Shown: one piece after another, positions 1-64,000 of the stretch
How positions within the stretch are numbered: position 1 is the first letter of the stretch
Layout of the letters: every line of letters starts with the position of its first letter
Assembly: GCF_000758685.1 (NCBI RefSeq)
Contig: NZ_CP009286.1
Location: 92,501 to 156,500 of the forward strand
Reading direction: 5' to 3'
Source: Paenibacillus stellifer
Lineage (GTDB): Bacteria; Bacillota; Bacilli; Paenibacillales; Paenibacillaceae
DNA length: 64,000 bases
Program-made: the position numbers and the translations under genes
Notes under the pieces: generated by a model
Told to the model about the DNA's origin: nothing
The model's database searches: none
The model's input: only the letters and a program-made list of their open reading frames with translations

Positions 1-98
1 ACGTATGTGTTGTATCTGTATGTGTAGCGACCATCACGTTCGCGGACGCCTGGAGGAAGCTTCTTTTTTTTCTTGGATTTCTTAACAATGTTATCCAT
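1..98 (-). CDS. int: Phage integrase (tyrosine recombinase), N-terminal fragment
   Basis: Only the first 32 codons lie in the window. The start is ATG at 98 with AGGAGG about 7 bases upstream. The visible residues are a lysine-rich start followed by PPGVRERDGRYTYRYNTY, which resembles the N-terminal arm-binding domain of phage and Tn916-type tyrosine recombinases (a G-x-R-x-R-D-G-R-Y-x-Y pattern). The position, divergent from the early operon and beside a CI-like repressor, fits an integrase. The catalytic domain is outside the window, so the family is inferred from the N-terminus and context only. Confidence 0.7.
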   Translation of the reverse strand, partial: MDNIVKKSKKKKKLPPGVRERDGRYTYRYNTY

Positions 99-133
99 AT
101 TGTTCTCCTCCTTGTCGCAGTTTGAACTATGTA

Positions 134-484
134 TTATTTTTCTGTGTTGCGCTCCATCAGTTGAATGAACAATTCTAGATCCTCTTCAGAAAGAGACATA
201 ACCGCCTTGATGGCTCTCTTTCTATTTTCGCTCAATCCATCGGTCAGTGAATCGATCGTTAACTCAATTTGTTTTGGAGGTTCTGCGAATAACAGTTGGT
301 CGATGTCGGTTTCCAATACATCCGCTATCAACTGCACTTTCCCCATCCGCGGCTCATTTTTACCGCTCTCCCAGTACCCAACCATTGCTCCAGATACCCC
401 GACTCTCTTTCCTAATTCTTCCTTGGTCAACCCCTTTAATTCCCTAAAACGTTTTAAATTATTTGAGAAATATATTGTCTTCAC
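134..484 (-). CDS. CI-like XRE-family phage repressor
   Basis: A protein of about 116 residues with an N-terminal Cro/C1 helix-turn-helix (roughly residues 8-62: LKRFRELKGLTKEELGKRVGV, then the recognition-helix region GAMVGYWESGKNEPR) and a short helical C-terminal part that probably makes dimers. There is no LexA-type peptidase domain, so induction would have to use an antirepressor or a partner protein; a KilAC antirepressor lies at 1351. I chose GTG at 484 because GGGAG lies 8 bases upstream; a TTG at 499 would add five residues but removes that site. It sits between the integrase and the divergent early promoter, the usual place of the lysogeny repressor. Confidence 0.8.
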   Translation of the reverse strand: MKTIYFSNNLKRFRELKGLTKEELGKRVGVSGAMVGYWESGKNEPRMGKVQLIADVLETDIDQLLFAEPPKQIELTIDSLTDGLSENRKRAIKAVMSLSEEDLELFIQLMERNTEK

Positions 485-585
485 TAAACACACTCCCAAT
501 CTAATTCTTTAGATAAATAATAACACTATATATCTTGTTTTACCAGAAAAAATCTAAATTATACTTTGGAATTTTTGATTTTGCG

Positions 586-614
586 TTGACATCAAAGTTA
601 AACTTAATTATCAT
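586..614 (+). promoter_or_regulatory. Early (PR-like) promoter
   Basis: TTGACA at 586-591, a 17-base spacer and TATCAT at 609-614: consensus -35 and 5/6 -10. It lies between the CI-like and Cro-like genes and reads into the early operon. An AAACTTAA motif at 600-607 lies at the spacer end just before the -10, where a bound repressor would block polymerase. Confidence 0.75.
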
Positions 615-900
615 AGGTTTAGGTCAAAGGAGGTGATCGACAAAATGATTGCTACAGAAAAGACCGCAGAGACCAAATCATTAAGGGAATGGAGGTTTTT
701 GAGGGATCTCCCCAAAAGTGCGGTTGCCAAGGGCATAGGCGTCCATCCATCGACATATGACCGGATGGAGAAAAATCCCCTGAGTATTTCTATTGCGAAT
801 GCTGTGGCCTTGGCGAGTTTTTTTGGATGCGAAGTTAAACAAATAAAATTTTTCGAGTAAAACTTAAGTTTAACTTTAATAGTCTTCAACGCTTAAGTTT
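598..900. promoter_or_regulatory. Candidate operator repeats (AAACTTAA motif)
   Basis: The motif occurs as AAACTTAA at about 600-607 (inside the early promoter), as the perfect palindrome AAACTTAAGTTT at 860-871 just after the Cro-like stop, and as CTTAAGTTT at about 892-900 before the excisionase-like gene. Repeated copies around a repressor/Cro pair are typical of phage operators. Which protein binds is inference. Confidence 0.5.
645..860 (+). CDS. Cro-like XRE-family regulator
   Basis: A 71-residue helix-turn-helix protein divergent from the repressor, the standard Cro position. Visible pattern: SLREWRFLRDLPKSAVAKGI, then GVHPSTYDRMEKNP and IANAVALASFFG, a Cro/C1 five-helix domain and little else. 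ATG at 645 is preferred because AAAGGAGGTGA lies upstream with 9-base spacing; the in-frame GTG at 633 would sit inside that ribosome binding site. The gene at 35693 near the right end is a similar short protein (shared NP..I.I..AV...I.F.E pattern). Confidence 0.75.
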   Translation: MIATEKTAETKSLREWRFLRDLPKSAVAKGIGVHPSTYDRMEKNPLSISIANAVALASFFGCEVKQIKFFE

Positions 901-923
901 TATTCGGAGAGGAGGGAATCAAA

Positions 924-1133
924 ATGGAACATATTCCGCACATTTTAACCCTCAAGCAAGCGGCATATCACTTGGGTCTGAGTGAGATTACGTTAAAAAG
1001 AAGAATATACGCCAAACAGCTTAAGGCATATAAGGATGGCGGATATTGGAAAATCAAGCGCGAATGGCTTGATGAGTATCAGAACAACCTCATTTCAAAA
1101 ACGGATGAGGAGGCAAATGCCATTGGAATTTGA
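924..1133 (+). CDS. Excisionase-like / MerR-type winged HTH DNA-binding protein
   Basis: A 69-residue protein: HILTLKQAAYHLGLSEITLK is the first helix-turn-helix, followed by the wing-like KAYKDGGYWKIKREWLDEY, the HTH_17 (excisionase) fold. GGAGAGGAGGG gives a good ribosome binding site. As the second early gene it may be the Xis that directs excision, or a second early regulator; the sequence alone does not separate these. Confidence 0.7.
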   Translation: MEHIPHILTLKQAAYHLGLSEITLKRRIYAKQLKAYKDGGYWKIKREWLDEYQNNLISKTDEEANAIGI

Positions 1134-1308
1134 CCAAGCCCATGAGCAGTACAGCATTCGAACCGCCTTACACGCATGTTTAGATGCCGGAGCCGATCCG
1201 GAGCTAATGCAGCAGTTGGTTGACCTATTCCGGCACCGTTGGATGGACAACCCAGAAATGCGACGGTATGTAGACGACATGGAGGTAAGGTATATCACAT
1301 TGTTGTAA
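1117..1308 (+). CDS. Small phage protein, unknown function
   Basis: A 63-residue acidic, helical protein (MPLEFDQAHEQYSIRTALHA ... ending YITLL). ATG at 1117 overlaps the end of the excisionase-like gene and follows GAGGAGG, suggesting translational coupling; a longer frame from 1036 would lie wholly inside the upstream gene and is not supported. No domain recognised. It lies in the early operon just before the antirepressor. Confidence 0.55.
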   Translation: MPLEFDQAHEQYSIRTALHACLDAGADPELMQQLVDLFRHRWMDNPEMRRYVDDMEVRYITLL

Positions 1309-1350
1309 AGGGGTTTCCAAGCCAGTAATACCTTTGAAAGGAGCGACGCA

Positions 1351-2097
1351 ATGAATCAACTGCAAGTCTTTAATTTTACCGGAAGCGAAGTAAGAGTAGT
1401 TATTCATGACGGCCGCCCGTGGTGGGTGGCAAAGGATGTCTGCCAGGCTATCGACATCGACCAGAGTCAAACCAGACGCCTTGATGATGATGAAAAGGGG
1501 TTGCGTTTAATACAAACCCCTGGGGGATCTCAAGAAGTACTCACCGTAAACGAGCCCGGCCTTTACTCTCTTATTCTCGGCAGTAGGAAGCCGGAGGCGA
1601 AAAGTTTTAAACGGTGGATTACGCACGAGGTTTTGCCGGCGATCCGAACAACAGGGATGTACGCGGCTGATGAGCTGCTGGACAACCCAGATCTACTGAT
1701 TGAGGCAGCAACCCGGCTAAAAGAGGAACGAGCCGCGCGGCGAGCACTTGAGGCGAAGATCGAGAAGGACCGACCGAAAGTCATTTACGCCGAGTCGGTG
1801 GAGGTTTCCGAAAATACGATCCTGATCGGTGAGCTCGCAAAACTCCTGAAGCAAAACGGGATAGATATAGGTCAGAATCGGCTGTTCAAGATTCTTCGGA
1901 GTGAGGGTTACCTGGGAGTCCGCGGTGAGTATTGGAACATGCCGACCCAGCGATCGATGGATCTCGCTTTGTTCGAGATTAAGACCCGGACAATCAATAA
2001 TCCGGACGGAAGCACACGGACAACACGAACGACCAAAGTAACAGGCAAAGGTCAAATCTATTTTATCAACAAATTCAAAGGAGCGATGAAACCATGA
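1351..2097 (+). CDS. Phage antirepressor: BRO-N plus KilAC (YoqD-like)
   Basis: 248 residues in two domains. Residues 1-110 are a BRO-N/Ant domain (QVFNFTGSEVRVVIHDGRPW, then WVAKDVCQAIDI and GLYSLILGSRKPEAKSFKRW). Residues about 130-248 are a KilA-C/YoqD DNA-binding domain (SENTILIGELAKLLKQNGID, GQNRLFKILRSEGYLG, TKVTGKGQIYFINKF). Such proteins antagonise phage repressors or act as early regulators. AAAGGAG precedes the ATG. The stop overlaps the next gene's ATG (ATGA), so translation is coupled. Confidence 0.88.
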   Translation: MNQLQVFNFTGSEVRVVIHDGRPWWVAKDVCQAIDIDQSQTRRLDDDEKGLRLIQTPGGSQEVLTVNEPGLYSLILGSRKPEAKSFKRWITHEVLPAIRTTGMYAADELLDNPDLLIEAATRLKEERAARRALEAKIEKDRPKVIYAESVEVSENTILIGELAKLLKQNGIDIGQNRLFKILRSEGYLGVRGEYWNMPTQRSMDLALFEIKTRTINNPDGSTRTTRTTKVTGKGQIYFINKFKGAMKP

Positions 2098-2270
2098 TGT
2101 CGAGAAAACAACGTATCCGTATTTGCGGAAATCTGCTTCAGTTGATCGAGACAGCACCATCCATGCGCGTCCGCAATATGTACATCCTTCAATACCGGGC
2201 GACAGCATCCCGGATAAACGAAAAACAGCCTACCGGATCCTACCCCGGCAGACTGTCAGTAGCTTTATAA
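2094..2270 (+). CDS. Small basic phage protein, unknown
   Basis: A 58-residue basic protein (starts MMSRKQRIRICGNLLQLIET) whose ATG overlaps the antirepressor stop in an ATGA, with the AAAGGAG inside the end of the antirepressor gene acting as ribosome binding site. No domain recognised. The coupling and the absence of a competing frame make it a likely real gene. Confidence 0.5.
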   Translation: MMSRKQRIRICGNLLQLIETAPSMRVRNMYILQYRATASRINEKQPTGSYPGRLSVAL

Positions 2271-2315
2271 ACATTATTACGGTCATCATACATCGAATCG
2301 AGGTGTTTTGCAATC

Positions 2316-2480
2316 ATGAAGACGAATTTACCAGAGAAAGAGGATGTCACTGTAGTGTCCCTCTGTGCAAACAAGGAGTGTCGGAAACCGATCCTTCACG
2401 GGCATCCGGCGGTTAAAGTCGGAAAGTCTCTTTGCTGTAATTTCAGTTGCGCTAGTCAGCATATGTACGCCAACAAATAG
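2316..2480 (+). CDS. Small cysteine-rich protein, possible zinc finger
   Basis: 54 residues from ATG at 2316, with GAGGTG about 10 bases upstream. It carries CANKEC and CCNFSC, two cysteine pairs that could bind one zinc ion, separated by KPILHGHPAVKVGKS. It ends 17 bases before the replisome organizer. Function unknown; one of several small cysteine-cluster proteins in this phage. Confidence 0.5.
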   Translation: MKTNLPEKEDVTVVSLCANKECRKPILHGHPAVKVGKSLCCNFSCASQHMYANK

Positions 2481-2497
2481 TGTAAGCGGGTGGTGAA

Positions 2498-3415
2498 ATG
2501 GACGGCTGGATCAAACTCCACCGAAAAGTAATGGAAAATCCAATCGTTTGTAAGGATGGTGACCACCTTGCTGTGTGGATGTATTTGCTGCTCAATGCGA
2601 CGCATAAAGAGGTTCCAGCGGTGTTCATGGGCCAGAGAATTTCTCTACAACCCGGGCAGTTAATCACCGGCAGAAAGGTCATTTCGGATAAATTTAATAT
2701 CTCAGAAAGTAAGGTGCAACGAATACTGAAATCGTTCGAAAATGAACGGCAGATTGAACAACAAAACGGCAATAAAAACCGCTTGATATCGGTGATTTCA
2801 TGGCCTGAATACCAAGAGTGTGAACAACAAGACGAACAACAACTGAACAACAAACGAACAACAACTGAACAACAAGTGAACACAAACAAGAATGTAAAGA
2901 ATGTTAAGAACTTAAGAACAAAAGAAGATATAAAACCATTGTGTGATTCGCCTCCGGCAGAACCACACGTTGATTCTTATCATCCTGACTTTGAACGATT
3001 CTGGAAAGTCTTCCCGACAAGACGCCGGAAGGACAAGGCAAAGGCCTTCGCAACTTGGAAAAAGAAAGTCAAGCAAGCCGAGAGAGAAGCACTCATCCAA
3101 TGCACAATCCTTTATTCTCAAGACTTCGAAACTATCGGCTTGCATTCCGAGTTTGCCAAGATGCCGACAACCTACCTCAATGCCGGAACCTATAAAGATT
3201 ACCTAGGAGGCGATGAAAGTGGACCTGAAGGACTTGAACCTTCCGGAAGAGGACAAGCGGCTACTGGAGAATACGATAAATTCGGTCCACCGCCGCCCGA
3301 ACCGGACGATTACATCGGCGCCTATTACGGCCATGCTTCGCGAAATGGAGGCGGCAGTGAAGGTCGAGGACGTGCTGAAGCCGGTTCGGATGACGACATC
3401 TTTGTTCGCCGATGA
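2498..3415 (+). CDS. DnaD-like phage replisome organizer
   Basis: An N-terminal winged-helix domain (MDGWIKLHRKVMENPI ... VWMYLLLNATHKE ... LITGRKVISDKFNISESKVQ) typical of phage replisome organizers, a Gln/Asn/Thr-rich linker (about residues 105-150), and a C-terminal helical region (FWKVFPTRRRKDKAKAFATW). Such proteins bind the phage origin and recruit the helicase loader; the adjacent DnaC-like gene fits. The linker is encoded by six GAACAACAA repeats that look like origin iterons. The usual family C-terminus would fall near YLNAGTYKDYLG, but the frame continues 66 low-complexity residues overlapping the next gene by about 200 bases. That extension is suspicious. Confidence 0.8.
   Translation: MDGWIKLHRKVMENPIVCKDGDHLAVWMYLLLNATHKEVPAVFMGQRISLQPGQLITGRKVISDKFNISESKVQRILKSFENERQIEQQNGNKNRLISVISWPEYQECEQQDEQQLNNKRTTTEQQVNTNKNVKNVKNLRTKEDIKPLCDSPPAEPHVDSYHPDFERFWKVFPTRRRKDKAKAFATWKKKVKQAEREALIQCTILYSQDFETIGLHSEFAKMPTTYLNAGTYKDYLGGDESGPEGLEPSGRGQAATGEYDKFGPPPPEPDDYIGAYYGHASRNGGGSEGRGRAEAGSDDDIFVRR
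2756..2890. repeat. GAACAACAA repeats, candidate phage replication origin
   Basis: GAACAACAA starts at 2756, 2822, 2834, 2845, 2856 and 2867, with 11-12 base spacing among the last five and a degenerate GAACACAAA at 2878. The period is one helical turn, not a multiple of three, so the same DNA encodes EQQ, LNNK, RTTT and EQQ in turn: the constraint is on DNA, not protein. An AT-rich stretch follows (about 2881-2940). Origins inside replication-initiator genes are known in lambdoid and many Firmicute phages. Confidence 0.6.
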
Positions 3416-4202
3416 CGAGCATGATGGGACATATTGCTGCCTCGGTTGCCGGCAGACAATCGGCCGGACATACTTTCCGCCGAATGGGAAGTGGGGCCTG
3501 AAGAAAGCCTGCGCCTGCGTCGTCGCCGAGAACGAGGCCAGAGAGAAGGAGCAGGAGCGGAAGCTGCGCCGGGCCAAGATGGAGCGGATCTATGCTAAGT
3601 CAATCATGAACGAAGCTCTCCAGAAGGCGACATTCCACAACTTTATCCAGCGCCCTGGAACGGAAGCGGTTTGCAAGGCATCGGCGGATTTCGTTCGTAG
3701 CTTCGAAGGTCGAACAACCGGACTCCTGATGTATGGGAAGGCAGGAAATGGAAAAAGCCATTTGGCCGCATCCATCAATCACGAACTGAACCGACGCGGA
3801 TGGGTATGCCTCTTCTTGGATGTTCCGCAGTTGTTCAACCTGGCGAAGGACACGAACCGGAAGGACTCCAAGACAAGCCTCACGGACATTATCTCCGGCG
3901 CCATTGCAGCGGATCTCCTCACACTGGACGAGTTGGGCAGCGGCTACCTGACGGAATATGAGTTCAACGACATTTTGTTCCCGATCATCAACGGACGGCA
4001 GGGCAAGCCGACGAACTTCACGACAAACCTGGACCTGGGCCGGCTGGCTAACTGGTTTGAGAAAGACAAGAACGGCGCGCCTCTGGATACTGACGGACGG
4101 ATCTACGACCGAATCCTTGGGAGCACGGACATTTACGAGAATCAAGGCACTTCGAAACGTCGCGAAGATGCGATAAAGCGCGCGAACGGAGGGAGACAGT
4201 GA
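3213..4202 (+). CDS. DnaC-like helicase loader (AAA+ ATPase)
   Basis: 329 residues. A cysteine cluster (CCLGC near 75-79 and CAC near 100-102) probably forms a zinc site before the AAA+ core. Walker A is GKAGNGKS (about 175-182) and Walker B LLTLDE (about 235-240); an NLDLGRLANW segment and arginine-rich C-terminus follow, as in DnaC/DnaI loaders. It would load the host replicative helicase at the origin marked by the upstream organizer. AGGAGG at 3205-3210 is only 2 bases from ATG 3213 but 8 from GTG 3219, so the true start may be 3219. The first 200 bases overlap the organizer frame. Confidence 0.88.
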   Translation: MKVDLKDLNLPEEDKRLLENTINSVHRRPNRTITSAPITAMLREMEAAVKVEDVLKPVRMTTSLFADDEHDGTYCCLGCRQTIGRTYFPPNGKWGLKKACACVVAENEAREKEQERKLRRAKMERIYAKSIMNEALQKATFHNFIQRPGTEAVCKASADFVRSFEGRTTGLLMYGKAGNGKSHLAASINHELNRRGWVCLFLDVPQLFNLAKDTNRKDSKTSLTDIISGAIAADLLTLDELGSGYLTEYEFNDILFPIINGRQGKPTNFTTNLDLGRLANWFEKDKNGAPLDTDGRIYDRILGSTDIYENQGTSKRREDAIKRANGGRQ

Positions 4203-4433
4203 ATGAAATGCTCAGTACCTTCTTGCCGGCTTGAGGCTACAGCAACATGGGCGACCGTACCTGTATGTGCTCATTGTCGGGGAATCATCAAGCAAGAGCA
4301 AAAGGAATATTATGCCGGGAAAATCGCAGAGCATGAACGGCGCCGGTACATCCGAATTCGATATATGACCCCATTCTGGGGCAGCATCCGAAAGGAGTTG
4401 GACCGACTTGCAGGATACCACACAGCCTCTTAA
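4203..4433 (+). CDS. Small zinc-finger-like phage protein
   Basis: 76 residues starting directly after the loader stop. CSVPSC and CAHC near the N-terminus resemble a single zinc-binding site (C-x4-C ... C-x2-C); the rest is basic and helical (EHERRRYIRIRY). Probably a DNA- or RNA-binding accessory of replication. No family recognised. Confidence 0.55.
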   Translation: MKCSVPSCRLEATATWATVPVCAHCRGIIKQEQKEYYAGKIAEHERRRYIRIRYMTPFWGSIRKELDRLAGYHTAS

Positions 4434-4746
4434 CCATCAGCAGGTCCAGCAGACCGGTCTCCCTGTTTGCATTCCGTGGGAACGCCAAATCAACGGAGCA
4501 TGGGCGCGTGGCGGTGACTGGAAGCCTAATAAGCCAGTTGGAGAAATCTTGCTTAACCCGGCGCGCTGCGCCGCACTCGGGGCACCAGTAAAGCAAGGCG
4601 AAGAACCTGCAGGCTATCTCTACAGTGCGAAGATCAAAACGCCGTATCGCTATACACCTCATTTTTCACGGCGACACGATGAACTGGATTGGTCGAACGC
4701 CCTGCCGGTCGAGCTGATAGCCAGGGACGCCGGACCCCGGAAATGA
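4408..4746 (+). CDS. Hypothetical phage protein
   Basis: 112 residues from TTG at 4408, with AAAGGAG upstream inside the preceding gene, which it overlaps by 26 bases. Its stop overlaps the next ATG. No domain recognised; the middle is rich in Pro, Gly and Trp (WERQINGAWARGGDWKPNKP). Position in a tightly coupled chain supports it being real. Confidence 0.5.
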   Translation: MQDTTQPLNHQQVQQTGLPVCIPWERQINGAWARGGDWKPNKPVGEILLNPARCAALGAPVKQGEEPAGYLYSAKIKTPYRYTPHFSRRHDELDWSNALPVELIARDAGPRK

Positions 4747-5081
4747 CGCTGGTATGTCTCCGGTGCGCAGCTGACATGATCGAGATACAACCGGACATAC
4801 ACCGGTGCCCGGCATGCAGCTGGGAAGCCGAACAACTCAGAATACCTGGAGGTGATCAGAATGGAGCATCAGACCTTTTGGAAACCAGAACGGCAGGAGA
4901 AGCCGAAGAAGACCAATGGGATCGGCCGGGGCCGGAAGGAACGGAAGCAGCTGCCGGAGTGGAAACGGAATCTCTTCCCGGACCATCAGCCAGGCAAGAG
5001 CAGCGCGGACCGAGCGGTATTCCCGCAGAAGGTCGTCGCGGAGCTGATTGCCGAAGCAGGCGGACTCTGCCGGTGCTGTAG
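4743..5081 (+). CDS. Zinc-ribbon protein with out-of-frame C-terminal extension
   Basis: ATG at 4743 overlaps the previous stop (ATGA). Residues 1-40 form a compact zinc ribbon (CLRC ... CPAC). After about residue 40 the sequence becomes Gly/Pro/Glu-rich low complexity and overlaps the HNH gene from 4861 to 5081 in another frame. Either a short zinc-ribbon gene has lost its stop, or this is a real overlapping gene. The first 40 residues are the part I trust. Confidence 0.45.
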   Translation: MTLVCLRCAADMIEIQPDIHRCPACSWEAEQLRIPGGDQNGASDLLETRTAGEAEEDQWDRPGPEGTEAAAGVETESLPGPSARQEQRGPSGIPAEGRRGADCRSRRTLPVL

Positions 5082-5526
5082 ATCACGGCCGGACACCACG
5101 ACTCACCACGTTTACCCAAGAGGCCGAAAAGGAAGAGGGGTCAAGACGAACGGCCTGCGTCTTTGTGGAATCTGTCACGACATGATCCAGACGGATGAAG
5201 AACTGCTGCAGGAGTGGATCAGCATCTTCCGGGACCTGTACGGAGACCACTTTTGGTTCGATGACCAAGATTGGGAAGAGTACAACCGCAAGGCATCCAT
5301 TCAGGCAGAGGCTGAGCGCGAGCAGGATGCCCGGAGACGGGAGATTGAGCCTGTAGCCGACTTAGTGTCTACCGCCGCCGGGCGACCGCTGAGAGCGAAA
5401 GAATTACGGCTCATAGAGTCTTTCGACCGTAAGACCTTGGATGTGTTCGCTGGTATGATGCGGGACGCGCTGAACGGATACGCCGCCGGCGGACATTACC
5501 GTCCGGTGGATAGGTTCGAGGACTGA
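4861..5526 (+). CDS. HNH-type nuclease-like protein
   Basis: 221 residues from ATG 4861, preceded by GGAGGTGATC. The centre holds CRCC, then THHVYPRGRKG, then NGLRLCGICHDMI: a zinc-binding cysteine frame with the H-H...N...H pattern of HNH endonucleases. The C-terminal half is charged helices ending in a short domain (RPLRAKELRLIESFDRKTL). It could nick DNA during replication, recombination or packaging. A second HNH gene lies at 11843 and a third, beside terminase, at 13608. Confidence 0.72.
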   Translation: MEHQTFWKPERQEKPKKTNGIGRGRKERKQLPEWKRNLFPDHQPGKSSADRAVFPQKVVAELIAEAGGLCRCCRSRPDTTTHHVYPRGRKGRGVKTNGLRLCGICHDMIQTDEELLQEWISIFRDLYGDHFWFDDQDWEEYNRKASIQAEAEREQDARRREIEPVADLVSTAAGRPLRAKELRLIESFDRKTLDVFAGMMRDALNGYAAGGHYRPVDRFED

Positions 5527-5570
5527 CTTATCAACAATTTTATACACATAACAACGGGAGTTGGTGGCAA

Positions 5571-5732
5571 ATGAACTGGAAAGCAGCCACTCGTGAGGAG
5601 TTATATACCGTCCTTCAGGACGAATTTGCCCGCCCATGGGAACGACAGGAGGCCGAGGAGGAGATCCTGCGACGCTGCCGCCCCGCTTGGGTCCGGGTAC
5701 AGCACAAGATCAAGGAGGTACCTGCAAGGTGA
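5571..5732 (+). CDS. Small charged phage protein, unknown
   Basis: 53 residues from ATG at 5571 (MNWKAATREELYTVLQDEF ... KEVPAR), preceded by GGGAGTTGG. Amphipathic helical, Arg/Glu-rich. Its stop overlaps the start of the next tiny frame. No family recognised. Confidence 0.5.
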   Translation: MNWKAATREELYTVLQDEFARPWERQEAEEEILRRCRPAWVRVQHKIKEVPAR

Positions 5733-5821
5733 TTAAACTACCAACGTATGCCGGTCACATGGGAGGGAAACCGGGCGATCGTGCAGGCGAAGGAACTGGC
5801 GTAACCAATAAGAGAGGATGA
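5729..5821 (+). CDS. Possible 30-residue peptide
   Basis: GTG at 5729 overlaps the previous stop and follows AAGGAGGT with good spacing; the frame encodes 30 residues (IKLPTYAGHMGGKPGDRAGE near the start) and ends six bases before the beta-helix protein. Coupling and the ribosome binding site are the only support. Confidence 0.3.
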   Translation: MIKLPTYAGHMGGKPGDRAGEGTGVTNKRG

Positions 5822-5827
5822 ATAACT

Positions 5828-6682
5828 ATGAAAAAATATGTACTCACCGAAACCACTAAGGAATGGATGGGCATTACACTCTATCAGATCAAAGCTGTAC
5901 GTGATATCCCGGAACAGGATATCGAAGAAGGCGAGCTGGGTGGCTGGATCGCATCCGAGAAGAACCTGGATCAAGACGGCGACGCTTGGGTCTCCGGCGA
6001 CGCTCGGGTCTACGGCAACGCTCAGGTCTACGGCAACGCTCGGGTCTACGGCGACGCTCAGGTCTCCGACAACGCTTGGGTCTACGGCAACGCTCAGGTC
6101 TACGGCAACGCTCGGGTCTACGGCGACGCTCAGGTCTACGGCAACGCTCGGGTCTACGGCAACGCTCAGGTCTACGGCGACGCTCAGGTCTCCGACAACG
6201 CTTGGGTCTCCGGCGACGCTTGGGTCTCCGGCGACGCTCGGGTCTACGGCAACGCTCAGGTCTACGGCGACGCTCGGGTCTACGGCGACGCTGGGGTCTA
6301 CGGCAACGCTCGGGTCTACGGCAACGCTCGGGTCTACGGCGACGCTCAGGTCTCCGACAACGCTTGGGTCTCCGGCGACGCTCAGGTCTCCGGCGACGCT
6401 CGGGTCGAGAGTCGGAAGCATATCTTCTGGGCATCGTCGGTCGGCTCTGAGGGCGGTACTCTGACAGCATACACGATCAAGACAGGAGAGATCGAAGTGA
6501 CGCGCGGCTGCTTCCGAGGAACGGTCGAAGAGTTTGAAACGGCGGTACGCAATCGGCACGACGGCAGTCGGTACGGCGAAGAGTATCTGGTGATGATTGA
6601 GTATATCAAGCTCAGATTCCGGGAAGTCACGGTGACGGAAGTAGACGAACCTGAATCCGAAGATGACAGAGAAGCGATATAA
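5828..6682 (+). CDS. Hexapeptide-repeat (left-handed beta-helix) protein
   Basis: 284 residues. Residues 1-50 are a cap (KKYVLTETTKEW ... EGELGGWIASEKNLDQDG). Residues 52-195 are 24 hexapeptides of the form [DN]A[WRQ]V[YS][GD], which predict a left-handed beta-helix. A C-terminal domain of about 90 residues follows (TAYTIKTGEIEVTRGCFRGT). The cap-plus-repeat plan resembles E. coli YdcK-type proteins and other phage/prophage repeat proteins; the role is unknown. No acyltransferase catalytic histidine is obvious. The DNA repeats are nearly identical 18-mers. Confidence 0.75.
   Translation: MKKYVLTETTKEWMGITLYQIKAVRDIPEQDIEEGELGGWIASEKNLDQDGDAWVSGDARVYGNAQVYGNARVYGDAQVSDNAWVYGNAQVYGNARVYGDAQVYGNARVYGNAQVYGDAQVSDNAWVSGDAWVSGDARVYGNAQVYGDARVYGDAGVYGNARVYGNARVYGDAQVSDNAWVSGDAQVSGDARVESRKHIFWASSVGSEGGTLTAYTIKTGEIEVTRGCFRGTVEEFETAVRNRHDGSRYGEEYLVMIEYIKLRFREVTVTEVDEPESEDDREAI
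5981..6412 (+). repeat. 24 tandem 18-bp units encoding hexapeptides
   Basis: Twenty-four consecutive 18-base units based on GACGCTCGGGTCTACGGC, differing at a few positions (GAC/AAC, CGG/CAG/TGG, TAC/TCC, GGC/GAC). Near-identity at synonymous sites implies recent expansion or gene conversion. Other reading frames across the block are also stop-free, an artefact of the repeat. Confidence 0.92.
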
Positions 6683-6755
6683 ACCGGGGCAAGTAGCCTG
6701 GGTAATCCGTGTAAATAAGGCAGCAACAGTTGTTTTAAGGGACAAGGAGGGATAG
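6663..6755 (+). CDS. Possible 30-residue peptide
   Basis: ATG at 6663 overlaps the end of the repeat protein; the frame encodes MTEKRYKPGQVAWVIRVNKA and ten more residues ending KEG before a TAG. The composition looks protein-like, but there is no clear ribosome binding site, so it depends on coupling. Low certainty. Confidence 0.3.
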   Translation: MTEKRYKPGQVAWVIRVNKAATVVLRDKEG

Positions 6756-6761
6756 ACACCC

Positions 6762-7226
6762 ATGAATCAGATCATGCTCGACATACCGCAATATGGTCCT
6801 TGGATGCGGGTACAAAAAGCTGATGACTCCTGTCGGCAGTTGGCGGACCGGCATTACAGTCGTCAGACGGTTGGAGCATTGCAGTTTACACGGCCCGGCG
6901 ACAACCTGGTTTTACGGACTCCGCTCGGAAATGCCTTTTGGGTGACATGGCGCGGTATCCGCGACGATGGACTGGACGCATGGGAATGCACTCATTTCCG
7001 GAACGAGGCACCGAGCATGTATCTCAGTTCGAATATGATCCGCGCAGCTGTCGCGGCCACGCTGGCCGAGTGGGGACCGCCTCCACCGGACGGAATTATC
7101 ACCTATGTTGACGCGGATAAGGTGCGTAGCAGAAACCCCGGCTGCTGCTTCAAGGCAGCGGGGTTCCGGAGAATCGGACAGAGCAAACGGCGTGGGTTGG
7201 TGCTTCTTCAATACTTGGAGGGATAG
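6762..7226 (+). CDS. GNAT-like phage protein, possibly Mom-type DNA modification
   Basis: 154 residues, AAGGAGGGA before ATG 6762. Conserved-looking stations: CRQLADRHYSRQTVGALQF, then WECTHFRNE, SSNMIRAAVAATLAEWG, ITYVDADKVRSRNPGCCFK and AAGFRRIGQSKRRGL. The last two look like the acyl-CoA-binding and C-terminal strands of a GNAT fold. Phage Mu Mom, which makes a modified adenine, also belongs to the acyltransferase superfamily, and phage proteins with this HYSR...FRNE...NPG.CF..AGF pattern are widespread. A Mom-like role is my inference; a simple acetyltransferase is possible. Confidence 0.6.
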   Translation: MNQIMLDIPQYGPWMRVQKADDSCRQLADRHYSRQTVGALQFTRPGDNLVLRTPLGNAFWVTWRGIRDDGLDAWECTHFRNEAPSMYLSSNMIRAAVAATLAEWGPPPPDGIITYVDADKVRSRNPGCCFKAAGFRRIGQSKRRGLVLLQYLEG

Positions 7227-7251
7227 ACACCCTCACCCATTTACAATATAT

Positions 7252-7264
7252 CGGGCTTGGCCCG
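7252..7264 (+). promoter_or_regulatory. Leader hairpin before gene at 7284
   Basis: CGGGC-ttg-GCCCG followed by AAAAAAGGGAG. A near copy (GGGC-atag-GCCC, then AAAGGGAGGATA) lies at 7864-7875 before the gene at 7891. Each sits just upstream of a ribosome binding site, so it may tune translation or mRNA stability. Confidence 0.45.
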
Positions 7265-7283
7265 AAAAAAGGGAGCGATAACA

Positions 7284-7793
7284 ATGAGCGAAATGGAGCA
7301 GACAATCGAAAAATTAAAAGGTCTTGCACGCGATTCGTGGTCTGGAGAAGAAGGAGAACGTAGAGCAGAAAGACTTGAAAAATATTTAAGAGCGAAATTG
7401 ATTGAATACTCTGAAGCGCTGAACACACCTCAAGAAGAAATTCTGAGAGCGTGGGAAAAGAAAAGGGACTACAGCGCCATTAATTATTATCAGGAATGCA
7501 ATCAACCGTCAATCCAACCTGGAAAGGTAAGGGTTTTTGAATCGGTCGGAGATATGCTGCAGGCGATAGGAGAGAAGAAATTCAGATGCCCAGCTTGTGG
7601 AGGAATATCAACAGATCCATATCAATGCGACAGTGGAAAAAAGGTTAAAAAGAAGACTTGTGATTGGAAAGTATACGGTTTTCTCGGAGATTTAGGCAAA
7701 GGAATTCATGTGTTCTGCAAGGATAAAATGCGAGGTGAAACCATCTTTATGCCAGTGTCTTGGGAGAGTAGCAGCGTCACAGTCGAAAGCTGA
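7284..7793 (+). CDS. Hypothetical phage protein with C-terminal zinc-ribbon
   Basis: 169 residues from ATG at 7284 (GGGAGCG upstream). The N-terminal half is a charged helical region (EQTIEKLKGLARDSWSGEEG ...). The C-terminal half carries CPACGG and later C residues (YQCDSGKK, KTCDWKV, HVFCKDK), suggesting a zinc-binding module. AT-richer than its neighbours. Function unknown. Confidence 0.6.
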   Translation: MSEMEQTIEKLKGLARDSWSGEEGERRAERLEKYLRAKLIEYSEALNTPQEEILRAWEKKRDYSAINYYQECNQPSIQPGKVRVFESVGDMLQAIGEKKFRCPACGGISTDPYQCDSGKKVKKKTCDWKVYGFLGDLGKGIHVFCKDKMRGETIFMPVSWESSSVTVES

Positions 7794-7796
7794 TCA

Positions 7797-7858
7797 TTGG
7801 CCGTCAGGCCTCCGAATCGACCGAATCACCTAGCGACAGCGGAGGCCGAATCAATCAT
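7797..7858 (+). repeat. Conserved intergenic element, copy A
   Basis: Between the stop at 7793 and the gene at 7891. GGCCTCCG (7807-7814) and CGGAGGCC (7840-7847) form a perfect 8-base inverted repeat around CGACCGAAT and ACCTAGCGACAG. Two relatives lie at about 10199 and 11274. Could be an RNA structure, a protein site or a recombination linker. Confidence 0.65.
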
Positions 7859-7890
7859 AGATCGGGCATAGGCCCAAAGGGAGGATACAC

Positions 7891-8154
7891 ATGAGCAGGT
7901 TCAAAGTTTCGACGCAAAATAAGATAGATCAACATATCAAAGAATTATTACGACCTAAGTTAATTGTTGGAGCAATATATCAATTCCGTGGACACGCTTA
8001 TGACCCTATAGTTGAGCGGAAAGTCTTGTCCGTGGATGAAAGAACAGTCACCTATCAGAAGCCAACTGGTCCAGCAACATGCTCAATAAGCACGTTTCAA
8101 AGGTTATACGAAAGTCACGGAGTCGGAATGGTGAGGGGAGAGGTACAGTCATGA
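7891..8154 (+). CDS. Hypothetical phage protein
   Basis: 87 residues from ATG 7891, GGGAGGATA upstream. Basic N-terminus followed by a beta-rich stretch (LIVGAIYQFRGHAYDPIVER, VLSVDERTVTYQK). No family recognised. It overlaps the YopX gene start by four bases (ATGA). Confidence 0.55.
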   Translation: MSRFKVSTQNKIDQHIKELLRPKLIVGAIYQFRGHAYDPIVERKVLSVDERTVTYQKPTGPATCSISTFQRLYESHGVGMVRGEVQS

Positions 8155-8576
8155 GCAGAGAGATTAAATTCCGGGCGTGGCTGAAAAAGGAACGCCGAAT
8201 GCTCGATAAGGTAAATCTGACATTCCCAGGCGCCGAAATGGTGATCCAGTGGTACGACAGCCTGGACGACTATTACGCCGGTTCGCTTTCTGATTGCGGC
8301 GAACGTGATGTGGAAGTCATGCAATACACCGGCCTGAAAGACCGTAACGGACGGGAGATTTATGAGGGCGACATACTGCGTGACCGTGCATCACACGACG
8401 AAATCTATTACTACAAGGTAATATGGTCAAAATCAAATGCCTGCTTCTACTTTCAAGACTACTTCGCAGACCATGAACGATTCGGAGGAGAAGATATTGA
8501 ATGGTCGCAGACCGAAGCAATCGGCAACATCTACGAAAACCCAGAACTATTAGGAGAGGCGGAGAAAGCAGAATGA
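8151..8576 (+). CDS. YopX family phage protein
   Basis: 141 residues. The start SREIKFRAWLKKERRMLDKV, the centre VMQYTGLKDRNGREIYEGD and the end TEAIGNIYENPELL are the hallmark blocks of the YopX family (first seen in SPbeta). The family is common in Firmicute phages; its function is not established. It is in an overlapping chain with its neighbours (ATGA junctions at both ends). Confidence 0.88.
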   Translation: MSREIKFRAWLKKERRMLDKVNLTFPGAEMVIQWYDSLDDYYAGSLSDCGERDVEVMQYTGLKDRNGREIYEGDILRDRASHDEIYYYKVIWSKSNACFYFQDYFADHERFGGEDIEWSQTEAIGNIYENPELLGEAEKAE

Positions 8577-9094
8577 GCAACGGATATATCGCTCATGGAT
8601 CACTGCCGGGGTTGTCGGAGTTAGTCAAGAAAATGGGGGATAAGCCAGTGACCGAAGGAAAAGTTACCTTAACGCCGGAGCGGATCGCGGAGATCAAACG
8701 AGAAATGGACGAATGGGACGAAGCGGTTAAGAAACACACAGATTGGAAAGTAAGTGCCGGACAGTGGCCAGAATGGTTGCGTGACTCTCTGGATGCTCTG
8801 GTTGAGGCACAGCAGACCATAGCCCGGCTGACCGATGCACTGGTGTTTTACAAGGAACGGAATCATTATATGCCTACGATCGAGCATGTAACCGGCACGA
8901 TGTTTTCCGAAGTTGATGTGGATTGCGGCGCTCGTGCCCGGGATGCCCTTGGTGAGGGAGATAGCAATTCATGCACCCACAAAAACATTCGCAGAACAGG
9001 AGACATTTTGGTCTTATCGGATGGTTGTGAGATTGGCATAGCGATTTGTAAAGATTGCGGCAAGGAAGTTCCTGAGAAGGAGGATGAGTCATGA
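8573..9094 (+). CDS. Hypothetical phage protein, Ead/Ea22-like layout
   Basis: 173 residues. Acidic helical N-terminus (ITLTPERIAEIKREMDEWDE-type segment), then a WLRDSLDALVEAQQTIARLT coiled segment, and a C-terminus with C-x(n)-H and CKDCGKEVPEK that may bind zinc. The plan resembles Ea22/Ead-type phage proteins built from swappable modules, but identity is not strong. Start and stop both overlap neighbours in ATGA. Confidence 0.55.
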   Translation: MSNGYIAHGSLPGLSELVKKMGDKPVTEGKVTLTPERIAEIKREMDEWDEAVKKHTDWKVSAGQWPEWLRDSLDALVEAQQTIARLTDALVFYKERNHYMPTIEHVTGTMFSEVDVDCGARARDALGEGDSNSCTHKNIRRTGDILVLSDGCEIGIAICKDCGKEVPEKEDES

Positions 9095-9273
9095 CACAGA
9101 CGGACAAACCAAAGCTTGATCTTAATAATCTGGATCATCAATTAATCGTAGCGGCGATGGCAAATATGGCTGAAAAGGGAATGACGCCGCATCAGATATT
9201 TGAACTGCTGGAGGACATCAAACGGCAAACATTTCATTCCCTTGCGGAGCTTAGAAGGGAGGCTCAGTCATGA
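9091..9273 (+). CDS. Small helical phage protein
   Basis: 60 residues (MTQTDKPKLDLNNLDHQLIV ... AELRREAQS), alpha-helical, AAGGAGG upstream inside the previous gene, overlaps both neighbours by four bases. Not recognised. Its first residues MTQ recur in the next two genes, and the upstream GAGGNTNAGTCATGACACAGA is shared, a sign of module duplication. Confidence 0.55.
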   Translation: MTQTDKPKLDLNNLDHQLIVAAMANMAEKGMTPHQIFELLEDIKRQTFHSLAELRREAQS

Positions 9274-9449
9274 CACAGATACCAAAACCACCGATTGGCC
9301 TTCGACCACGTTTCGTATGGGAATACGAGCGGATTAAAGAAATATCGGCAGCAATCAGACGGTGTGCTTCGGCTAATCACAATATTCCAACCGATTGGAT
9401 TGAAGAATACAACGAGCTGATTGATCGGCAACGGGAGGCAATCAGATGA
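9270..9449 (+). CDS. Small phage protein, unknown
   Basis: 59 residues from ATG 9270 (MTQIPKPPIGLRPRFVWEYE ...). AGGGAGG lies upstream. Helical, Arg-rich; ends by overlapping the ABA-sandwich gene (ATGA). No family recognised. Confidence 0.5.
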   Translation: MTQIPKPPIGLRPRFVWEYERIKEISAAIRRCASANHNIPTDWIEEYNELIDRQREAIR

Positions 9450-9832
9450 CACAGATACCAACAGACCAGGAGATTAACCGGGCGCTGGCGGAGTTGATGG
9501 GGTACAGTCTGCACAAGACAGCTGGTAACTATTACGTGGTCGAAGACAAAGGCGGGAGTCCAGCGACATACTATTACGGCACAGCGGACATAGCATGGTC
9601 CAAGGCTCCAGATTACTGCAATAACCCTGCCGCCTCTCTGGAGGTACAGGCAGCAGCTATTGCCAAGGATGCAGAACTATACGTGACGAGACTATTTGAA
9701 GTCGTGCGCGGAGAATTATCTGCACTTTATACAGACCTTGAGGCTGCCGACATGCTCACCGCCACCCCCAGAGAGCGGGCTATGGCAGCGTGGATGACAT
9801 TAAAGACTGATACGGCCTCCGGCTCTGCCTGA
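9446..9832 (+). CDS. Phage ABA-sandwich domain protein
   Basis: 128 residues. The block GNYYVVEDKGGSPATYYY ... PDYCNNPAASLEVQAAAI is the alternating strand-helix pattern of the Phage ABA sandwich family: a partner strand, then a D-Y/S-x-x-P/D-A-A-x-x-V motif. A second member is at 10497. Function unknown. GGGAGGCAATC precedes the start. Confidence 0.68.
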   Translation: MTQIPTDQEINRALAELMGYSLHKTAGNYYVVEDKGGSPATYYYGTADIAWSKAPDYCNNPAASLEVQAAAIAKDAELYVTRLFEVVRGELSALYTDLEAADMLTATPRERAMAAWMTLKTDTASGSA

Positions 9833-9890
9833 GCGTATTCGGTCGATACGATGGCGCTGACGCGCAAATAACGAAGGAGTGACTGAGAAC

Positions 9891-10229
9891 ATGAAAGCAT
9901 ATCACGTTCGAGATAAGGAGAACTCTGGAGAAGAGGCATACCATGAAATTGTTTTTGCCGAATCTCATTCACAGGCCAAATACAAAAGCGAAGCGTATAG
10001 CGATGGAGTTCCTTGGACTGATATTTCGGCTGCACGCAAACCTGAATTCGATCAATATTCTGAATCCGGTGTAGTGCCGAGGAGTGCATATATAGAGGAT
10101 GGATGGTATTTTGATTGCGATCAGTGCGGAGGCGGACTCACGGGCAGAAATTACATTGACGGAAAGACTGTCTGCGACTCGTGCCTAGAAGAGATTGAAC
10201 GGCCGAAGGCCACCGGAACGACCGAATAA
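9891..10229 (+). CDS. Hypothetical phage protein with C-terminal zinc ribbon
   Basis: 112 residues from ATG 9891 (GAAGGAG upstream; a GTG 12 bases earlier would sit in the ribosome binding site). The N-terminal part (MKAYHVRDKENSGEEAYHEI, VFAESHSQAKYKSEAY) resembles a small phage DUF; the C-terminal part is a zinc ribbon CDQCGGGL ... VCDSCLEEI. The last nine codons lie inside copy B of the intergenic element. Confidence 0.6.
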   Translation: MKAYHVRDKENSGEEAYHEIVFAESHSQAKYKSEAYSDGVPWTDISAARKPEFDQYSESGVVPRSAYIEDGWYFDCDQCGGGLTGRNYIDGKTVCDSCLEEIERPKATGTTE

Positions 10230-10256
10230 ACCTAGCGACAGCGAGGGCCGGATCAG
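10199..10256 (+). repeat. Conserved intergenic element, copy B
   Basis: Shares CGACCGAATAAACCTAGCGA and AGCG..GGCCG with copy A (7797) and copy C (11274). Here it overlaps the 3' end of the gene at 9891 and is followed by a CAGGAGGGATACACAG ribosome binding site. The inner stem seen in copies A and C is imperfect. Confidence 0.6.
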
Positions 10257-10293
10257 GTGATCTTGCTCCTATATAACAGGAGGGATACACAGA

Positions 10294-10500
10294 GTGAAAT
10301 TGATAGCGAAATGCTTCACATGTGGAAAGGAATACGACATCGGTAAATGGTCAGCCCACAAGAACGGAGTACGCTGTGATGCACCTGGTTGTGATGGTTT
10401 CGTCATCAGTCCATCTGGTAAGGTGCAATTCAAAATCGAGGGAGAAATAGAACCAGGAGAGCCAACACTGCAACTGGTTGAGGAAGGAGATAACCAATGA
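10294..10500 (+). CDS. Small zinc-ribbon phage protein
   Basis: 68 residues, GTG start at 10294 after AGGAGGGATACACA. CFTCGKEY and CDAPGC form a rubredoxin-like pair of knuckles (C-x2-C ... C-x4-C), followed by an acidic tail. Coupled to the next gene by ATGA. Likely nucleic-acid or protein binding; not assigned. Confidence 0.6.
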   Translation: MKLIAKCFTCGKEYDIGKWSAHKNGVRCDAPGCDGFVISPSGKVQFKIEGEIEPGEPTLQLVEEGDNQ

Positions 10501-10865
10501 CACTCACAAGGGAAGAGATACTGGCGATGGAACCGGGGCGGCTGCTGGAAGCTAAAGTCGCTGAGCTGGTAATGGGCCTGGATATGGTCGAAGGACAACT
10601 GCCGCACCTGCCGAGGTATTTCCTGTCAGACTACGAAAAGACGATCCACCGCGACGTTCCGCTGTACTCTTCAGACATATCCGCAGCATGGGAAGTAGTA
10701 GAACATATGAAGTCAAAAAATTGGGAATTTATTATTGCTTCAGAAGACGAAAAAATAGACGTTACCTTTTATTGGGACGTACATCGGATGGAAGGCGCTG
10801 TGTTCGTCGGAACAGCTCCTCAAGCCATATGTAAAGCTGCTCTATTAGCAGTACTTAACTTATAA
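10497..10865 (+). CDS. Phage ABA-sandwich domain protein
   Basis: 122 residues. EEILAMEPGRLLEAKVAELV is the usual N-terminal helix of this family, and LPRYFLSDYEKTIHRDVPLY, then SSDISAAWEVVEHMKSKNWE matches the Y-S-x-D-x-x-A-A-W-x-V-x-x-M signature more clearly than the paralogue at 9446. Biological role unknown, widespread in Firmicute phages. Confidence 0.78.
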   Translation: MTLTREEILAMEPGRLLEAKVAELVMGLDMVEGQLPHLPRYFLSDYEKTIHRDVPLYSSDISAAWEVVEHMKSKNWEFIIASEDEKIDVTFYWDVHRMEGAVFVGTAPQAICKAALLAVLNL

Positions 10866-10880
10866 GTGGGGGTAAGAGAT

Positions 10881-11270
10881 ATGAGCACAGTAAATTATCA
10901 ATTATCAGATGCTGCTGGTCTGAGCAACATCATAAATAAATCGCTTCACGCATTTCCGAAGTCCTTTATCAATAACAGCAACGAGATAATCCTCGAACCA
11001 AGAAATAACGTGTACTTCCGGTTGGAAGGTGTCAGTACAGAACTTGACTTCAAATGCAAAATGTTTGCATGGGTTTCCCGGCCGATTGCAAAGGGACTGA
11101 ACAAATACTGGGCGCCGCGGGTTCTGGAAAGTTTTAATCAAGTGTTAGGGACAAGATTCACCAAGGATGAAATGTATGAAATCTATGATCGGTTAGGTAA
11201 TGACGTGAATCGAAAGCTAACCGTGCAATTCATTGAATCCGGGTACGACATGGCGCTGCTGGTGCGTTAA
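10881..11270 (+). CDS. Hypothetical phage protein
   Basis: 129 residues from ATG 10881 (GGGGGTAAGAG upstream). Mixed alpha/beta, with a basic centre (FKCKMFAWVSRPIAKGLNKY) and helical C-terminal part. AT-rich compared with the structural genes. No family recognised. Followed directly by copy C of the intergenic element. Confidence 0.55.
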   Translation: MSTVNYQLSDAAGLSNIINKSLHAFPKSFINNSNEIILEPRNNVYFRLEGVSTELDFKCKMFAWVSRPIAKGLNKYWAPRVLESFNQVLGTRFTKDEMYEIYDRLGNDVNRKLTVQFIESGYDMALLVR

Positions 11271-11273
11271 TCA

Positions 11274-11335
11274 TGGGCCGAACGGCCTCCGAGACGACCG
11301 CACTACCCAGCGTAGCGGGGGCCGAATATTATCCA
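11274..11335 (+). repeat. Conserved intergenic element, copy C
   Basis: CGGCCTCCG and CGGGGGCCG form a 9-base inverted repeat with one T-G wobble where copy A has T-A, around CGACCGCACTACCCAGCGTA. Lies between the stop at 11270 and the gene at 11352. The pair-preserving change between copies A and C favours a folded RNA. Confidence 0.6.
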
Positions 11336-11351
11336 GGGGAGGATACAAGCA

Positions 11352-11555
11352 ATGAACAACTCCAGCCGCAAACTCAAACACAAAGAGCCGATCCGCTCCA
11401 GCTTCCCGAAGCCGATCCTGACAAAAGTCCACGGAGAGGTAACAACCCGGCAGATGACAGAAGAGGATTGGGCCAAGTACGGTCCAAAGAGCGATATCAA
11501 GCGTCATGGTAACCACTACATGGCTAGACCCAAAAAACAGAAAGGAGACATATAG
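11352..11555 (+). CDS. Small basic phage protein, unknown
   Basis: 67 residues, GGGGAGGATACAAGC before the ATG. Very basic (NNSSRKLKHKEPIRSSFPKP, ARPKKQKGD), possibly nucleic-acid binding. No family recognised. An overlapping frame from 11273 has weaker support (no ribosome binding site). Confidence 0.5.
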   Translation: MNNSSRKLKHKEPIRSSFPKPILTKVHGEVTTRQMTEEDWAKYGPKSDIKRHGNHYMARPKKQKGDI

Positions 11556-11557
11556 CA

Positions 11558-11773
11558 TTGATCTACGGCGATCTCTGGGCAGCTCTGGAGGATGGCGAAC
11601 GGGAATTTGAGTACAAGCGCGGCGGAATCGCCCAGGTGCTTAAGTATAAGAGTGGAGGCGTAACGGTCAAATGCACCGGCCGGCAGCCGCCGACATTTAT
11701 GAGGATCGAGATATTTGCAAGGTTGGTAAGCGGGGCTTGCTCCCTGACGGAGTCGGACGTGAGCAAGGAATAA
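11558..11773 (+). CDS. Small phage protein, unknown
   Basis: 71 residues, TTG start at 11558, AAAGGAGACAT upstream, 2 bases after the preceding stop. Beta-rich (EREFEYKRGGIAQVLKYK, SGGVTVKC). Not recognised. Confidence 0.5.
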   Translation: MIYGDLWAALEDGEREFEYKRGGIAQVLKYKSGGVTVKCTGRQPPTFMRIEIFARLVSGACSLTESDVSKE

Positions 11774-11842
11774 CAAACATCCATATTAAGTTCCTCAAAT
11801 CACGGCTTTATATATCGATAGTGTGACATAAATCCATGCGAG

Positions 11843-12259
11843 GTGATCTCTATAAATTGTTACAAATGCGGAAGAGTGTTAAATCCTTTTTGGGATAAGG
11901 TCTGTTGCGGAAGAATCCATTTTTATGAACAGCCACATAGAGGCAAGGTAATCCGTTCATCCCCTGAAATGCTCGAAGATGCGAAACGGAAAAAATCAAA
12001 GCGAAAACGCAAGAATGTCAGCGTTCCAATAAGAGAGCTTGTCTATAAACGTGACAAGAGACGCTGCTGCCGTTGTGGCAATAAGAAAAATCTGCACATC
12101 CATCACAAAATCCACGTCGAAGACGGAGGAACTAACGACCCTTCAAATTTAGAATTACTTTGCGACTTGTGCCACGCTTTAGAACACGAAGGTGAACCTA
12201 TATACAACTTAATGATCAAATCTTCCTTTTGGGAATACGAAGATGCGATAAATTTGTAA
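11843..12259 (+). CDS. HNH endonuclease with N-terminal zinc knuckle
   Basis: 138 residues. CYKCGRVLNPF starts a zinc knuckle (with VCCGR). The HNH domain is KRDKRRCCRCGNKKNLHIHH, KIHVEDGGTNDPSNLELLC and DLCHALEH: the H-H, N and H positions plus zinc cysteines of a classical HNH nuclease. GTG at 11843 is the only in-frame start before the knuckle, but its ribosome binding site is poor. Located before the late regulator rather than beside terminase, so it may be a homing or replication nuclease. Confidence 0.8.
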   Translation: MISINCYKCGRVLNPFWDKVCCGRIHFYEQPHRGKVIRSSPEMLEDAKRKKSKRKRKNVSVPIRELVYKRDKRRCCRCGNKKNLHIHHKIHVEDGGTNDPSNLELLCDLCHALEHEGEPIYNLMIKSSFWEYEDAINL

Positions 12260-12273
12260 AAGGGCTGGTGCGA

Positions 12274-12858
12274 ATGAAGGATATGGCTCTGATTGCTAGT
12301 TACAGGGAGACCAAGAAACAGCTTAATAAAGCAATCGCCTTATTGGATAAGCAGCTCGAACCAATGAAGGAAGAATTAAAAGGGACGAAGGACAAGCAGG
12401 AACGCGCCATGATTCGAGAACGAATGAGCCCGATCAAAGCGGAACGAAACGCGCTTACGGCGAGCGTCAGCGACCTGGATTACTCTATCGAATGGATGGA
12501 CACCGGATATCCGCCGGGATGGCGCCGGCCGATGGAACGCCGCAGCATACACCAACGGACGAAGGTTTGGGACCCTCAATGGATGGACCATCTGACTTCA
12601 TACGAATTTGAATTCGAGGTTGCGGAGATCGGAAGGCCATTAACGAGAGAACAGGAATGGATGATCGAAGATGCCCTGCGTAATCTGAGTGAAAGAGAGC
12701 GTCAATGCTACGTGCTGTATCACGCTTTCGGAATGTCGATGCAGAGCATAGCTTATGAGATGGGAGTCAAGAAAGGTTCGGTCCAAGTTATGCTGAACAG
12801 GGCAGACTTGAAGATCGAATACAACAAGGCGAATAACCTGTTCCTGCTGTGCATGTGA
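12274..12858 (+). CDS. Sigma-like late transcription regulator
   Basis: 194 residues. A coiled-coil N-terminus (REWETKKQLNKAIALLDKQL-type segment) and a C-terminal sigma-70 region-4-like HTH (LSERERQCYVLYHAFGMSMQ, then SIAYEMGVKKGSVQVML). It is the last early gene before the terminase module, where ArpU/XtrA-type or sigma-like proteins of Firmicute phages switch on late transcription. The direct target is not visible; a promoter in the 12.9-13.1 kb gap is the obvious candidate. Confidence 0.75.
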   Translation: MKDMALIASYRETKKQLNKAIALLDKQLEPMKEELKGTKDKQERAMIRERMSPIKAERNALTASVSDLDYSIEWMDTGYPPGWRRPMERRSIHQRTKVWDPQWMDHLTSYEFEFEVAEIGRPLTREQEWMIEDALRNLSERERQCYVLYHAFGMSMQSIAYEMGVKKGSVQVMLNRADLKIEYNKANNLFLLCM

Positions 12859-13111
12859 TTTTTTGTCTTACGCTTGCCACCTATATATAGGAGATACCTA
12901 TTAACGGAAACTCTCTTATTACACTCCACTCTTGCATAAGGGTTCATCTCTTCCCCTTGTTGCCGTGACCGCAGCGGTTAAAGAGTGGATCGCGGAGGCA
13001 AGCCGGCCGCCTCAGTAAGAGCCGGTACATATCATACTCATATTCCCAAACGCTTGGGATTTTCAGAGGGTCGCCAATATGGCGGCTCTTTTTATCTTGA
13101 AGGAAAGGACG
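12859..13111 (+). promoter_or_regulatory. Early/late junction: terminator hairpins and probable late promoter region
   Basis: No gene. TTCCCAAACGCTTGGGATTTT at about 13044-13063 is a short stem with a T run (read in parts: TCCCAA/TTGGGA), and GAGGGTCGCC-aatat-GGCGGCTC followed by TTTTT at 13066-13095 is a second. Together they look like a terminator separating early and late transcription. A GC-rich stretch (12960-13025) precedes them. A clear promoter was not identified. Confidence 0.5.
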
Positions 13112-13618
13112 GTGGCTGCATTGATATTCCAAATTGAGTTTTTCAAAAGACTGATGGAAAAGTACATACCCGGACGGATTCCTCAATATGGGCAGTTCAG
13201 GATCAGTAGCCGATTCACCGCTATTCTGGATCGAGTGCTAGGACCACAGGGCGGAGGCAACAATCCCGGCCCTTCACCAGAACGTGTATTGATTGCGGCA
13301 ACAAGAGGTAATCCGTATGCGCAGGGAACGGCCGGAACGATTGCGACATCTGATGTGGGTACGACATACCGGGTCAAGCACACGACACCATCTGGCATTA
13401 AATGGGTGACAGGGGCCACGGCGGATGGCACACATCCGAACTATGGGACATGGCACCAAGCGATCGCCCTGAGAGTGGATAAGGAAGGCTACACCTCGTT
13501 CCAGATATGGGACCTGATGCAGCGCCTAGGGCCGTTCATGGGCTTAGGAAAGAGAGAACCATTCAAGGGAGATATGATCTTCTTGGATGGCAGGCAGGTG
13601 GATGCAGATGCCCCTTAA
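13112..13618 (+). CDS. Hypothetical phage protein at the start of the late operon
   Basis: 168 residues. The chosen start is GTG 13112 with AAGGA seven bases upstream; an ATG at 13079 would lie inside a terminator-like hairpin. A hydrophobic N-terminal helix (MAALIFQIEFFKRLMEKYIP) is followed by a mainly beta domain (TTYRVKHTTPSGIKWVTGAT, HQAIALRVDKEGYTSFQIWD). Not recognised; first gene of the late cluster, overlapping the HNH gene. Confidence 0.55.
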   Translation: MAALIFQIEFFKRLMEKYIPGRIPQYGQFRISSRFTAILDRVLGPQGGGNNPGPSPERVLIAATRGNPYAQGTAGTIATSDVGTTYRVKHTTPSGIKWVTGATADGTHPNYGTWHQAIALRVDKEGYTSFQIWDLMQRLGPFMGLGKREPFKGDMIFLDGRQVDADAP

Positions 13619-13982
13619 AAAGTTCTGCAGGAAGGCGGGATGCTCCAACCTAACGGATGGAGAGGGATACTGCCCAGCGCACCAAGGCGAGGAACGAAGC
13701 TACGACAAGGACAGAGGAACGGCCGCGCAGCGGGGATACAATCGAGACTGGCAGCGGGCGCGTGTTCACTTCCTGCAGCAGCATCCGCTGTGCGCCGACT
13801 GCGAGCGTAGAGGTAAGGTCGCCGTAGCCAACGTAGTGGACCATATCATCCCGCACAAGGGAGACCCAGCGCTGTTCTGGGACCGCGGTAACTGGCAGGC
13901 GCTGTGCACGCCATGCCACAGCCGAAAGACCGTGCAGCAGGACGGCGGGTTCGGAAATCCGCTGAGGGGGAGGGGGGGTTAA
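13608..13982 (+). CDS. HNH endonuclease next to terminase
   Basis: 124 residues from ATG 13608 (AGGTGG six bases upstream). CRKAGCSNLTDGEGYCPAH is an N-terminal zinc knuckle; the HNH core is HPLCADCERRG, VVDHIIPHKGD, FWDRGNWQALCTPCHSRKT. HNH proteins directly upstream of the P27-type small terminase and large terminase are part of the packaging machinery in HK97-like phages (cos cleavage), so this phage probably packages from cos sites. Confidence 0.9.
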   Translation: MPLKKFCRKAGCSNLTDGEGYCPAHQGEERSYDKDRGTAAQRGYNRDWQRARVHFLQQHPLCADCERRGKVAVANVVDHIIPHKGDPALFWDRGNWQALCTPCHSRKTVQQDGGFGNPLRGRGG

Positions 13983-14077
13983 ATCCTTCCGAGGGCCTCC
14001 ATTGAAGACCGCCGCCCCCTTTATTCGCGCAAAAACTCGTTTTTTGAAATTTTTAGTGTATTTGGAGGTGAGCCCGG

Positions 14078-14668
14078 ATGGGCAGGAACGCAAAACCGGT
14101 ATCCCTGCACATCGCCCAGGGCAATCCGAACCGACTGACAAAAGAGCAGTTGCAGCAGCGGCAAGAAGCCGAGGTGAAGCTGGGAAAAACTGAACTCGAC
14201 AAGCTGAAACCGCCGGCCTTCGTAAAGAATGACGTGATCGCCTTCACGCATTGGAAACAGTGCTTGAAGGAATATAAAGCCGCGGCTGCGCAGGATATCA
14301 ACCTGCTGACGAGTTCGGACGTTGGCTTGTTGGCGATGTATTGCAAGACCTATGCCGAGTACGAACGGCTGCAAAAGTCATATCAAACCATCGACAAGGT
14401 GGCCTATGACAGCGAACAGCTGGATGAATATATCGAGGACAGCGACGAATTCGATACCCGGGTGAAGCGTCAGCTCCGCAGCATGATTGCAGTCGACGGC
14501 CTGCTGCGGATCGAGACGGCCATCAATAAGAAAATGGACATGCTGCTCAAAATGCAGGACCGCTTATTCCTCAATCCGCTCGCCAAGGTCAAGAATGTGC
14601 CGAAGCCGCAGAAGAAGGAAGAGGCGCCGAGCCGTTTCGGAAGATTCGGAGGGGGCCGAGGTGGCTAA
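14078..14668 (+). CDS. Terminase small subunit, P27 family
   Basis: 196 residues. GRNAKPVSLHIAQGNPNRLT is the typical P27 N-terminus, followed by a helical core (DVGLLAMYCKTYAEYERLQK) and a C-terminal basic tail rich in Gly/Arg. It recognises phage DNA and presents it to the large subunit. GGAGGTGAGC precedes the ATG; overlaps the large subunit start by eight bases. Confidence 0.9.
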   Translation: MGRNAKPVSLHIAQGNPNRLTKEQLQQRQEAEVKLGKTELDKLKPPAFVKNDVIAFTHWKQCLKEYKAAAAQDINLLTSSDVGLLAMYCKTYAEYERLQKSYQTIDKVAYDSEQLDEYIEDSDEFDTRVKRQLRSMIAVDGLLRIETAINKKMDMLLKMQDRLFLNPLAKVKNVPKPQKKEEAPSRFGRFGGGRGG

Positions 14669-16424
14669 CCCGCAAATCTATCCTTACAACACGGTGGCCG
14701 AACTGGACAGGGTAACGGCATATGCGCAGGAAGTGGTTTCCGGCCGAATTGTGGCCGGCAAGACGCAGCGCCAGGCCTGCGAGCGACATCTTAGAGACCT
14801 TGCCCGGCAGGGGACGAAGAACTTCCCTTATGTCTTCGATCCGGACCGCGCCCATGAGATCATCGAATTTGCCGAATCACTGACACTGGCCGAAGGAGAG
14901 GAGCCCGAACCACTCCGGCTGTGGGGCTTTCAGGACTTCATTTTCGGGAGTTGGAACGGCTGGCTGACCATGGACGGTTACCGCAGATTCCGCACCTCCT
15001 ATGTGCAGGTGGGGCGGCAAAACGGGAAATCCCTCGGGAACGCGGTGCCGTCGCTGTATTACGGTAACTTCGATGGGTACAACTACCCGCAGGTGTACTG
15101 TACGGCAACCAAAGAGCTGCAGGCCCGCATCGTCCTGAAAGAATGCGTCAAGTTTATCAATGCGGACCCAGAACTTGCCGGATCAAAGTACGAGGCCGGC
15201 TTATTCACGGTCAAGGATTACGCCAGCAAAATCCTTTGCAACCTGACGCACGGCGAGATTCGGGCGCTCGGGCGGGATACAAACAGCATCGACGGTTTCC
15301 GTCCCTATTTTGCGTCGGTCGATGAGTATCACAAGCACAAGGACAATCAGATGTACAAGCTGCTGTCCGACGGCCAGAAGAAGCTGCGGCAGTGTTTGAC
15401 CTCGGTCATTACGACGGCCGGCTTTGACATTAATTCGCCGTGCTATGAGCTTTACGAATACTGCAAGCTGATCCTCAGCGGAGCCCACGAGGACGAAACA
15501 CAGTTCGTATTCATCTGCGAGCTGGACAAGGATGACGATATCTGGGATGAGGCGAACTGGCCGAAGGCGAACCCGCTCTGGACCGATCAGACGCTGGACA
15601 GCCTGCGGGCGGATGCGCTCAAGGCCCAGCAGATGCAGGGCGAAGAACTTCGGAACTTTATGACCAAGTCCCTGAATATCTGGGTGCAGTTTGCGGATAC
15701 GCAGTACATGAACATGGAGCACTGGAAAGCCTGCGCTTCGGATACAACGCTGGAGGATATGGCGGGCCGGGAATGCTATCTGGGCCTCGACCTTTCATCT
15801 GGCGGCGACTTGACCTCCGGGAACCTCGAATTTCCGCTGGACATAGACGGACAGCGCAAGTATTACATTGACTCACATAGCTGGATTCCGGCGGCGCGGG
15901 TGGCTGAACACGTCAAATCAGACAATGCGCCTTATGACATGTGGATTCGAGAGGGCCTGCTGACCCCTACAGAGACGATGGGCGGCGTCAAGACGGACTA
16001 TAAATACATCCTGACCTATTACCGGAACCTGATCAAAAAACATAATTTGAAGCTCAAAGGCATCGCTTATGACCCTCATAATGCGGATGCCTTTTTGTCT
16101 GACCTGGAAGAATTCGGCGTGCCATTGGTGGAAATCGTCCAATCGGCGCGCAGCCTGAATGATGCGACGGTCGATTTCCGGCTGGAAGTCGAGGCGGGCA
16201 ATGTGATCTATGACCGGCGCAATAAGCTGCTGACCTGGTCCATGGCGAACGCCAAGACGGTCAGCAACAGCTTCGGTGAGATCAAGATTGACAAGGACCC
16301 GAAGGCGAAGACCAAACGGATTGACCCGGTCGATGCGGTAATCGACAGCCACAAGCTGACCCTGTCTATGGCGGCCAAGGCCAAACGATCAGCTTATGAA
16401 ACGTGGGGAGTGAGACAACTTTGA
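14661..16424 (+). CDS. Terminase large subunit
   Basis: 587 residues from GTG 14661 (GGAGG eight bases upstream inside the small-subunit gene); a longer frame back to 14487 lies inside that gene and is not needed. The ATPase has GRQNGKS (Walker A, about 118-124) and VDEYH (Walker B, about 220-224); the RNase H-like nuclease has GLDLSSGGD (Asp near 377), AYDPHNADAF and DPVDAVIDSH. It pumps DNA into the prohead and cuts concatemers. P27-associated Terminase_1 type, matching the HK97-like head. Confidence 0.95.
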   Translation: MANPQIYPYNTVAELDRVTAYAQEVVSGRIVAGKTQRQACERHLRDLARQGTKNFPYVFDPDRAHEIIEFAESLTLAEGEEPEPLRLWGFQDFIFGSWNGWLTMDGYRRFRTSYVQVGRQNGKSLGNAVPSLYYGNFDGYNYPQVYCTATKELQARIVLKECVKFINADPELAGSKYEAGLFTVKDYASKILCNLTHGEIRALGRDTNSIDGFRPYFASVDEYHKHKDNQMYKLLSDGQKKLRQCLTSVITTAGFDINSPCYELYEYCKLILSGAHEDETQFVFICELDKDDDIWDEANWPKANPLWTDQTLDSLRADALKAQQMQGEELRNFMTKSLNIWVQFADTQYMNMEHWKACASDTTLEDMAGRECYLGLDLSSGGDLTSGNLEFPLDIDGQRKYYIDSHSWIPAARVAEHVKSDNAPYDMWIREGLLTPTETMGGVKTDYKYILTYYRNLIKKHNLKLKGIAYDPHNADAFLSDLEEFGVPLVEIVQSARSLNDATVDFRLEVEAGNVIYDRRNKLLTWSMANAKTVSNSFGEIKIDKDPKAKTKRIDPVDAVIDSHKLTLSMAAKAKRSAYETWGVRQL

Positions 16425-16582
16425 AGGATGGAAAGGCGGAGGAAACCCTTCGGGAATTGCTGCTGGTGGCCGGCTTCGGGGCGCTGGTAACGGGCCTATG
16501 GATGATTCATCCGCCGGCAGCATTGATTATTGGCGGCGGCCTGCTCATTTGGGTCGGATTGCCGAAAAGGAGGGATGAGTGA
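16421..16582 (+). CDS. Small two-helix membrane protein
   Basis: 53 residues from TTG 16421, which overlaps the terminase stop (TTGA). Two hydrophobic stretches (LLLVAGFGALVTGLWMI and ALIIGGGLLIWVGL) predict two membrane helices. GGGGAGTGAG lies upstream. Tiny genes of this kind between terminase and portal are frequent in HK97-like phages; role unknown. Confidence 0.65.
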   Translation: MKDGKAEETLRELLLVAGFGALVTGLWMIHPPAALIIGGGLLIWVGLPKRRDE

Positions 16583-17868
16583 TGGGGATTATATCGCGGG
16601 TCGTCAGCGGTAAGCGGGCTTACTCGCTGGAAGACTTCGACCGTTCGATGTTCTTTCGCTCACGGGGGCACACCCTGTCTGGAGTGAGTGTAACGGAGGA
16701 GTCGGCCATGCGGTTCATCACCGTCTTTTCCTGCATCCGGGTACTGGCGGAGGGGGTCGGCGCGCTGCCGCTGCATGTCTACCGGCGGCGAGCGGGCGGC
16801 AAGGGAAAGGACCGGGCGGAAGATCACCCTACCTTCGCCCTGCTGCACGATGCGCCGAACAACGAAATGACCTCGCAGGCCTGGCGAGAAAGCCAGGTTG
16901 GGCAGCTCGCCAGCAGCGGGAATTGTTATTCGGTGATCTCGCTCAACCGGCGTGGCCAGGTCGCGGAGATTTATCCGGTCGCCTGGTATAACTGCCGGCC
17001 AGTCCGCAACCTGCAGACGAACCTGCTGGAGTACGAGTTGAACGACCGCGGGAAGATCGAGAAGCTGCCGGCCGAGCGTATCCTGCACATTCCGGGATTC
17101 GGCTTTGACGGCATCGTCGGGTACTCCCCGATCCGGATGGCAGCGGAGGCGGTCGGCCTGGGCATGGCCGCGTCAGAGTTTACATCCCGCTTTTACGGCC
17201 AGGGAATGAACATCGGCAGCGCCATCGAGTTTCCGAATGCCATGTCTCCGGAGGCATACGAACGCTTGAGAGCCTGGATTAACGAGACAGGTCCGGGTCT
17301 GGCGAACTCCTGGAAGCCGATCATCTTAGAGGACGGCGGGAAATTCAGCCGTTTCCCTCTGACCTTCGTCGATGCTCAGTTTATCGAAACGCGCAAAATG
17401 AACCGAGATGAAATCTGCGGATTGTTCCGGGTGCCTCCGCACATGATTGCCAATCTGGAGCGCAGCACGAACAACAATATCGAGCATCAGAGTATTGAAT
17501 TCGTGATGCACACCCTGATGCCGTACCTGACCCGGATCGAACAGGCCTGCAACCTGAAGCTGTTCACGCCGGAAGAGCGGGCTCAGGGGTACTACGTCAA
17601 GTTTAACGTTTCCGGCCTGCTGCGCGGCGACTACAAGAGCCGGCAGGAAGGACTCAACATCCAGCGCCAAAACGGCATTATCAACGCCGACGAATGGCGC
17701 GAGATGGAGGAAATGAACCCGATTGAAGACGGCAGCGGCGAAGCCTATCTCGTGAACGGCAACATGATCCCGATCGAGGACGCCGACAGCCTGAATGATC
17801 CAGCCGGGGAAGGGGGTGAGAATACAGATGTCACAAGTTCAAATCAAAGGGGTAATCGTCGCCAATGA
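16582..17868 (+). CDS. Phage portal protein, HK97 type
   Basis: 428 residues. AMRFITVFSCIRVLAEGVGA, HPTFALLHDAPNNEMTSQAW, ILHIPGFGFDGIVGYSPIRM and FRVPPHMIANLERSTNNNIE are hallmark blocks of the HK97/PF04860 portal family. It forms the 12-subunit DNA channel and docks terminase. AAAAGGAGGGATGAG precedes the start; ATG 16582 is preferred over GTG 16579. The last 41 bases overlap the protease gene. Confidence 0.95.
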   Translation: MGIISRVVSGKRAYSLEDFDRSMFFRSRGHTLSGVSVTEESAMRFITVFSCIRVLAEGVGALPLHVYRRRAGGKGKDRAEDHPTFALLHDAPNNEMTSQAWRESQVGQLASSGNCYSVISLNRRGQVAEIYPVAWYNCRPVRNLQTNLLEYELNDRGKIEKLPAERILHIPGFGFDGIVGYSPIRMAAEAVGLGMAASEFTSRFYGQGMNIGSAIEFPNAMSPEAYERLRAWINETGPGLANSWKPIILEDGGKFSRFPLTFVDAQFIETRKMNRDEICGLFRVPPHMIANLERSTNNNIEHQSIEFVMHTLMPYLTRIEQACNLKLFTPEERAQGYYVKFNVSGLLRGDYKSRQEGLNIQRQNGIINADEWREMEEMNPIEDGSGEAYLVNGNMIPIEDADSLNDPAGEGGENTDVTSSNQRGNRRQ

Positions 17869-18544
17869 TGACCTTTGGATTTACGAATGGTTTGAAATGG
17901 AGGCGACTTCTCCGAACAAGGTAGCCGAGGAAATTGCCGCGGCGAACGGCGAGGAACTTGAGATTTACATCAATTCTCCGGGCGGTGACGTGTTTGCCGG
18001 TTCCGAAATCTATTCGATGCTCAAGGAGTACAAGGGAAGCACCACCGGAAAAATTGTCGGGATTGCTGCAAGCGCCGCTTCGGTAGCTGCGATGGGCATT
18101 AAGAACCTGCTCATTGCGCCGACAGCGCAGATCATGATTCACAACGTTTCGTCCATGGCGGCGGGGGATTACCGGACCATGCAGCACGAATCCGAAGTGC
18201 TGAAGAACTGGAACACCTCCATCGCCAACGCCTATGCCTTAAAAAGCGGAGTCTCGACGGACGAACTGCTGCGGATGATGAATAAAGAGACCTGGCTGAC
18301 TGCGCAGCAGGCCCTTGAACAGAAATTCGTGGACGGCATCCTGTTTGATGAGGAGCGAACGCTGTCCTTTGCGGCGGCAGCCGGCGGACGGGGACTGCTG
18401 CCGCGGCCGGTCATCGACAAGGTCCGGAACGAATTGCTAGCAGCCAGAAAACCAGTTCCACCCCCTGAAGCAGAGCGGACGCCTAAGGCACCGCTTTCTT
18501 TGTATGAGAAAATCAAAGCCCACAACGAAAGGAAGTATGTATAA
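17828..18544 (+). CDS. Head maturation protease, ClpP-like
   Basis: 238 residues. EIYINSPGGDVFAGSEIYSM, GIAASAASVAAMGIKNLLIA and QIMIHNVSSMAAG are the ClpP-fold catalytic blocks: nucleophile serine near 82, histidine near 105. It trims the capsid delta-domain after assembly. ATG 17828 has AAGGGGGTGAG upstream and lies inside the end of the portal gene. Its C-terminal tail (about 190-238) is charged, possibly a scaffold or capsid-binding segment. Confidence 0.93.
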   Translation: MSQVQIKGVIVANDDLWIYEWFEMEATSPNKVAEEIAAANGEELEIYINSPGGDVFAGSEIYSMLKEYKGSTTGKIVGIAASAASVAAMGIKNLLIAPTAQIMIHNVSSMAAGDYRTMQHESEVLKNWNTSIANAYALKSGVSTDELLRMMNKETWLTAQQALEQKFVDGILFDEERTLSFAAAAGGRGLLPRPVIDKVRNELLAARKPVPPPEAERTPKAPLSLYEKIKAHNERKYV

Positions 18545-19831
18545 ATGAATCTTCAACAACTGCTGCAGGCCCGTGCGGCCAAGATTGACCGTCAAGGCGA
18601 AATGCTGAACAAGGCGAAGACCGAAGCCCGGGACCTCACGAACGAAGAGGAAACGGAATTCGACGGCCTGGAAGCGGAGATTGCGGAGCTGGACAACAAG
18701 ATCAAGGTTGCCCAGAAGCGTGATGAGCGCCTGGAAAACCACGAAGCGCGCATGCGCGATCTGGATAACAGCAGTGAGCGTCCTTACCGCAACCCTGTAC
18801 CCGGCCCGGCTCCGTCGGACAAGAAAGAGAATTACGGCTTCTCGTCCTTCGGCGAATTCGTGGATGCGGTGCGGTTCGGCGACAACAAAGGCCGGCTGCG
18901 TGCTATCCGCAATGATTTCTCCATGGGGAGCGGCACAGAAGGCGGATTCGCAGTCCCGGAACAATTCCGTGAAGAGATCCTGCAGCTGATGGCTGAACAG
19001 TCCGTTGTCCGCCCGCGTGCGCAGGTCATCCCTCCGGGAACACCGCCGGATGCCAAGATCACCATCCCGTCCTTTGTCCAAGGCGCGAACGGCGCATACG
19101 GCGGGGCGACAGTCTCCTGGATCGCAGAAGGCGGCGCCAAGCCGAAGACCTCCGCAGAGCTCGGCGAAATCACGCTGGAGCCGTACGAAGTAGCCGCGCA
19201 CGTTATCGTGACGGACAAGCTGCTGCGTAACTGGAGCGCTGCTTCTGCGTTCATCCGTAACCTGCTTTCTCAAGCGATGGTAGCGGCGGAAGACACGGCG
19301 TTCCTGAAGGGCGATGGAACAGGCAAGCCTACCGGTGTTATTCCGGCCGCGGGCCGCGTCCTCATCAACCGGGCTACCGCAAGCAAGATCAGCTACCTTG
19401 ACCTGGTCGCCATGCGTGCGCGCTTCCTGCCGAATTCGCTGGAGAATGCCATCTGGGTTGTGGCGCAAAGCGCCCTGCCGCAGATCATGACGCTGCAGGA
19501 CCCGAACGGCAATTATATCTTCATCAACGGCGATGCGTCGAAAGGTATCCCGGCCACACTGATGGGCATTCCGATCCGCTTCACGGGCAAGACTGGCCCG
19601 CTCGGCCAAGTCGGTGATGTGTCGCTGCTGGATCTGTCCTACTACCTGATCAAGGACGGCTCCGGTCCGTTTATCCAGGCCTCCGAGCATGTCGAATTCG
19701 TCAACAACAAGACGGTCATCAAGTGCTTTTGGAACGTGGACGGCAAGCCGTGGGTAGCGACTCCGCTGAAGCTGGAAGACGGCGTGACAACGGCGAGCCC
19801 GTATGTCGTGCTGGGTGCTCCGTCTGTATAA
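18545..19831 (+). CDS. Major capsid protein, HK97 fold
   Basis: 428 residues. Residues 1-100 are a coiled-coil delta-domain (LLQARAAKIDRQGEMLNKAK, FDGLEAEIAELDNKIK), the part removed by the upstream protease. From about 115 the HK97 fold follows (GGFAVPEQFREEILQLMAEQ, VSWIAEGGAKPKTSAELGEI, AAEDTAFLKGDGTGKPTG, LMGIPIRFTGK). GAAAGGAAG lies upstream; the gene starts at the protease stop. Confidence 0.96.
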   Translation: MNLQQLLQARAAKIDRQGEMLNKAKTEARDLTNEEETEFDGLEAEIAELDNKIKVAQKRDERLENHEARMRDLDNSSERPYRNPVPGPAPSDKKENYGFSSFGEFVDAVRFGDNKGRLRAIRNDFSMGSGTEGGFAVPEQFREEILQLMAEQSVVRPRAQVIPPGTPPDAKITIPSFVQGANGAYGGATVSWIAEGGAKPKTSAELGEITLEPYEVAAHVIVTDKLLRNWSAASAFIRNLLSQAMVAAEDTAFLKGDGTGKPTGVIPAAGRVLINRATASKISYLDLVAMRARFLPNSLENAIWVVAQSALPQIMTLQDPNGNYIFINGDASKGIPATLMGIPIRFTGKTGPLGQVGDVSLLDLSYYLIKDGSGPFIQASEHVEFVNNKTVIKCFWNVDGKPWVATPLKLEDGVTTASPYVVLGAPSV

Positions 19832-19832
19832 T

Positions 19833-19852
19833 CTGAGCCCTTCGGGGCTCTT
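19833..19852 (+). terminator. UUCG hairpin after capsid gene
   Basis: GAGCCC-TTCG-GGGCTC at 19835-19850 is a perfect stem capped by the very stable UUCG loop, followed by TTATA. It lacks a strong T run, so it may act as an mRNA 3' end stabiliser or a partial terminator that favours capsid expression. Confidence 0.6.
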
Positions 19853-19879
19853 ATACCATTTGAGAGGAGATGAATCATC

Positions 19880-20080
19880 GTGGCGAAGAAGACCTATCAC
19901 GTTATCGCTGATTTCACCGACGCGGTGACCGGCGAGGAAGTCAAGGCCGGCAGCCTGTACGAAGCCGACGAGAAGCGCCTGCCGAAGCTGCTGGAAGCGG
20001 AAGTCATCGGCGACGAGGCGACCAAGGCAGATATTGACGCGGCAAAGAAGGCCGGTGAGGGCGATGCTGACGAGTCTTAA
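19880..20080 (+). CDS. Small phage head-associated protein
   Basis: 66 residues, GTG start at 19880 with GAGAGGAG upstream. KKTYHVIADFTDAVTGEEVK, then an acidic Ala/Lys-rich tail, resembles short proteins often encoded between capsid and head-tail connector in HK97-like phages. Overlaps the connector start by 17 bases. Confidence 0.6.
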   Translation: MAKKTYHVIADFTDAVTGEEVKAGSLYEADEKRLPKLLEAEVIGDEATKADIDAAKKAGEGDADES

Positions 20081-20609
20081 TCGGGCGCGTTCCATGATGT
20101 CCGGGGTGGACGAATCTACCCCGGATTTTGTATTGGAATCCGCGCTCGAAGCGGCCAGTATCGCCATTGAGCGGGTTTGCGGCCGCAAATTTGCGCAGCA
20201 GACGCATAAGCAGTGCCTGAACGGTTCCGGCACCCGGCTCCTGCGGCTCCGAAACTTTCCCGTGCATTCCGTGGCAGGGGTCAAGGTTTGCGGCAAGGAC
20301 CTGGCGGAGACGGATTATGTGATCGAGCCGGATAACGGCATGCTGTTTAAGGCTTCGTTTTGGCCGTCTGGCGAGCGCAATATCGAGGTTGAGTATTTGG
20401 CTGGGTATATCCTGCCGAGCGACGCAGACGGCGCCCCAGCCCCCACACTGCCCCGGAATTACGAGCTGGCCTGCATCCTCTATGCCCAAACCCTTCTGCA
20501 GCAGACGCCAGGCGTGGCATCGGAGCGGGTTGGCGATATATCCGTTACGTATGAGACGGCGACTGCTGGAGAGCTTCCGTCTGCGGTCGCTGCACTTATC
20601 CGATTGTGA
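20064..20609 (+). CDS. Head-tail connector (gp6-like adaptor)
   Basis: 181 residues from ATG 20064, GGTGAGGG upstream. The N-terminal helices (DFVLESALEAASIAIERVCG), the RLLRLRNFPVHSVAGVKVCG strand block and ELACILYAQTLLQQ helix fit gp6/adaptor-like connector proteins that plug onto the portal. Assignment rests on order and fold pattern. Confidence 0.7.
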   Translation: MLTSLNRARSMMSGVDESTPDFVLESALEAASIAIERVCGRKFAQQTHKQCLNGSGTRLLRLRNFPVHSVAGVKVCGKDLAETDYVIEPDNGMLFKASFWPSGERNIEVEYLAGYILPSDADGAPAPTLPRNYELACILYAQTLLQQTPGVASERVGDISVTYETATAGELPSAVAALIRL

Positions 20610-20620
20610 GGTGATAGTTC

Positions 20621-21091
20621 ATGGCGAGATCACGTGCCCGGCGTGCCGGTGTTCAGGTCACTGGCGAAGATATTCTTTCTGAGCTGGTCGCCAGGCTACG
20701 GCCGCTTACCCATAAGAAGGTCCGTATCGGCATGCAAGGCGACGCCGAACTGGCGATGATCGCCGGTGTCCATGAATACGGGTCGGTGAAGATGAACATT
20801 CCTGCCCGCTCCTTTATTGGCTCGGGTAAGAAGAAAGGGCAAACACCGATCGGCAAGCTGGTCCGCGGCAGCGTCGGAGAGATCGCCCGCGGTCGCAAGC
20901 AAGTGGACGAGCTGATGCAGGAAATCGGCGAGACCGGATTAGACCGGATGGTTAAGAACTTTGACCGCATCCGTCAGCCTCCGCTCTCGGCCCGGTATGC
21001 CCAGGTCAAGCGCGGACCGAACAAACTGCTTCAGCGGGATGAGGACCTGCGTGATAGCCTGACATTTGATGTTGTACCAAGGAGTGAATAA
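20621..21091 (+). CDS. Head-tail joining / virion morphogenesis protein
   Basis: 156 residues. AMIAGVHEYGSVKMNIPARS is the G-V-x-x-E-Y-G ... I-P-A-R-x-F pattern of the phage neck/virion-morphogenesis proteins (Mu gpG-like, HK97 gp10-like). It probably belongs to the neck between connector and tail. Helical C-terminal region. GTGAGGTGATAG lies upstream. Confidence 0.68.
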   Translation: MARSRARRAGVQVTGEDILSELVARLRPLTHKKVRIGMQGDAELAMIAGVHEYGSVKMNIPARSFIGSGKKKGQTPIGKLVRGSVGEIARGRKQVDELMQEIGETGLDRMVKNFDRIRQPPLSARYAQVKRGPNKLLQRDEDLRDSLTFDVVPRSE

Positions 21092-21093
21092 CG

Positions 21094-21441
21094 ATGCGGC
21101 GTTTTGGCTTTGCTGGCGTTCTCCGCAAATACGAGCAGCCTTATGATATCGTCCGGATGGCTGGCGGAAGCCGTAATGATGATGGCGATTGGATACCAGC
21201 CACCCCGGAGCGGGTGACGTACCGGGGAAGCGTTCAGCCGATCAGCGCCCGCCTTCGGGCGGCGGAAGGCGGTATGTACACGGAGACGGACCGCATGCTG
21301 TACACGACGGCCCAGCACTCTACCGGCGATCTGGTCGATGTGGCCGGCGTGCAGTACAAGGTGGACGAGACGACGGAGCGGAGTTATAGCGACGTCAATC
21401 AATACCTGCTCCGGAAGGTGGTCGCCAATGCTCCCGTTTAA
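21094..21441 (+). CDS. Head-closure (stopper-like) protein
   Basis: 115 residues: a beta-barrel-like protein (YDIVRMAGGSRNDDGDWIPA, TYRGSVQPISARL, DRMLYTTAQHSTGDLVDVAG, QYKVDETTERS). Its size, position after the adaptor and the D-x-V/G-x-x-Y-x-V ending fit stopper (head-closure) proteins of siphoviruses and myoviruses. Starts two bases after the previous stop; overlaps the next gene by 14 bases. Confidence 0.65.
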   Translation: MRRFGFAGVLRKYEQPYDIVRMAGGSRNDDGDWIPATPERVTYRGSVQPISARLRAAEGGMYTETDRMLYTTAQHSTGDLVDVAGVQYKVDETTERSYSDVNQYLLRKVVANAPV

Positions 21442-21907
21442 ACAGATCCGATTGACCATCGCCCGCGGGCTTAAAGCGGCAGCCGGCGTCCCGGCCATCC
21501 CCCTGAATGATAACGGTGATATTCCGAAAGGATCATTCCTGACCTATTCTTTCAGCGAATTTGGGGACACGGACGACGCCCGGCCGATCATCACCCAGGA
21601 GGGCGATAAAAGCATTCGCAGCAAGGCTGTGACGTTCACCGTTTCTGTCCTATCCTACGCCGATTCGGTAGATGATAGCGTCGAAAACGCCATGAAGGCG
21701 CAGGACTGGTTCAAAGTGGCTGGCGCAGAGCAGTTGCGAGACACGTTGGATGTCGTCGTTGTCCGTGTCGGATCCGTCGAGAACCGGGATATCAATATTG
21801 GCGAGGAATGGGAACGCCGGCAGGGCTTTGAAGTCGACCTCCGGGCAACGGATGTGGTCGAATCTACCCTGAATTGGATTGAAACAGCACCAATTACAAA
21901 GGAGTGA
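21428..21907 (+). CDS. Neck/tail terminator protein
   Basis: 159 residues from ATG 21428. PLNDNGDIPKGSFLTYSFSE and SYADSVDDSVENAMKAQDWF, NIGEEWERRQGFEVDLRATD match the neck-terminator family (LIC_12616/gp12-like) that caps the tail end facing the head in contractile phages. The region beginning at 21338 in the same frame lies inside the stopper gene and is not used. Confidence 0.75.
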   Translation: MLPFKQIRLTIARGLKAAAGVPAIPLNDNGDIPKGSFLTYSFSEFGDTDDARPIITQEGDKSIRSKAVTFTVSVLSYADSVDDSVENAMKAQDWFKVAGAEQLRDTLDVVVVRVGSVENRDINIGEEWERRQGFEVDLRATDVVESTLNWIETAPITKE

Positions 21908-21912
21908 TTATT

Positions 21913-22935
21913 TTGGCAGGATTGAGTGACGTTACCGTTACAATATCGGTTGCAACACCGACGCCGATTCTTGGATTCGGCAAACCGCTTATCATCGGGA
22001 CATCAGCGGCAGGTAAAGAGTATAAGTCTTATTCGGACTTGGCGGGCGTAGCAACTGACTATGCAACCGGCACCGAGGAGTACAAGGCCGCGAAGGCCGT
22101 TTTCGCGCAGAAGAATCCGCCTGCAGAGATCGCCATCGCCCAGCGCAAGACGGGTGCACCGGCGGATACGGTAGAAGGATTTATGGCGGCCATGCTGCTT
22201 AAGGACTGGCATTTCCTGATCCAGACGAGCGCAGCCGTGGCGGACATTACGGACGTGGCGGACATCATCGAGGCGGACAAGTCTCGTCAGTACATTGCCC
22301 GATCGGCTACACTGGCTGACCTTGCGACGATTAAGGCCGAGGGATACGAGCGAACAGCGGTCATCTATCATGAGGACATCGCCAATTATCCGGATGCTGC
22401 TTGGGTGGGTGCTGTCGGCAGCCTGCCGGTCGGAAGCGTGACCTGGAAGGACTGGACGCTGATCGGCATTGACCCGTTGGACCTGACGGCTTCGGAGCTG
22501 GCTGCCATCCATGCGGCCGGAGCCAATACTTACGTAACCAAGGCGGGGCGTAACGTCACCAGTGAGGGCAAGACAGTGTCCGGCTCTTATATTGACCTGG
22601 TGCATAGCCAGGATTACGTCGTGTTTAGCATCCAAAATGCTGTTCAGACGTTATTCGGCTCCGTACAGGATCAACGGCAAAAGGTGCCATATGACAATAC
22701 CGGCATTGCCATGATCGAGGGCCAAGTGCGAACAGTGCTGCAACGCGCGTTTAAAAACGGAATGATCGCCACGGACGACGACGGGCAGCCGCAGTTTACG
22801 ACGACATTCCCGCGCGCTTCCGAGGTCGATGCTGCGGACAAGGCAGCACGGCGGTATCCGGATGGTAAATTCAGCTTTGTGCTGGCCGGTGCGATTCACA
22901 GTGCGTCCATTACCGGCACTATTACATTCGAGTAA
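21913..22935 (+). CDS. Tail sheath protein, DUF3383 family
   Basis: 340 residues. The start AGLSDVTVTISVATPTPILG, the middle KAAKAVFAQKNPPAEIAIAQ and the end KFSFVLAGAIHSASITGTIT are typical of DUF3383 proteins, the sheath-like subunits of many contractile-tailed phages. The start is TTG 21913 with AAAGGAG eight bases upstream; GTG 21904 overlaps the ribosome binding site. Presence of this gene, followed by a tube gene, defines the phage as a myovirus. Confidence 0.85.
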   Translation: MAGLSDVTVTISVATPTPILGFGKPLIIGTSAAGKEYKSYSDLAGVATDYATGTEEYKAAKAVFAQKNPPAEIAIAQRKTGAPADTVEGFMAAMLLKDWHFLIQTSAAVADITDVADIIEADKSRQYIARSATLADLATIKAEGYERTAVIYHEDIANYPDAAWVGAVGSLPVGSVTWKDWTLIGIDPLDLTASELAAIHAAGANTYVTKAGRNVTSEGKTVSGSYIDLVHSQDYVVFSIQNAVQTLFGSVQDQRQKVPYDNTGIAMIEGQVRTVLQRAFKNGMIATDDDGQPQFTTTFPRASEVDAADKAARRYPDGKFSFVLAGAIHSASITGTITFE

Positions 22936-22948
22936 GGAGGGCTAATAA

Positions 22949-23347
22949 GTGGCTGAAGCAAGAACGTATGATGCTAATGACATTACGGTAACAGTCGACG
23001 GCGTTTATCTCACTGGATTTAGCGAGGACTTGGTGACCGTTGCCAAGGATGAGGACAATATCTCCGTCAAGGTGGGCGCGCAGGGTGATGTCATTGTCAA
23101 CAAGGTCAATAATCCATTAGGGACGATCACCATCACGCTGCAGGCGACAAGCCCACAAGTCCCGTTTCTGGATAAGTTGGCCCGAACCGGACAAAAGGTC
23201 CCGGTGATCGTCACTAACAATGGCGAACCTAAAGAGATCGGTACGGCGACCGAGGCCATTATCAAAAAGCCGGCAGATCGGGAATACGGCGCTGAAGCGG
23301 GCGACCGCAGCTACGAATTCCAGTGCCTTGACCTGGACATCGCTTAA
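22949..23347 (+). CDS. Tail tube protein, DUF3277 family
   Basis: 132 residues, GTG start at 22949 after AAGGAGGG. RTYDANDITVTVDGVYLTGF, then EDNISVKVGAQGDVIVNKVN and GTITITLQATSPQV give the beta-barrel pattern of tail tube proteins in the DUF3277/KPP10 group. It forms the inner tube of the contractile tail. Tail sheath and tube occur in the usual adjacent order. Confidence 0.85.
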   Translation: MAEARTYDANDITVTVDGVYLTGFSEDLVTVAKDEDNISVKVGAQGDVIVNKVNNPLGTITITLQATSPQVPFLDKLARTGQKVPVIVTNNGEPKEIGTATEAIIKKPADREYGAEAGDRSYEFQCLDLDIA

Positions 23348-23376
23348 AAAACGGAAAATCGAGAGGAGAATGAAAC

Positions 23377-23673
23377 GTGGCAACTAATACTCAGAAGAAG
23401 GTAAAGACTAAATCCGGCAAGGAATATCTCCTGCAGCATCCCGGAGTACGTAATGTAAGCAAAATCACGGACCGGATCAAGAATAAATTCGGAGTTCCAT
23501 CCGGTGAAAAGCTGGCGATTGAGATGCTGACACACGTTGTTGTTGAACCGAAGCTGACTATCGACTCGTTTGAATCATATAAAGAATTGGATGACATTGT
23601 TACTCGCGCGTTTGCGTTTGTGACAGAAAATGAAGACCTGCTTGACGACGCAGATGATGTTGACGAAGGCTGA
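23377..23673 (+). CDS. Tail assembly chaperone, first frame (G-like)
   Basis: 98 residues, GTG start after GAGAGGAG. KKVKTKSGKEYLLQHPGVRN at the N-terminus and an acidic C-terminus (ENEDLLDDADDVDEG) fit tail assembly chaperones located between tube and tape measure. The next gene overlaps it in another frame, as in the G/GT arrangement. Confidence 0.7.
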   Translation: MATNTQKKVKTKSGKEYLLQHPGVRNVSKITDRIKNKFGVPSGEKLAIEMLTHVVVEPKLTIDSFESYKELDDIVTRAFAFVTENEDLLDDADDVDEG

Positions 23674-23842
23674 AGCGAAGCTACGGGCCCGGGAGAGATG
23701 GAATTATTGGCGCCTCCTGTTGTCTGATATGGGGATCACTTACCGCGACCTGCTGGAGATGGATGATGACGATGTTGCCGAGGCCAACGCAGCTCTGGAT
23801 ATCCATATCGAGCAGCAGCGAAAACTAAATAAGGACAAATAG
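23630..23842 (+). CDS. Tail assembly chaperone, second frame (T-like)
   Basis: Up to 70 residues ending HIEQQRKLNKDK, helical (ERWNYWRLLLSDMGITYRDL). It overlaps the first chaperone by up to 44 bases in the +1 (equivalently -2) frame. It may be made as a frameshift extension, as in lambda G/GT and Mu, or start on its own at ATG 23630, 23654 or 23657; no ribosome binding site is strong at any of them. Ends before a terminator. Confidence 0.65.
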   Translation: MKTCLTTQMMLTKAEAKLRARERWNYWRLLLSDMGITYRDLLEMDDDDVAEANAALDIHIEQQRKLNKDK

Positions 23843-23843
23843 C

Positions 23844-23870
23844 GGCGCCCATCCCGGGCGTCGTTTTTTT
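23844..23870 (+). terminator. Intrinsic terminator-like hairpin before tape measure
   Basis: GGCGCCC-atccc-GGGCGTC (one G-T pair) followed by GTTTTTTT. It lies between chaperones and tape measure and may lower expression of the long tape measure gene relative to tube and sheath. Confidence 0.75.
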
Positions 23871-23891
23871 GCTGTCCGGAAAGGAGGGAAT

Positions 23892-26141
23892 ATGGCAGGC
23901 GGAATTATTGACTCTTTGATGTACAGCGTTGGCTTTAAGTTTAATAATCGCGGCATTCGCGACGCACAAAGCGGCGTAGACAGACTTACCCAGCGCGTCG
24001 AAGGCATGGGGCGGTCGATTGGTAGGGCGGTTAAAAGTTTTGGTGGACTCGCTCTTGCTATCGGTGGTGTGAGCTCGGCTGCAAGCCTGTTCAAAAAAAC
24101 TATTGGCGGTGCTATGCAGCTTGAACAGACCCAAATGCAGATTTCGGCTTTGGTAGGATCTGCTGAAAAAGGGCAGGAAGTCTTCGACATGATCAACAAC
24201 ATGGGCCTGAAATCAGTCTTTTCGGAAGATGATTTTCTGAATGCTGGCAAAGCCTTTTTACCGATCACCAAAAACGTCAAAGAACTGAATTACATGCTTG
24301 GTGTAACCGAACGCTTGGCATCGGCCAATCCGCTTGAGGGGATGGAGGGCGCGGCGTTTTCCATGAAAGAGTTGGCCAGCGGTGACATCGCCTCTATTGC
24401 CGAACGTTTCAATATTGGCAAGAATGATCTTCGGGCATCAGGATTTGATGCCAATGGTGGCGCACTGGCTAATATCAAGGCACTGGATAAGGTGCTGAAT
24501 CAATATGGATATACCTCAGAGTATGTCAACGAGGTCAATCAGTCCGGCGCAGCGCAGTGGGACATGCTGCAGTCCAATATCGGAAATGCACTGAAAAAAT
24601 CAGGAACAGAAGCAATGAATTTGCTCAAGGGCCCGCTTGAAAAGGTAAACCAGTGGATGGGAGCAGGTGGACTCAGCAAAATCACAAGCGTGTTATCCAA
24701 TGGGATTGCCGGAGTCGTCCGTTTTGCCATTAATGCAGGTACCAACATCCTGAATTTTGTCCAGCGGGTAACGCCGAAGGTCAAAGATATGGCGGCATCA
24801 GTCGGGGCCTGGTGGCAGGATGTAGCTCCGAAAATTCAGGCCTTGTGGGATCAGATTCAGCCTGTGGTAAGTCTGATTGCGGATAAGCTCGTTTCCGGCC
24901 TTCAGGCGCTGTGGCCTGAAATTGTGAACATCGCACAGGGGATTGCCGACACAGCAAAGAGTTTTGTCCAGTGGGATGGCTTTTTGCCGGTGGTAGCCGG
25001 TCTTGCAGCAGGGATACTTACCTTCAAAGCTTACACACTTGCTACGACGATAGCGGTTAAGGCGTGGACGATTGCAACAAAGATTCACACCATGTGGACA
25101 CAACGCGCGACGCTCGCCCAAAAACTTTTCAACCTCGCAACAAAGGCGAATGTCATAGGGCTGATTATTACAGCTTTAGTTGCCCTGGGCGTCGCCTTGT
25201 TTGTGGCTTATAAAAAATCAGAAACATTCCGGAAATTTGTAGACGGAATGTGGTCCGGAATCAAGACCGCGACCATGGCGGTGCTTAATTTCTTCAAGGT
25301 GACAGTGCCCAAGTATTTCATGATGGCTTTCAACGCCGTCACCAATTTCCTGAAAAACTGGGGCCTTGTTATCCTGGGTGTGATCGGTGGTCCTATATTT
25401 CTGATCGCGGCGCTTGTCTATAAGTACTGGGACCAGATCAAGGCGGTAACAATCAGCGTATTTACGGCTATCGGATCGTGGCTCGGATCTGTTTGGGGCA
25501 GCATCAAAAGCACGGTATCCGGTGTCGCTGTCGCTATTTGGAATAAGGTAACAGCTGCCTGGAACGGCTTGAAGACGGCTATCTCGTCAGCGATGGAAGG
25601 CATAAAAAGTACAATGTCGTCAGCATGGGATTCTATTGTTTCTGCAGTTTCCGGAGTTGGTGAGGGGATAAAATCCAAGTTATCCGGAGCTTGGGAGGCC
25701 GTAAAATCAACATTCCTTAGTGGAATAAATTGGATTATTGGAAAATTCAATGGGATGATCTCATCCCTGAATTCGGTATCCATAAAAAATCCGTTCACCG
25801 GCTCCGAGATCGCAGGAGTCAACATCCCATTAATCCCGACGATTGATGGTAGCCACAAGAACGGTCTTGCGAGTGTTCCGTGGGATGGATATGTTGCGGA
25901 GCTTCATAAAGGTGAACGCGTCCTTACGGCAAACGAAAACAAGGTGTACACTCCGGAATCGGCGCCAGCACGTTCGGCCTCCGGCAGCACCGGTAGGGTG
26001 ACAGTGAGCCCATCAATCAATATCACCGTTGAGGGCAACGCAGATAGCGGCACTGTCAGCAGCCTGAAAACGACCATACACAATGAGGTGCTGGAAATCA
26101 TCATGTCTGCCCTGCGTAGCGCCGGATTGGATGGTGCGTAA
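23892..26141 (+). CDS. Tape measure protein
   Basis: 749 residues, AAAGGAGGG before ATG 23892. An N-terminal region like other tape measures (IDSLMYSVGFKFNNRGIRDA, QSGVDRLTQRVEGMGRSIGR), long helical middle, hydrophobic segments (FNLATKANVIGLIITALVAL; GLVILGVIGGPIFLIAALVY) that may insert into the host membrane, and repeated GxxxxKSxxSSAWDSI-type coils. At about 0.15 nm per residue (known rule) this predicts a tail near 110 nm. The stop overlaps the next start. Confidence 0.9.
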   Translation: MAGGIIDSLMYSVGFKFNNRGIRDAQSGVDRLTQRVEGMGRSIGRAVKSFGGLALAIGGVSSAASLFKKTIGGAMQLEQTQMQISALVGSAEKGQEVFDMINNMGLKSVFSEDDFLNAGKAFLPITKNVKELNYMLGVTERLASANPLEGMEGAAFSMKELASGDIASIAERFNIGKNDLRASGFDANGGALANIKALDKVLNQYGYTSEYVNEVNQSGAAQWDMLQSNIGNALKKSGTEAMNLLKGPLEKVNQWMGAGGLSKITSVLSNGIAGVVRFAINAGTNILNFVQRVTPKVKDMAASVGAWWQDVAPKIQALWDQIQPVVSLIADKLVSGLQALWPEIVNIAQGIADTAKSFVQWDGFLPVVAGLAAGILTFKAYTLATTIAVKAWTIATKIHTMWTQRATLAQKLFNLATKANVIGLIITALVALGVALFVAYKKSETFRKFVDGMWSGIKTATMAVLNFFKVTVPKYFMMAFNAVTNFLKNWGLVILGVIGGPIFLIAALVYKYWDQIKAVTISVFTAIGSWLGSVWGSIKSTVSGVAVAIWNKVTAAWNGLKTAISSAMEGIKSTMSSAWDSIVSAVSGVGEGIKSKLSGAWEAVKSTFLSGINWIIGKFNGMISSLNSVSIKNPFTGSEIAGVNIPLIPTIDGSHKNGLASVPWDGYVAELHKGERVLTANENKVYTPESAPARSASGSTGRVTVSPSINITVEGNADSGTVSSLKTTIHNEVLEIIMSALRSAGLDGA

Positions 26142-26719
26142 TGGCAAAGATTGACGGCAAGTACATCACAGTAGAGACGGAGGCGCCGGATTATCCGGTA
26201 ACCGTCACGGAGCAGCCGGTCGAAAAAGGGGTCAGCCTTGTCGATCACGTCCAAACCGGAGCCTGGACCATGTCTCTCTCCGGTTTGATCGTAGGTCCGG
26301 ATGCGGACAAGACTCGTGCGTACATTATTGCAGCCAAGGACAAAGGTAAAATCGTCAAATACATTGGGCGTAATAGATTTACCGGGGTCATTACGGCATT
26401 TAGCACAAGCCATGATTACACGGTGGCCAATGGTATGACCTTTTCGATGGATCTGCGCGAGGTACGTATCGCTACATCGTCCTATGTTGCGACGTTGCCG
26501 GCCCCGGTTAAGGCACAGGCTGCTGCCGTCGCCAACAAAGGGACACAGCAGCCAAAGAATAAGTCTAAGAGCAAAGGCAAGGGCAAAGGCGGAAAGAAAA
26601 AGACATCCAGCTCCAACACGAAGAACAAGAAAGCGACCAGTGCCAGTAGCGTCATAAACAAGCCTACCCGCGCACCGATCAAGCCCGGCAACAAGTGGGG
26701 CACAGGTAACCTGATGTGA
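26141..26719 (+). CDS. Dit-like tail / baseplate protein
   Basis: 192 residues. YPVTVTEQPVEKGVSLVDHV near the N-terminus is the E-x-P-V-E-x-G-x-x-x-x-D-H-V signature of the Dit-like (PF21821-type) baseplate proteins of contractile phages. A beta-sandwich to about 115 is followed by a Lys/Ser/Gly-rich tail (KSKSKGKGKGGKKKTSSS), perhaps a flexible connector. It joins tape measure to the baseplate hub. Confidence 0.7.
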   Translation: MAKIDGKYITVETEAPDYPVTVTEQPVEKGVSLVDHVQTGAWTMSLSGLIVGPDADKTRAYIIAAKDKGKIVKYIGRNRFTGVITAFSTSHDYTVANGMTFSMDLREVRIATSSYVATLPAPVKAQAAAVANKGTQQPKNKSKSKGKGKGGKKKTSSSNTKNKKATSASSVINKPTRAPIKPGNKWGTGNLM

Positions 26720-26727
26720 GGTGAGCC

Positions 26728-27060
26728 ATGGATTATATTGAGATCGACAAAGACGGCCTGCCGTACCGGTTTGATATCTCCATCGCGGACGAGCTGTTCA
26801 CGATGGAGATCCACTACAATGCTGAGTATGACTTCTTCACCGTCGACCTGGAGGACGCCGATGGCAATACACTGGTGACGGGTGAAAAGCTCATCTATGG
26901 CCAGTCTCTTTTTGCGGATGTATGGGACTCTCGCTTCCCAAAACTTCCGATCGTCCCATGGGATGAATCTGAACAAAGTACAGAGGTCACGTGGAACACG
27001 CTGGGCACCAGCGTGTTTTTGTATATCGTGGACGAGGAGGACGAAGACGATGGCTCTTAA
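26728..27060 (+). CDS. Baseplate plug protein (Pam3 gp18-like)
   Basis: 110 residues. DKDGLPYRFDISIADELFTM and IHYNAEYDFFTVDLEDADGN fit the small beta-barrel plug described in cyanophage Pam3 and related contractile phages. GAGGTGAGCC upstream. Overlaps the hub gene by 11 bases. The family assignment is from pattern memory and gene order. Confidence 0.7.
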   Translation: MDYIEIDKDGLPYRFDISIADELFTMEIHYNAEYDFFTVDLEDADGNTLVTGEKLIYGQSLFADVWDSRFPKLPIVPWDESEQSTEVTWNTLGTSVFLYIVDEEDEDDGS

Positions 27061-27847
27061 GAATTTCGGCCGGATGGTCGAAGTCATGACGACCAATATG
27101 TCGTTTTCCCTGGCGAATTACACCATGGAGGGCACCGTGCCCTTTGACTCCGACTCCTTGCCGAACGAATCTGAAATCCGGATTTGGAACCTCTCTCAGA
27201 CAACAATCAATCGCATTGTCAAAAATGCCGTGTTGATGGTCAACGCCGGATACACCGGAGATGTCGGTACCATCCTCCACGGCCGTATTTCGGCGGTGCG
27301 CACCAAGTGGGAGGGCGTAGACAAGATCACGACGATTAATGTCCTGGACAGCGAGGATTTGTCCACACGCGAGATAAAAAAGGAGATTGCTTTTGCCAAA
27401 GGCAGCTATGCCAGTGCCATCATTAAACAGCTGGCCGGACTTATCGGGCTGCCCATTGCGCAGATGCAGCTCGCCAAGGACTACCGGTACAAAAGTGGGT
27501 ACAGCGCCAAAGGCAAGGTGACGGACATCATTTCGGACGTTGCCAAGGACTGCGGGACATCGGTTTATATCAATCAAGGCAAATTGTACGTGCGCCCGCT
27601 CCGAATCGGCGCCGACTCCGTATTTGAGCTCAACCCGGATACCGGGCTGATCGGCTCCCCGGAATATTTTGAGGAGGACGGACACAAGGGATATAACTGC
27701 TCCGTACAGCTTCAGCGGCGGATCACGACGGCATCAGTCCTTAAGCTGACCTGCCGTGAATGGTCCGGCCAGCTGCATGTGAGGAGCGGAACGCACAAGT
27801 TTAGCAATACAGGAGACTTTTCGACGGAAGTGGAGGCGATTATGTGA
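27050..27847 (+). CDS. Baseplate hub protein
   Basis: 265 residues from ATG 27050. FGRMVEVMTTNMSFSLANYT, NESEIRIWNLSQTTINRIV and GKVTDIISDVAKDCGTSVYI, INQGKLYVRPL resemble hub (gp27/gpD-like) proteins: two beta-barrels with a linker. It sits between plug and spike genes, as in Pam3-type minimal baseplates. An earlier frame start at 26882 lies inside the plug gene and is rejected. Confidence 0.78.
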   Translation: MALKNFGRMVEVMTTNMSFSLANYTMEGTVPFDSDSLPNESEIRIWNLSQTTINRIVKNAVLMVNAGYTGDVGTILHGRISAVRTKWEGVDKITTINVLDSEDLSTREIKKEIAFAKGSYASAIIKQLAGLIGLPIAQMQLAKDYRYKSGYSAKGKVTDIISDVAKDCGTSVYINQGKLYVRPLRIGADSVFELNPDTGLIGSPEYFEEDGHKGYNCSVQLQRRITTASVLKLTCREWSGQLHVRSGTHKFSNTGDFSTEVEAIM

Positions 27848-28233
27848 GCAAATCAAGCGCGGCAGCAGCACTCGGCAAACTCTTAGCCTCACACAGCGGG
27901 CAGCAGGCGGATAACCTCGATGTCGCCATGACCTGCAAGGTGCTGACCTTTGATCCGGCGGCGCTGGTGGCCGATGTGCAGCCGCTTGTCCAGACAGGAG
28001 ACGAGGCGCCGGCGCCGATCTTGGAAGTCCCAGTAACTGGCCTGCGGGTGTTGTTTGGCGGCGCGGAAACAGTCCTGCGACCGGCCCTGCATGTCGGGGA
28101 TACGGTGCTGGTCGTCTGCTGTGACGCAGAGATACAAAATACGCTTTCTGGACAGGTTGCGGCGCCGGACACCGCCAGGCGGCACAGCCGGAATGATTCC
28201 GTCGTCATAGGAGTGATGCCATGCTGTCTTTAA
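27844..28233 (+). CDS. Baseplate spike protein, Gp138 N-terminal domain type
   Basis: 129 residues, GTG start overlapping the hub stop. VAMTCKVLTFDPAALVADVQ, PILEVPVTGLRVLFGG and LRPALHVGDTVLVVCCDAEI form the OB-fold of the Gp138_N family, whose trimer is the membrane-piercing tip. The ending RRHSRNDSVVIGVMPCC is family-like. It lacks a long beta-helical needle. Confidence 0.8.
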   Translation: MSKSSAAAALGKLLASHSGQQADNLDVAMTCKVLTFDPAALVADVQPLVQTGDEAPAPILEVPVTGLRVLFGGAETVLRPALHVGDTVLVVCCDAEIQNTLSGQVAAPDTARRHSRNDSVVIGVMPCCL

Positions 28234-28586
28234 AGGTAGACGATACCGGCGACCTGGTATTTTCCGGCGGGGAGCTGCGGATGGTCTCCGGTCCAGAGGA
28301 GATTGCGCAGTGCTGCCGGATGATCCTTGGAACAAATAAAGGCGAGTGGTTTCTGGATCTGGATTTCGGTATCGACTTCAGCCGGATTCTCGGCAAAGAC
28401 GTGACTGAGGAGGATGTCAGGGACGAACTGACCGAAGGGATGCTCCGGGAACCACGTATCCAAACCGTTGATAACGTAGATGTGGTATTTGACCGAGCTG
28501 CCCGAACGGTTACTGCAACAATTACGGCCACGGCCATAAACGGCGACATCATCACGGTGGAGGGGGTGGAAAAGATTGTTGGATAG
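28221..28586 (+). CDS. Baseplate wedge protein, gp25/DUF2634-like
   Basis: 121 residues. VSGPEEIAQCCRMILGTNKG, EWFLDLDFGIDFSRILGKDV and LREPRIQTVDNVDVVFDRAA are the blocks of the gp25/W/DUF2634 family that triggers sheath contraction. Overlaps the spike gene by 13 bases and the gpJ-like gene by 11. Confidence 0.85.
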   Translation: MLSLKVDDTGDLVFSGGELRMVSGPEEIAQCCRMILGTNKGEWFLDLDFGIDFSRILGKDVTEEDVRDELTEGMLREPRIQTVDNVDVVFDRAARTVTATITATAINGDIITVEGVEKIVG

Positions 28587-29751
28587 CACGGGTTTTAAGC
28601 GAATGAGGTACGATGACCTATTCGCTGAAATGGAGGACAAAGCAAAGCAAGATTACGGTGACGATACAAATACTTCGAAGGAATCTCCACTCGGAATAAT
28701 CCTTCGTGACTTCGCTTGGTTCTTGTCCATCATCTGGAGCACGGCCGAGGATGTGTACAACAGCGGGTATATCGGAACAGCAACAGGTAACAATCTCGAT
28801 CGGCTTGGCCCGCAGGTTGGCATCAGCCGAGTCCTGGCACAATGGGCTACCGGCGCTGTCACGCTTACCGGAACTGCTGGATACACCGTCTCAGCAGGTT
28901 TCCGAGTGGCGACCGAATCCGGATTGACCTACCAGACGGTAGCTGACGTTGTGTTGGCTGGAGGCTCCGGAACGGTCGCCATTGAAGCGCTGGAATCTGG
29001 GGCTGGTAGCAACGTCGCAGCCGGGGCTATAACGGTCATCGTTAACCCTAACCCGGACGTTACAGCCGTAACCAACGCCGCGCCGGTGACGGGCGGCCGG
29101 GAAAAGGAGACGGATGCCGAGTTTCGCAGCCGGTTTGAGCTTTCCACCGCTGGCGGCGGGGCGGCGTCCGTGGATGCCCTGCGCAGCGCCCTGTTGCGGC
29201 TGACCGGCGTCCGGGCTGCGACGGTAATAGAAAACACTAGCCTGACTACGGACAGCACAGGACGGCCAGGAAAGTCGTTTGAGGCATATGTCCTTGGCGG
29301 CGATGATCAGACCATAGCGGACACTATATTTGCAACCAAATCGGCCGGCGTTGAAGCGCATGGAGATATAACGATAACAGTCGATGACCTAGCTGGCGAA
29401 CCTCATACCGTCAAGTTTTCACGGGCGGCAGAGGTTGCTATCCGCATCACCGTTGATGTCACCAAGGGCGATGAGTACCCGGCAGACGGCGACGCTCAGG
29501 TACAATCAGCGTTGATCCGGTATGTAGGCGGGTCTGACGCCGCCGGAGCGTACTATAACGGCCTTAACATGGGAGCGGACGTGATCTATACCAAGCTGAT
29601 AAGCGCTGTCTACAGCGTAGCTGGCGTAGAGGACGTAACATTGACCGTCGGTAAGGTTGCGGGCATCCTCGGGTCGGCAAATGTCGATATCGAGCCTTAC
29701 GAGGTGGCGCAAGCCGTCGCGGCCAACGTTGGGGTGACGAGCCATGTTTAG
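28576..29751 (+). CDS. Baseplate J-like protein
   Basis: 391 residues, TTG start at 28576 after GGAGGGGGTGG. SPLGIILRDFAWFLSIIWST, TATGNNLDRLGPQVGISR, GSGTVAIEALESGAGSNVAA and GREKETDAEFRSRFELST are typical gpJ/XkdT blocks. It forms the wedge ring of the baseplate together with the gp25-like protein and the following gene. Confidence 0.92.
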   Translation: MLDSTGFKRMRYDDLFAEMEDKAKQDYGDDTNTSKESPLGIILRDFAWFLSIIWSTAEDVYNSGYIGTATGNNLDRLGPQVGISRVLAQWATGAVTLTGTAGYTVSAGFRVATESGLTYQTVADVVLAGGSGTVAIEALESGAGSNVAAGAITVIVNPNPDVTAVTNAAPVTGGREKETDAEFRSRFELSTAGGGAASVDALRSALLRLTGVRAATVIENTSLTTDSTGRPGKSFEAYVLGGDDQTIADTIFATKSAGVEAHGDITITVDDLAGEPHTVKFSRAAEVAIRITVDVTKGDEYPADGDAQVQSALIRYVGGSDAAGAYYNGLNMGADVIYTKLISAVYSVAGVEDVTLTVGKVAGILGSANVDIEPYEVAQAVAANVGVTSHV

Positions 29752-30385
29752 TGTTAAGGACATGCTTAAACGGCTGCCGGATACCTACAACAAGGACCCG
29801 AATAGTGATCTGGGCAAACTGATCGGCAATCTGCACGAGCAGCTGGCTGCGATTGGAGACGCGTTGGAGACGGTGCGCGATTGGCGTGATATAGACGCCG
29901 CTAAAGGCACGACATTGGACCGGATAGGAACCAACATCGTACAGCCGCGCGGAGCGGCGACAGATGAGGTTTACCGGGTGCTGCTCAAGAGTAAGATCGC
30001 CCGGAACCTGTCCAAGACGGATGTCAATACGATCATCAAGGTGCTTGCCTTGGCGTTGGATTGTGACTACAGCGATATCCGGATACAGGAAAAATTCGAC
30101 GATCCGGAAGACCCGGAGCCTGCCGCGATTAACCTTATCCGAGTGCCGACACAGCGGCTGAATGAGGTCGGCATGTCGCCGTTTCAGTTCGCCAGGATCG
30201 TACAAAAGACGGTTGCTGCCGGCGTGCGTGTGGCGCTTATCGAGCTGGCCGGCACGTTTACCTTGTCCTCACAGTATGACGCGCTCGAGACAAGCGCTCT
30301 TGGCCTGGCGGATATCGACATGACAACGGGCGGGACGCTGGGCGAAGTATACTTGCCGGGCGACGATTACCCGCTGCCTATATAG
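29744..30385 (+). CDS. Baseplate/tail protein, DUF2612/YmfQ-like
   Basis: 213 residues. LKRLPDTYNKDPNSDLGKL, DAAKGTTLDRIGTNIVQPRG and DEVYRVLLKSKIARNLSKTD match the gpI/XkdU/DUF2612 group that follows gpJ and links baseplate to fibres. Overlaps the gpJ-like stop by eight bases. Confidence 0.8.
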   Translation: MFSVKDMLKRLPDTYNKDPNSDLGKLIGNLHEQLAAIGDALETVRDWRDIDAAKGTTLDRIGTNIVQPRGAATDEVYRVLLKSKIARNLSKTDVNTIIKVLALALDCDYSDIRIQEKFDDPEDPEPAAINLIRVPTQRLNEVGMSPFQFARIVQKTVAAGVRVALIELAGTFTLSSQYDALETSALGLADIDMTTGGTLGEVYLPGDDYPLPI

Positions 30386-30395
30386 GAGGGATTAT

Positions 30396-31829
30396 ATGCC
30401 GGATTTTAACGAACAATTGCCGGATTGGACAGCTGACGGAATTGAGCCTCCAGAGTCAAAAAAGAGCGACGGCTGGCAGGTTAACGACCATCCTCCTGCT
30501 GGATGGCTTAACTGGTTATTTAGTAGGGCACACGCGGCGCTGGTGGAGATTCGTACTGTGTTTTCCGCTCACAAAGCCGATACAACTGCCCACGTTACAG
30601 CCGCAGAGCGGACCGCTTGGAACGCCGGAGCCACAGCTGCATCAAACGCCATCCCCACATCCCAAAAAGGCGCTGCATCTGGTGTCGCCACACTGGACGG
30701 TACTACCAAGCTCCCGGCCGGGCAGCTCCCTATCAGCGCCGTACAGGCGACGACAGCAGACATTACCTACTACGTCCGGACAGATGGCAGCGACAGCAAC
30801 AACGGGCTGGCCAACACGTCGGTGGGGGCGTTTAAGACAATCGGGAAGGCAATTAGCATGCTGCCTCAGACAATAAACCATGCCGTGATAATCAACGTTG
30901 CTGCAGGTGCCTATTCAGAGGACTTATTAGCAAAGGGGTACAATGGCAGCGGAACTCTTGAAATAACTGCTTCCGGCGTAGTTAGCGTTCCCCGCATCTT
31001 GACGCAAGGAAATGCAATACAAGTCACGATAACTGGGTTTATCGCTACCACAACGATGGCCAATGCGATCGAATTGACAAGCAATGTGTGGGTATGGTTG
31101 CAAAATTGCTATGCGACAGCTAACGCAGGGAGTTATTACGGGGTTGTTGTATACGGAGGGACTGCTGTTATAAGTGGCGGAACCTACTCAAACAAAACAA
31201 CTTCAATATGGGCCCGTAGTGGGGCGAATGTGTTTGTGACTGGAATTGGAGGTAGCGGCAGCGGTATTGGTTATCTAGCGACAGAAGGAGCAAAAATCGG
31301 AGGACAAGCTGGAACCCTGAGTGCCACGTCATACTTAAGCATTACTCAAACAGGTGGGTTTATTTCTCTCGGCGACGGCGTCCTCAATCCATGGGGAGAT
31401 AATACGGCAAGTCAAAGGTCGTTTTGCCACGCTTCTCATGCCACCCAACAGACCTTGTCTGCGAGTGTGTGGACGAAGATTGTTTGCGGCACAGAGGGGG
31501 CGGACAATCTTGGTGAATACAACCCATCAACCGGCGTGTTTACCGCACAACGAGCCGGACAGTACGTTGTCACCGTGTCCGTGTCCTTCACAAACTTTCA
31601 GGATGGCGATGAGATAAAAGTTGGTGTAGGAGGCGCTTCTGGAGGACCATTCCTTGCAGCGCCGCCACAGCGCGTAAATGGCGCAGGTTATTCTGGCATT
31701 TGCTTTACGACTACTGTTGGTCTTAGTGCCGGCGGTCAGCTCGCGCCTTACGCTCTTAGTGCCCGAGCTGGTACATTAACCAATCCTGACGGCGTATATT
31801 CGTTCTTTAATGTAGAGCGCTCGGGTTGA
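30396..31829 (+). CDS. Tail fibre / receptor-binding protein
   Basis: 477 residues, AGGAGGG upstream. Three parts: an N-terminal baseplate-binding region (LPDWTADGIEPPESKKSDGW, then DHPPAGWLNWLFSRAH); a pectate-lyase-like beta-helix (about 115-330; starts YYVRTDGSDSNNGLANTSVG, AFKTIGKAISMLP); and a C1q/TNF-like jelly roll (about 360-477; YNPSTGVFTAQRAGQYVVTV, SVSFTNFQDGD). The C-terminal jelly roll probably binds the host surface. Codon use is more AT-rich in the beta-helix, a sign of exchange. Confidence 0.82.
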   Translation: MPDFNEQLPDWTADGIEPPESKKSDGWQVNDHPPAGWLNWLFSRAHAALVEIRTVFSAHKADTTAHVTAAERTAWNAGATAASNAIPTSQKGAASGVATLDGTTKLPAGQLPISAVQATTADITYYVRTDGSDSNNGLANTSVGAFKTIGKAISMLPQTINHAVIINVAAGAYSEDLLAKGYNGSGTLEITASGVVSVPRILTQGNAIQVTITGFIATTTMANAIELTSNVWVWLQNCYATANAGSYYGVVVYGGTAVISGGTYSNKTTSIWARSGANVFVTGIGGSGSGIGYLATEGAKIGGQAGTLSATSYLSITQTGGFISLGDGVLNPWGDNTASQRSFCHASHATQQTLSASVWTKIVCGTEGADNLGEYNPSTGVFTAQRAGQYVVTVSVSFTNFQDGDEIKVGVGGASGGPFLAAPPQRVNGAGYSGICFTTTVGLSAGGQLAPYALSARAGTLTNPDGVYSFFNVERSG

Positions 31830-31843
31830 AGGAGGGAATAACA

Positions 31844-32332
31844 TTGGATTTATTTTTTGCAATAAAGTATTTGTTTTCTGACGCTCAAGGCGATTCGGAT
31901 TTTAAAATCGTAGACGACGGACCAACGCCTGTACTTCGCCCGGGCGCGGAAGAAAAGGGCCGCGTCCGTTATGAAATCAAGCCTCCCGAGGCGGAAGAAG
32001 CTCCCGTCGAAGGCGTTCATTTTCGGTACGGCATCGACTATAACCTGCTGACTGAGGGCGAGGATTACGACCTGGTAGACAAGGGACCGTATATCGCCAT
32101 GTGGAACCTGGAGGCACCGCAGCCTACCGAGGCCGAATTAGAAGAAGCATGGCAAGCATACCAGGAGGCGGAAGCCAATAAGCCGCCTGACCCGCCGAGC
32201 GAGATTGAGCAGCTGCGTATGGACAACGCTGGCCTACTGCTAGAGCTGGCACAGGTGCAGGCCCGGCAGGATCAGGCTGACGCTGACAACGCCGCTCTGC
32301 TTCTGATGCTCGCGGAAGGAGGTGTGGTTTAG
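31844..32332 (+). CDS. XkdW-like tail protein
   Basis: 162 residues, TTG start at 31844 with GAAGGAGGG upstream. DLFFAIKYLFSDAQGDSDF, then AMWNLEAPQPTEAELEEAWQ matches XkdW of PBSX; the family's last coiled coil (SEIEQLRMDNAGLLLELAQV) is present. An acidic insert of about 60 residues separates the blocks. Possibly a fibre chaperone or attachment protein. Confidence 0.78.
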   Translation: MDLFFAIKYLFSDAQGDSDFKIVDDGPTPVLRPGAEEKGRVRYEIKPPEAEEAPVEGVHFRYGIDYNLLTEGEDYDLVDKGPYIAMWNLEAPQPTEAELEEAWQAYQEAEANKPPDPPSEIEQLRMDNAGLLLELAQVQARQDQADADNAALLLMLAEGGVV

Positions 32333-32460
32333 TGGACTGGTACGCGACGATTAAACGGTATTACGACGCCGGGTATTATTCGCCGGCACAAGTGCAAGTC
32401 TTTGTCACCGCCAAGAAAATAACGGCTGAACAAGCTGCAGAGATTACCGGCGCCGCATAG
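32332..32460 (+). CDS. XkdX family protein
   Basis: 42 residues, GTG start at 32332 overlapping the previous stop, GGAGGTGTGG upstream. DWYATIKRYYDAGYYSPAQV, then FVTAKKITAEQAAEITG is the XkdX pattern (W-x-x-I-x-x-Y-Y...G-Y-Y ... V-x-x-F-V ... I-T). It regularly follows XkdW in PBSX-like elements; function not established. Confidence 0.88.
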   Translation: MDWYATIKRYYDAGYYSPAQVQVFVTAKKITAEQAAEITGAA

Positions 32461-32473
32461 GCGTATTTTTTAT

Positions 32474-32500
32474 GCCCTCGGGATCCCCGGGGGCTTCTTT
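32474..32500 (+). terminator. Intrinsic terminator after fibre genes
   Basis: GCCCTCGGG-atc-CCCGGGGGC stem followed by TTCTTTT, separating the structural genes from the lysis cassette. Confidence 0.75.
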
Positions 32501-32523
32501 TGTGGAGAGAGGGGGAACAGTGT

Positions 32524-33048
32524 TTGATCAATCACATTAGACAGCTTGCAACAACAATCATAACGGCAGCCGTGGGGTCCGGTAGCCGGGAGGTCGCCTT
32601 GGGCGGCGTTACATCTATGGCTGGTGTGCTGGCTGTGGCAGTGGGCTGGCTGGGCGGCTGGGATAAGCCCTTGGAGCTGCTGGTCTTGCTCATGGTTGCC
32701 GACTATGCCAGCGGCGTAGCAGGGGCGTTCAAGACCCATACGGTATCATCGGATATTATGTTCTGGGGCGGCGTCCGAAAGGCAGTCGTCCTTTTTGTTG
32801 TCGGGCTGTCCGCGCTGGTGGATGACTGGCTGCAGCCGGGCGCACCAGTGTTCCGGGCGGCGGCAATCTTTTTTTATGCGGGACGCGAGGCATTAAGCGT
32901 CGTCGAAAACTTCGGTGTCCTGGGCGTACCGCTGCCGGACAAACTGCGGGATTACCTCCTGCAGCTCAACCAGGACAAGGCCCGCAATAACCCGGCCAAG
33001 CCGGAGCATCCGGACAATGCCAGCGGCGGGGATGACAAATCAGCGTAG
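32524..33048 (+). CDS. Holin, toxin-secretion/phage-lysis family
   Basis: 174 residues from TTG 32524, GAGAGGGGG upstream. Hydrophobic helices (TSMAGVLAVAVGWLGGW, LELLVLLMVADYASGVAGAF, VRKAVVLFVVGLSALVDDWL) and the D-Y-x-S/T-G motif are those of the Phage_holin_4_1 family. It makes membrane lesions that release the endolysin. C-terminal charged tail. Confidence 0.88.
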   Translation: MINHIRQLATTIITAAVGSGSREVALGGVTSMAGVLAVAVGWLGGWDKPLELLVLLMVADYASGVAGAFKTHTVSSDIMFWGGVRKAVVLFVVGLSALVDDWLQPGAPVFRAAAIFFYAGREALSVVENFGVLGVPLPDKLRDYLLQLNQDKARNNPAKPEHPDNASGGDDKSA

Positions 33049-33060
33049 GAGGTATCCAGA

Positions 33061-33900
33061 GTGTCATTAACACTAGAACAGCTCTTATCCAAGTCTGCGA
33101 CCAAGATCGCGACGCTTCAGGAACCGCTGCGGACCGGCTGCGCGGCGCTGATCGAACTGGCCTATAACCGGGGTGTCATGCCGATCATCACGCAGGGGAT
33201 GCGGACATATGCCGAGCAGGACGCGCTTTATGCGCAGGGCCGAACGAAGCCGGGAGCCATTGTCACCAATGCCCGAGGTGGATACAGCAATCATAATTTC
33301 GGATTCGCGGCCGATTTTGCCTTGCTCCTTCCGGATGGTCGAACGGTCAGCTGGGACACGCTCCGCGACGACGACAAGGACAGCCTGCCGGATTGGTCCG
33401 AGGTGGTCGATCAGATCCGGCGCCTTGGCTTTGACTGGGGCGGGGACTGGCTGTCCTTCAAGGACATGCCGCACTTCGAAATGACCTTTGGCCTGACAAC
33501 TGCTCAGTATCGCGCAGGCAGCCGACCGAGCGCGGCCAAAGTCGCCGCAGCGGTGGAAAAGATCAAGACAATTTTGAAGGAGGAACGAACAATGATTGAT
33601 GATCTGAACAAGCGGCTGACAGCAGCCGAGCAGGCCATTGCCGTGCTGACGAACAGCAAGGACACACTGAAGCAAAATCAATTGGAGCAGGGAAAGGTCA
33701 TCGCCAATGTTGCGGACCGGGTGACCAAGCTGGAGGATCGCGGCAGCCTGGAGCATGTGCCGCCTTGGGCGCAATCGGCTGTTGATGCTGCAATGGCAGC
33801 CGGGCTGATTAACATGCCAGAGGGAGGCAGCCAGGACTTCTACCGGGTGCTGACCGTGCTTCAACGGATCGGCTTGCTTGCAGCTGGAAAGGAGGCGTAA
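33061..33900 (+). CDS. Endolysin, M15 L-alanyl-D-glutamate peptidase
   Basis: 279 residues, GTG start after AGGAGG. The M15 zinc site is visible: SNHNFGFAADFA (His 78, Asp 85) and DMPHFEM (His 138), with TQGMRTYAEQDALYAQGRT earlier, as in CwlK/VanY-type endopeptidases. Residues 180-230 form a coiled coil, and the C-terminus (PPWAQSAVDAAMAAGLINMP, FYRVLTVLQRIGLL) may bind the wall. It cuts the peptide bond of peptidoglycan stems during lysis. Confidence 0.92.
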   Translation: MSLTLEQLLSKSATKIATLQEPLRTGCAALIELAYNRGVMPIITQGMRTYAEQDALYAQGRTKPGAIVTNARGGYSNHNFGFAADFALLLPDGRTVSWDTLRDDDKDSLPDWSEVVDQIRRLGFDWGGDWLSFKDMPHFEMTFGLTTAQYRAGSRPSAAKVAAAVEKIKTILKEERTMIDDLNKRLTAAEQAIAVLTNSKDTLKQNQLEQGKVIANVADRVTKLEDRGSLEHVPPWAQSAVDAAMAAGLINMPEGGSQDFYRVLTVLQRIGLLAAGKEA

Positions 33901-33903
33901 TTG

Positions 33904-34182
33904 ATGGACAATCAAAACTTAACGGACGTTCTGGCCTTCGCTTCTGTGTTGGCCGTATTTGTGTTGGCTGGAGTGCAGTTTATTAAGACAACCGTCAACG
34001 TCCGCAAGAACCTGGTGCCGTTAATCGGCGTTGTGATCGGCTTGGTGATCGGCTGGGCAGCTGCTCCGTTTACGGACCTGGGATTGACGCTGCGGCTGTG
34101 GGCGGGGGCACTGGCGGGGTTGTCAGCGACGGGGCTGTTCGAGCTGGCGTTTAACAAGTCTTCGGGAAAAACGAAGGAGTAA
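33904..34182 (+). CDS. Second holin / A118-type holin-like protein
   Basis: 92 residues from ATG 33904 (AAAGGAGG upstream). Helices LAFASVLAVFVLAGVQFI, VPLIGVVIGLVIGWAAA and LRLWAGALAGLSATGLFELA resemble Listeria A118 Hol118-type holins. Together with the first holin and endolysin it forms a holin-lysin-holin cassette; it may be an antiholin. Confidence 0.78.
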   Translation: MDNQNLTDVLAFASVLAVFVLAGVQFIKTTVNVRKNLVPLIGVVIGLVIGWAAAPFTDLGLTLRLWAGALAGLSATGLFELAFNKSSGKTKE

Positions 34183-34187
34183 GAACA

Positions 34188-34224
34188 AGCCCCTGCTGGC
34201 CGTGAATGGCTGACAGGGGCTCTG
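34188..34224. terminator. Terminator-like hairpin ending the lysis cassette
   Basis: AGCCCCTG (34188-34195) pairs with CAGGGGCT (about 34213-34220) with an inner GGCC/GGCT pair. The plus-side tail CTGTCATTTT is T-rich. It lies between convergent genes and may work in both directions. Confidence 0.6.
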
Positions 34225-34234
34225 TCATTTTAGA

Positions 34235-34759
34235 TTATTTCAAATGATCGACCGCGTATTGCGCCTCAGCCTTAGTGAATTTCTCCCCATACTCCGAGGT
34301 CAATTGATCGTAGATGGCTGAATTTGACATGCTCATAGACTCTGCGTAGGTCTGTGCCTTTTTTAGAGCATTTTCTTTCCAATCAACTACAACATTATCA
34401 ATAGCATACTGAGCGGCTTCTTTGGGGAAATTCTCCCCATATTCCGAGGTCAATTGCTCGTATAGACCCTTCTTCGACATATACATAGTCTCCGCATACA
34501 TTTCCGCTTTAGCTAATGCTGCCGTATATTCCCTAGGGACGCTCTTCTCCGCCGCCGGTGCTTTGGTTGGTGCCGCGGTCGCCTTGGCCTTTGCTTCCTG
34601 AGCAGCTGCCGGAGCGGCTTTACTTGAGGCTGCGGGCTTAGTTGTCGGCTCGCTGGCGGTTGACTCGCCCCCACCGCTATTTCCTCCGGCAATAGCAATT
34701 ACTACGATTACGACCAGCGCCCAAAACCACCATCTCTTAAAAATCGGTTTCTTCTTCAT
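34235..34759 (-). CDS. Ltp-family superinfection-exclusion-like membrane protein
   Basis: 174 residues from ATG at 34759. KKKPIFKRWWFWALVVIVVI is a membrane anchor; an Ala/Pro/Lys-rich linker (about 35-85) follows; then two Ltp repeats (AEMYAETMYMSKKGLYEQLT and AQTYAESMSMSNSAIYDQLT, each with SEYGE). In phage TP-J34, the Ltp lipoprotein with such repeats blocks injection by related phages. Here there is no lipobox cysteine, so anchoring is by a helix. Minus-strand placement at the right end is typical of a lysogenic conversion gene. Exclusion is inferred. Confidence 0.75.
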   Translation of the reverse strand: MKKKPIFKRWWFWALVVIVVIAIAGGNSGGGESTASEPTTKPAASSKAAPAAAQEAKAKATAAPTKAPAAEKSVPREYTAALAKAEMYAETMYMSKKGLYEQLTSEYGENFPKEAAQYAIDNVVVDWKENALKKAQTYAESMSMSNSAIYDQLTSEYGEKFTKAEAQYAVDHLK

Positions 34760-34841
34760 AATTTCCCAAATCCCCCTATTATACGAAATAATTTTCGAAA
34801 TATAGTGTATCAGACATAGGTAATATTTACTAGACACTATT

Positions 34842-35105
34842 TCATATTGCTTTAACTCTTGCATACAGACCAGCATAACCTGGCCATCCCTCGACTGTGA
34901 CGGCCGTCAGTGCTTGTGTGATCGTCAAAGGCTCGTACAGGCTGCCGTTGCGCACCTCAATGATGCAAGCTGATGACAAGGGGATGAGGCTGCCGTCGTG
35001 CTTCTGCAGGCCGACCGATCTATCATCAAGATCGACGACCAGGCGACCCGTAATATAGCCTGACATGATGTCTGCAGTCTCTTTCATGTGCTCGTTAATT
35101 TCCAT
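34842..35105 (-). CDS. Hypothetical prophage accessory protein
   Basis: 87 residues from ATG at 35105, with GGAGGGAGGTG upstream on the minus strand. MSGYITGRLVVDLDDRSVGL, then ACIIEVRNGSLYEPLTITQA: a small beta-rich protein. Not recognised. Beside the Ltp-like gene on the same strand, so may belong to the same accessory unit. Confidence 0.5.
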   Translation of the reverse strand: MEINEHMKETADIMSGYITGRLVVDLDDRSVGLQKHDGSLIPLSSACIIEVRNGSLYEPLTITQALTAVTVEGWPGYAGLYARVKAI

Positions 35106-35322
35106 ATCCAACACCTCCCTCCACTCAAAATATGGATTCGCATGGTTAATTCTGTATACAATTACCGAATTAGATTCGACATTAAGTGACAACATTCACA
35201 ATGAGTAAGTACTACAATACGAATAAACGAACATATAGTCCTGAAAAACGCTTAAAACAAAGGATTAATAGCGAAATATGTATAGCCTATACTATACACT
35301 CGCCCGGGAAGAGCCGACCGGC

Positions 35323-35541
35323 TCAGGGAAGCAACATCAACTCGTACAAGTCCTCCATGTGGCAGTTAAGTGCGTTCGCTACCGTTGCAGCAGCGTCAAA
35401 TGACATCATCTCCCGGTTATTCGCCCAGTTAGAAACTTGTTGCCGTGAGTAACCAGTCCTACGCGCCAATTCCGCCTGAGTGAGCTTGCTCTTCGTTAAT
35501 AGGTACTTCAGTCGGCATCTCCCACGGGAGAGCTTGACCAT
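35323..35541 (-). CDS. XRE-family regulator
   Basis: 72 residues: KYLLTKSKLTQAELARRTGY, then SRQQVSNWANNREMMSFDAA, a Cro/C1 helix-turn-helix and nothing else. It is divergent from the gene at 35693 and has its own promoter at 35584-35612. It could be a second phage switch, a regulator of the accessory genes, or a host gene at the prophage edge. Confidence 0.72.
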   Translation of the reverse strand: MVKLSRGRCRLKYLLTKSKLTQAELARRTGYSRQQVSNWANNREMMSFDAAATVANALNCHMEDLYELMLLP

Positions 35542-35583
35542 TCGAACGAAGTCCCTTCATGAGTTAAGGATAGGTTCGAGCGG

Positions 35584-35612
35584 ATTATAACACATAAGCC
35601 AACGAGTACCAA
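35584..35612 (-). promoter_or_regulatory. Promoter of the minus-strand XRE gene
   Basis: Read on the minus strand: TTGGTA (35612-35607), a 17-base spacer, TATAAT (35589-35584). It fires toward the XRE gene starting at 35541. Confidence 0.65.
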
Positions 35613-35625
35613 TTAGAAACATATG

Positions 35626-35654
35626 TTCTCATAATTTTGAGACTATGCTATAAT
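35626..35654 (+). promoter_or_regulatory. Promoter of the plus-strand XRE-like gene
   Basis: TTCTCA at 35626-35631, 17-base spacer, TATAAT at 35649-35654, 38 bases before ATG 35693. Divergent and close to the promoter of the neighbouring XRE gene, so one bound protein could control both. Confidence 0.65.
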
Positions 35655-35692
35655 GTGATTACAAAAATTACCCTTAAAAGGTGGTATTCATC

Positions 35693-35932
35693 ATGGAAAT
35701 TGATTCCAGTCCGAAACACGCCAGAAAGCAGACGATTAAAGAAATTAGGCTAGAACAAGGTTTTGATTTGAAGTACATATCTCGCTTGGTTGATATTCCG
35801 GAAAGTCTTTTAATTGAGTACGAGAACAATCCGGCGCACATAACAATAGGTCTGGCTGTAATTATTTCTTCTATATATAAAGCGCCCCTTTCTTCCATTG
35901 AATTTACAGAAGACAATCCACCCCACAGTTAA
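35693..35932 (+). CDS. Short XRE-like regulator
   Basis: 79 residues from ATG 35693 (AAAAGGTGG upstream). HARKQTIKEIRLEQGFDLKY, then ISRLVDIPESLLIEYENNP and IGLAVIISSIYKAPL: a short HTH related in plan to the Cro-like protein at 645. AT-rich compared with guaB. It probably marks the right end of the phage. Confidence 0.6.
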   Translation: MEIDSSPKHARKQTIKEIRLEQGFDLKYISRLVDIPESLLIEYENNPAHITIGLAVIISSIYKAPLSSIEFTEDNPPHS

Positions 35933-37709
<1,777 letters not shown>

Positions 37710-37731
37710 TATTAGATCCGCTTAAAATCCG

Positions 37732-37769
37732 GACGGACAGGACGAATTTCGCCCTGTCCGTCTTTTTTT
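37732..37769 (+). terminator. guaB intrinsic terminator
   Basis: GACGGACAGG (37732-37741) pairs perfectly with CCTGTCCGTC (37753-37762), followed by seven T: a strong terminator. Confidence 0.95.
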
Positions 37770-37835
37770 GGGTGTACCCCTGTGTTAGAATAGAACAAGC
37801 AATTGAGATGAGGACAGAAGGAGAGTTTAAATCAA

Positions 37836-39227
37836 TTGAAGTCCAAGCGTAAAGCCAATGTGAAGAAAATGGTCGTTCAGACTGCGGCAGCAGGTCTGAT
37901 TTTTAATATGCTTATGTCATCCCCGCTCCCTGCTACGGCCGCGAGCGCATCTTCCCCGGCGCCGTCAGCTGCAGCTGGTACGGCAGCGACAGCCCCGGCG
38001 AAGACTTCAGCTGTGACAATCCCGTCGGTGGATAGCCTCGGCTTGAATCTCAAATCGGCGGTGCTCATAGAGCCGACAACGGGCCAGGTGCTGCTGTCCA
38101 TGAATGCGGATCAGCCGCTTCCTCCCGCCAGCATGACCAAGATGATGACGGAGTATCTGATCGCCGATGCTGTCAAGAACGGCAAGCTGTCCTGGGATCA
38201 GAAAGTAACGGTAAGCGAGAATGCGGCTAAGCAGATCGGATCGCGTATTTTTTTGGCACAGGGCGATCAACATACGATTGAAGAGCTGTACATAGCAATG
38301 GCTGTCGGTTCGGCGAATGATGCTACCGTTGCTCTGGCAGAGACGCTCTCGGGCTCCGAGCAGGAGTTCGTCAAGCTGATGAATGAAACGGCTCAGAAGA
38401 TGGGCATGAAGACAGCTTATTTCATTAATTCGACCGGCCTCAGCCGTGACGATATGCCGAAGAAGTTCCGGCCGGATACGGACAAAGAGACGGTAATGTC
38501 GGCGATGGACGCGGCGATTCTGGCTCAGCATATCGTGCTGGATCACCCCGATTTTTCCAAGTATACGACGATTCAGTCCTACAAATTCCGCGAACGCGAC
38601 AGCGCCCCGATGATCAACTATAACTGGATGCTGGAAGCGAACAAGGACATCGCCAACTTCAAGCAGTACGCCTACCCGGGGCTTGACGGCCTGAAGACCG
38701 GCCATACGTCCGACGCCGGGAACTGCTTCACCGGGACTGCGGTCCGCAATGGCATGCGTCTGATCAGCGTGGTCATGGGGGCGAACTCGGAGGCTCACCG
38801 CTTCACCGAGACGAAGAAAGTCCTGGACTTTGGATTCAACAATTTTGAGATCAAGCAGGTTGTAGCGGCCAAATCGACGGTTGCCGGCAATGAGACGGTC
38901 GCCATCACCAAAGGCAAGAAGAGCGACGTGCCGGTCGTTACCGACGCAGGCGTAACGTTCATCGTACCAAAAGGCACGACAACCCCGCAGGTTGCGGCAG
39001 TAACTAAGATCAATGACGCTTCGACGCTGGTGGCGCCGATCAAGCAGGGAACCAAAGTCGGTTCGGTAACCTATACGTACAAGGTGAACGGCATGGAGAC
39101 GCAGGAGAAGACCGTAAACCTGATCACTTCGGAAGAAGCGCCGAAGGCGGGATGGTTCAAGCTGCTGTTCCGGGCGATCGGAAGTTTCTTCAGTGATTTG
39201 TTCTCTGGAGTGAAAAATTTGTTTTAA
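37836..39227 (+). CDS. dacA: D-alanyl-D-alanine carboxypeptidase (penicillin-binding protein)
   Basis: 463 residues; TTG start at 37836 with AAGGAGAG upstream. A signal segment (KKMVVQTAAAGLIFNML) is followed by the three penicillin-binding motifs: SMTK (Ser 99, Lys 102), SAN near 152, and KTG (287-289). The C-terminal amphipathic helix GWFKLLFRAIGSFFSDLFSG anchors it to the membrane. It trims the terminal D-alanine from peptidoglycan stems. Position after guaB is as in Bacillus subtilis. Confidence 0.95.
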   Translation: MKSKRKANVKKMVVQTAAAGLIFNMLMSSPLPATAASASSPAPSAAAGTAATAPAKTSAVTIPSVDSLGLNLKSAVLIEPTTGQVLLSMNADQPLPPASMTKMMTEYLIADAVKNGKLSWDQKVTVSENAAKQIGSRIFLAQGDQHTIEELYIAMAVGSANDATVALAETLSGSEQEFVKLMNETAQKMGMKTAYFINSTGLSRDDMPKKFRPDTDKETVMSAMDAAILAQHIVLDHPDFSKYTTIQSYKFRERDSAPMINYNWMLEANKDIANFKQYAYPGLDGLKTGHTSDAGNCFTGTAVRNGMRLISVVMGANSEAHRFTETKKVLDFGFNNFEIKQVVAAKSTVAGNETVAITKGKKSDVPVVTDAGVTFIVPKGTTTPQVAAVTKINDASTLVAPIKQGTKVGSVTYTYKVNGMETQEKTVNLITSEEAPKAGWFKLLFRAIGSFFSDLFSGVKNLF

Positions 39228-39264
39228 TTTACCGAGATTTTCCGTGTAATCCCTAGTAAATCAG

Positions 39265-39293
39265 TTGTATATTTATCCGCCATGCGGTAAAAT
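39265..39293 (+). promoter_or_regulatory. pdxST promoter
   Basis: TTGTAT at 39265-39270, 17-base spacer, TAAAAT at 39288-39293, 41 bases before the pdxS ATG. Confidence 0.65.
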
Positions 39294-39334
39294 AAAAAGT
39301 TAGATTATGATTGAATATCGGGAGGATTGAAGAA

Positions 39335-40216
39335 ATGGAAACAGGAACTTCTAGAGTTAAAAGAGGTATGGCTGAAATGCAAAAAGGCGGCGTCATCATG
39401 GACGTCATGAATGCGGAACAGGCGAAAATCGCCGAAGCTGCAGGCGCCGTGGCTGTTATGGCCCTGGAGCGCGTACCTTCTGATATCCGGGCAGCCGGCG
39501 GTGTAGCACGTATGGCGGACCCTACGATCGTAGAAGAGGTCCTTAAGGTCGTCAGCATTCCTGTAATGGCCAAAGCGCGTATCGGCCACTATGTAGAAGC
39601 CAAGGTGCTGGAATCGCTCGGGGTTGACTACCTGGACGAGAGCGAAGTGCTGACTCCTGCCGACGAGGTGTTCCACATCGACAAGCGCGAGTTCACGGTG
39701 CCATTCGTCTGCGGAGCGAAGGATCTGGGTGAAGCGCTGCGCCGGATTAGCGAAGGTGCTTCGATGATCCGTACGAAAGGCGAACCGGGAACCGGCAATA
39801 TCGTGGAAGCTGTTCGTCACATGCGCTATATCAACAGCCAAATCCGCAAGGTTCAAAATATGTCGAAGGACGAGCTGTATGCCGAAGCGAAAAATCTGGG
39901 CGTAGCTTACGACCTTCTGGTTGAAGTCCATGAGCTGGGCAAGCTGCCTGTTGTTAACTTTGCTGCCGGCGGCGTTGCGACTCCTGCTGATGCCGCGCTG
40001 ATGATGCATCTGGGCGCCGACGGCGTGTTCGTAGGCTCGGGTATTTTCAAATCGGACAGCCCCGAGAAGTTCGCTCGTGCAATCGTTGAAGCAACGACGC
40101 ATTACACGGACTATAAGCTGATTGCCGAGGTTTCCAAGAACCTGGGAACACCGATGAAAGGCATCGACATCGCAACATTGACCGCTGCCGAACGGATGTC
40201 GGAACGCGGCTGGTAA
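39335..40216 (+). CDS. pdxS: Pyridoxal 5'-phosphate synthase, PdxS subunit
   Basis: 293 residues. A TIM barrel that makes pyridoxal 5'-phosphate from ribose 5-phosphate, glyceraldehyde 3-phosphate and ammonia supplied by Pdx[34 protein letters not shown] (Schiff-base lysine 80 region), and [19 protein letters not shown] (phosphate loop) are family hallmarks. ATG 39335 follows GGGAGGATTG. Pairs with pdxT 21 bases downstream. Confidence 0.97.
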
Positions 40217-40237
40217 TATAGAGAGAAGGTTTGGGGA

Positions 40238-40822
40238 ATGAAGATAGGAGTGCTGGCGCTTCAAGGCGCCGTAACGGAACATATCGTAAGCGTCGGCAAG
40301 GCCGGTGCGGAGGGCGTGCCCATCAAGCGGGTAGAGGAATTGAAGGAAATCGACGGTCTGATTATCCCGGGCGGCGAGAGCACTACCATCGGCAAGCTGA
40401 TGCGGAAGTATGACTTTATCGAGGCGATCCGAGAGTTCGCGGCTGATGGCAGGCCGATTTTTGGCACATGTGCCGGCTTGATTGTGATGGCCAAGGAAAT
40501 TGCAGGCGGGGAGCCTCCCCATCTGGAGCTGATGGATATCACCGTGGCGCGTAACGCTTTTGGACGCCAGCGGGAGAGCTTCGAGTGCGACCTGGACGTC
40601 AAAGGCATCGACGAACCGATCCGCGCGGTGTTCATCCGTGCCCCTCTCATCGAGAAGGTAGGACGCGGCGTTGAGGTGCTGTCCGAGTATAACGGAGAGA
40701 TTGTGACGGCGCGCCAGGGCAATTTGCTCGTATCTTCCTTTCACCCAGAGTTAACCGATGATTACCGGCTGCATCAGTATTTTACGGACATGGTGCAAGC
40801 GGCCCGGAACGTCGGGGCATAA
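40238..40822 (+). CDS. pdxT: Pyridoxal 5'-phosphate synthase, PdxT glutaminase subunit
   Basis: 194 residues, class I glutamine amidotransferase. PGGESTTIGKLMR, FGTCAGLI (nucleophile Cys 78) and SSFHPELT (His 169, Glu 171) form the triad. It hydrolyses glutamine and channels ammonia to PdxS. Directly downstream of pdxS in one transcript. Confidence 0.97.
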   Translation: MKIGVLALQGAVTEHIVSVGKAGAEGVPIKRVEELKEIDGLIIPGGESTTIGKLMRKYDFIEAIREFAADGRPIFGTCAGLIVMAKEIAGGEPPHLELMDITVARNAFGRQRESFECDLDVKGIDEPIRAVFIRAPLIEKVGRGVEVLSEYNGEIVTARQGNLLVSSFHPELTDDYRLHQYFTDMVQAARNVGA

Positions 40823-40843
40823 AACTGTATACCACACATCCTG

Positions 40844-42194
<1,351 letters not shown>

Positions 42195-42208
42195 CAAGAA
42201 GGTTGAGG

Positions 42209-42238
42209 TTGCTTACATAACCGTTTCCATGGTATAAT
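42209..42238 (+). promoter_or_regulatory. tRNA-Ser promoter
   Basis: TTGCTT at 42209-42214, 18-base spacer, perfect TATAAT at 42233-42238, 33 bases before the tRNA. Confidence 0.65.
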
Positions 42239-42270
42239 CTCTATTGTATGTGGCGTTTGCCGCAGATCAT

Positions 42271-42359
42271 GGAGAGGTACCGAAGCGGTCATAACGGGGC
42301 GGTCTTGAAAACCGTTAGGGTGCAAGCCCACATGGGTTCGAATCCCATCCTCTCCGCCA
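42271..42359 (+). tRNA. tRNA-Ser (anticodon UGA)
   Basis: 89 bases with encoded CCA. Acceptor stem GGAGAGG / CCTCTCC, discriminator G, anticodon loop CTTGAAA (anticodon TGA), a long variable arm as expected for type II tRNA-Ser, and T loop GGTTCGAATCC. It sits after serS with its own promoter and a terminator at 42407. Confidence 0.98.
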
Positions 42360-42406
42360 GTTTTGCATTTTCCTTGCTGCATAAGGATTTGTAGCGAGTT
42401 TGACTG

Positions 42407-42447
42407 AAACGCACTTTACCGTTGGATAGCGGTGTGGTGCGTTTTTT
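42407..42447 (+). terminator. tRNA-Ser terminator
   Basis: AAACGCAC (42407-42414), TACCG / CGGT inner pairs, GTGCGTT followed by TTTT (42437-42447). It overlaps antisense the 3' run-on of the LysR pseudogene. Confidence 0.85.
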
Positions 42448-42449
42448 AG

Positions 42450-43355
42450 CGTTCGTGACCGTTGGATCGGAATATTGCATTCCGAATATATTTTGCAGAT
42501 AGTTATCAAGAATACGAAGGGGCTCGTGTAAAGCTTGGTTCGGAAACTTATGAGTTACCTTATAGCCAATTCTCGGAGGCACCGATACCGATAGTTTCTG
42601 AAGAACAAAATCTCCCATCTGCATCATATGTTCGCCGATCGAAGCGGGAACGATCGCCCATTGTCTGGCATCCTTCAAAAAAGTAGTGATAAGTCCCGCT
42701 GTGTCCAGATGAACACGGGACGGGCAAAGAGGGTCCCACCACTGATCATGTCTGAATTGAAACTCTCTGTTCCAATTGATAAAGACTTCGTCTTGCGCCG
42801 CCAATTCTTCCATTTCAACCGGATCTCCGGTCTGCCGCCCCGGCACTGCCAGGCGCAACAGCACCATTTCTTCAGTGAAAAACGGTTTGACAGTGACGCT
42901 GGGCGACACGATTTCCCTCACCACAAACGCCACATCCATTTCGCGCCGCTCAATGCTATCAAAAGCTTCCTGCGTATGCTGCGTACGAATTTGCAGCCGG
43001 ATGGGCGGGGTATGCTGATTAAGATTCGATATACCGGCGGTAAAACAAAGTGACTTATACTTTCGGCAGCGCTTATTGCCAGACTTAACTGCGACCCGCT
43101 AGCCTGCAAGATTTGTGTTTCCCTCCAAAGAGCTTCCCATCTTTCCGCAATGCTAAAAAAGTTTTCACCTTTCGGGGTCAGACTAATTTTGGGTGCCCCC
43201 TTTCTTCGCTCAACCAAAAGGCTGCCCATTTCCTTTTCCAATGTCTTTAACCGATAGCTTACTGTAGCTTGTGACAGGTGCAGCAATTCGGCCGCTTTGC
43301 TTATGCTCTCGGTTCGTACGATAGCTAAAAATGCTTCAATCCCGGGAAAATACAT
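42450..43355 (-). pseudogene. LysR-family regulator, frameshifted
   Basis: The start ATG at 43355 (GGGAGG upstream) opens a clear LysR N-terminus: FPGIEAFLAIVRTESISKAA, LLHLSQATVSYRLKTLEKE. Near 43023 the frame breaks; after a one-base shift the effector domain continues (IRLQIRTQHTQEAFDSIERR, then MDVAFVVREIVSPSVTVKPF and TTFLKDARQWAIVPASIGEH). The shifted frame reaches the expected LysR length near 42450 but has no stop there and runs on antisense through the tRNA terminator and tRNA-Ser to 42289. So it lost frame and probably its own 3' end. It once may have controlled the dehydrogenase at 45271. Confidence 0.8.
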
Positions 43356-43479
43356 TGAATACCTCCCACTATAAATTAATAAAATCTCTTGTTTACTCAC
43401 TCTTTCTCGGATTTTCACTCATTGACAGATCGAGAGATGGAGAAGTCATGTAAGGATGACATTATTTTCTGGAGGAGCC

Positions 43480-43753
43480 GGTGGCGGGAATAGAGGTCGG
43501 GGGATTATTTCCAACCCTTAGATAATTCCTCTGATCGCACCTTGGATATCCACACCTTCTTTTGACGGCTTACCCTCCCATGTCACGCTGGGTCTTAGCC
43601 CTTACATTCCTTCGTTCTGCCTCTCAAAAGGTGGACGCCGTTTCTTGCTCCTTTACAGGGTCGTTGCCCTTATGGAATAATTCCTACGGCTGCTCCGTGC
43701 TTCCGTTGTCTTGGCTCATTCCGGTCCGGCGGTAAACATGAATTCGGTTTGGC
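43480..43753 (-). ncRNA. Candidate bridge/seek RNA region of the IS element
   Basis: 274 bases with no gene, directly downstream of the transposase. Read on the transposase strand it has several small stems: GGAATTATTCC, AGGGCAACGACCCT, GGGCTAAGACCC, TGGATATCCA, and two AATTAT/AATAAT-with-CC repeats (43527-43554 region). Guide RNAs of IS1111-type elements are encoded at this place. Folding and the two guide loops were not computed. Confidence 0.45.
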
Positions 43754-45049
43754 TTAAGCTGCCATCTGTAACTGAGCCTGACGCACCGGCCCTAACACGT
43801 CGTTTGCGTTGTACGGAACCTGCTTGGTTCCGAGCGTATGAAGCACGCGAATGAGCTTCCCACACAAGGCTACAAGGGATTGCTTTTTCTTGAGCGGATT
43901 TTGACTTCGCTTGGTGAAATACTGGTGCAGTGCCTTAAACTCGGCGTTCTTTGCCACCATGGGCATCACCGCCCGGAACAGCAGCGCCCTTAGGCGTGCG
44001 CGTCCACGTTTAGTAATACTGGATTTGCCCTTTTTCTTTCCCGAACTGTTCTCCTTGAGGTTTAGTCCGGCGAGCCGAATAATCTGCTGTCCATGCTCGT
44101 AACCGCTCAGATCCCCGACTTCGGCGAGAAACCCTGCCAACGTAACTACGGCTACGCCCGGAACGGTAAGCATCTCTTTCGTTCCCGGAATTTGAGCAAG
44201 GAGACGTTCCACCTCGGCCAGAATCTCTTCGAGTTGTCTGGCGAACATCTCATACTGCTCCAGAAGCGTCTTGATCTCCACTTTCGCTCCGGGAAGTCCT
44301 TCCGTAAGCCCGATGGAACGCCTCGCCGTTTCCATGAGGTGCAGCGCTCGTTTCGCCCCTACGGCTCGTTTTACGTCTTTTTTCCACCGCTGGACAATGG
44401 CCTCTGTGCCCATCTCTACGATTTCTCCTGGCGTTGGAAACTCGCTAAGCGTAATGCGTGATGCCTTGCCTTCCCAGTCTTTGAAGACCTGCGTGTACTC
44501 CGGAAAAAAGCGGTCCAGCCAGTTCTGCACCCGTCTTTGCACCTGCCCGAAGTTCACCATGATCTTCTCCCGAAGATTCATGAGAATCCGCAGGTCGGCG
44601 TAAACGCTCGTTGGCAGTTTGGGCTCGCTGTACTTCCCGTTTCGCACCAAATCGGCAATGACCTTGGCATCTTTATAGTCATTTTTCGTGGGTGAATTGT
44701 CTTCCAGTTCTTTGCTTTTGTGTACGTGATGCGGATTCACAATGACCAAAGGAATGCCCTGCCGCCCTAAATATTCCGCCAGCGTAAACCAGTAGTGTCC
44801 GGTGGGCTCAATACCGAAGAGGACGTCACTCTTGGCATGCTCCTGCTGAAGCTCCTTCATCCACTGAACCAGTTGCTCGAGTCCGGCACGGGTATTAGAG
44901 AACACACAATCCTTACCCAGTTCGATCCCTCGAAAGTCTATGGCGCGAGCCACATGGGTATCTTTGGCGATATCTGCGCCGACCACGAGGGTATTTTCGG
45001 AAATTCGGGTGATTCGTTGATTCTGTTTCTTCGATTGTTTATACTTCAT
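43754..45049 (-). CDS. IS110-family DEDD transposase/recombinase
   Basis: 431 residues from ATG at 45049 (GGAGG upstream). N-terminal RuvC-like DEDD site: GADIAKDTH (Asp 26), GIEPTGHYW (Glu 81), SPTKNDYKDAKVIADL (Asp 124, Asp 127). The C-terminal transposase-20 domain (LLAQIPGTKEMLTVPGVAVV, LAGLNLKENSSGKKKGKS, SITKRGRARLRALL) holds the serine of the joint active site. Intact, so the element may be active. Codon use differs little from the host. Confidence 0.93.
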   Translation of the reverse strand: MKYKQSKKQNQRITRISENTLVVGADIAKDTHVARAIDFRGIELGKDCVFSNTRAGLEQLVQWMKELQQEHAKSDVLFGIEPTGHYWFTLAEYLGRQGIPLVIVNPHHVHKSKELEDNSPTKNDYKDAKVIADLVRNGKYSEPKLPTSVYADLRILMNLREKIMVNFGQVQRRVQNWLDRFFPEYTQVFKDWEGKASRITLSEFPTPGEIVEMGTEAIVQRWKKDVKRAVGAKRALHLMETARRSIGLTEGLPGAKVEIKTLLEQYEMFARQLEEILAEVERLLAQIPGTKEMLTVPGVAVVTLAGFLAEVGDLSGYEHGQQIIRLAGLNLKENSSGKKKGKSSITKRGRARLRALLFRAVMPMVAKNAEFKALHQYFTKRSQNPLKKKQSLVALCGKLIRVLHTLGTKQVPYNANDVLGPVRQAQLQMAA

Positions 45050-45270
45050 GATAGAGTGCCTCCTATGCTGAAATTGTTCTTTGGTCGGAACGTTTCCCAG
45101 TATACAGAAGGCGCTTTTTTCATTCAAACCTCAGATTAATTCATTACAGGAATGGCTCCTCGAAATATAGAAATGATTAATATAGTTTACAAGATATTTG
45201 AGTTTTACAGCATTATTCTTTAGGTTTAAAATTTCCAAGAAGGGAATAGGTAATGAAAGGTGGTTTAGCG

Positions 45271-46215
45271 ATGAAGATTGTCATAGTCGGCTATTTTAGC
45301 GAGACCTCGAAATCAAATATCGTAAGGTGTTTTCCTCAAGACTGGAATGTTGTCATTGTCCCGCCCGGAAAAGAAATGCTGCATCATATTGAAGATTGCC
45401 AGGTAATCATCCCTGAACATATTAAAGTGGATCACAGCCTGCTTTCTGTCGCAAAACAATTAAAATTGGTACAGACGGGTGCAGGATTCGATAATGTAGA
45501 TGTCCCTGCCTGTACACAGCTTGGCATCTGGGTGGCCAATGCTGCGGGAGTGAATGCACAGGCAGTGGCCGAGCACGTAATGGCACTGATATTGTCTTAT
45601 TATAAAAACATACCATTTTTGGATACTTTCATGAAAAACGGGATGGATGAAAATCAATTGGACTATACAGGGAGTGAATTAAAAGGCAAAACGATCGGGA
45701 TTATCGGTCTGGGCGCTATCGGAAAAAAAGTAGCTGCGTTTTGCAAGGTTTTTGATATGAATGTACTGGCTTATGCAAGAAATCCTCTTGTACAATCTGG
45801 CGGCCTTGTGAAAATGACGGATTTCGATACTCTTGTAAGCACATCGGACATAGTCAGCGTACATGTATCCTTAAATCAGCAAACCAAACAACTGATCAAC
45901 AAAGCGACATTCAAGAAAATGAAGAATACCGCTCTTTTTATCAATACGGCCCGCGGCGGGATCGTCAACGAAAAAGATTTGATTGATGCAGTAAAAAACG
46001 GGGATATTTCAGGCGCATGCCTGGATGTGTTTGAATCTGAACCGCTTCCGATTGACAGCGAGCTCCGGAATCTGCGTAACGTGATCCTTACTCCTCATAC
46101 GGCAGGAATGCCTGATGGTCGAAAATTTCATAAAAAAAGATATGATTTCTTTATCAACAATATAAAACGTGTAGAAAACGGCGAAGAGCCCGAAAGCAAG
46201 CTCAATCAGTTATAG
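45271..46215 (+). CDS. NAD-dependent D-2-hydroxyacid dehydrogenase
   Basis: 314 residues from ATG 45271 (AAAGGTGG upstream; ATG 45253 is possible). Rossmann motif GIIGLGAIGKK, catalytic Arg 228 (NTARGG), Glu 257 (FESEPLP) and His 276 (TPHTAG). It reduces or oxidises 2-keto/2-hydroxy acids; the exact substrate is not visible. Probably the former target of the divergent LysR gene, now split from it by the IS element. Confidence 0.9.
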   Translation: MKIVIVGYFSETSKSNIVRCFPQDWNVVIVPPGKEMLHHIEDCQVIIPEHIKVDHSLLSVAKQLKLVQTGAGFDNVDVPACTQLGIWVANAAGVNAQAVAEHVMALILSYYKNIPFLDTFMKNGMDENQLDYTGSELKGKTIGIIGLGAIGKKVAAFCKVFDMNVLAYARNPLVQSGGLVKMTDFDTLVSTSDIVSVHVSLNQQTKQLINKATFKKMKNTALFINTARGGIVNEKDLIDAVKNGDISGACLDVFESEPLPIDSELRNLRNVILTPHTAGMPDGRKFHKKRYDFFINNIKRVENGEEPESKLNQL

Positions 46216-46241
46216 CCGCTTCCTTCGGGGAGCGGTTTTTT
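46215..46241 (+). terminator. Intrinsic terminator after the dehydrogenase
   Basis: CCGCTTCC-TTCG-GGGAGCGG followed by TTTTTTG. Confidence 0.9.
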
Positions 46242-46457
46242 GCATAGTTAGAGCAATGAAAACCGGGAGCAGATAGTGTCCTCAGCAATGCTGGAAGGAA
46301 ACGCGGAATAAAAAGCTCTCTTTTTCCACAATGTATGAAGTGAACTTAAGAAAGGGATGCGGAGATGTGATAACGCTGACTCACGGCTGTTGCCGGGGCA
46401 CAAAGCCCTAAATCTCAAGTTCGCTTATGCAATAAGAAAAAGGAGGCTGATTCAGTC

Positions 46458-46799
46458 ATGGAGCAACCATTACAGCTGGACCAAGGGCGGCTTGTCTCCG
46501 CCTGGAAGGAGAGGCTGCCGTCTTTTATGGACGAGGGGGAGAGTTATACGGTACAGGCAGATGAGAGCGACCGCAAAAGCCTGCTGATCCACTTTAACGC
46601 TGCGGGTCATCAGGATTATGAACTCGATTTTCGCTGCACGTATGTGGACAGCCGTGAGGTTGCCGTTACTTTTCTTGATGTGGAGAAGGCCGGACGGAGT
46701 ACGGACGAGCATTCAGCCGCAGTTCAGCAGCTAGCACAGAAATATACGCGCCAGATTCACGAATGCGCCCAGGCATTGAAGCCCGTTACCCAGCCTTGA
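46458..46799 (+). CDS. Hypothetical host protein
   Basis: 113 residues, AAGGAGG upstream. RLPSFMDEGESYTVQADES, then DYELDFRCTYVDSREVAVTF: a mixed alpha/beta small protein; no family recognised. It is followed 24 bases later by the SspP-like gene and may share its transcript. The 240 bases upstream hold no other gene. Confidence 0.55.
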   Translation: MEQPLQLDQGRLVSAWKERLPSFMDEGESYTVQADESDRKSLLIHFNAAGHQDYELDFRCTYVDSREVAVTFLDVEKAGRSTDEHSAAVQQLAQKYTRQIHECAQALKPVTQP

Positions 46800-46823
46800 T
46801 CTCTAATGAAAGGAGGATGACCA

Positions 46824-46973
46824 ATGAGCAAACCTAAAACGATACAAGTTCCCGGCACCCAGCCGTCTGGCGACAATCTGAACAAGCGTCATTCCAAGGG
46901 TCCCGAGCCTCTGTCCGGCTCCAAAAAAGTGAAGCAGGCCAATCATGTGAGCCACCACAATACGGAAGGTTAA
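46824..46973 (+). CDS. sspP: SspP-like small acid-soluble spore protein
   Basis: 49 residues from ATG 46824 (AAAGGAGGATG upstream). GPEPLSGSKKVKQANHVSHH matches the core of B. subtilis SspP (PEPLSGSKKVKNRNH). Proteins of this family are made in the forespore. It supports a spore-forming host. Confidence 0.8.
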   Translation: MSKPKTIQVPGTQPSGDNLNKRHSKGPEPLSGSKKVKQANHVSHHNTEG

Positions 46974-47064
46974 CAATTTACAGGAAACGGTTTATCAATT
47001 CGTGTAAATCGTTTATCATTGAAAGGGGGGTAATTATTTCTTTAATTGGGAGAGGAGAAAGAGA

Positions 47065-48159
47065 ATGTTTAGGAAATGGGGCCTCGCTGGGGCGTCGATG
47101 CTGCTCGCGGCAGCTGTTATTTTGCCGGGATGCGGCAGCAAGCAAGAGCCGAAGGAAGCGCTGCAGGGAGCGGCGACCAAAGCGGCAGAAATGACTTCTT
47201 ATGAAATGCAGAGCAAGCTGGTGGTCAACAACCTGACCATCGATGAGGCGAGCTCGGAATCCGCGGATATGACAACACAAGTGATGAGCATGCTGAAGAA
47301 CGCGGACATCTCGGTTGACGCCGTGTATCAGGCAAAGCCGATGCAGACGGAAATGACGCTGGTTCTTAATTTGAAGGGCGATATGTCGATGAGCTTCACG
47401 GTTCCGATGGTTATGACGGAAGAGAAGCTCTACGTCAAAGTGCCAAGCATACCGTTCCTGCCTATTCCTGAAAGTGTTGTCGGCAAATTTGTGGTGTTCG
47501 ATTTGAAGGAATTGGCCGAGCATGAGGGAGCCGAGTTCAATCCTGCCATGATGGATACGCAGAAGATGCAGAAGCTTAGCAATGAACTGATGAGCGCTGT
47601 ATTGAACGAGTATGATGAAGCCAAGTACTTCAAGAGCGTTGAGCCTAAGGATGCTGGCGTGCCTGAAGGGGTTGACGCGAAGCAGGTGGTTCAGTTCCAG
47701 GTGACGAACGATAATGTGAAGGAAGCGCTGAGCATCTTTGGCAACAAGGTGATGCCTAAGATTCTGGACATTATCTCCAAGGATGAGTACAAGTCCATGC
47801 TTCAGATCGAACAGTCGGTGCTCGACGATGCCAAGGCGGATGTACAGGACGGCGAAGCCAAGGCTGAATTCGAGAAGACATTGAACGATCTGGACAAATA
47901 CCTGACCGTGAACAAATTCCAGCTGAACACCGCCATCAACAAGGAAGAATTCCCGGTGTACCAGTCCCTGGACCTGGACATTAATGTGAACAATCCGGAT
48001 GATGGCACCAAGGTTGGCTTGTCGCTTACGGGAAGCAACCAATACAGCAAGATTAACGAGAAGGCCGAATTCAAAATCGGCATTCCGAAGGACAGCGAAG
48101 TCATTACGCAGGACCAGCTTGAACAGCAATTTAATACCTCCGCGCTGGAGTCGAACTAA
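47065..48159 (+). CDS. Lipoprotein, DUF6612-like
   Basis: 364 residues, GGGAGAGGAG upstream. Signal peptide with lipobox LPGC (Cys 27). The mature part is a LolA/LppX-like beta-rich protein (MTSYEMQSKLVVNNLTIDEA, FLPIPESVVGKFVVFDLKEL). Membrane-anchored; function unknown, perhaps lipid or stress related. Confidence 0.75.
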   Translation: MFRKWGLAGASMLLAAAVILPGCGSKQEPKEALQGAATKAAEMTSYEMQSKLVVNNLTIDEASSESADMTTQVMSMLKNADISVDAVYQAKPMQTEMTLVLNLKGDMSMSFTVPMVMTEEKLYVKVPSIPFLPIPESVVGKFVVFDLKELAEHEGAEFNPAMMDTQKMQKLSNELMSAVLNEYDEAKYFKSVEPKDAGVPEGVDAKQVVQFQVTNDNVKEALSIFGNKVMPKILDIISKDEYKSMLQIEQSVLDDAKADVQDGEAKAEFEKTLNDLDKYLTVNKFQLNTAINKEEFPVYQSLDLDINVNNPDDGTKVGLSLTGSNQYSKINEKAEFKIGIPKDSEVITQDQLEQQFNTSALESN

Positions 48160-48181
48160 TCCGATTTCAGCAATACACAGC

Positions 48182-48219
48182 GAACGCCTTCATCTCCATT
48201 CGTGGAGATGAAGGCGTTC
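48182..48219. terminator. Long perfect hairpin between convergent genes
   Basis: GAACGCCTTCATCTCC (48182-48197) and GGAGATGAAGGCGTTC (48204-48219): a 16-base perfect stem with loop ATTCGT. It separates the lipoprotein gene from the minus-strand acetyltransferase and can end transcripts from both sides, though T runs are short. Confidence 0.75.
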
Positions 48220-48239
48220 TGCATTAGAGGGCAGGCAGG

Positions 48240-48800
48240 TTATAGTCCGGCTTCGTGGGACAGCAGTGCGTAAGTCCGGTGATCCTGCCACCGGCCATCG
48301 ATTTTGATGAACTGGCGGGCGATTCCTTCCGCCTGGAAGCCGCTCTTCTCCAGCACGCGCCGGGACGCGTCGTTGTGCAGAAGAATCGCGGCCTGAAGGC
48401 GGTGGAGGCCAAGCGATTTAAAGGCATAGGCCGCCACAAGCCCAACGGCTGCGGTCATGAAGCCTTTACCCTGGCATTCATGGTCAATGAAGTAGCCAAT
48501 ATCGGCAAATTGGCCAACGCCGCGCACGATATTGCTGATCGTGATCTGCCCAATCAGAAGGTCTTCTCCGGAAGCGTATATGCCGAACATATAGGCACGG
48601 TCCTGTTCGGCGTCCTCTATCCGCTGAGTGATCAGCTGCTCCTGGCTGTCTAGCGTGAAGAAAGATTCTTCCCGCCTGGGTTCATAACGGCTGTGAATAT
48701 CGCGGTTGCGCAGACGCAGGTCAAGCAGGCTGCCAGCATCGGCAAGCGTAAAGAGTCTCAAGTAAATTTCGGCTGAATGGCTGCTGAGTGTAAAGGTCAT
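48240..48800 (-). CDS. GNAT acetyltransferase, RimJ/RimL type
   Basis: 186 residues. YFIDHECQGKGFMTAAVGLV is the acetyl-CoA-binding loop (Q-G-K-G) and RLQAAILLHNDASRRVLEKS the N-x-x-S/A-x-x-x-L-E-K-x-G-F motif of RimJ/RimL N-acetyltransferases. Likely acetylates ribosomal-protein termini or small molecules. Seven bases from tadA, same strand: a two-gene unit. Confidence 0.88.
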   Translation of the reverse strand: MTFTLSSHSAEIYLRLFTLADAGSLLDLRLRNRDIHSRYEPRREESFFTLDSQEQLITQRIEDAEQDRAYMFGIYASGEDLLIGQITISNIVRGVGQFADIGYFIDHECQGKGFMTAAVGLVAAYAFKSLGLHRLQAAILLHNDASRRVLEKSGFQAEGIARQFIKIDGRWQDHRTYALLSHEAGL

Positions 48801-48807
48801 GATGGAC

Positions 48808-49320
48808 TTACTCCTCTATATTGGATTTAGACTGGCGCTTCTGCCGCAGCCGGCGGAAGAAAGAGGTAAGAAGCTCGGCGCATTCTTCTTGAAGAATGCC
48901 GGAAATGATCTCCGTACGGTGATTAAAGCGGGGTTCTTCCAGCAGATTCATCAATGTTCCTGCACAGCCAGCCTTGGGGTCGGGCGTTCCGTATACGGTG
49001 CGCGGAACGCGGGATTGTACCATTGCTCCGGCACACATGGGGCAGGGCTCCAGGGTGACGTACAGTGTGCAGTCCAGCAGACGCCAGGAATTCAGCGCCT
49101 TGCTGGCTTCCCGGATGGCGACCATCTCGGCATGGGCGGTTGAATCAAGCGTCGTCTCGCGAAGATTATAGCCTCTGCCGATAATCGCTCCGCCTTGGAC
49201 GATGACCGCGCCGATTGGAACTTCGCCAAGCGCTTCCGCCTTGCGGGCCTCGGCGATTGCCTCGCGCATCCACTGTTCATGTTCTAGTTGCAGATCCAAT
49301 GCTATGTCGGTGTTCTCCAA
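48808..49320 (-). CDS. tadA: tRNA-specific adenosine deaminase
   Basis: 170 residues. HAE (63-65) and PCPMC (zinc cysteines 93 and 96) are the deaminase site. It turns wobble adenosine 34 of tRNA-Arg(ACG) into inosine, an essential step. In Bacillus it is near dnaX downstream of serS; here it is on the minus strand and paired with a GNAT gene. Confidence 0.95.
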   Translation of the reverse strand: MENTDIALDLQLEHEQWMREAIAEARKAEALGEVPIGAVIVQGGAIIGRGYNLRETTLDSTAHAEMVAIREASKALNSWRLLDCTLYVTLEPCPMCAGAMVQSRVPRTVYGTPDPKAGCAGTLMNLLEEPRFNHRTEIISGILQEECAELLTSFFRRLRQKRQSKSNIEE

Positions 49321-49633
49321 AAATTCCCTTCCTCTCCGCGAATCGGCCGATTATTCCACGAACGAGTATTCGTTCTTAACAAGCTGTGAATAACTCTGTG
49401 GAAAACCGGAGTATTATCCACATTTTTATGCACATGGAGGATGTTGATTTGTTTATATGTGCATAACCTGTGGATGGTTTCTTTCCTAATTGTAGAGAAA
49501 GAAGCGGTATTTTTCAATCGAGAGAGCTCGAAAAGCAGGGCACAACCGCTTTTCAAAAGCAAGGGCAACAGTTATGATATTTATGGAATGATATTATAAG
49601 ATTTACCAGCCCGTTAAGAGGTGAACAGAGAGC
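49321..49633. promoter_or_regulatory. DnaA-box cluster between tadA and the histidine kinase
   Basis: No gene. Exact TTATNCACA boxes at 49385-49393 (minus), 49414-49422 (plus), 49426-49434 (plus) and 49458-49466 (minus), plus near matches TTTTCCACA at 49397-49405 (minus) and CCATCCACA at 49469-49477 (minus). Six boxes in 93 bases. The rest of the stretch holds the divergent starts and an imperfect AGCGGT/ACCGCT repeat (49503-49553). Confidence 0.8.
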
Positions 49634-51925
49634 TTGTCCATTAAAACGAAGCTTTCCGCCATAATATTCGGCTCGGTGCTTCTGATCTTGGCGCTTAATT
49701 TAACGCTGAATACATACAGCACACGAGAAAATCTGCGGAACGAAGTGGAACGTAACATGAGGACAACGGCCATGCAAATAGCCGTCTCCGTGGAACAGAG
49801 CAATTACAGCTCCAATTACGCGGAACAACTACTTGCCCAGAATTTGCGGATGGCCGCTGTCTATATTGCAAGCCAGCTGGATCCCGATATAGACAATGTA
49901 AGCAACTCGGAGCTTAAGGCGCTGGCAGCGAAGGCAGGCGTGTCCAACATCTCGCTGCTGGTCAGAACCAAAGACGATGTAGTGGTTCAGAAGTCCTCCG
50001 ACTCCAAGGAGCTAGGGCTCCCGACCAAGGGCTGGGGTTACTGGTATACTGCTTTTATCGATTTATTCGAAGGACGGGATGTATCGGTCGCGAAGGGGCA
50101 GCGGATGGAGAATTTCTGGTCCGGCCCTTTTGAGTACTCCTCATCCAATCCGGAGTTTATCGAGAAGTGGGGATACTACCATGACGAGAACCATAACTAC
50201 ATTATTGATCCCTATATCCGCAGTACGGCAATCAGCGATTATGTCCGCATCATGAGCCCCGAAGAAATCGTTCAGCAGACGATGAAGGTCAACCCCGATA
50301 TTCTGGAGATTACAGGGATCAACCCGGTCACCTTCGGCTCGCCTACAATGGCTTCTGACGGCACTGACAGCGTGAATACGAAGCTGCGCAACCGGCCGAT
50401 CAAATACGGAACTTACCGCTACGGGAACGTTGAGGAGGACAAGCAGGCGGTGCAGGAAGCATTGAGCAGCAAATCGCCTGTTATGCTGGAGACGAAGGCT
50501 AACGGGGCCCGGGTGCTGAAGAGCTTCATTCCTGTGACTCTGCCTGACTCCGGCGTCTACGTCATCAGTGTGGTCAGCAGCTATTCCGTCATTTCATCGG
50601 TGCTGAAAGAGCAGATCTGGAACAGCGTCCGCATCTCGTCCATTCTGCTTGCCTTCTTTCTGGTGGGAAGCTATGTGCTGGCGGGATTTATTATCCTGCC
50701 GATCCAGGCGATCCTTGCCAAGGTGCAGGATGTATCCCAAGGCAAATTTGATCCTCCACTTCTTGTAGGCAGCCGCGATGAGCTGGGCCAGCTGGCGCTG
50801 CGCATCAATTCCATGACGCGCAATCTGGAGCTGCATACAAGCCGTCTCCGAAGAACGCTGGAGGAGAACCGTGAAGTGAAGGAACATCTGGAGTCCGTCA
50901 TTAACGGAACCTCGGATGCGATTCATACCACCGATATGGACGACCATATAGTCAGCGTGAACCGGGCATTTGAGGAGCTGTATGGCTGGAAGAAGAGCGA
51001 GGCGTCCGGGGAGTCGCTTCTCCTGATTCCGGACTCCGTTCAGGAGGAGGAGAACGACAGGCTTGAGCGGTTAATTCGCGGCGAGCAGCTTCCGCCAACA
51101 GAGACGCTGCGTCTGAAGCGGGATGGAACGGTGGTGGAGGTCAGCGTAAGCACTTCCGTCATTCGCGACGAGAACGGCCATCCGATGTCTTTTGTCCATG
51201 TAACCCGTGATATGACAGAGCGCAACCGGATGGAGGAGCTTCTGCGGCAGTCCGAGAAGCTTACGACAGTCGGACAACTGGCTGCAGGCGTCGCCCATGA
51301 AATCCGCAACCCGCTGACGACGCTTAGGGGATTTCTGCAGCTTCAGAAGGAGAAGAGCCTGCTCATTCCCCTGCACGTGGATTTGATGCTCTCTGAGCTG
51401 GACCGGATCAATCTGATTGTCAGCGAGTTCCTGATCCTGGCCAAGCCGCAGGCGGTCCGGTTTCAGCGAAAGGATGTGCGCCAAATTTTATGCGATGTCG
51501 TATCGCTGCTGGACAGCCAGGCGCATCTGCATGACATCCAGGTCGAGAACCGGTTTGAATATGGCCCTGCCATGGTACACTGTGAAGAGAACCAATTGAA
51601 GCAGGTGTTCATTAATATTATCAAAAACGGAATCGAGTCCATGTCTTCAGGAGGAACGCTGACACTGGAACAGAAGCATGTGGATAACTCCATCGTTATC
51701 ATAATCACGGACGAAGGCGAGGGCATCCCCGAGGAGGTTCTGCCGAAGCTGGGCCAGCCGTTCTTTACGAATAAGGAGACAGGGACGGGGCTCGGCCTTA
51801 TGATCAGCCAGCGCATCATTCAGGCCCATAAGGGCCAGCTGGAAATCGACAGCCGGGTCGGTTATGGAACCTGGGTGACGATCACACTGCCGGAAGCCGG
51901 AGAGCGTGAGGGTGATATAGATTAG
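49634..51925 (+). CDS. PAS-domain sensor histidine kinase (sporulation-kinase type)
   Basis: 763 residues, TTG start after AAGAGGTGAAC. N-terminal membrane helix, a large extracytoplasmic sensor (about 35-320, Cache-like), second helix, HAMP (about 345-400), PAS (about 410-520), HisKA with VAHEIRNPL (His 555), and HATPase_c (NQLKQVFINIIKNGIESMSS, DEGEGIP, TGTGLGLMIS). The LTTLRGFLQL segment after the histidine is typical of KinA/KinE-type sporulation kinases. No response regulator is nearby, so it is an orphan, possibly feeding Spo0F. Confidence 0.9.
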   Translation: MSIKTKLSAIIFGSVLLILALNLTLNTYSTRENLRNEVERNMRTTAMQIAVSVEQSNYSSNYAEQLLAQNLRMAAVYIASQLDPDIDNVSNSELKALAAKAGVSNISLLVRTKDDVVVQKSSDSKELGLPTKGWGYWYTAFIDLFEGRDVSVAKGQRMENFWSGPFEYSSSNPEFIEKWGYYHDENHNYIIDPYIRSTAISDYVRIMSPEEIVQQTMKVNPDILEITGINPVTFGSPTMASDGTDSVNTKLRNRPIKYGTYRYGNVEEDKQAVQEALSSKSPVMLETKANGARVLKSFIPVTLPDSGVYVISVVSSYSVISSVLKEQIWNSVRISSILLAFFLVGSYVLAGFIILPIQAILAKVQDVSQGKFDPPLLVGSRDELGQLALRINSMTRNLELHTSRLRRTLEENREVKEHLESVINGTSDAIHTTDMDDHIVSVNRAFEELYGWKKSEASGESLLLIPDSVQEEENDRLERLIRGEQLPPTETLRLKRDGTVVEVSVSTSVIRDENGHPMSFVHVTRDMTERNRMEELLRQSEKLTTVGQLAAGVAHEIRNPLTTLRGFLQLQKEKSLLIPLHVDLMLSELDRINLIVSEFLILAKPQAVRFQRKDVRQILCDVVSLLDSQAHLHDIQVENRFEYGPAMVHCEENQLKQVFINIIKNGIESMSSGGTLTLEQKHVDNSIVIIITDEGEGIPEEVLPKLGQPFFTNKETGTGLGLMISQRIIQAHKGQLEIDSRVGYGTWVTITLPEAGEREGDID

Positions 51926-51967
51926 GGAAGCCCGCAGCAAGGACAAGAAAGAGAGTGAGAGCGCAGC

Positions 51968-52669
51968 ATGAGAATTAACAAGTTTATTAGTGAGACGGGC
52001 TACTGCTCCCGCCGCGAAGCGGACAAGCTGGTGGAGGACGGAAGAGTAACGATCAACGGTCAGAAGGCTGTTCTGGGCAGTCAGGCCGAGTCCGGGGATG
52101 ATGTTCGGATTGACGGAAAGACGCTCCGTACCGAATCCAGGACAGTCTACATCGCGCTCAACAAGCCGGTCGGCATTACTTCAACGACCGAGAGCCATGT
52201 GAAGGGGAATATCGTCGATTTTGTCGGCCATCATGAACGGATCTTCCCCATCGGCCGGCTGGATAAGGATTCCGAAGGACTGATTCTTCTAACCAATGAC
52301 GGCGATATCGTCAATAAGATTCTTCGCGCCGAGGGGCGGCATGAGAAGGAATATGTCGTAACCGTCGACCGTCCGATTACGCCTTCCTTTATTGAGGGTA
52401 TGTCCAGCGGGGTCAAGATCCTCGGGGAGAGGACGCTGCCTTGTCAGGTAACCCGCATAACGGAACGGGTATTCCGGATTATTTTGACCGAGGGCAAGAA
52501 CAGGCAAATCCGCAGAATGTGCAGTGCCTTCGGCTATGAGGTGCGGCGGCTGCAGCGGATCCGGATCATGAATATCCGGCTGGGGAACCTGAAGGCGGGT
52601 ACCTGGCGTGATCTGACGCCTGCTGAGAAGAAAGAGCTTGGGGACATGCTCGATTATCAGCTTCAGTGA
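51968..52669 (+). CDS. rluF: 23S rRNA pseudouridine synthase RluF
   Basis: 233 residues. S4 RNA-binding domain (INKFISETGYCSRREADKLV) and catalytic GRLDKDSEGL (Asp 99). EGKNRQIRRMCSAFGYEVRR is the RsuA/RluB/E/F C-terminal motif. Family subtype RluF is by the N-terminal and loop features; it modifies U2604 in 23S rRNA. Confidence 0.92.
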   Translation: MRINKFISETGYCSRREADKLVEDGRVTINGQKAVLGSQAESGDDVRIDGKTLRTESRTVYIALNKPVGITSTTESHVKGNIVDFVGHHERIFPIGRLDKDSEGLILLTNDGDIVNKILRAEGRHEKEYVVTVDRPITPSFIEGMSSGVKILGERTLPCQVTRITERVFRIILTEGKNRQIRRMCSAFGYEVRRLQRIRIMNIRLGNLKAGTWRDLTPAEKKELGDMLDYQLQ

Positions 52670-52676
52670 CCATACG

Positions 52677-52716
52677 ATCCTCTTTCGCTCCAGACAGGAG
52701 CCGGAAGAGGATTTTT
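52677..52716 (+). terminator. rluF terminator
   Basis: ATCCTCTT (52677-52684) with AAGAGGAT (52705-52712), inner CTCC/GGAG pairs, then TTTT. Confidence 0.85.
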
Positions 52717-52900
52717 AAATAGACGAATGTATAAACTGCGCGCTTATCATAGCCTTCTATTTCTCGGTAAACGCATGGCGTCTAATGACGCCGTAAGGCG
52801 TTTATCCTTGTATGAAAACTCATAGTATACGGGAAGCAGGCCTTACTACAAGGGTTGGGTCAGGATCTCCAGACATCCGTCCAGTTGGGAGGCTGCTCAT

Positions 52901-53683
52901 ATGCAGGAGTCACGAACGGCTATTTTTTATTTTTCAGGAACGGGAAATACCGAGGTTGTCGCCAGGCTGCTGTCCGAAGCATTAACCAGGGAGGGCGGCA
53001 GAGCAGACTTGTTCAGGATTGAAGACATTATCAAGGGGCATCGAACGCCGGATTATGCTGGATACGGTTTAACTGGATACGGTTTAATCGGGATCGGGCA
53101 TCCTGTTATGGGCTTTGGAGCGTCCAGCCTGGTAGAACGGTTCGTCAGACAGCTGCCTCCTCCTCAGGGACTCCGGTCTTTGTCTTTAAGACGGCATCTT
53201 CCCCTCACTACATCAATTACGGAGCCTCCCATGTCCTGCTGAGGAGTCTGAAGGGCTACAGCCCCTTTCATAATTCGCTTCTCGCCATGCCCTGCAATCT
53301 CTTCATGAAATATGATGATCGGTTGAACAAACAGCTGTACGAGGCTGCCAGGAGGAAGACGGAGGAACATCGGGAACGAAATCAGGGGAAGGATGCCCCG
53401 GGAGCTTAAGATGAACCTGTTACTGAGAGTGGTATTAAGGTCAGTGTATTGGGGAGAGGGGATTGCCACCAAAATTTTCGCAAAAGGTCTGTCGGCTTCC
53501 TCCTCCTGCACGTTGTGTATGAAATGTGTGCGGGAATGTCCGGTATCCAATATAAAAAAGACGGAGCAGGGCATTTCTTTTGGCAGTGACTGCGCTGAGG
53601 ATTCAGGAAACGACGGCAGGTATGTGACGAAAGACTCCAAGGGCTATTACAGGCACTTTATAGATTATTTAGAGGAGGAGTAG
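52901..53683 (+). pseudogene. EFR1-type flavodoxin-ferredoxin fusion, decayed
   Basis: The N-terminus is flavodoxin-like (IFYFSGTGNTEVVARLLSEA, GIGHPVMGFGASSLVERFV). Near 53168 the frame breaks and the EFR1 sequence goes on in another frame (TPVFVFKTASSPHYINYGAS, HVLLRSLKGYSPFHNSLLAM) to a stop near 53408. A third frame then carries CTLCMKCVRECPVSNIKK, one 4Fe-4S cluster motif, but the second cluster is missing. At least two frame breaks plus a lost motif mean it is not functional. Confidence 0.8.
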
Positions 53684-53699
53684 TGCCTTTAACAGACAA

Positions 53700-53766
53700 A
53701 TCCCCTCCGGCTTACAGTTCTCGTTCAGCTTGCTGTGAACGCTCGCACTGTATGGGTGGAGGGGAT
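53700..53766. repeat. Nested inverted repeats after the ferredoxin remnant
   Basis: ATCCCCTCC / GGAGGGGAT (53700-53708 / 53758-53766) enclose ACAGT / ACTGT (53714-53718 / 53747-53751) and CGTTCA / TGAACG (53722-53727 / about 53735-53740). It can end motB transcripts (minus strand) or be a structured RNA. Confidence 0.55.
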
Positions 53767-53787
53767 CTACGTTAAAAGGGATAAGAG

Positions 53788-54597
53788 TTATTTCGCGGAT
53801 ACTGACGTCGTCTTCGTGGTATCCTGGTATTTCCGAAGGATCGACACCTCAACCCGGCGATTCTTCGCGCGTCCGTCCGCCGTGGAGTTATCGGCTACCG
53901 GATGGTATTCCCCGTATCCGATGACGCTGAATTTCTCCGGATTCAAGTACGGATTGATCAGCAGAATTCTCATGAACTGCAGGGCCCGATTGGCGCTGAG
54001 GTCCCAGTTGGAGGAATACTGGTTGTTCGAGATCGGAATATTGTCGGTATAGCCTGACACGACGACACTATAATCCGGGAACGACTGAAGGATGTATGAG
54101 ATCGATTTGGCCAGCTGCCGCGACTCCGGCTTGACGTTAGCCTGTCCGGAAGGGAACAGCGCGTTGTCGCTTATCGTGATAAGAAGCTGCGACTGATTGA
54201 GCTTCGTTTCGAGCAGATCCGTCAAATTATTCGCCTTGATGTACTGGTCGAACTGCTTCTTAAGTTTCTCGAGATCTTCCTGCTCTTTCTGGCGGAGCTT
54301 GGCAATCTCGTTCTCATTGCGATTGGTGTCCACCACGTTGTCGTTCTTCTTTGCCTTGCCTTCATCGAGATTGCTATTGGTAGGCGCCATCGATTGGTAG
54401 TCCAGCACCCCTGTCCCGCCGTTCAGAGCGCTGCTGAAGGCCTGGGCCATCTCTTCAAACTTCTTGGCGTCCGTTGCGCTCATGGCGTACAGAACGAGAA
54501 ACAGGGCGACAAGCAGGGTCATAAGGTCGGAATAAGGAAGCAGCCAGGATTCGTCGGCATGCTCTTCATGATCCTCGTGCTTAGTCTTTTTGCTCAT
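53788..54597 (-). CDS. motB: Flagellar motor stator protein MotB
   Basis: 269 residues from ATG 54597 (AAGGTGG upstream). Proton-binding Asp 24 in the membrane helix (LLPYSDLMTLLVALFLVLYA), a coiled linker (KLRQKEQEDLEKLKKQF), and an OmpA/MotB peptidoglycan-binding domain (VSGYTDNIPISNNQYSSNWD, NRRVEVSILRK). Anchors the stator to the wall. Overlaps motA by 17 bases. Confidence 0.95.
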   Translation of the reverse strand: MSKKTKHEDHEEHADESWLLPYSDLMTLLVALFLVLYAMSATDAKKFEEMAQAFSSALNGGTGVLDYQSMAPTNSNLDEGKAKKNDNVVDTNRNENEIAKLRQKEQEDLEKLKKQFDQYIKANNLTDLLETKLNQSQLLITISDNALFPSGQANVKPESRQLAKSISYILQSFPDYSVVVSGYTDNIPISNNQYSSNWDLSANRALQFMRILLINPYLNPEKFSVIGYGEYHPVADNSTADGRAKNRRVEVSILRKYQDTTKTTSVSAK

Positions 54598-55384
54598 TCG
54601 CCCCACCTTCCTTCTGATTCAGCTTGGCGCGCTCTGCGGGCGTAAGGAAGACGGACAGCTTCTGGTTAATGGCGATAGTGGAGACGCCGGATTGGATGGA
54701 GAGCAGTCCCTCCAGCATCATCATGCGGATCTCCATTTCCTGCTTCGACAGACGCTTGAGCTTGTTCGACATCGGATGCCATAAGACATAACCGGTAAAG
54801 ATACCGAGCAGTGTGGCGATAAATGCCGCGCCGATTGCGTGAGCGAGCTTCTCCATGGCGCTCATATCCGCAAGGGCGGCGATCAGACCGATAACGGCGC
54901 CGAGTACCCCGAGTGTCGGGGCGTACATGCCGGCTTGGGAGAATATCAGGGCTCCGACTTTATGGCGCTCCTCGGTTGCATGAATATCCTCCATCAGGAC
55001 ATCCTGAACGAACTCCTGGTCATTGCCGTCGATAATCATCCGCATGCCGCTGCGGAGAAAATCATCCTGAATCTCTTCCACTTTGGATTCAAGCGCCAGC
55101 AGGCCTTCGCGGCGGGTGATAGACGCCCATTCCATGAACATGGAAATGACCTCTTGCTTACTGATCATTCTCTTCCCGCCGGCGAAGATGATCTTGAACA
55201 GCTTCGGTACCTTCTTGATTTCAGACATCGGGAATGCCATAAATATGGAGGCAGTCGTACCCACAAGAATGATGGTAAAGGCGGCGTAGTTCTTAAGCGC
55301 GATGAGCGGCGCCCCTTTGAGGAACATCCCCAAGATAACAGCTACAAGACCAAGAATCAGACCGATAATTGATGAGATTTGCAT
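54581..55384 (-). CDS. motA: Flagellar motor stator protein MotA
   Basis: 267 residues, four membrane helices (IGLILGLVAVILGMFL, NYAAFTIILVGTTASIFMAF, APTLGVLGAVIGLIAAL, IGAAFIATLLGIFTGYVLW) and the cytoplasmic loop (GLLALESKVEEIQDDFLRSG). Partners MotB in the proton or sodium channel driving flagellar rotation. Confidence 0.95.
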   Translation of the reverse strand: MQISSIIGLILGLVAVILGMFLKGAPLIALKNYAAFTIILVGTTASIFMAFPMSEIKKVPKLFKIIFAGGKRMISKQEVISMFMEWASITRREGLLALESKVEEIQDDFLRSGMRMIIDGNDQEFVQDVLMEDIHATEERHKVGALIFSQAGMYAPTLGVLGAVIGLIAALADMSAMEKLAHAIGAAFIATLLGIFTGYVLWHPMSNKLKRLSKQEMEIRMMMLEGLLSIQSGVSTIAINQKLSVFLTPAERAKLNQKEGGANEQKD

Positions 55385-55575
55385 GCATACACCTCGTCCA
55401 TGAGATTTAAATATTGAACTCCGCAGCTTTCATCCATGAATGGCGGCGGGCCGATCGGCGAAGAACAATGAAGCCATAATTTATTTATCGACAGCACGGC
55501 CTTTTTTGTGAAGGCGTTTAGGCTATAATGGGTAAGGAAAGGGTATTCATAGTCTTTAGAAGCGGAGTGATAGCA

Positions 55576-55869
55576 GTGGGTGTGAAGCATGGAAGAGATT
55601 ACGGCGATATATTGAACGATTTAACGAAAGCGGTTGAATGTATACCAGACAGCTATCTGTTCTTTGAAATGGACCCGGAGGAGTGGCAGAAGCTGCCGCG
55701 TGAATCGAAGCTGGAAGTATGGGAGGCGCTCGCGGAGGATCTGTTCTTTGCTTTGGGCAACGAGCCTGTCATACAGGTGGGCAGCGGTGTCGTGATTTAT
55801 GATAAGGAAGGGCATCGGATCAATATTCTGGTAGGGGAAGAGGATTTGGAGTCTGTCGCGCTGATCTGA
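55576..55869 (+). CDS. Hypothetical host protein
   Basis: 97 residues, GTG start at 55576 with GGAGTG upstream. DILNDLTKAVECIPDSYLFF, then LEVWEALAEDLFFALGNEP and a C-terminal beta hairpin (VIQVGSGVVIYDKEGHRINI). Conserved-looking and mixed alpha/beta. No family assigned. The 190 bases after it hold no gene. Confidence 0.55.
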   Translation: MGVKHGRDYGDILNDLTKAVECIPDSYLFFEMDPEEWQKLPRESKLEVWEALAEDLFFALGNEPVIQVGSGVVIYDKEGHRINILVGEEDLESVALI

Positions 55870-56064
55870 GGACTCCGCTCATTTGCCCCGAATGTGCCCT
55901 CATGGTAAAATTGGGGGTGTCCAAGGTATAAATGCCGGGAGCCCAGAATACATTAAACCGAAAATAAGCCTTAGCCTGGCGCATCCCTTGGATTGAAGAC
56001 TGAGGGATGTTTGTTTTAAGGAAGGCTGCGGGAAGCCGGCGGCTGTCAAGGGAGGAAATCTAAA

Positions 56065-56352
56065 GTGCTGTTAACCGAGGGAGAACTGCAGGAGCAGATA
56101 GGCAAACTGGATGGCTGGAAGCTGGATGACGGAGCCATGGTGCGCAAATATGTGTTCAGCGATTTTATGAAGGGGATTGCCTTCGTGGATGAAGTAGCCG
56201 CCATTTCGGAAGCGTTCGCCCATCATCCGCATATTACCATCGACTATAAAACGGTTACTCTGCGTCTGTCAACGGGTGAAGAAGGCGGAATTACCGCGCT
56301 CGACGTTCGGGAAGCCCATGAATTTAATGAGGCGTTCGAGAAAACACGGTAA
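56065..56352 (+). CDS. 4a-hydroxytetrahydrobiopterin dehydratase
   Basis: 95 residues, GTG start. ISEAFAHHPHITIDYKTVTL (His 53, His 54, Pro 55, His 56) and STGEEGGITALDVREAHEFN form the PCD signature. It dehydrates 4a-carbinolamine pterin and often accompanies aromatic amino acid hydroxylases, none of which is seen here. AGGGAGGAAATC lies upstream. Confidence 0.92.
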   Translation: MLLTEGELQEQIGKLDGWKLDDGAMVRKYVFSDFMKGIAFVDEVAAISEAFAHHPHITIDYKTVTLRLSTGEEGGITALDVREAHEFNEAFEKTR

Positions 56353-56418
56353 GAGAAGACACGGTAAGCCCATTACCCGGAAGCTCAAGAATCGCGCAAT
56401 AGATACAGCATTAACAAA

Positions 56419-56470
56419 TACGCCTTCTTTCGCTGAAGCCGCGAGGCTGCAGGATGGAAGGCGTATTTCT
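56419..56470 (+). terminator. Terminator after the dehydratase gene
   Basis: TACGCCTTC (56419-56427) and GAAGGCGTA (56457-56465) with inner GCTGAAGCC/GGCTGCAG-type pairs, then TTTCTGTTT. Confidence 0.7.
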
Positions 56471-56617
56471 GTTTCTCGTGTATCTCCTGGCGTCTAAAAG
56501 ACCGCTGCAGGCGTTTGTCGCTGATACTCCGTTTATTGCTTCCCGGACAACGGCAACGGCAGGTCACATGGCACGCCCGCAATTTCCTCTGGTTCGACTG
56601 CGTATCCGCTTCTATAG

Positions 56618-57121
56618 TCAGGCCCGCGATTTATCGTAAACCATGCAATAAAACGGCTTAACTCCATTTGGCGTACGGCGCTCGTAAGCATCGGTAATGG
56701 TGAAGCCGGCCTTCCGGTAAGCGCGGATCGCTCTCTGGTTCCAGGTGAGGACCTCCAGGTCGATTTCCCGCCGGGGATACCGCTTGCGGGCTTCCTCGAT
56801 GATTGCACTGACGAACAGATGCCCGGTGCCCTGGCCGCATAAATCGGGATGCATGCCGAGCCCCAGCCTTACTGTGCGGACCTCACCGTCTAAAGGGAAT
56901 AGCTGGGCAAAGCCGCAAAGCTCGTCATTCTGATTCATAATCGAAACATACTGCTCCCGGCGGATGCGCGGATCCCCGAATTCGATGCCGAGCGCCTCCA
57001 TCTGCTCCCAGGATAGCCAGCCGTAAATATTGTAAGGCGCCTTGTAATGCCAGGTGCAGATATCTTTGGCATGCGCGGCTGTCATAGGGACGGCGTGAAA
57101 AATTACAGGTGAGCTAATCAT
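56618..57121 (-). CDS. GNAT acetyltransferase
   Basis: 167 residues from ATG at 57121 (AAGGAGG about 11 bases upstream). LGLGMHPDLCGQGTGHLFVS is the acetyl-CoA-binding loop; LTWNQRAIRAYRKAGFTITD is the C-terminal motif of the GNAT fold. N-terminal WHYKAPYNIYGWLSWEQM is similar to Bacillus YjdJ/YwnH-like acetyltransferases. Substrate unknown. The 57.12-57.35 kb stretch upstream of it holds no gene. Confidence 0.85.
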   Translation of the reverse strand: MISSPVIFHAVPMTAAHAKDICTWHYKAPYNIYGWLSWEQMEALGIEFGDPRIRREQYVSIMNQNDELCGFAQLFPLDGEVRTVRLGLGMHPDLCGQGTGHLFVSAIIEEARKRYPRREIDLEVLTWNQRAIRAYRKAGFTITDAYERRTPNGVKPFYCMVYDKSRA

Positions 57122-57343
57122 AAGTTCAGCGGCCTCCTTATCCAAGAGTCAAGACCCTGTGCTTCTGACCTTTATTTAAATTATATACAAAAAGGGCCGG
57201 ACCGACGCAAAAACTTTCCTCGGTGTCCGTACCCAATTTCTCAAATAAATCGCCGAAATTTGTCATTTCCTTCATAAACGGCGTTTGACAAATTTTGAAA
57301 GGGGTAAATGGTAAATAAGACGGTCAAAATGTCGCGTATCAAA

Positions 57344-57374
57344 TAAAAAACCCTGCGGTCAGCGACCGGCAGGG
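57344..57374 (-). terminator. Terminator of the first NlpC/P60 gene
   Basis: On the minus strand CCCTGCCGGTC-gct-GACCGCAGGG then TTTTTTATT; stem 57351-57374. Confidence 0.92.
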
Positions 57375-57396
57375 GCAAATCTACATTAATAGTACA

Positions 57397-57888
57397 TTAT
57401 TGAACGTTATCGTCATCTTGCGCATCGGCAGCCGCAGCCTGGTACTTGGTGTTGCTCATAACGCGCTTGGCGCCGACGTAGCGGTTCACATAGTAGCTGT
57501 CACTCAAAGAGGTAATGATAACGCCTCTGGAAGTGGAAGCATGGGCGAATTTGCCGTCGCCGACATAAATGCCGACATGGGATACGCCTTTTCCGCTAGT
57601 GTTGAAGAACACGAGATCCCCCGCTCGCAGTTCGCTGCGGGATACGGCTTCGCCCATCTGATACTGGGAGCCGGACTGATGCGGCAGATCAATTCCGATT
57701 TGATTGAACACATACATGGTGAACCCGGAGCAATCAAATCCGCTCGTCGTTGTACCGCCGGATACATATTTGGTTCCGATCGCGCTGCCAATCACCTTAT
57801 CCATTTTGGAATCGGCGAGTGCGCTGCCTGCTCCGATTGCTAGAACGATGGAGAAACTGAGGAATGCTGCCACCAACTTCTTCTTCAA
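57397..57888 (-). CDS. NlpC/P60 cell-wall endopeptidase
   Basis: 163 residues, TTG start with AAGGAGTCC upstream. Signal peptide (KKKLVAAFLSFSIVLAIGAG), then NlpC/P60 core: DCSGF (Cys 53), VSHVGIYVG (His 104), FAHAS (His 116). It cleaves the D-glutamyl-diaminopimelate bond of peptidoglycan. A c-di-AMP riboswitch precedes it. The paralogue at 58402 has the same layout. Confidence 0.92.
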   Translation of the reverse strand: MKKKLVAAFLSFSIVLAIGAGSALADSKMDKVIGSAIGTKYVSGGTTTSGFDCSGFTMYVFNQIGIDLPHQSGSQYQMGEAVSRSELRAGDLVFFNTSGKGVSHVGIYVGDGKFAHASTSRGVIITSLSDSYYVNRYVGAKRVMSNTKYQAAAADAQDDDNVQ

Positions 57889-57904
57889 ACGATTGGACTC
57901 CTTC

Positions 57905-58030
57905 CAATGCCTGCGAGGTTAGCTTAAGGGTTCGGTAGAAGGTCCCCTATGACCACTCTTTAAATAGGAGGTCAATTCACCCAAAGATGGTTCCCCCGCT
58001 TCCCTGCTTCAGGGAACTCGGCACCTACTG
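57905..58030 (-). promoter_or_regulatory. c-di-AMP riboswitch (ydaO/yuaA) before first NlpC gene
   Basis: Minus strand: GGGGGAACC, TTTGGGTGAATTG, then AGGGGACC, ACCGAACCC and GCTAACCTCGCAGGC, in the order of the ydaO/yuaA (c-di-AMP) leader. High c-di-AMP turns such genes off in Bacillus, limiting wall hydrolysis under salt or potassium stress. Confidence 0.92.
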
Positions 58031-58344
58031 TAATTGTGATTTCGATGTATAGCGATTCATTCGTAACAAAAAGATCGCGAAAACGTTAATATTCATTACA
58101 AAAATGTTACTAAGATTTCATTGCGATAATTGTAACAAACCTTTAGCCGCTTGGCAATCATTTTGTACATAGCTGTAATCATTTTTATAACGCTTTCATT
58201 TAGGCGCTTACCTATGAATTTGTCCAAAACCCGCGAATTCTCTGGGATTGAGCATCTTTGAGGACCGACAAAAAAATTTGTTTTTCATTTCTCGCGGGGA
58301 CTGTTTCAGGGCGAATGATCTGGTGTATATTTACCTTAAATAGG
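58031..58344. other. Intergenic stretch between the two NlpC units
   Basis: No gene. AT-rich; the promoter of the first riboswitch unit should lie in its lower part (on the minus strand), where TATACA occurs near 58045, but no convincing -35 was found. Confidence 0.5.
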
Positions 58345-58382
58345 AAAAAACCCGGAATTGATCGGAGAAATCAGATCCGGGT
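58345..58382 (-). terminator. Terminator of the second NlpC/P60 gene
   Basis: On the minus strand CCCGGATC ... GATCAATTCCGGG followed by TTTTTT. Stem ends at 58351-58356 and 58376-58381. Confidence 0.88.
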
Positions 58383-58401
58383 GGGTAATGATTGCAGATC
58401 A

Positions 58402-58878
58402 TTAATCGTATGCGACCGATTGATAAGCGGTTTTGCTCATAACGCGCTTGGCGCCTACATAGCGGCTGGCCCAGTACGACTGGCTCAGTGAGCTGATCGT
58501 GACGCCGTGCGAGGAGGAAGAATTGGCGAATTTGCCGTTGCCGACATAAATACCAACGTGGGAGACGCCTCTTCCCGTCGTATTGAAGAAGACAAGATCG
58601 CCGGAGCGCAGCTCGCTGCGGGATACGGAGGATCCTACTTTGTATTGCGCTTGAGAAGTGCGAGGAAGTGAAAGACCTAGTTTCGTGAAGACATAGCGGG
58701 TATATCCCGAGCAGTCGAAGCCGGCTGTTGTCGTGCCGCCGGTTTTATAAGAGATTCCGATTGTTTTAGAGATAACAGTGTCCATCTTGGAGTCTGCGAA
58801 AGCGCTTCCGGTACCCAATGTGAAAGCCATCACAACACCCAACGCAGCGGCTGCGATTTTCTTCTTGAACGATTTCAA
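58402..58878 (-). CDS. NlpC/P60 cell-wall endopeptidase, second copy
   Basis: 158 residues, TTG start at 58878 (GGAAGGGGAA upstream). Signal peptide (KKKIAAAALGVVMAFTLGTG); DCSGY (Cys 56), VSHVGIYVG (His 107), and FANSS, where the third polar residue is Asn 119 rather than the His of the first copy. Both His and Asn occur at this position in the family. Recent duplicate of 57397 with its own riboswitch. Confidence 0.92.
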   Translation of the reverse strand: MKSFKKKIAAAALGVVMAFTLGTGSAFADSKMDTVISKTIGISYKTGGTTTAGFDCSGYTRYVFTKLGLSLPRTSQAQYKVGSSVSRSELRSGDLVFFNTTGRGVSHVGIYVGNGKFANSSSSHGVTISSLSQSYWASRYVGAKRVMSKTAYQSVAYD

Positions 58879-58894
58879 CTGAAATTCCCCTTCC

Positions 58895-59022
58895 AAATGC
58901 CTGCGTGGTTAGCTTAAGGATTCGGTTTGAAGGTTCCCTATGATCCCTCTGTTACGAGATCAATTCACCCAAAGAAATGGTTCCCCCGCTCCCCGGTGCC
59001 CAGGGATTTGGCTTGTTGTGCA
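58895..59022 (-). promoter_or_regulatory. c-di-AMP riboswitch before second NlpC gene
   Basis: Minus strand: CCTGGGCACCGGGGAGCGG, GGGGGAACC, TTTGGGTGAATTG, AGGGAACC, ACCGAATCC and GCTAACCACGCAGGC. Same order as the first copy; the loop lengths differ. Confidence 0.92.
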
Positions 59023-59188
59023 CCTCAATATGAATTCGACATAATTAGACTACAGTCGTCAAAATAGCTTATCTTTTTAAAAGATTACAAACTTGTTACC
59101 CTCAACACAAGCCTCATTGTAGCAGAGGTTTTCTCGTTTGGCAAATCCTTTTCGTCCGAGGAAGAGTTTGGAGAAGGGGAAATAAAAG

Positions 59189-59230
59189 AAGAGTTCAGAT
59201 TCCCGTCAAGGATTCTGAACTCTTTTTCTT
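59189..59230. terminator. Bidirectional terminator
   Basis: AAGAGTTCAGA (59189-59199) with TCTGAACTCTT (59214-59224), GATTC/GAATC inner pairs; T-rich on both sides. Ends the minus-strand operon 60098-59268. The 165 bases between it and the riboswitch hold no gene. Confidence 0.85.
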
Positions 59231-59267
59231 GAAAAATAGCATAAATGAAAGGGTTTTCCAGGGGGGC

Positions 59268-60098
59268 TCAGGATCTTATTCGTTCTCCCCGCCAAGTATG
59301 ATATTGAGAGGCAAGTCCCCAGAGGCCGAATACGAGCGAGGGCAGGGGAGCAAGCTGTCTGAGAAGCAGAGCAGGGAAGCCCGGAAGCAGCAGGCCTGTG
59401 GCGGCGCTGATTACAAGGACGAGCAGGCTTCCGCCACCCATCAGGAATCCGATGCCCGCGGCGGAAGGGAACCGGCGAAGGGCGGTGAGCAGAGATGGCA
59501 GGATGCCGGTCTCTCCGGTGTATCCGAACTGCATGTACAGCAGCAGCAGCCGGATGAGCCACACATACAGCAGCCAGGCCAGGAGGACGGGGAGGACCGT
59601 GAGCAGGAGTGAAGGTCCGGAGGGTGAAGTGTGCAGCAACTGCAAGCCCTTCGGGAGCAGCCAGTATAGGGGGAGAAGGGTGAGCACCCACTCGATTGCG
59701 CTGAAGAGCAGGATCGGCAAGCCATACTTCTTCATCCCGGAAAAAAAGAACAGACCCCGTTCTCCGCGGCTCTCCTGATGCAGCTCATACAGCAGTCCAG
59801 CACGAATGAAGGGTGTAAGAAGCAGGCGGACGGCCGCCAGAATCAGCAGGGTCCACAGCCAGCGCATCACGGCCGGGTCATGGAGCAGGCCAAGCTGGGC
59901 CTCAACCGAGTACAGCAGCCGGCCGGACGCGCTGCCTCCAGCATTCTCCGAAGGGTAGCGCAGCAGAGCAGGGACGACTGCTGATCTTATGAAACGGTAC
60001 AGGCAGTATCCCCAGAGCAGCCGATAGATAAATAGCAGAATCAGGATATAGAGCTGTTCTTTTACGCTTTTCCAGCCGCGGGCGATCCAGTTTCTCAT
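59268..60098 (-). CDS. Multi-pass membrane protein, unknown
   Basis: 276 residues with about six hydrophobic segments (LYILILLFIYRLLWGYCLY, WLWTLLILAAVRLLLTPFI, YGLPILLFSAIEWVLTLLPL, LLLTVLPVLLAWLLYVWLI, GIGFLMGGGSLLVLVISAAT). The N-terminus is amphipathic. Not recognised. It follows the M1 peptidase gene by nine bases on the same strand, so the two may work together at the membrane. Confidence 0.65.
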   Translation of the reverse strand: MRNWIARGWKSVKEQLYILILLFIYRLLWGYCLYRFIRSAVVPALLRYPSENAGGSASGRLLYSVEAQLGLLHDPAVMRWLWTLLILAAVRLLLTPFIRAGLLYELHQESRGERGLFFFSGMKKYGLPILLFSAIEWVLTLLPLYWLLPKGLQLLHTSPSGPSLLLTVLPVLLAWLLYVWLIRLLLLYMQFGYTGETGILPSLLTALRRFPSAAGIGFLMGGGSLLVLVISAATGLLLPGFPALLLRQLAPLPSLVFGLWGLASQYHTWRGERIRS

Positions 60099-60107
60099 GA
60101 CTTCACC

Positions 60108-62117
60108 TCACCATCCATAAATTCCGAGCACTGCTTCGATTATGTTCGTCAAACTAACCGTCCAGCGCGAGACGGCTGCGGCCGGAAGGGACGCTTTACG
60201 GAAATTGTTCATATGCTTCGTCTCAAGCACAACGTTATGGTCGGGATCGATCTCCGCCGAGAGCAGGGGAGACGCCGAGACGATCTTGAACGAAGTGCGG
60301 TCTCCCTGGCCGTCCCAGGTTTTGATTACCGCATGCCCGTCCTGGAAGGTGAACCGGACGCTGACTCCGGGATAGAAGCTCCCTTTGTTGGCGACGGTGA
60401 CTATGGACTCGCTGTTCCCGGATTTGTCTCGCGATTTCTTAATGTTCTCTACTGCGAAGTCGGGAGCTCCCTGTCCGTAGACATACCGGTCAAAATAATC
60501 CTGCCAGGATGCGCGGGTTACTATCTCCACGATTTTCTGAAAATCGGCGGTGGACGGGTGGCGGAAACGGTAGGTGCGCGCATAGGTGGACATGATCGTA
60601 TCCATCGTCTTCGAGCCGACCTGGTGTTCGATATCCTTAAGCACCAGCTTGCCCCGGATATAGACATTCTGGGTATAGGCGTCCGACCCGCCGTATTTCC
60701 AGGCATCCAGCGTCAGCGGCTTGGGCGACGTCACGAGGCTGGCCTGCAGCGGAAGGTTGGGAGACACGCCGTATTCCTGCTCCATCAGGCGATCCTCGGC
60801 GTAGGAGGTGAAGCTCTCATCGAGCCAGGCCTCCTCAAATTCGTTGCTGGCCACCATGCCGTAGAAATACTGATGGCCGATCTCATGAATGACGGTCCGC
60901 TCCAGCGACGTATCGGGATTGCTGCTCTCAGCCCCGAACGCGGTGATGAGTGTCGGATATTCCATCCCGCCGGCGCCGTTGCCCGAAAGGGGAGGAACGA
61001 CGATGGACAGCGTCGTGTAGGGATAGGGGCCGTACCATTTGCTGAAGGCGCTGAGCGCGGCCTCCGCTGCCTGGAAATAGCGCTCCTTAAGGTCTTGATG
61101 CAGCGGGTCGAGGTACAGCTTGATTTTGACCCCCGGAACTTCGGGCGAAGAGAAGGCCTCCTCGGCGCAGACAAAGTCCGGAGAAGCGGCCCAGGCGAAA
61201 TCATGGACGTCGTCGGCATAGAACTGGTACACTTTGCGCCCGCCCGACGTCTTGGGATTCTTGACCGCGAAGCCCGTAGCGGCGACGGTATAATCGGCGG
61301 GAACGGAAATGGCCACACTGTAAATACCGAAATCGCTGTAAAATTCGGAATTGCCGTGATACTGGTGCAGATTCCAGCCCTCTTCCTTGACTCCGCGCGT
61401 ACCGGCAGGCTCATACACGCTGATCTTGGGGAACCACTGCCCGGCCATGACGAAGCGGCCGGATTGGCCCATGCGGGCAAAAATTTGCGGCAGGGCGACC
61501 TGGAACTGAAGCTTCAGCGTCACGCTCTCTCCGCCGTTCACCGGCTGGGGAAGATGGATCTTGACGAGCGTGCGGTCGTCTTCATTGCCGTCATCGGGCC
61601 GGACATACTGCATCCGGTGGAGCAGCGAGACCCCGGTCTCCGTCCGGACGTCGGTAAGCGTCATGGAGCCGAAGCCGTTCTCGGGCATAGTGTCGCCGCG
61701 CAGCTTGCCTCCCGATTCGGTCATGAAGGTTGTGTCCTCCGAACTGAAGGCGTTCGGGTAGAGGTGGAAGTACAGGTCGCTGACCGGATTCTTGCCGGGA
61801 TGCGTCCAAGTTACCGTCTCGGTTGCGGTCACGGTGCTTGCATCGTCCGACAGCTCCGCCCCGATGTGATACTCGGTAATCCGGCGGCTTAGAGCCGGAG
61901 CGGATGCGGGAGGCTGCGCCTCGGGCAGAGCGGATTTGACAGCCGTCTCCTGGCGGGAGCCGGAGGGGGACTTGGCCGTTTCGGGCGCGAAGACGGGCCG
62001 TGCCGCGCTCTCTAGTCCTGTCTGGGATGATGGCAGCGCCCACAGGCCCGTCCCGATCAGAAGGCAGAGAGCGGCCGGAACGGCGATAAATAAGGTGGTG
62101 CGGAATCGTCGCTTCAT
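60108..62117 (-). CDS. M1-family zinc metallopeptidase
   Basis: 669 residues. N-terminal signal-anchor (TTLFIAVPAALCLLIGTGLW), then the M1 fold. Zinc site HEIGH (His 411, Glu 412, His 415) and Glu 434 in EEAWLDESF, the HExxH-x18-E pattern. GNGAGGMEYPTL is the substrate-binding G-x-M-E-N equivalent (M-E-Y here). Extracytoplasmic aminopeptidase-like; substrates unknown. Regulators not visible. Confidence 0.92.
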   Translation of the reverse strand: MKRRFRTTLFIAVPAALCLLIGTGLWALPSSQTGLESAARPVFAPETAKSPSGSRQETAVKSALPEAQPPASAPALSRRITEYHIGAELSDDASTVTATETVTWTHPGKNPVSDLYFHLYPNAFSSEDTTFMTESGGKLRGDTMPENGFGSMTLTDVRTETGVSLLHRMQYVRPDDGNEDDRTLVKIHLPQPVNGGESVTLKLQFQVALPQIFARMGQSGRFVMAGQWFPKISVYEPAGTRGVKEEGWNLHQYHGNSEFYSDFGIYSVAISVPADYTVAATGFAVKNPKTSGGRKVYQFYADDVHDFAWAASPDFVCAEEAFSSPEVPGVKIKLYLDPLHQDLKERYFQAAEAALSAFSKWYGPYPYTTLSIVVPPLSGNGAGGMEYPTLITAFGAESSNPDTSLERTVIHEIGHQYFYGMVASNEFEEAWLDESFTSYAEDRLMEQEYGVSPNLPLQASLVTSPKPLTLDAWKYGGSDAYTQNVYIRGKLVLKDIEHQVGSKTMDTIMSTYARTYRFRHPSTADFQKIVEIVTRASWQDYFDRYVYGQGAPDFAVENIKKSRDKSGNSESIVTVANKGSFYPGVSVRFTFQDGHAVIKTWDGQGDRTSFKIVSASPLLSAEIDPDHNVVLETKHMNNFRKASLPAAAVSRWTVSLTNIIEAVLGIYGW

Positions 62118-62233
62118 AGAGTAATTCCTCCCGTGACAAGCTTCTACGGGATGTATATGTTGGCATCGGCCGTAATATTAGCTAAAATTAAACTGGGTTT
62201 GCCCGAAGCATAAGGAAAGGGAGGGAGCGCGGT

Positions 62234-62746
62234 ATGAGCATGGAAGACAAGCAGCCGGAAGGCAAGAAGCAGATTGCTTTAAATATTGTGAACGCGAAGA
62301 GCAAGCATAAAGGATTTGGAGCTGGCTCGATCGATCTGAACAACGTGTCTCCCGTCATTATTGACGACGGCGAAGCCGTAATCGATATCGGCGCGATGCA
62401 TGCCAAGAGCAAGGTAGAGCGCGGCATCAAGTTCACCCCGAACCGGGAGGAAGTGCCCGGGGGAAGACAGGTCTGGGTAGTCTGGGTCGCAGTGGAACGG
62501 ACGCCGGAGGGCCAGCATTACGCAGGGCTTACCGCCTGCGAAATGTGGATTGACAGCGAAGCGAAGCGGGGATGGAAGATTCTGGCTGACCATGTGAACA
62601 GGCTGGACCGGGCACTGAAGCGGCGGATTGACGTCGCAGGGCTCGAATCAAGGGAGAAAGCTGCGCTGAAATCGCTGCTCATGTCCCACAACGAAGACTG
62701 GTGGAATGACTCGCCCGAAGAGCTGAAGCAGGCTCTGGAGGGCTGA
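62234..62746 (+). CDS. ywhD: YwhD family protein
   Basis: 170 residues, AAAGGGAGGG upstream. NIVNAKSKHKGFGAGSIDLN, VSPVIIDDGEAVIDIGAMHA and WWNDSPEELKQALEG match YwhD of B. subtilis. Function not established in detail. It is divergent from the M1 peptidase gene. Confidence 0.9.
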   Translation: MSMEDKQPEGKKQIALNIVNAKSKHKGFGAGSIDLNNVSPVIIDDGEAVIDIGAMHAKSKVERGIKFTPNREEVPGGRQVWVVWVAVERTPEGQHYAGLTACEMWIDSEAKRGWKILADHVNRLDRALKRRIDVAGLESREKAALKSLLMSHNEDWWNDSPEELKQALEG

Positions 62747-62769
62747 AGATGCGCTCCCTGTAGACACAA

Positions 62770-62816
62770 AGGCACCGCGGATTCCTTGAAGGTCAAGGAA
62801 CGCGGTGCCTTTTTTT
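62770..62816 (+). terminator. ywhD terminator
   Basis: AGGCACCGCG (62770-62779), TTCCTTG / CAAGGAA inner stem, CGCGGTGCCT, then TTTTTTT. Very strong. Confidence 0.95.
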
Positions 62817-62898
62817 GAAGGGAGGTGCACTGAGACAGGAAGCCTGTGCGGCGCGCCCGTCCTATGTAATGCGGCTGCCTGTCGTGGTTACAGCCGGA

Positions 62899-63378
62899 CT
62901 AGCGGCCGCTTCCCAGCTTGCGCTTCAGCTGGCTGACTCTGGCCTGGCTGATGCCGAGCAATTCGGCCAGCTCTTTCTGGTTGGCTTCGGGATGCTCCAG
63001 CATCATCTGCTCCAGCCGTTCACGGAGCTCATCCGATTTGGTCCGTTTTCTGCTTCCGCCAAGGGCATCGGTCTCAGCGGACGCGGACTCTCCCTCATCC
63101 GGCTGGCCGGCCGGTGAATACGATTCAGAACCCGGATTCGTCAGTTCGCCAAGGCAGCGGCTGCAAATGAATTGATCCTTGAAATAGGTAACGTTGTCCA
63201 GACTTCTGCAGAAGGTGCATTCGGTCGAGGTGTATTTCCGCAATACGATGATGTGATCGTCCAAAATAAAAAACTCGATAGGATCCCCGATTTCGATATT
63301 GCGTGTCATGCGGATTTCTACGGGAACTACAATGCGTCCAAGGTTGTCCAAACTTCGGATCATGCCTGTATCCTTCAT
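62899..63378 (-). CDS. AbrB-like regulator with zinc ribbon and C-terminal HTH
   Basis: 159 residues in three parts: residues 1-48, an AbrB/SpoVT looped-hinge domain (GMIRSLDNLGRIVVPVEIRM); 53-80, a zinc ribbon (CTFCRSLD ... CSRC); 125-155, an HTH (ANQKELAELLGISQARVSQL). A Gly/Ser/Glu linker separates the last two. AbrB-type proteins control transition-state genes; the additional HTH is unusual. Immediately upstream lies a short AT-rich region. Confidence 0.8.
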   Translation of the reverse strand: MKDTGMIRSLDNLGRIVVPVEIRMTRNIEIGDPIEFFILDDHIIVLRKYTSTECTFCRSLDNVTYFKDQFICSRCLGELTNPGSESYSPAGQPDEGESASAETDALGGSRKRTKSDELRERLEQMMLEHPEANQKELAELLGISQARVSQLKRKLGSGR

Positions 63379-63460
63379 CCCATGTCCCTCTTTTGCTTCT
63401 TCAGATTTGGTTGTTTTTAATGATTATAGCAGTAATTGGTTATGAAGATAAGGGGGGTAA

Positions 63461-64000
63461 TCAAAAGATGAAGGGGGGTAAATTATAGGTAAAATGGACT
63501 TTCTGCTCTTTCACAAACGATGTCCATTCAAATGAAAGCGCATCCCCCTCCCGTCCGGCATAGCTGAGCCCGTCGCCGGGATAGTCGATCTCGGTATCCG
63601 GGTAAGCCTCCAGCCACGCCTGATCCTCCGCGCTTAAGAGTTCACGGTACAGCGTAACGCTGTGGCCAGTCCTGCGGTCAATCAGGATTAAGGTTCCTTT
63701 TTGGAACGTCCGTACAAGTAAAAAGTCTGTATCCACAGCCTCCACTGCATAGGCATCATCGATGCCGGTTATGTCCGCCAGATTGTATGTTTTATAAATA
63801 TGGCCGTCCGGATTGACAAGTCTTAAGGTGGTCCCGCCCATCATCACCAGGTTGCCCTGAAAGGCAAAGACATCCTCCTTGAGGCCGTACATGCGGGGGT
63901 TCCAGTAATGGGTGACGGCCTGGCGGATGACGGAGCCTTCCGTGATGAGCAGGCGCCAGCGGGTATTGCTTAAGTGGGGCTCTCCGCTGACATTATGGAT
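63461..64000 (-). CDS. Unknown protein, cut by window edge
   Basis: The frame is open from 64000 to the stop at 63461 (179 residues visible). DVFAFQGNLVMMGGTTLRLV, then DTDFLLVRTFQKGTLILIDR suggest beta-propeller-like blades. No family assigned; the true start lies beyond the window. Its end is 83 bases before the AbrB-like start. Confidence 0.5.
   Translation of the reverse strand: MHNVSGEPHLSNTRWRLLITEGSVIRQAVTHYWNPRMYGLKEDVFAFQGNLVMMGGTTLRLVNPDGHIYKTYNLADITGIDDAYAVEAVDTDFLLVRTFQKGTLILIDRRTGHSVTLYRELLSAEDQAWLEAYPDTEIDYPGDGLSYAGREGDALSFEWTSFVKEQKVHFTYNLPPFIF

Follow-up and report, generated by a model that had tools for sequence, protein, structure and literature searches.

We identified a dense cluster of DnaA boxes immediately upstream of tadA, the gene for tRNA adenosine(34) deaminase, in a Paenibacillus chromosome. 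The sites, their spacing and orientation, and their association with tadA recur across the order of Paenibacillus, and the arrangement is absent at tadA in the families of other orders that were sampled. A box resembling the LexA binding site lies in the same region, between the putative -35 and -10 elements of the tadA promoter. We think it probable (about 0.7) that this array is the regulatory region of tadA and forms a promoter under the control of DnaA and LexA, comparable to that of sda; the binding of the two proteins, the promoter elements, and the direction and purpose of control are inferred from sequence.

The DnaA box array at the putative tadA promoter

The window, the whole stretch of 64,000 nucleotides that was analysed, corresponds to bases 92501-156500 of a complete, one-contig Paenibacillus chromosome of 5.66 Mb. 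dnaA and dnaN are at the beginning of the chromosome sequence; box arrays surround these two genes and occur at the chromosome end too. The tadA array is approximately 140 kb from dnaA/dnaN and 142 kb from the first base of the sequence. The following features are used below.

48808..49320, minus strand: tadA, tRNA adenosine(34) deaminase, TTG start (195.9 bits with the NCBIfam equivalog model NF008113, whose cut-off is 150)
49350..49355, minus strand: putative -10 (AATAAT) of the tadA promoter
49359..49372, minus strand: LexA/SOS-like box CGAATACTCGTTCG, between the putative -35 and -10
49373..49381, plus strand: degenerate inverted third DnaA site TTCTTAACA, 2 mismatches, 12 bp from the next box
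49374..49379, minus strand: putative -35 (TTAAGA), which is TTAACA in many relatives
49385..49393, minus strand: tadA-proximal DnaA box TTATTCACA, exact, one half of the 12-bp tandem pair, conserved in relatives
49397..49405, minus strand: distal box of the 12-bp pair, TTTTCCACA, 1 mismatch
49414..49422, plus strand: DnaA box TTATCCACA, exact
49426..49434, plus strand: DnaA box TTATGCACA, exact
49458..49466, minus strand: DnaA box TTATGCACA, exact
49469..49477, minus strand: weak near match CCATCCACA, 2 mismatches
49634..51925, plus strand: divergent orphan sensor histidine kinase (HAMP, PAS, HisKA, HATPase_c), a neighbour and not a conserved partner

Elsewhere in the window there are two c-di-AMP (ydaO) riboswitches (57893-58033 and 58883-59023), each before an ORF of the NlpC/P60 family, and, between serS and tadA, an ORF for an IS110-family transposase (43754-45127; Pfam DEDD_Tnp_IS110 and Transposase_20).

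An earlier, sequence-only reading of this DNA had reported six DnaA boxes here. We recovered all six: four are exact matches to TTATNCACA, at 49385 (-), 49414 (+), 49426 (+) and 49458 (-), within 82 bp; the site at 49397 has one mismatch, and the site at 49469, with two, is weak. The position at 49397 is an exact TTATCCACA in most relatives among those listed, and that at 49469 is occupied by TCATCCACA in loci L014 and L018.

The whole chromosome contains 128 exact boxes, or one per 44 kb, and a reversed-pattern control gave 76. The rate of one per 33 kb assumed in the sequence-only reading was, if anything, generous to chance, and its claim that four exact boxes in 82 bases are not random was borne out: when 128 points were placed at random 200,000 times, four never fell within 82 bp. 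When exact boxes separated by gaps of no more than 300 bp were grouped over the whole chromosome, three groups had at least three: oriC/dnaA (seven boxes), the tadA site (four) and a site at a YdiF-like gene (four). The array is thus a non-random cluster of the DnaA-box kind, with 9-mer boxes packed far above chance and DnaA as its putative ligand. A cryptic origin of replication, in which the boxes would adjoin a DnaA-trio or unwinding element and the dnaA-dnaN genes, seems less likely: dnaA and dnaN are 140 kb away, and we saw no trio-like repeat after the tadA boxes when the sequence was inspected by eye.

The position of the array is that of the putative tadA promoter, which the sequence-only reading had overlooked along with the LexA-like box and the degenerate inverted site. 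The core consists of two tandem boxes 12 bp apart, the inverted degenerate site, which overlaps the putative -35, and the LexA-like box before the putative -10. On the tadA strand, the first part of the consensus reads TTATCCACA, 3 bases, TTATNCACA, approximately 2 bases, and TGTTAA(C/G)A; from there it continues with CGAATNNNNGTTCG, approximately 3 bases, a -10 resembling NAYAA(T), the ribosome site and tadA. The TGTTAACA stretch, 12 bp beyond the second box, would serve as degenerate inverted DnaA site and putative -35 at once, and in some genomes of other families its position holds a better box (TTGTACACA, TTGTGCACA or TTGTTCACA). A NAYAAT-like consensus, in which the last T is weakly conserved, directly follows the LexA-like box in 52 anchored genomes.

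By sequence comparison, the LexA-like box matches sites at the organism's own SOS genes. The same CGAATNNNNGTTCG form is present approximately 125 bp upstream of the recA ORF, as CGAATGTATGTTCG (RecA was identified by an NCBIfam scan), and lexA has two boxes of related form, GAACGAGTGTTC and GAACGAAGGTTC. The site at tadA departs by one base from the B. subtilis consensus CGAAC(n)4GTTCG, as quoted from the part of PMC4551915 that gives it, and the recA site shares the same departure. A search of the whole chromosome with the LexA-like pattern listed 20 matches in 19 places, with CGAAYNNNNGTTCG at 18 places other than tadA, several of them inside ORFs. lexA and sda are missing from this list because an outer base of their boxes does not fit the pattern. 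When ORFs downstream of these other places were scanned (nine neighbouring ORFs at six places against NCBIfam, seven of them also against Pfam), RecA alone was recognised as an SOS protein, and the motif is therefore a poor genome-wide predictor of SOS genes. Because few SOS genes were found and some places are intragenic, the bare motif is weak evidence, and it is the conservation at tadA that carries the argument. The match at tadA is the only one listed that has two or more DnaA boxes within 150 bp. The search also revealed three CGAATNNNNGTTCG sites within 10 kb (G000:C1:893688-903268), before a glycosyltransferase-like ORF and two further ORFs, which is possibly a damage-inducible island.

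Conservation at tadA in the order of Paenibacillus

Conservation of the boxes at tadA in related genomes had been proposed as the check on the cluster, and they are conserved. The survey comprised the genome itself together with 59 relatives, drawn from 11 families of the order. We used the best tadA match in each and left out eight loci (L125-L132) that would have counted the same genomes twice; the counts come from related genomes and are not independent samples. Of the 60 genomes, 57 have at least two boxes in the 250 bp upstream of tadA, compared with 68 of 2745 control windows; the exceptions were G038, G040 and G043. The 12-bp pair was present in 49/60, the LexA-like box in 52/60 and both in 44/60, and the two occurred together in at least one genome of 8 of the 11 families. 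Genomes without the LexA-like box (8/60) comprise the three exceptions and five in families f7, f8 and f9 that retain the pair. Eight further genomes, all of the same genus, failed the pair test at one mismatch, which rules out the pair as a complete criterion; in the six of them that were inspected the second site is of the RTGTNCACA type, with two mismatches and the same spacing. Across families whose TadA proteins are approximately 60-80% identical, the cores of the boxes are conserved and the spacers vary, and the distance from the pair to the LexA-like box and putative -10 is nearly constant in 8 of the 11 families sampled.

A strict composite pattern (the end of box 1, an exact box 2, and a LexA-like box 11-15 bp later) was found in 192 of 392 genomes of the order, representing 28 of 49 genera, with at most one copy per genome among the matches listed and none in the reversed control. 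The looser count in 60 genomes suggests that part of the 200/392 misses is due to the strictness of the pattern. In a class-wide draw of 398 genomes the composite was found in 20, all among the 38 from the order of Paenibacillus, and in none of the 360 from other orders. At all 49 loci examined (from 30 of the 192 genomes of the order search and 19 new ones from the class-wide draw), the composite is upstream of tadA, in the orientation of that gene, and approximately 60 bp or less from the extrapolated tadA start.

To cover other orders, the region upstream of tadA was analysed in one genome per family (34 of 103 genomes), and in 3 of 8 genomes of the own family; G420 and G469, with no convincing tadA match, and G415, in which the match was too near the contig end, were left out. 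In the 34 families of other orders, the region upstream of tadA contained neither an exact box nor a 12-bp pair nor a LexA-like box; boxes with one mismatch were found in 14 of the 34, with a maximum of four (L224).

On the other side of the array is the divergent histidine kinase, which the sequence-only reading had called sporulation-type. Its domains confirm a kinase; the sporulation assignment was not established, since its core resembles the KinD and AtoS models with scores far below their curated cut-offs. Among named organisms, Paenibacillus sinensis has the locus closest to that of the kinase (94% identical). Kinase loci were obtained 52 times, and after removal of L060 (Geobacter, not an orthologue) there remained 51 Paenibacillus loci, L009-L059. 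All 51 have a box cluster upstream of the kinase, with 5-7 boxes in 120 bp compared with no more than three elsewhere in the same loci, and a LexA-like box is present in the 420 bp preceding the kinase at every one of them, compared with 27 of 1617 control windows. At 48 of these 51 loci the boxes form a 12-17-12 bp scaffold (two minus-strand boxes 12 bp apart, 17 bp, and two plus-strand boxes 12 bp apart, with no more than two mismatches per position), and the LexA-like box is 25-27 bp from the first box; L035, L038 and L039 fall outside it. The weakest place is the third position, which has at most one mismatch in 27 of the 51 loci.

In the survey from tadA the kinase is often missing: it is present beside tadA in 36 of the 60 genomes and absent (no match at E 1e-20 in the fetched stretch) in 24, where the opposite ORF, named by eye, appears to be a pseudouridine synthase, a ychF-like GTPase or another gene. 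At least two boxes are nevertheless present at tadA in 21 of these 24. Because the boxes persist while the opposite neighbour changes, we assign the array to tadA; a primary role at the kinase, through which replication state might act on it as the sequence-only reading had proposed, does not fit this pattern.

Possible functions of the array

Several other explanations of the array can be considered. Chance, or inherited sequence with no function, is extremely improbable. Single near boxes are indeed common in the window (46 with no more than one mismatch, 36.6 expected), but the random placements described above reject chance as the source of the array, and conserved cores between variable spacers across families speak against both explanations. 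It is very unlikely that the main function of the array is to control the divergent kinase and so to couple replication state to entry into sporulation. The kinase adjoins the array in the majority of genomes surveyed, the extra boxes on its side are retained in the 51 kinase loci, and the median number of boxes is five with the kinase and four without it. However, the boxes remain where the kinase is missing, the tandem pair and LexA-like box are at the tadA end whereas the kinase starts approximately 160 bp past the last box, and the likeness of the kinase core to the KinD model is far below the cut-off. An effect on the kinase is possible as a secondary consequence of the array.

Titration of DnaA is also unlikely as the main function. 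In this explanation the cluster would buffer free DnaA near oriC and its place at tadA would be incidental, which is consistent with the density of its exact boxes and with its location 142 kb from the chromosome start, the site of dnaA and dnaN. In B. subtilis, removal of all six clusters outside oriC leads to early initiation, according to the part of a review that treats them (PMC5295017); the same review also describes such clusters as having no significant role in initiation. The other dense group of boxes in the chromosome provides a comparison. This cluster (eight boxes, four of them exact; L092:6987-7247, or G000:C1:1266986-1267246, at approximately 1.267 Mb) occupies the intergenic region between a leuA-like gene and a convergent YdiF-like ABC-F gene, downstream of the latter. 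Among 24 genomes searched, 23 YdiF-like loci were obtained; the cluster is kept, with 6-11 boxes, in 16 of 16 genomes of the same genus, including the genome itself. All six assessable genomes from outside the genus have only 0-1 boxes within 350 bp, and a seventh (L270), in which the YdiF match is incomplete, has nine boxes further on and may keep the cluster. The YdiF-side cluster is another candidate for titration, and its persistence in a convergent region favours such a role for clusters of this kind, but its absence outside the genus does not. Moreover, titration has no need of a LexA box and leaves unexplained the fixed geometry of the tadA array relative to the LexA-like box and putative promoter in 8 of 11 families. 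Because this geometry is kept across families and a LexA-like box accompanies it, we favour control of transcription, with titration as a possible second role.

If the array controls tadA transcription, DnaA would bind the 12-bp tandem pair just upstream of the putative -35, and also the flanking boxes. LexA would bind the box between -35 and -10 and, by covering this stretch, most likely repress tadA. As at sda of B. subtilis, LexA might hold the promoter down until RecA triggers its cleavage after DNA damage, and DnaA might tune the promoter with replication status. Our guess as to direction is that DnaA activates from the upstream pair, and represses at high levels of ATP-DnaA if the third site, over the -35, becomes filled. 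The supply of inosine-34 tRNA editing would then follow DNA replication and damage.

TadA is a tRNA-editing enzyme that is essential in the model bacteria studied, and we know of no role for tadA in replication, repair or sporulation. A more far-reaching proposal, which we consider doubtful, is that in the order of Paenibacillus TadA acts as an effector of both the replication checkpoint and the SOS response, raised jointly through DnaA and LexA when replication is disturbed. The extra deaminase might then reprogramme decoding (inosine-34 in tRNA-Arg, CGN codons) or edit nucleic acids of other kinds, single-stranded DNA included, and so provide change under regulation. The genes ywlC, trmE and gcp of B. 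subtilis, which are tRNA-modification genes, lie beside DnaA regions, gcp being next to its site only; with them, the same proposal would extend to a more general control of tRNA modification by DnaA. If the proposed control of tadA is correct, a tRNA-editing enzyme would be subject to both the initiator of replication and the repressor of the SOS response throughout most of a bacterial order, linking the state of the DNA to decoding. There is also an evolutionary contrast, in that the arrangement is present through most of one order and absent in one genome each from 34 families of other orders.

Comparison with known DnaA and LexA systems

The presence of a LexA-like box at the array points to a dual DnaA/LexA promoter, a kind of promoter for which sda is the closest precedent. 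In B. subtilis, sda is a checkpoint gene that is activated by DnaA and repressed by LexA, as described in the relevant part of PMC11925247. A match to Sda was found in 57 of the 60 genomes, including the genome itself, which rules out that the kinase has taken the place of Sda. We examined the region upstream of sda in the genome itself and at 10 fetched loci from the 57 genomes with a match. In the genome itself and at nine of the 10 loci (L249:651-765; L133 and L135-L142; Paenibacillus and one genome of another family) there are 4-6 boxes with no more than one mismatch, a LexA-like box 11-12 bp from the nearest of them, and a distance of 66-78 bp from the LexA-like box to the start of the Sda match. 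The remaining locus, L134, has neither DnaA boxes nor a LexA-like box. The cluster at sda in the genome itself is built of near matches only, and the ranking that singled out tadA, oriC and the YdiF-like gene counts exact boxes. Because sda in the same genomes carries DnaA boxes together with a LexA-like box, tadA, where both are likewise upstream of one gene and conserved, shares the regulatory pairing of sda.

The promoters of tadA and of sda in B. subtilis, as far as the latter is described in the source cited, and those of sda in Paenibacillus are alike in having DnaA boxes and a LexA or LexA-like box at one known or putative promoter. They differ in their target, which is a tRNA deaminase in one case and an inhibitor of the phosphorelay in the other, and tadA also differs from B. 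subtilis sda in its 12-bp tandem pair and in the placement of the LexA-like box between the putative -35 and -10. The uvrB promoter of E. coli, reported in PMC6015884 as repressed by DnaA and LexA, likewise has sites for both proteins in one promoter region, but it belongs to a DNA-repair gene in another lineage and has three promoters.

Clusters of DnaA boxes, or regions of high affinity, reported in the main text of PMC4447404 for B. subtilis are those at sda, ywlC, ywcI, yydA, trmE, dnaA, dnaA-dnaN and gcp/ydiF. Like the tadA array, these include dense boxes outside oriC, some of them upstream of genes; unlike tadA with its LexA-like box, they are connected with LexA control for sda only in the parts of the papers that were covered. 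The cluster beside the YdiF-like gene matches the gcp/ydiF region in position. Neither tadA nor yaaJ occurs in the main text of PMC4447404, and tadA is not among the DnaA-regulated B. subtilis genes named in the parts of PMC4447404 and PMC8203912 that were covered. In PMC12448304, tadA is not mentioned in the main text, and the tadA in the portion of PMC7917626 that mentions it is a pilus gene of that name. Among the open-licence papers listed, the titles and opening lines of abstracts contain no report joining a tRNA deaminase with control by DnaA or LexA. If our interpretation is correct, tadA joins a small set of dual DnaA/LexA targets: the kind of promoter is already known, and the target, the architecture and the conservation throughout an order appear to be new.
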